DNA of 64,000 nt, taken from assembly GCF_042477335.2 (NCBI RefSeq), contig NC_091264.1, forward strand, positions 31,869,386 through 31,933,385. Reading direction: 5' to 3'. Position numbers and translations under genes: made by a program. The stretch comes from Ovis canadensis. Lineage: Eukaryota > Chordata > Mammalia > Artiodactyla > Bovidae. Shown piece after piece: positions 1-64,000 of this stretch. Numbering within the stretch: position 1 is the first letter of the stretch; each line of letters starts with the position of its first letter. The notes below the pieces were generated by a model that saw only the letters and a list, made by a program, of their open reading frames with translations, made no database searches and had not been told where the DNA came from.

Positions 1-3
1 TAG

Positions 4-22720
<22,717 letters not shown>

Positions 22721-22850
22721 GGGGCAGGACGCAGAGGCCACCAGAGCCCGGGGTCCCGGGTCAGGTGCGCACCACTGTCCCCGCACACAGTGGCAGGCGC
22801 CTGTGGCACCATCTTCTGTTCAGTGAATAAACTTTTTTTTTCATATACTT
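22721..22850 (+). terminator. CUL9: CUL9 3' UTR and polyadenylation signal
   Basis: A canonical AATAAA lies at 22826-22831, about 105 nt after the CUL9 stop codon, followed by a T-rich stretch. Cleavage is expected near 22845-22850. The 3' UTR would be short. The DNPH1 stop on the other strand is only about 510 nt further on, so the two genes are convergent. Confidence 0.8.
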
Positions 22851-23336
22851 CTCTGGAAGCAGACCGGTTTCCGCAAAGGGCCACTTCAGCTCCCCCTGCC
22901 ATCACACACAGCCAATCCTCCTCCTCCCCTGCTCTTTGCTCTAGGCATCCAGACATCCATCCTCAAAGCCCACAGCAGACAGCTGTGACTTACATTGATA
23001 AAGGGAAATAAGTGTCCTTGGTACTCAGCCCACAAGCCTCGGACCTAGCACAGGGACAGGAAGGAATGGTCACCCACCCCCGCCACAATCAGCTTCATCC
23101 AAACTCCTGAATGTTCCTGCAGGGAGCTTGAGCATGTTAGAAAGTCTCCTCCTCTTGGGGGCCTGTGGACCTTTAAAGGTCTCTACATGTTGAAGTTGAG
23201 GGGCGTGTTAGGATATAGGATATTATTGAGAACTGGACCTTCCTCTACCCACAGTGTGACATAATGTCAGGATTGTATACATGCCATGAATCAGTATTGG
23301 GGCTAAGAGCCAGGAGCCAAGTCTGGGGTCAGGAGA
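22851..23336. other. Convergent CUL9-DNPH1 intergenic gap
   Basis: About 490 nt between the two 3' ends. I see no gene or named repeat here. Confidence 0.55.
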
Positions 23337-23342
23337 ATTTAA
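23337..23342 (-). terminator. DNPH1: Candidate DNPH1 polyadenylation signal
   Basis: On the minus strand ATTAAA occurs about 20 nt after the DNPH1 stop codon (TTTAAT on the plus strand). It would give a very short 3' UTR. No better signal was noticed between here and the CUL9 end. Confidence 0.4.
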
Positions 23343-24034
23343 TAAAAACTGCGGTGAAGTCAAGCAGTTGGGTCAGGAGAGGCAGCCACCTGCTTAGGAT
23401 GATACGCCTCAAAGTATCGATCTAGCAGGGCCTCCACCTCTGCTTCCTCGTAGTCCCACACCTGGAACTTGGAGCCATCGGCTGCTCCCCGGATCATGGC
23501 TGAGAGCACTGGCAAGAAGGATGGGGGTGAAGGTGGCTCCCCCGCCACTTCCACGCTGCCCCCCCACAGTGCCCATTGCCCTTCCCTTTCTGGGGTGGGC
23601 ACTGCGCTCAGAGGCCCCCAAGGAAGGAGAAGAGGGCAGGGACCTCAGAGAGCTGGGAAAGGAGGCCAGGGCTGGGAGGCTCACCTCGGCCAGATTTTGG
23701 GCGAAACAGGCACAGGACTGGTTTGCGGAGGGCCACTGCCCGGCCCAGCTCATACCCTACCCCCAGAGAGGGCTGGGTCACTTCTGCCACAACCACTGGG
23801 AAGAAAGGAGACCAAGGCTCACCCTCGGGTTTGTGAAGGATACACGACACAGTCTGGCTGTGGTGAGAAGGGAACTTAGGGAGTCCCTTGGAGGCGGGGA
23901 GCCAGGCAGGTCCAGGGGATCTAGGACCCCAGGGGAGTTTGCAGGCAGGACGGGGGACCACTCACCATCTGCCTGCTGCAGCCAGGCCACGTCCCGATCA
24001 TGGATGAGCTTGTCGCCTCCAGCAGCCTCTTCCC

Positions 24035-25588
24035 CTGTGGTTGAGGGAAAGCTGGTCAGGGGCCCACCCTGGGCTTCAGTTCTTCTCCTCTGCCCTAGAC
24101 ACCCTCAGGCCCACCTTGCTCAGGGAACGGGAGGGGACAGAGAGATGGCCTCCAAGGGCCCACCCAACACTAGGCTTCTATGAATTAAGGAAATGGAAGA
24201 GCCTGCAAGGAAAATGCAGTCCTGTGCAGGGGGGTGGAATGTGACCAACGACAGGAGTGGTACAGGTGAGATGGAGGGACTCCCTGCGGGTCAGTGATCA
24301 GAGGTAGAGAGGAGGAGGAATCACATCCCAGGTGGGGACAGGCAGGAGGAGCAAGAGGCTGGCCCGCGCAAGGAACCTAGGGCCCCACAGGCTCTCAGGC
24401 TTTGGTGGGGGTGAGAACCACCTGAGAACCAGATCAACTACAAAGACCCAGGTATGGATGAGCCTGGACCGCTGACTGAGCTCTCCAGGTGATTCTCATA
24501 CCCAGGCGAGTTTGAGAATCACTGCCTGAAAGCAAAGTGTAACCAGTGGGAGGTGGTGTGAAGGCAGGGGAGATCCTGGGGTCACAGGGATCCCAGCTTT
24601 CCAGCTTGATTCGATGTCACCCACTGGGAACATGAGGGTCACATGCCCCAGAGCAGGGCAGAATAACTGGAGAGCTCCTTAAAAATGGACTCAAAGGTTT
24701 TATCCCAGAATCTGCATTTTCAACAAGCTCCCTCAGAACACTGTTGAGCACAGGCCCTTCCCAAAGCACCAGCAACTTCCTGATGCATCTTTTTAAAGAG
24801 GATGCCCCAGGGACTTCCCTGGTGACCCAGTCGTTAAGAATCTACCTGCCAAGGCAGAGTACATGGATTCCATCCCTGAACAGAGAAGATTCCACATGCC
24901 CGTCGTGGAGCAACTAAGCTCACAGGGCACAACTGCCAAACCCAGGCTCCTCAACAAAAGAGGTCACTGCAATGAGAAGCCCGTGCGCAGCAATGAAGAC
25001 CCAGGGCAGTCAAAAATCAAATTCAAATAAAGAGGTCTCTGAGAACTGCATCCCGGCTCTGCCCATGGGAGGGAAAAGGGGGACACACCCCTGAGGTTTT
25101 CTGAGAAGTGCGAGAGTTCTGGCACCCTTTCCGAAGTAGAAAACCAGCCAGGATAAGGGACTACCTCGCCGCAGGAGCAGGAGGCACTGGCAACAGTCTG
25201 ATCAGGGGATCTGAGAGAGACGGTGTTCTCAGGACCTGGGGTCTGTCGAGTCAAGGATACCTCTACGTGAAAGGGAAGCTTTGTGCTAGGTGAGAGAGAA
25301 GAGGTCAGCGCGGCCCCCTCCCATCCTGCTCCTACAAAAGCCTCCGGAAGGAGCCCAAGCAGTTCTCCACAAAGGACCCAAAAGGTCAAGACAGTACCAA
25401 TGCGGGGAGTGGGCTCCCGGGTCGGACGCACGCGGTCTGATCCCTGGCCGCAGTTCCTTCTCAGGTAGGTCCCCGCCCGGAGGTTCCCCGCCGGTGGGCG
25501 AGCCCAGCGGCACGGACTGAGCGCAGTTTCTGTCGAGGGGCCAGAGCCGCCCTCTCCTTCCCCGCCGCCCGCGCCCTGGCAGCCTCAC
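24035..25588. other. DNPH1 intron 1 with repeat relics
   Basis: 1.55 kb between the decayed exon 1 and exon 2 on the minus strand. 24475-24535 and 24655-24780 look like MER5A-type relics (CTCTCCAGGTGATTCTCATA; CAGAATCTGCATTTTCAACA). A CHR SINE fills 24809-25030. From about 25480 the sequence becomes GC- and CpG-rich. Confidence 0.55.
24809..25030 (+). mobile_element. CHR-type SINE
   Basis: Plus-orientation CHR SINE: GGGACTTCCCTGGTGACCCA at the start, ATTCCATCCCTGAACAGAGA in the box-B position, and an AAATTCAAATAAA A-rich end. Confidence 0.8.
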
Positions 25589-25830
25589 CGCTCACATCCT
25601 GCTCAGCAGCCGCCAGGGCTCAGAAAGAACCGCCCCGAAGCGCCGCAGCCGGGACACGATCCCTACGTCCGGCTCCCTGTCCTCGCGTCCGCCGCGGATG
25701 GTCCATCAGAACAGTGCCTGCGGGCTGGTTCCCGGCGCTCCAGCCGCCGCGCGCCCCTCTCCGCCCCCGGGGGCGCCCGCGGGCTACCAGCGCCCCGGCC
25801 CCACCCACCCGTCCTGCGGAGCCTTCCTTC
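25480..25830. promoter_or_regulatory. CpG-rich island at DNPH1 5' end
   Basis: Dense CG dinucleotides and high GC content surround the remnant of DNPH1 exon 1. This is the expected place of the DNPH1 promoter (minus strand). No TATA box is obvious. The island is still visibly CpG-rich, suggesting it stayed unmethylated in the germ line fairly recently. Confidence 0.6.
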
Positions 25831-26515
25831 CCGAGGGTCCACACCTGTGAATTGTTGACGCCAAGGATATGCACGTCTGGGGACCCAGCGCCTCCCGGGC
25901 TTCTTTAACACCGCCAGGCAGAAGGCGGGGTCCTTGCCTCCTCACTCATGGCCCCTTGCCGCCCCCAGGTTCCCCCATCTCTGCTAAAGGCGACTCCTTC
26001 CTCCGAGCTCCTCAGGTCCCAAACCTTGGAGTCAATTTTTACTCTTCCCTTTTCATCAGCTCCTATACCCAATCCGTCAGCAAATCCTACAGGTTCTCTC
26101 TTCCAAATATCTCCAAACTTTGAAGCCAGCCTGTGGAGCAGCCAGCCTTGGGTCAGCTCCCGGTTTCCCAGTAAAACCCCTCTGCCGACGCGGGGTTGTG
26201 GGTGAAGGGAAGAGTACAGATTACTGCCAGGCCCCAAAAGCAGGGAATTCAGGACAGGGGGCTCAAAACACCCAAACTCCCTGCTGGGGTACAAGAGAGC
26301 ATTTTTAAGGCCAGGTGAGGGCCGGGAGTCCCAGGGTATGGTATGTTCCTGCACAGTTGTCTGATTGGTTGATGCTGAGCTAACAGAGCCCTGTGTCAGG
26401 GGTTAAGGTTCCAGTAGGTCTGTGGGCCACGTGCTCATGGTCATCAGGTAGTTAATTTCTTCCATTTGGTGGGTGGTGGCTTGAGCATCTGCCAAGTACC
26501 TAGATACTATTATCT

Positions 26516-26564
26516 AGGTACTTCAGAGAGGAGCTAAAGCAGAGGATTTGGGAGAGGGGTCTGG
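26516..26564. repeat. Left direct repeat flanking BovB
   Basis: A 49-nt stretch starting aggtacttcagagaggagct, repeated with only two mismatches at 27836-27884. It looks like a long target-site duplication made when the BovB between them inserted. Confidence 0.8.
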
Positions 26565-27835
26565 CTTGGGTGGTGGTTGTTCAGTCGCTCAGTCTTTGGA
26601 ACCCCATAGACTGCAGCACACCAGGCCTCCCTGTCCTTCACCATCTCCCAGAGCTTGCTCAAATTCATGTCCATGGAGTCGGTAATGCCATCCCACCATC
26701 TCGTCCTCTGTCGTCCCCTTCTCCTCCTGCCTTCAGTCTTTCCCGCCATCAGAGTCTTTTCTCACGAGTTCTTCACATCAGGTGGTCAAAGTATTGGAGC
26801 TTCAGCATCAGTCCTTCCAATGAATATTCAGGACTGATTTCCTTTTTTAGGATTGACTGGTTTGATCTCCAGCTGTCCAAGGGACTCTCAAGAGTCTTCT
26901 CAAACATCACAGTTGAAAAACATCAGTTCTTCAGCACTCAACCTTCTTTATGGTCCAACTCTCACATTCATACATGACTACTGGAAAAATCATAGCTTTG
27001 ACTATATGGACCTTTGTTGGCAAAGTTTTGTCTTTGCTTTTTAATATGCTGTCTAGCTTAGTCACAGCTTTTCTTCCAAGGAGTAAGTGTCTTTTAATTT
27101 CATGACTGTAGTCACCATCTGCAGTGATTTTGGAGTCCAAGAAAATAAAGTCTGTCACTGTTTCCATTGTTTCACCATCTATTTGCCATGAAGTGATGGG
27201 ACCAGACGCCATGACCTTAGTTTTTTGAATGTTGAGTTTTAAGCCAGCTTTTTCACTCTCTTTCACTTTCATAAAGAGGCTCTTCAGTTCCTCTTTGCTT
27301 TCTGCCATAAGGGTAGTGTCATCTGCATACCTGAGGTTATTGATATTTCTCCTGCAGTATTGACTCCAGTTTGTGCTTCATCCAGTCTGGCATTTTGCAT
27401 GATGTACTCTGCATATAAGTTAAATAAGCAGGGTGAAAATATACAGCCTTGATGTACTCCTTCCCCAATTTTGAACGAGTCCATTGCTCCGTGTTCAGTT
27501 CTAACTGTTGCTTCTTGATCTGCATACAGGTTTCTCAGGAGGCAGATAAGGTGGTCTGGGATTCCCATCTCTTTACAAATTTTGCAGAGTTGTGATCCAC
27601 ACAGTCAAAGGCTTTAGTGTAGTGAATGAAACAGAAGAAGATGCTTTTCTGGAATTTTCTTGCTTTTTCTATGATCCAACGGATGTTGGCAATTTAATCT
27701 CTGGTTCCTCTCTGCCTTTTCTAAATCAGGCTTGAACATCTGGAAGTTCTTGGTTCACGTACTGTTGAAGCCTAGCTTGGAGAATTTTGAGCATTACTTT
27801 GCTAGCATGTGAAATGACTGCAATTGTGCAGTAGT
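26565..27835 (-). mobile_element. BovB (RTE) LINE, 5'-truncated
   Basis: On the minus strand the element encodes pieces of an RTE-clade reverse transcriptase. A segment with KAFDCVDHNKL-like residues lies near 27600. MGIPDHLICLLRNLYADQEA starts at 27568. The YADD catalytic region lies around 27315-27335, followed by a long C-terminal stretch (26931-27308). The parts fall in different frames, so the copy is dead. The 3' tail at 26570-26640 (plus strand GTTGTTCAGTCGCTCAGTCT) is the normal BovB end. It is 1.27 kb against about 3.2 kb for a full element, so 5'-truncated. Confidence 0.93.
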
Positions 27836-27884
27836 AGGTACTTCACAGAGGAGCTAAAGCAGAGGATTTGGGAGGGGGGTCTGG
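27836..27884. repeat. Right direct repeat flanking BovB
   Basis: Second copy of the 49-nt flank (aggtacttcacagaggagct onward), exactly 1,320 bp from the first. Confidence 0.8.
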
Positions 27885-28029
27885 CCCTGGAAAACCCAAT
27901 AAGGTCCTGGAGGGGAACACACCCTCCACCTCCACTGCCGCCCCCTCCTCCAAGCCTCCACCACCTCTCTCAGCCTCCCCACAGTACACCCCCTTTCCTG
28001 CTACACAGTCTGGTCTCCAGCAGGGGGAC

Positions 28030-28810
28030 CTGTAAACCCAGAAGTTAGGTCATGACCCTCTTCGGCCAAACCTCCAAAGGCTCCCATCTCACTTGGGGTA
28101 AAACCCCAACCCCCTCAGGGGTTCAGCAGCCCCCCAGGACCTGGCGCCTCTCTCACCTCTGTCATCCCAGCTCCTTGAGCCTCAGCGTCTGTTCCGCAGC
28201 CATGCTGCCTCTTCCTCAAGCTGGGCATGTTCTTGCCTCAGATCCTCAGCATTGGCTGTCCTCTGGAGCCCTTTTCAGGCTTCCCAGGTGGTGCTAGTGG
28301 TAAAGAACCCATCTGTTGATGCAGGAGACTTGAAAAACACAACTTCAGTCCCTGGGTCAGGAAGATGTCCTGGAGGAGGGCATGGCAACCCACTCCAGTA
28401 TTCTTGCCTGGAGAATCCCATGGACTGAGGAGCCTGGTGGGCTACAGTCCATGGGGTTGCATAGAGTTGCACATGACTGAGGTGCCTGAGCAGGCAGGAG
28501 CCTTTTTCTCCCAGAGCGGTCCCCGGTCACTCCCTCTCCTCCTTCGAGTCTGTTCAGGTTACCTTCCTGAGCACCCTCTTCAATGTGGCAGCCTCCCATC
28601 CCCGCCACCCTCCTCCGCCTGGTCTCTTCTCACTACCATATAATTGATTAATTTTGTTGCATGTCTTTCTCTACCCAGTAGAAGGTAAGTCCCCAAGAAG
28701 GCAGACATTTTTCTCTGCTGACTGCTATATTCCCATCTTCTAGAGCTGTACCTAGGCTGTAGGAAACACTCACCAGATGTTTGTTGAATGACTGAGAGGA
28801 TGAAACGAGC
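28030..28810 (+). mobile_element. L2 LINE fossil split by a Bov-tA
   Basis: The 3' region of an L2 in plus orientation. 28495-28810 ends with GTCCCCAAGAAGGCAGACAT, then GAGCTGTACCTAGGCTGTAG and the typical TTTGTTGAATGACTGAGAGG end. The 5' half (about 28030-28275) continues the same element before the Bov-tA insertion. Confidence 0.6.
28276..28492 (+). mobile_element. Bov-tA SINE inside the L2
   Basis: Full ruminant Bov-tA pattern: GGCTTCCCAGGTGGTGCTAG, then CATGGCAACCCACTCCAGTA, TTCTTGCCTGGAGAATCCCA and a CCATGGGGTTGC end with ACATGACTGAG. Confidence 0.9.
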
Positions 28811-29827
28811 AGCTGTGTTTGGTGGCACTTTGTAATCTGCTCAGCCCTAAGCTAATCGGATGGAAGCAGGATCTGCAGGGAGCCAGGCAAACGCATCGTG
28901 TCTCACTTCTAAGAACAATTTTCATTTTCCAATGAAAATTACACAAACTTAGGACAATAATTTCAAAAGTAATGAGACACAATTATCATTTTTTTTAAAA
29001 TCCAAGGACACAAAGAGAAGGCAAAGAAATCTTAGACTACCTGTGTCCTCTGATGGGCTCAGTGCTTAAGATAAGACCATGGGGAAATGTGTGCACAGCT
29101 GTGCACCAGCGCTCCTGGCACCTTCTCACACACAGTCACACACGCACCCTTAGGAGGTGGGCCCCAGGGGCCAGAGATCTTGAGGGCGCCTTCCTCACCC
29201 TCCTCACCCTCAGTCACACTGTCCTGCGGTTCTTGCCTCCCAGGAGGAGCACATGCACGTAGAGACAAAGCATCTTGCTTCCGCCTCTGTGTCTTCAAGA
29301 AAAGAAGCCAGCCTCCATCTCCTTAGTACCCACACTTCCAAGGGGCCTGGCATCCCTGTTCCACCTCAGGCTGAAGGAGAAAGAGGAGAGGGGTATTTTG
29401 TCTGTTTCTCCAGGTGGGAAACAAGGCCCTGCGATTGAATCTTTGCCCACAGCTGAGGTGGTCAGGATGCAGAGCCAGCCATGGCTGGCCGCTCAGATCC
29501 TCGGCTCAGTGCAGAGGCCTGAGTTGGAGGGATGGGGCACTAAGTGACGGGAGCGGGGAGCCAGGGTGGTGTGCAGGTCAGTGTATCCAACTTATGTCCT
29601 AGTACCAGGAACAGAAGAGTACCCAGTGCATGACTGCAGTTAGATGAAATGTCCGGAAAGGGTGTGTTTAGAGAAACAGAAAGCAGACTATGGAGGGCTG
29701 GGCTGGGAGTGGGAGTTGGCTGCAGGGAGAATTTAGCAGAATTACACCAGTAATTGATAAATCAAATGGAAAAACAATTAGTAAGGATATAGAACATTTG
29801 AAAACTAAAACTATAACAAATGTCTTG
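28811..29827. other. Intergenic stretch, nothing firm
   Basis: About 1 kb with no gene. Small ORFs on both strands have no recognisable product. A short AT-rich L1-like remnant may lie at 29740-29825. Confidence 0.5.
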
Positions 29828-30135
29828 CTCAGTTCAGTTCAGTCCGAGTCTTTGCAACCCCATGGATTGCAGCACGCCAGGCCTCCCTGTCCTCCCTGTT
29901 GCCAACTCCCAGAGCTTGCTCAAACTCATATCCATCAAATCAGTGATGCCATCCAACCATCTCATCCTCTGTCGTCCCCTTCTCCTCCCACCTTCAATCT
30001 TTCCCAGCATCAGGGTCTTTTCAAATGAGTCAGTTCTTCGTATCAGGTGGCCAGAGTACTGGAGTTTCAGCTTCAGCATGGGTCCTTCCAATGAATATTC
30101 AGGACTGATTTCCTTTAGGATGGACTAGTTGGATC
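29828..30135 (-). mobile_element. BovB 3'-end fragment
   Basis: About 300 bp of BovB 3' sequence in minus orientation: CCTTCCAATGAATATTCAGG at one end and GTTCAGTTCAGTCCGAGTCT at the other, with GCAGCACGCCAGGCCTCCCT between. Confidence 0.88.
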
Positions 30136-30664
30136 TTGCTTGCTAACAAGTATCAATTATTGGGGTAATTTTGTCAAATCCTCCCTTTGACAGTGAATTA
30201 AAATTTTTTTCCTATAATTTTAACTATTTTTATTTTGTATTCTGAGACTAGTAGGTGAATACAAGTTCTGAGTGGTATCCTTTTTTGTCCTTATAAAGTT
30301 TGACCCACTTTATAAAATTCTTTTGGACTCATATATTTTTACACCTTTTGTTCAACCTTTCTGTGTTCCAAATGCATCTTTAGTAAGCAGCCTATATTTA
30401 CATTTTTAAAAAGCTGATGGTCTGTTAATTAATGAACTTCATCCATTCTTATTTATTGTGATTCCTTACAGGTTTGGAAGCTTTCCCTATTATCTTCTTT
30501 TGTCCTTTATATTTAGTATACTTCCCTGCCACCGCCCCCCCCCAACCGCCATGCTTCCTTTGTTTGTTATGCTTCTCTTAAGTGGATTATTTTTTAAATA
30601 TTTCAGTAACTGAAGAAGGCTTGTAGCTTCTTCCTGCTTTTCATTTTCTTTGTTTTATAATTCC
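30136..30664. mobile_element. AT-rich probable L1 stretch
   Basis: AT-rich, with TTTGTCCTTTATATTTAGTA-like phrases resembling an antisense L1 ORF2 region. Mutated beyond assignment by eye. Confidence 0.35.
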
Positions 30665-31001
30665 ATTAATTTATATATTTTTGGCTGTGCTGGGTCTTGA
30701 TTTTTTCTCGGGCTTCCCTCTAGTTGCAGCAATCAGGGGCTATTCTCCAGTTGTGGTGCTCAGACTTCTGGTTGCTGTGGCTTCTGTTATGGAGCATGGG
30801 CTCTAAGTGAGCAGGCTTCAGCAGCCATGGGACATGGGCTCAGTAGTTGCAGCTCCCAGGTTCTAGAGCATGGCTCAATAGTTGCTGTGCATGGGCTTAA
30901 TTGCTCCTCAGCATGTGAGATCTTCCCAGATCAAGGATCAAATCTACGTCTCCTGCACTCTCAGGCAGATCCTTCATGCCTGAGCCGCCAGGGAAGCCCC
31001 T
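30665..31001 (-). mobile_element. CHR-type SINE
   Basis: Minus CHR SINE: TTTTGGCTGTGCTGGGTCTT at one end, repeated AGTTGCAG motifs, and TGCCTGAGCCGCCAGGGAAG at the other. Confidence 0.82.
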
Positions 31002-31004
31002 TAA

Positions 31005-31795
31005 GTGGGCTTTTAAGTTGAGAGATAATTGACATGTTACATTTTGTTAGTTTCAGGTATATAATGATATGATACACCTGTGTATTTTGAAATGATCACC
31101 ACAATAAGTTTAGTTCATGCCCATTACCACACATAGTCACAGATTTCTTTATTGTGTTGAGAGCTTTTAAGATCTATCCTGTTCAGTTCAGTTCAGTTGT
31201 TCAGTCGTGTCCGACTCTTTGTGACCCCATGGACTGCAGCACGCCAGGGTTCCCTGTCCATCACCAACTCTCAGCACTTGCTCAAACTCGTGTCCATCGA
31301 GTCAGTAATGCCATCCAATCACCTCGTCCTCTGTCATCTCCTTCTCTTCCTGCCTTTAGTTTTTCCCAGTATCAGGGTCTTTTCCAATGAGTCAGTTCTT
31401 CACATCAGGTGGCCAAAGTATTGGAGTTTCAGTTTCAGCATCAATCCTTCCAATGAATATTCAGGACTGATTCCCTTTAGGATTGACTGGTTTGATCTTG
31501 CAGTCCAAGGGATTCTCAAGAGTCTTCTCCAACACCACAGTTCAAATGCATCAGTTCTTCAGCACTCAGCTTTCTTTAAGGTCCAACTCTCATATCCATA
31601 CATGACTGCTGGAAAAACCATAGCTTTGACTATATGGACCTTTGTCAGCAAAATAATGTCCAACTTTAGCAAATTTCAAGTATATAATACAGTTTGTTAA
31701 CAACAGTCACCATTACCAGGACTTAGTCATCTTATTATCGGAAGTTTCTACCTTTTGACCACCTCAACTCACTTCACCCACCACCACACCCCACT
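31005..31795 (-). mobile_element. L1 3' fragment interrupted by BovB
   Basis: Flanking halves 31005-31178 (GAGATAATTGACATGTTACA, GTTTCAGGTATATAATGATA) and 31660-31795 (ATTTCAAGTATATAATACAG, ACAGTCACCATTACCAGGAC) are consecutive parts of one L1, separated by the BovB fragment at 31180-31660. Confidence 0.65.
31180..31660 (-). mobile_element. BovB 3'-end fragment nested in L1
   Basis: About 480 bp of BovB in minus orientation, starting GTTCAGTTCAGTTCAGTTGT and ending near TATATGGACCTTTGTCAGCA. A small open stretch (31197-31700) is only a translation of this repeat and its flank. Confidence 0.9.
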
Positions 31796-32012
31796 CTGAA
31801 AGTGAAAGTGGAGTTGCTCAGTCGTGCCTGACTCTGTGATCCTTTGGACTGTGGCCCACCAGGCTCCTCTGTCCATGGGATTTTCCAGGTAAGAATACTG
31901 AAGTGGGTTGCCATTTCCTTCTCCAGGAGATCTTCCAGACCCAGGGATCAAACTCAGGTCTCCAGAATTGCAGGCAGACTCTTTACTGTCTGAGCCATCA
32001 GGGAATCCCCCC
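31796..32012 (-). mobile_element. Bov-tA SINE
   Basis: Minus Bov-tA: GAAAGTGAAAGTGGAGTTGC at one end, AAGAATACTGAAGTGGGTTG in the middle, and the reverse box-B region CCCAGGGATCAAACTCAGGT. Confidence 0.9.
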
Positions 32013-32024
32013 ACTTCTGGTAAC

Positions 32025-33195
32025 TACCAATCTTTTCTCTGTGTCTGTGATGCCTTTTTTTTTTTTTCAGATGTGACATATAAGTGACTTGATACACTAT
32101 TTGTACTATTCTGTCTGACTTAGTTCACTCAGTTTAATGCCTTCAAATTCCATCCATGTTGCTGGGACTGGCTGGATTTCTTTTTCCATGGTTGAATAAT
32201 ATTCCATTGTACACACCCACAATCTTTACCAACAGTTCACAAGGGTTCCCTTTTTTTCATATCCTCACCAACACTTGTTATTTCTTGTCTTTTAATTAAT
32301 TATTTTTTGGTCTGTACTGCACGTCCTGTCCAGGGACTGATCCCAGGTCCATGGCAGTGAAAGTTCAGAGTTCTAACCACTGGACTGCCAGGGAACTCCC
32401 TCTTGTCTTTTTGATAACACCCATCCTGCCAAGTGTGAGGTAGCATCTCATTGTGGTTTTGATTTGCATTTCCCTGAGTTGGCGGCAATCAGGGGCTACT
32501 CTCTAGTTGCTGTGCTTGGGCTTCTGGTTGCCGTGGCTTTTCCTGTCGCAGAGCATGGGCTCTAGGTGAGCAGGCTTCAACAGCTGTGGCACATGGGCTC
32601 AGCAATTGCAGCTCCCAGGTTCTAGAGCACAGGTTCAATAGTTGCTGTGCACAGGCTTAATTGCTTCTCGACATGTTAGGCACCTTTTCACATACATGTT
32701 GGCCATTTACATGTCTTCTTTGGAAAAGTGTCTATTCAAATTCTCTGCCCACTTTTAAAAAATATTTTCAATTCAATTAATTAATTAGTTGTCTGCACTG
32801 GGTCTTCATTACTGCACACAGGTTTTCTTTAGTTGCGGGGCATTGGGGCTATTCTTCTTGCAGTGCAGAGGCTTCTTGCTGTGGCTTCTTTTGTTGCAGA
32901 GCACAGACTCTAGGGCACTTGGGCATAGTAGTTGTGGCACATGGGTTTAGCTGTCCCGCAGCATGTGGAATCTTCTGGGACCAGGGATCGAACCTGTGTA
33001 CCCTGCATTGGCAGGTGGATTTTAACCACTGGACCACCAGGGAAGTCTCCTCTACCCCTTTTTAAATTGGACTTTTAAAAGTTGTATGAATTCTGTGTAT
33101 TTTTTAGATATTAGCCCCTTATCAGATATATGATTTGCGATATTTTCTCCCACTTTGTAGATTGCCTTTTCATCTTGTTGATGGTTCCCTTCGCA
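32025..33195 (-). mobile_element. L1 broken by three CHR SINE pieces
   Basis: Minus L1 segments at 32025-32285 (TTCCATCCATGTTGCTGGGA, AATATTCCATTGTACACACC), 32402-32482 (GATTTGCATTTCCCTGAGTT), 32680-32765 and 33055-33195 (GATATTAGCCCCTTATCAGA) keep their natural order. Between them lie CHR SINE pieces at about 32290-32401, 32483-32680 and 32770-33048. Confidence 0.75.
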
Positions 33196-33199
33196 GTAT

Positions 33200-33420
33200 G
33201 TTGAAAAGTGAAAGTGTTAGCTGCTCAGTTGTGTCTGACTCTTTGCAACCCCATGGACTTCTGTAGCCCATCAGGCTGTTCTGTTCATGGTATTCTCCAG
33301 GCAAGAATACTGCAGTGGGTAGCCATTTCCTTTCTCCAGGGGCTCTTCCTGACCCAGGGATCGAACCCTGGTCTCCTGCATTGCAGGCAAATTCTTTACC
33401 ATCTGACCCATCGGTGAAGT
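33200..33420 (-). mobile_element. Bov-tA SINE
   Basis: Minus Bov-tA: AAAAGTGAAAGTGTTAGCTG, CAGGCAAGAATACTGCAGTG, reverse box B CCCAGGGATCGAACCCTGGT. Confidence 0.9.
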
Positions 33421-34035
33421 AAGCCAAAAAAACATGAGGGGATACATAAAACAATGCTGGCTGAACACTGGCCATCAGGCAGCCTAGGACAGTGATTCCT
33501 GAAAGACGGAAACAAGCCAGGTGGAGGACTGCCTGCAGGGTTTCTAGGCTGCAAGCAGGAGGGATCCAGGCTAAGCATGGATCCTTGAGCGGAGGAAACA
33601 GAGAGGGGAGTCCAGGGAGTCCAAGGTAGCTAGTCTGCAGGACAGAGCACAGGATAGGAGAGAGTCCTGGACTTTCAGAGGGTTCTCCATGAAAGTCAGC
33701 TGAGGACTGATCAGCACACGTTGTGAGCAAACAATCTGAGGTGGGAAAAGAACCATCTGAAAGGAGCAGAGCGAACAAACTTCAGAGCTCACACAAGCTA
33801 GATGTCGTGCCTTTCCCTGCGGCTGGCATGGAAAGCTTCGTGATACATGGTGCACTGGGTAGATGATGCCAAAGGGTCTGCCTCAGTAGTGGGGAAGATT
33901 AGGCCCAAACTAGACACTGCTCACTTCCCTCCTAACAAAGACGTAAAACATAAGCCTCGAATGGACCAAATTAGGTAAATTAATTGCACCCCAGAACAAA
34001 GCTCAACAATGTTTACTGAAGCACAAAAATATCCA
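33421..34035. other. Intergenic stretch, nothing recognised
   Basis: About 600 nt. A minus-strand open stretch (33170-33778) begins here and runs into the Bov-tA. It has no recognisable product. Confidence 0.5.
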
Positions 34036-35145
34036 GGACCCCACAAGGTAAAATTAGCAATATTTGGCTAATGGAAAGCAATATTTGGAATGGAAAGGAG
34101 CAGAAAAATATGACCTACGGTACAGAGAAACATCAACTGAAATGGATTCAGAAATTTATCAGATAATAAATTTGTATACAAGTACATTAAAAGAGTTATT
34201 AAAACTATTCTATATGTTTAAGAAGTTAGAAGGAAAATTAAACATAGGAAAAAAATTTAAAAGGCCCAGATGGAACTTCTAGAGATATAAACTACAGTTA
34301 AAAAAATACATTGGATGGGATTCGAACCAGATTAGATGCTGCAAAAGCAAAGATTAAGAAACTTGAGTAAATAATGATGGAGGCTATCCAAAATGAAACA
34401 CAGTGAGAAAAAAGACTGAGAAAAAAATGAACAAAGCATCAGTGAGCTGCAGGACAACTTCAAGCAGCCTAGTAGACAGGATATTGCAGTCCCTGAAGGA
34501 AAGAGAAGAGCAGAAAAAATATTTGAGTAAATCATGGCCAAAAATTTTCCAAACTTGATGAAAGCTATAAATCCACATTTACAAGAAGTTCAACAAACTC
34601 CAAGTGCAAGAAACTACACCAAGGTACATCATCAAATAGCTAAAAACCAGTGATCAAGAGAAACTTGTGAAACAAGCCAGGGTAGAAAACATTACACACA
34701 GAACAGCAAAGATAAGGATAACTGCAGACCTTTCATCAGAAGCAATGCGAGTTAGAAGACAGCACAGCAACATTCTAAAATACTAATAAAGCTCGGACTT
34801 CCCTGGTGGCCCAGTGATTAAGACTTCACACCGCCACTGTAGGGGCCGCAGGTTCGATCCCTGGTCAGGGAACTAAGATCTAAGATGCAGCACAGTGCTA
34901 AGAGGAAAGTTCATAGCAATACAGGCATACCTCAAGAAACAAGAAAAAAGTCAAATAAATAACCTAACTCTACAACTAAAGCAACCAGAAAAGGAAGAGT
35001 TGGAGAACCCCAGAGTTAGTAGAAGGAAAGAAATCTTAAAAATTAGGGCAGAAATAAATGCAAAAGAAACAAAAGAGACCATAAGATGCAGCACAGCAAA
35101 AAAAAAAGTGTTTTTTTAATAAAAAATGTAAAAACCTTAAAAAGA
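34036..35145 (+). mobile_element. L1 fragment (plus) with SINE insertion
   Basis: 34036-34796 resembles an L1 ORF1-to-ORF2 region (CAAAAATTTTCCAAACTTGA, GCAAGAAACTACACCAAGGT). After the SINE it continues at 34895 with a readable ORF2 piece: GKFIAIQAYLKKQEKSQINN and later RRKEILKIRAEINAKETKET, just upstream of where the reverse transcriptase would begin. Ends near 35145 in an A-rich stretch. Confidence 0.75.
34797..34892 (+). mobile_element. CHR-type SINE inside L1
   Basis: Short plus CHR copy: GGACTTCCCTGGTGGCCCAG, box B GGTTCGATCCCTGGTCAGGG, ending in AACTAAGATC. Confidence 0.85.
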
Positions 35146-35689
35146 AAAAAAGTCAACCTAGAGTTCTAACCTAATACTCTGATCAAACTGTGTCTTATCT
35201 CTGCTTAAAATTCTTCAGTGGTTTCTTCTCAAAAGGTCTGGGCCTCCTGGACACTGAGTCTGGGGCAGGGATGCTCATGCAGCCGGCTTATGGGAAAGGC
35301 TCTGAGCTCACCATCTGAGGAGGGGTGAAGGAAGAAGCACTGGGCAGAGGGGACGCTGAGCTTTGACACAGACTCAACAGATGCCTTGCCTCATCCTATG
35401 GGGGTGGTTTATAAATGGGATGTCCCTTCCGAGCTGCCCTGAGGTGGGGTGAGGGGGCCAAGCCTTTGTACTCACAGCTCTATCATTGACCGGCTATGGG
35501 ATGTCCCCCAGAAGGGCACGTGATCTTGGGCATGGCAACTCTCTTGGTCAAGGGCAATTCTGTAGAGGGAGTGAGCAGGGAGAGCTGGTCTTCAGCACCA
35601 CAGGCAGCCAGGGAAGTGAGTCCCTGGATTCTGAAGGGGGACCTGGATGGCTCATCAGTTATCCAGCTTTCAAAACCTAAATGGAGAGG

Positions 35690-36062
35690 AAACACTCTCC
35701 TTACCTCAGCACACAAAGCCCTTCATTCATGACCTGGCACAAGGTCACCCCCAGTGCACCACATGCTGTCTTCTCAGCCTGGAAGTCCCTCCCACCCTTT
35801 GCCCTGGCCCCACTCATCAGTTGAGAAATCCCTACATATTCTTCAAATTACAGTTGAGTGCACCTCCTCCAAGAAGCCTCCTATGATTACTCTTGCAGAT
35901 TCAGTGACCCTTCTTCCCAGCATGGAGGTTAGGGGCACAGACCCTGCGACCAGGGTTTGAATTTCAGCTCTGCCACTTGTTAGCTGTGTTTGTGTAACTT
36001 AAGGCAAATTACTCCACCTCTCTGCATCTTAGTTTCCTCATCTATAAAATGGGCATAATGAC
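35690..36062. mobile_element. L2-like and MIR relics
   Basis: 35690-35900 has an L2-like end (GCCTGGAAGTCCCTCCCACC, CACCTCCTCCAAGAAGCCTC). 35930-36062 is MIR-like (TCAGCTCTGCCACTTGTTAG, TCCTCATCTATAAAATGGGC). Confidence 0.6.
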
Positions 36063-36094
36063 ACAGACCTAGAGAACACAGGTGGGAAAGGATG

Positions 36095-36330
36095 AACTGG
36101 GAGATTGAGATTGACATGTATACACTATTGACACTATGTATTAAATAAATAACTCGTGAGAACCTACTGTATAACACAGGGAATTCTACTCAGTGCTCTG
36201 TGGTGACCTAAATGGGAAGGAAATCCAGAAAAGAGACCATATATGTGTATATTACAGCTGATTCACTTTGCTATACAGAAGAAACTAACACAACATTTTA
36301 AAGCAACTATACTCCAATAAAGAGTAATTT
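36095..36330 (+). mobile_element. L1 3' end
   Basis: Ruminant L1 3' terminus: CTACTGTATAACACAGGGAA, GATTCACTTTGCTATACAGA, and CAACTATACTCCAATAAAGA before an A-rich end. Confidence 0.8.
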
Positions 36331-36632
36331 AAGGACTGCCCTAGTGATCCTGTGGTTAAGAATCCTCCTGCCAATGCAGGGGACACTGGTTCGATCCCTG
36401 GTCTGGGAAGATCCCACATGCTAGGGCAGCTAAGCCCATGTGGCACAACTACTGAAGCCCGCTCGCTTTAGAGCCCCTGCTCTACAAACAAGAGAAGCCA
36501 TAGCAGTGAGAAGCCGGCATATCACAACTAGAGAGTAGCCCCTGCTTGCTGCAACTAGAAAAAGCCCATGTAGCAACAAAGACCCAACACAGACTAATTA
36601 ATTAGTTAAAGCTAATATATAAAATAAAGTGG
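36331..36632 (+). mobile_element. CHR-type SINE
   Basis: Near-complete plus CHR copy directly after the L1 tail: box B GGTTCGATCCCTGGTCTGGG, then GTGAGAAGCCGGCATATCAC and a poly-AT-rich end. Confidence 0.85.
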
Positions 36633-37400
36633 GCATAACAATAGTATGCTACCTCAAAGGGTTGTTATGAAGGTTAAATGAATCAACACGTGGAAACTCA
36701 GAACAGCGTCTGGCAAGAGTAAATCACTACTATTATTATTGCTGTCATCACGATTGTTGAAATTAGTGTGCATTTGTTGAGGACAAGAGGGATGGAAGGA
36801 AGGGAACTGAGAGAAACAAAATGCAAAGTATGCTCAGGGAATGTTGAGTAATCCAATATGTCCAGAAGGGTATTAATAGCTTCTCTGGGCTCATATTGTG
36901 GAGAATGCTTTATGTCACGGTAAGGAGTGTTCATCCCATTTGGTGAGAAAAACAAAGAGAGTTTGTCAACAGATGGGAGAAAGGGCCAAAGAAAGAAAGG
37001 TCCGGGTTGAGCCAGGAGGTAAGGAGGTAAGAGTTATAGGTGAGCGATGGTGTTAGAAGAAAAGGGGAGGGGACTTATGAGAGGATGGGTACAGGTGAGG
37101 GGAAATGAATTTAGAGGAAAATAATATGAATGTATGGAAGATGTTGTGGGAGAAGCAGTTGAGGCTGATGGAAACAAGTGAGGAGTGATAGGGACACGCT
37201 GGGAGTGGGGAAGATAAAGGGTGATGGGGACAGGTGAGGTTTGTGGGGACAGGTAAAGAGTGACGGCACTACTGGGGGGTGGAGGTCAAGTGAATGGCAG
37301 AGGCCAGTGAGCAGAACCTTAGGAGTCGGAGCAGTTCGATCCGAGAGAGAGTCGTAGAGTCGCAGTAGGGGAGAAAGGAGCAGAGTGGACTGTGATGTCA
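36633..37400. other. Upstream of TTBK1, MIR trace and G-rich stretch
   Basis: 36635-36730 has a MIR trace (CTACCTCAAAGGGTTGTTAT). 36960-37320 is purine-rich with short degenerate repeats of GGACAGGTGAGG-like words. No gene is visible. Confidence 0.45.
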
Positions 37401-37490
37401 GAGCAAGGACGATGATGTAAGAGCCCGGGGCGGTGAGGAGGTGATGTCAGGGCTGGTGCTGATGCTGGCGGCGCAGTGCATTGTGGGCAG
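37393..37490 (+). promoter_or_regulatory. TTBK1: TTBK1 proximal promoter motifs
   Basis: Three CRE/ATF-like half-palindromes TGATGT(C/A)A occur at 37393-37400, 37413-37420 and 37442-37449, just upstream of a ZNF143-like element GCAGTGCATTGTGGGCAGC at about 37473-37491. No TATA box is seen, as expected for a CpG-island promoter. Assignment is by motif reading only. Confidence 0.45.
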
Positions 37491-37721
37491 CTCCCCGCTC
37501 TGCTGCTGCCGCCGCTGTCGCCCGAGAAGGATCGGGGCCGGGCCGGACCGGGCCGGGATGGTCCCGGTCGGGAGGCCGCCGCCACCGCCGCCCGAGGGAG
37601 CGGGCCACCCAGCGCCGCACTGAGCCGCCCCCGTCCCCGCTCCGCCCCGGCCCCGGGGGATGCGCCGCCCCGAGCCGCTGCCTCCGCCGCCGCAGCCGCA
37701 GCCGCAGCGGGCACAGAGCAG
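37473..37721 (+). other. TTBK1: TTBK1 noncoding first exon (approximate)
   Basis: A GC-rich 5' UTR exon is inferred from the CpG island and the donor ...AGCAG|GTGAGG at 37721/37722. It would join the acceptor at 40661-40662, in front of the exon with the start codon. The start site is not determinable; an open reading frame through it is only a by-product of the GC content. Confidence 0.5.
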
Positions 37722-61283
<23,562 letters not shown>

Positions 61284-64000
61284 GCTGGGCCCCCCCCCTC
61301 CTGGAGGGGGCAGGTGGGGGGGGGTGGGGAGCAGGCAGAGACCGTGGTTCCTTCCCAGGAGGCAATAATCACACACTCACACACCCCGACCCTCCCTGTC
61401 ATGCAATACAGCCCCTATAACGTTGGCCCAAGGTACTGTAACCCCCCACCCCTCGCCCCTTCCATCGACTCCCTCTGCTTGGTGCCAGCCAAATGGTGCA
61501 GGGAGGGGTGGGGCTGTTGGTGCAGTTTCTGGGACAGGACAGGGGCCCTGGGCTGGAGCCACCAGTGGGTCCAGAGTCCAGTGGAAACCAAGGTGTCAGG
61601 GAGAGGCGTGCTGGGTCAGAGTCAGTCTGGGAGGGCGCGTGTTCTGTTTAATCTGTGATCTCTTGGCATGGCTGGGCATGGTCCACCCTTGGGGAGGGGG
61701 TGCCAGGAGATGGCCCCTTTTGGTGTGCTGTGTCTCTGTCTCCCTGGGCAGGGCAAAGTGTGTGGCCCTGTGTATGAGATAGGGGCCTGGCCAGCCAGCT
61801 TTGGGGTTTGGTGGGAAAGTGCCTCTATACTCAGTGACGTGGGAGGAAGTGGCCCTGTGACCCAGTGAGCCCTTCCCAGGCCACAGTCACGGAGGACAGT
61901 GCCCTGCCTTCCTGCATCTCAACCCAGGAGTCCTGGAGCTCAGCCCACTGTAGGCTGCTCCTCCCCCAGGGCATATGTTGCCTGGCCCAGCTCCTTAGGA
62001 GCTGGGGAGGGACGCACAGGGAGGGGTCTGGGTTCTGCCCCTCAAAGCGAGCTGGGGCCTCGGGTGATGGACCCTGCCTAGTAGCAGTGGCAGAGAGGGT
62101 GGTTGTTAAGGATGAGGTGAGACCCGTGAGCTCAGGACAAGTTCCAGACAGCAGCAGTCCCACCACTGCCCCTCTTAGAGGGTGACCCCTTCCAGTGGGT
62201 GCTCAGCCAAGCTTTTTGGTCCCCAGGGGTGCTGGTGAAGACAGAACACCTGGTAGGCTGATCAGAGGGGGATTGGGAGACGGGAGGGGGATCAGGATGC
62301 CAGATTGCTCTTTCTGCCTGTTTCTCAGCACCCGACCTGTCACTGCAGGGACCCCAAGGTCCTCTGTCTTCATTCCTGCTCATGTCATCCAGTACCTCTG
62401 TTCCCCTGGGGAATGAGGCAGTGGTGAAGATAGCTCCAGGAAGGGCAGGGCCAGTACAGGAAGGGGAGAGGAGGAGGCCTGAAGGCCCGCAAAGTGTTTA
62501 TTGCAGCAAGGTTGTCTGTGTGTGTGTGCTTGTATGCTGGTACACTTACGAGCATGAGTGTGGTTTTGTATGGGAATGTCTGCATGTGGCAGGGTTGCCA
62601 TGGATAGATGCTCAGGCTGTGCCCTGCACAATTCTATGGAGTGCCAGTTACATAGCCCCTGATGTGAATGGCACCCACTGAAGTTGCCCAGTGCTGCAGT
62701 TCTGTGTGGATGGGTGTGTATGAGTGTGAGTGTGTGTGTCTCTTAGGGGTCAGAAAGATGATTGTGTAATGCTTGGTAGTTTCCTATGTACCTACTATCA
62801 TCCCAGCTCCTCTTTCTCCCTCCTTCTTCACTTGATGTCTGCTTCCCTCCCAACTTATCTCCCTTCATCTCCTGTCTCTGGTTCCAACTAGGGGTGCCAC
62901 AGTCAGTGAACAGTGCCCTGAGCCAAACTGTTCTCATAGGTGGTTCACCCATGTGAGCCAAGCCCAACCCACCTCACTCCTTTCTCCAAAAGTATAGCTT
63001 AAGGGTAGCTGGGCCACGAGCACCCTCCCCGTTTGGGAATGGAAGCCAAAGTGGGACCCACCTCCATCCTGACTGCTCATTTTTGAACCTCCCCAGGTCC
63101 AAGACTCTGTTGCCCTCTGGGCTGTTTTGGGTGGCTCTGCACCCTGTGATGGCAGAAGGCAGAGGAGGGGTCAGGGTAGACCCTGGAAGAAAAGAGAGAA
63201 AAATCAAAGCACAAAGTTGGGAGGTGGGATGGCCAGTAGCCCCACTCCCCGCCTTCTGGCACTGCCCACCTCCCTCCCCTCTCTCCTCTGGGCGGGCAGG
63301 CGGGTGGCAAGTGGCAGGGGCTGAAATGAAAGGGAGTCTGTCCACCAGCCACTCCACAATCAGCAGCAGTGGGGGCAGGGCCCCCGCTGTCTGGGATGAG
63401 ATGAAACCAAGCCCTCTGTTATCCGGCATTTCCTTTCAGAGGGTTCTACTACCTGACCCTGAGCACAGCTCCCACACCATGACCAGAGCCCTGCGGTACT
63501 CTAAGATCCCAAAGTGCCTTGTGACCTATCAAAGATGACGGCACTAGCTTCAGCCTCGATTTAGCATCAGACACGTATTGGGGCTTCCCTGGTGGCTCAG
63601 CTGGTAAAGAATCTGCCTGCAATGCAGGAGGCCTGGGTTCCATCCCTGGGTTGGGAAGATCCCCTGGCGAAGGGAAAGGCTACCCACTCCAGTATTCTGG
63701 CTTGGAGAATTCCATGGACAGTCCATGGGATCACAAAGAGTCGGACACAGCTGAGCAACTTTCACTTTCACTTCTTCAGTGTTTCCAAAGGTTTTGGAGG
63801 TGGGGAATCCTGTTTAGCATTCCCAAAGTAGCTGAGTTTTTCAAACACACACATCCCAGAAATGACTATTGTGGGAAAGAGTGTGTCCTTTAAAGATCAC
63901 GACTCAAAAACATTTTGTCCTTTGCAGGACATCTTTTTATATGCCCTCCGTAGTGGAGGAGAAACTGTCTTATAAGCCATAAAGCTCTGAGCTAACCAGA
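61284..64000. other. Downstream of the TTBK1 stop
   Basis: 2.7 kb with no recognised exon or gene start. A short perfect hairpin (CCCCCTCC, T, GGAGGGGG) follows the stop at about 61290-61310. 62510-62740 is TG-rich. A Bov-tA lies at 63578-63772. The next expected gene in mammals (SLC22A7) is not visible here. Confidence 0.6.
63578..63772 (+). mobile_element. Bov-tA SINE
   Basis: GGGGCTTCCCTGGTGGCTCA, box B GGGTTCCATCCCTGGGTTGG, TACCCACTCCAGTATTCTGG and the end AGTCGGACACAGCTGAGCAA. Confidence 0.93.

Follow-up and report, generated by a model that had tools for sequence, protein, structure and literature searches.

The DNPH1 gene of this caprine bovid was found to have a first exon disabled in several ways and, downstream of it, exons 2–4 that remain intact. 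The canonical first exon is dead in this genome and the normal enzyme is likely to be absent, and exons 2–4 probably still code for protein by way of an altered start. The explanation that we favour overall, with somewhat better than even confidence, is that exon 1 has decayed, that exons 2–4 are transcribed and translated from a changed start, and that the product is unlikely to be the normal hydrolase.

The DNPH1 locus and the condition of its exons

The window, that is, the whole stretch of 64,000 nucleotides analysed, corresponds to C20:31869386-31933385 (contig NC_091264.1) within a 2.97-Gb genome of 42 contigs. DNPH1 (Rcl, C6orf108; 2'-deoxynucleoside 5'-phosphate N-hydrolase 1) lies on its minus strand between CUL9, a piece of which matched the PDB entry for Cullin-9 (E=5.6e-61), and, on the other side, TTBK1, a piece of which matched tau-tubulin kinase 1 (E=1.3e-36). 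This is the location of the orthologue; a cattle gene list in a passage of PMC7655849 gives the order CUL9, DNPH1, TTBK1, and a second list, in a passage of PMC8396740, places SLC22A7 between CUL9 and DNPH1.

Exons 2–4 have AG acceptors and GT donors and together give a continuous 108-codon frame closed by TGA, as expected from the earlier note, which had described them as intact. The joined frame matched rat Rcl (E=1.5e-54) and human DNPH1 (E=1e-51), the E values against human and rat chains ranging from 1.5e-54 to 2.4e-50 among the matches listed. Ninety-two of the 108 residues are identical to human DNPH1 (the last 11 human residues being provisional), and the translation matched the Pfam family Nuc_deoxyrib_tr (PF05014) with E=5.6e-12, over profile positions 45–97 of 117 only. 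As in the human and rat proteins, Asp80 and Glu104 are present. By similarity as well as by location, the locus is the caprine orthologue of DNPH1. The first in-frame ATG downstream of exon 1 sits in the last exon (LSAMIRG), also as previously claimed. On the opposite strand, a 261-codon open frame runs across exons 2–4 at 23398–24183 (+), probably by chance in GC-rich DNA.

Exon 1 differs from its human and rat counterparts in being broken: the codons for Tyr24 and His56 are lost, Cys26 has become a stop, and ATG is absent at the expected translation start, leaving no open frame from a start codon. Read in the canonical frame on the minus strand, the relic gives PQALF, a stop, and then WTIRGGREDREPDVGIVSRLRRFGAVLSE, and codon-by-codon reading placed a change of Gly27 to Trp next to the Cys26 stop. 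One base is lost at His56, before LAAAEQDVS, and at the LTEHV element the relic has VLSE followed by a frameshift, with the Glu55 codon kept and His56 lost. In the donor frame, by which exon 2 is entered, the relic reads ALAAAEQDVS after its stop. The coordinates of these features are collected in Table 1. Each of the lesions named in the earlier note (the TGA at Cys26, the missing Tyr24, the one-base loss and the missing ATG) was seen on direct reading, as were the stop in the donor frame and the retained donor at 25589. Disabling changes of the reading frame, the mark of a pseudogene, were thus found in exon 1 only.

Table 1. Positions in the window of features of the DNPH1 locus
Feature	Position	Strand	Remarks
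DNPH1 exon 1 relic	25589..25760	-	Homology 25741-25589; contains an in-frame TGA, lacks the Tyr24 codon and has lost 1 base ahead of LAAAE
TGA in canonical frame	25706..25708	-	Position of human Cys26; Tyr24 codon missing just upstream
TGA in donor frame	25620..25622	-	Frame entering exon 2
GT donor of exon 1	25587..25588	-	Kept; GCG/GTGAGG
ATG opening a 28-codon frame	25704..25706	-	Closed by TGA 25622-25620; shares the frame of exon 2
CTG in context GCCCTGG	25614..25616	-	In frame with exons 2–4; candidate non-AUG start
CpG island over relic exon 1	25300..25900		By observed/expected ratio
Exon 1b, a fossil alternative exon within intron 1	25126..25182	-	Joined to exon 2 in C5 retrocopy; present donor score -2.9
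DNPH1 exon 2	23966..24034	-	Intact; Asp80 kept
DNPH1 exon 3	23685..23795	-	Intact; Ser98 and Glu104 kept
DNPH1 exon 4	23360..23508	-	Intact, with stop
ATTAAA	23338..23343	-	Probable polyadenylation signal

Other parts of the relic are well preserved. The motifs IRGGREDR and IVSRLRRFG are unchanged, which is odd for an exon long dead. On the splice-donor matrix used, the exon 1 donor scored 4.2, compared with 6.3 and 6.0 for the donors of exons 2 and 3. The CpG observed/expected ratio reached 0.97 (25500–25699) and 1.00 (25600–25799) over the relic, against a window median of 0.27.

Search for an intact first exon, a second copy and a start codon

In a tblastn search of the window with human exon 1, the relic was matched at 25723–25619 with E=1.1e-8, compared with E=0.23 for the next best match, so that the relic match is beyond chance; the whole human protein matched the relic at 25741–25619 (E=1.3e-7). 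When the 174-aa human protein was searched against the genome, exon 1 was matched at the relic alone (28.6 bits, E=0.0018), and an intact exon 1 would outscore the relic in such a search. The broken relic was thus the sole exon-1-like sequence in the window and in the genome protein search, in line with what had been claimed from the window. We considered an intact DNPH1 copy elsewhere and rejected it, the same protein search having yielded the locus, three broken retrocopies and two chance-level matches (C19, E=0.089; C3, E=3.4). A 181-base DNA query of the relic found itself alone in the genome in a search insensitive to diverged copies; little weight can be put on negative results of this kind of DNA search, because the 74% match on C5 described below was missed by its own query. 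The PF05014 profile found DNPH1 exon 3 alone, below the cut-off, in a genome search that scored single exons and is a weak test. When related mammalian DNA was sought in public collections, a genome-contig collection gave six prokaryote homologues, and a viral-contig collection gave none either by protein or by DNA pattern.

The three DNPH1 retrocopies (on C5, C13 and C1) are intronless and broken by stops and frame-shifting gaps, and we used them as in-genome examples of unconstrained DNPH1 sequence. At the protein level the C1 copy gave weak matches (E=1.0 and 0.44), and it was identified by its DNA. Both it and the C13 copy start inside exon 2 and are therefore uninformative on exon 1. In the C5 copy (C5:104219045-104222245), exons 2 and 3 and a part of exon 4 are fused and a poly(A) tail is present, and the 55–58 bases directly upstream of its exon 2 matched window positions 25182–25126, in intron 1, with 74% identity (E=3e-6). 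The alignment score was 27, compared with a maximum of 18.2 in 300 shuffles. The joining of this piece of intron 1 to exon 2 indicates that an older DNPH1 transcript had another exon before exon 2, and is evidence that the fossil exon 1b is a former alternative first or second exon of DNPH1. It is in phase with exon 2 and has no in-frame ATG. At the 5' end of the C5 copy a clear target-site duplication was not found, the best pair agreeing at 8 of 9 bases. A genome DNA search for other copies of exon 1b gave the locus alone, yet it missed the C5 copy and was thus insensitive.

We then looked at possible starts. Among single-piece first exons between 40000 and 24050, 365 ATG/donor pairs open into exon 2. 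Below 29500, no ATG was paired with a donor scoring at least 4 except in three frames of a retroelement near 27400. The remaining ATG candidates are weak, namely, 25949, 25706 with a donor at 25667, and three short ones at 24897–24864. At the first of these (25949–25941, minus strand), on the edge of the CpG island, ATGA is followed directly by GTGAGG and, if spliced there, would put exon 2 in frame, with a donor score of 0.2. Selenocysteine at the Cys26 TGA was rejected, since exon 1 has lost not only Cys26 but also Tyr24, its frame and its start. The CTG at 25616, in the context GCCCTGG, is the best remaining start and is put forward as a candidate; non-AUG starts are uncommon. About 1.2 kb upstream of the relic, at 26931–27604 (-), fragments of a reverse transcriptase were seen (Pfam RVT_1; one above and one below the cut-off), presumably belonging to a BovB element.

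Full-length enzyme, whole-gene decay or altered start

Two proteome studies, one of sheep and one of goat, list DNPH1. In the Altay sheep rump fat proteome, W5P8E1 is listed as DNPH1 with 1 peptide and 5.75% coverage (PMC6164786), at a theoretical 18.7 kDa and pI 5.40, the table passages of that paper leaving the species of the entry unnamed. In the goat muscle exudate proteome, A0A452EMT6 is listed as DNPH1 with 3 peptides, in the corresponding passage of PMC9740416. What was taken from the two listings is the accession and the peptide count, with coverage, mass and pI for the sheep entry. For a protein of 18.7 kDa, 5.75% coverage would correspond to 10 residues out of 174, and this is exactly the length of two tryptic peptides from exons 2–4, KPVLCLFRPK and QVAASPDPTA. 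As far as these table values go, the sheep and goat listings suggest a DNPH1 protein product.

Since 18.7 kDa corresponds to about 174 residues, the W5P8E1 model, as tabulated, has a full-length N-terminus. We rejected two candidates for its source. Read-through of the relic in 24 variants gave 18.2–18.5 kDa and pI 5.0–5.3, and the mismatch in mass and pI leaves the model unexplained by read-through; a single ATG/donor pair giving 174 residues had 19.1 kDa and pI 5.81. The length of the sheep model, together with the goat entry of the same name, the former in-phase splicing of 25182–25126 to exon 2 recorded in C5, and the retention of Asp80 and Glu104 in exons 2–4, would be accounted for if the full-length enzyme survives, its N-terminal catalytic part being supplied by an unrecognised first exon or by an exon 1 missing from the assembly. 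We consider this improbable: the sole exon-1-like sequence in the genome protein search is the relic, which lies in the right place, adjoining exons 2–4, the ATGs below 29500 with an adequate donor (score at least 4) belong to three retroelement frames only, and exon 1b combines the lack of an in-frame ATG with a donor that is now weak.

Unlikely as well, in our view, is a whole gene that is a young pseudogene, in which exons 2–4 are intact owing to the short time elapsed and the damage is clustered in exon 1 by chance. To this reading belong the several ways in which exon 1 is disabled and the failure to find a convincing ATG into exons 2–4, while the kept CpG island, the stops carried by all three retrocopies of the same genome and the naming of DNPH1 in the tabulated sheep and goat proteomes speak against it. 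Comparison with other mammals gave results on both sides. Among residues shared by human and rat, 12 of 35 were changed in exon 1 (a count that includes three stop or deletion positions) compared with 7 of 89 in exons 2–4 (Fisher one-sided p=5.9e-4), and the difference persisted for substitutions only, with the three disabling cells dropped (p=0.0066). With exons 2–4 limited to residues 67–160, for which the human letters were taken from PDB alignments, 7 of 85 were changed (p=8.3e-4; substitutions only, 0.0085). Over all exon 1 positions, the window differed from human at 19 of 47 and rat at 12 of 47, which was not significant (p=0.094). In exons 2–4, the window differed from human at 16 of 108 residues and rat at 19, and in the first 94 of these residues at 12 and 9, respectively; exons 2–4 are therefore ordinary, not unusually conserved, and in those 94 residues no more conserved than in rat, as a young pseudogene would allow. 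Compared with the retrocopies, 20 window-specific sites comprised 8 synonymous and 12 nonsynonymous changes, showing no clear constraint, which is likewise compatible with a pseudogene. At several of the 12 nonsynonymous sites the window agrees with human or rat, so that these probably reflect changes common to the retrocopies, and no conclusion was drawn from the counts for this reason.

A point against simultaneous decay came from a simulation in which the whole gene became neutral from one moment, run at nine values of neutral distance. The result was expressed as a tail product, which is not a p-value, of the chance of an exon 1 as broken as that seen, or more so, and the chance of exons 2–4 as clean as those seen, or cleaner; inputs were stand-in exon 1 codons, a manual alignment and a lineage distance set at 0.2 (0.3 for one of the settings). 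The largest joint tail product was 0.00024. Across seven settings, which included a threefold exon 1 mutation rate, half the indel rate and a faster background change, the peak was lowest at 0.00028 and reached 0.0087 under the most lenient, and was thus small in every setting tried. The earlier note had offered either a recent loss or a new start and had suggested that DNPH1 may be lost in this lineage. As regards the canonical enzyme, its loss is supported, no intact exon 1 having been found in the genome protein search and the Tyr24 and His56 codons being destroyed in the relic; the absence of any protein at all is disfavoured, and the decay simulation and proteome listings favour a new start.

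Two further explanations are very improbable. An assembly or haplotype error in exon 1 could be entertained in that one assembly was read, but there are many separate changes, with 19 of 47 codons unlike human and a stop and two deletions among them, zero N bases were found in the window, and the CUL9 and TTBK1 pieces read cleanly. Conservation of exons 2–4 as regulatory DNA or as an overlapping transcript, unrelated to DNPH1 protein, could draw on the long opposite-strand frame at 23398–24183, but is opposed by the protein-level similarity to human and rat, the precise splice sites, the stop and the tabulated proteome listings of DNPH1.

Proposed product and its significance

The catalytic triad of human DNPH1 consists of Tyr24, Asp80 and Glu104, and turnover is lowered about 150-fold by mutation of Glu55 and about 11-fold by H56A, as given in passages of PMC10603095. 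The Tyr codon reported as lost in the earlier note is thus a known active-site position, according to the same passages. Tyr24, Glu55 and His56 are all encoded by exon 1. Of the triad, Asp80 and Glu104 are present at this locus and the Tyr24 codon is deleted in the relic. Since Tyr24, Glu55 and His56 are catalytic in human, the normal enzyme is probably gone here, and judging from the sequence, a normal hydroxymethyl-dUMP hydrolase is probably not made.

In the reading that we favour, based on an altered start, the decayed exon 1 would no longer encode the first beta-strand, helix 1 and the LTEHV element. Transcription from the old CpG-island promoter would continue, with the relic serving as a 5' leader that is joined to exons 2–4 by splicing at the donor kept at 25589. 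Translation of these exons would begin at a different codon from the original one, possibly at the CUG at 25616, to give a protein of about 118 residues; with the DNPH1 frame extended to the TGA at 25622, a peptide such as AAAEQDVSGEEAAGGDK is predicted at the N-terminus. The second and third helices would be retained in this protein, along with the dimer interface, the helical extension, Asp80 and Glu104, whereas Tyr24, Glu55 and His56 would be missing; some activity may remain, or the protein may do something else. Continued selection, transcription, the start codon and the loss of activity are all inferred. More tentatively, and with clear reservations, we propose that in caprines, and perhaps in bovids at large, DNPH1 is now a short protein that has lost the N-terminal active-site half and is translated from a codon other than AUG within what used to be exon 1.

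The locus resembles lineage-specific mammalian gene losses (GBA3, for example) in that one enzyme gene has been hit by several disabling lesions in a particular lineage. It differs in that the damage here is confined to exon 1 and the rest is clean. Some genes are kept as N-terminally truncated or non-AUG-start isoforms, in which the old first exon becomes a 5' leader and the downstream frame is retained. This is the layout that we propose for DNPH1, with a putative transcript and a candidate start codon. No report of DNPH1 loss in ruminants was found in the literature searched, of which subscription journals mostly form no part.

If sheep-like animals do lack normal DNPH1, they would reveal how a mammal copes with hydroxymethyl-dU nucleotides when the enzyme is missing. 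Attempts at inhibiting DNPH1 and PARP jointly have raised this question. If exons 2–4 are still translated, the N-terminal catalytic part would have been discarded and the rest of the protein kept, and the sheep and goat DNPH1 database entries may have a wrong N-terminus and a wrongly inferred function.

Two further features were observed in the flanking genes. The CUL9 region contains a minisatellite at 17866–18586 whose repeat unit is roughly 27 or 55 bases long, corresponding to 25.4 or 12.9 copies. On the other side, an open frame of 153 codons at 44516–44977 (-) matched ribosomal protein S15a over its full length of 130 residues (E of about 1e-52), and this open copy apparently lies inside an intron of TTBK1, the extent of that gene being judged by eye.
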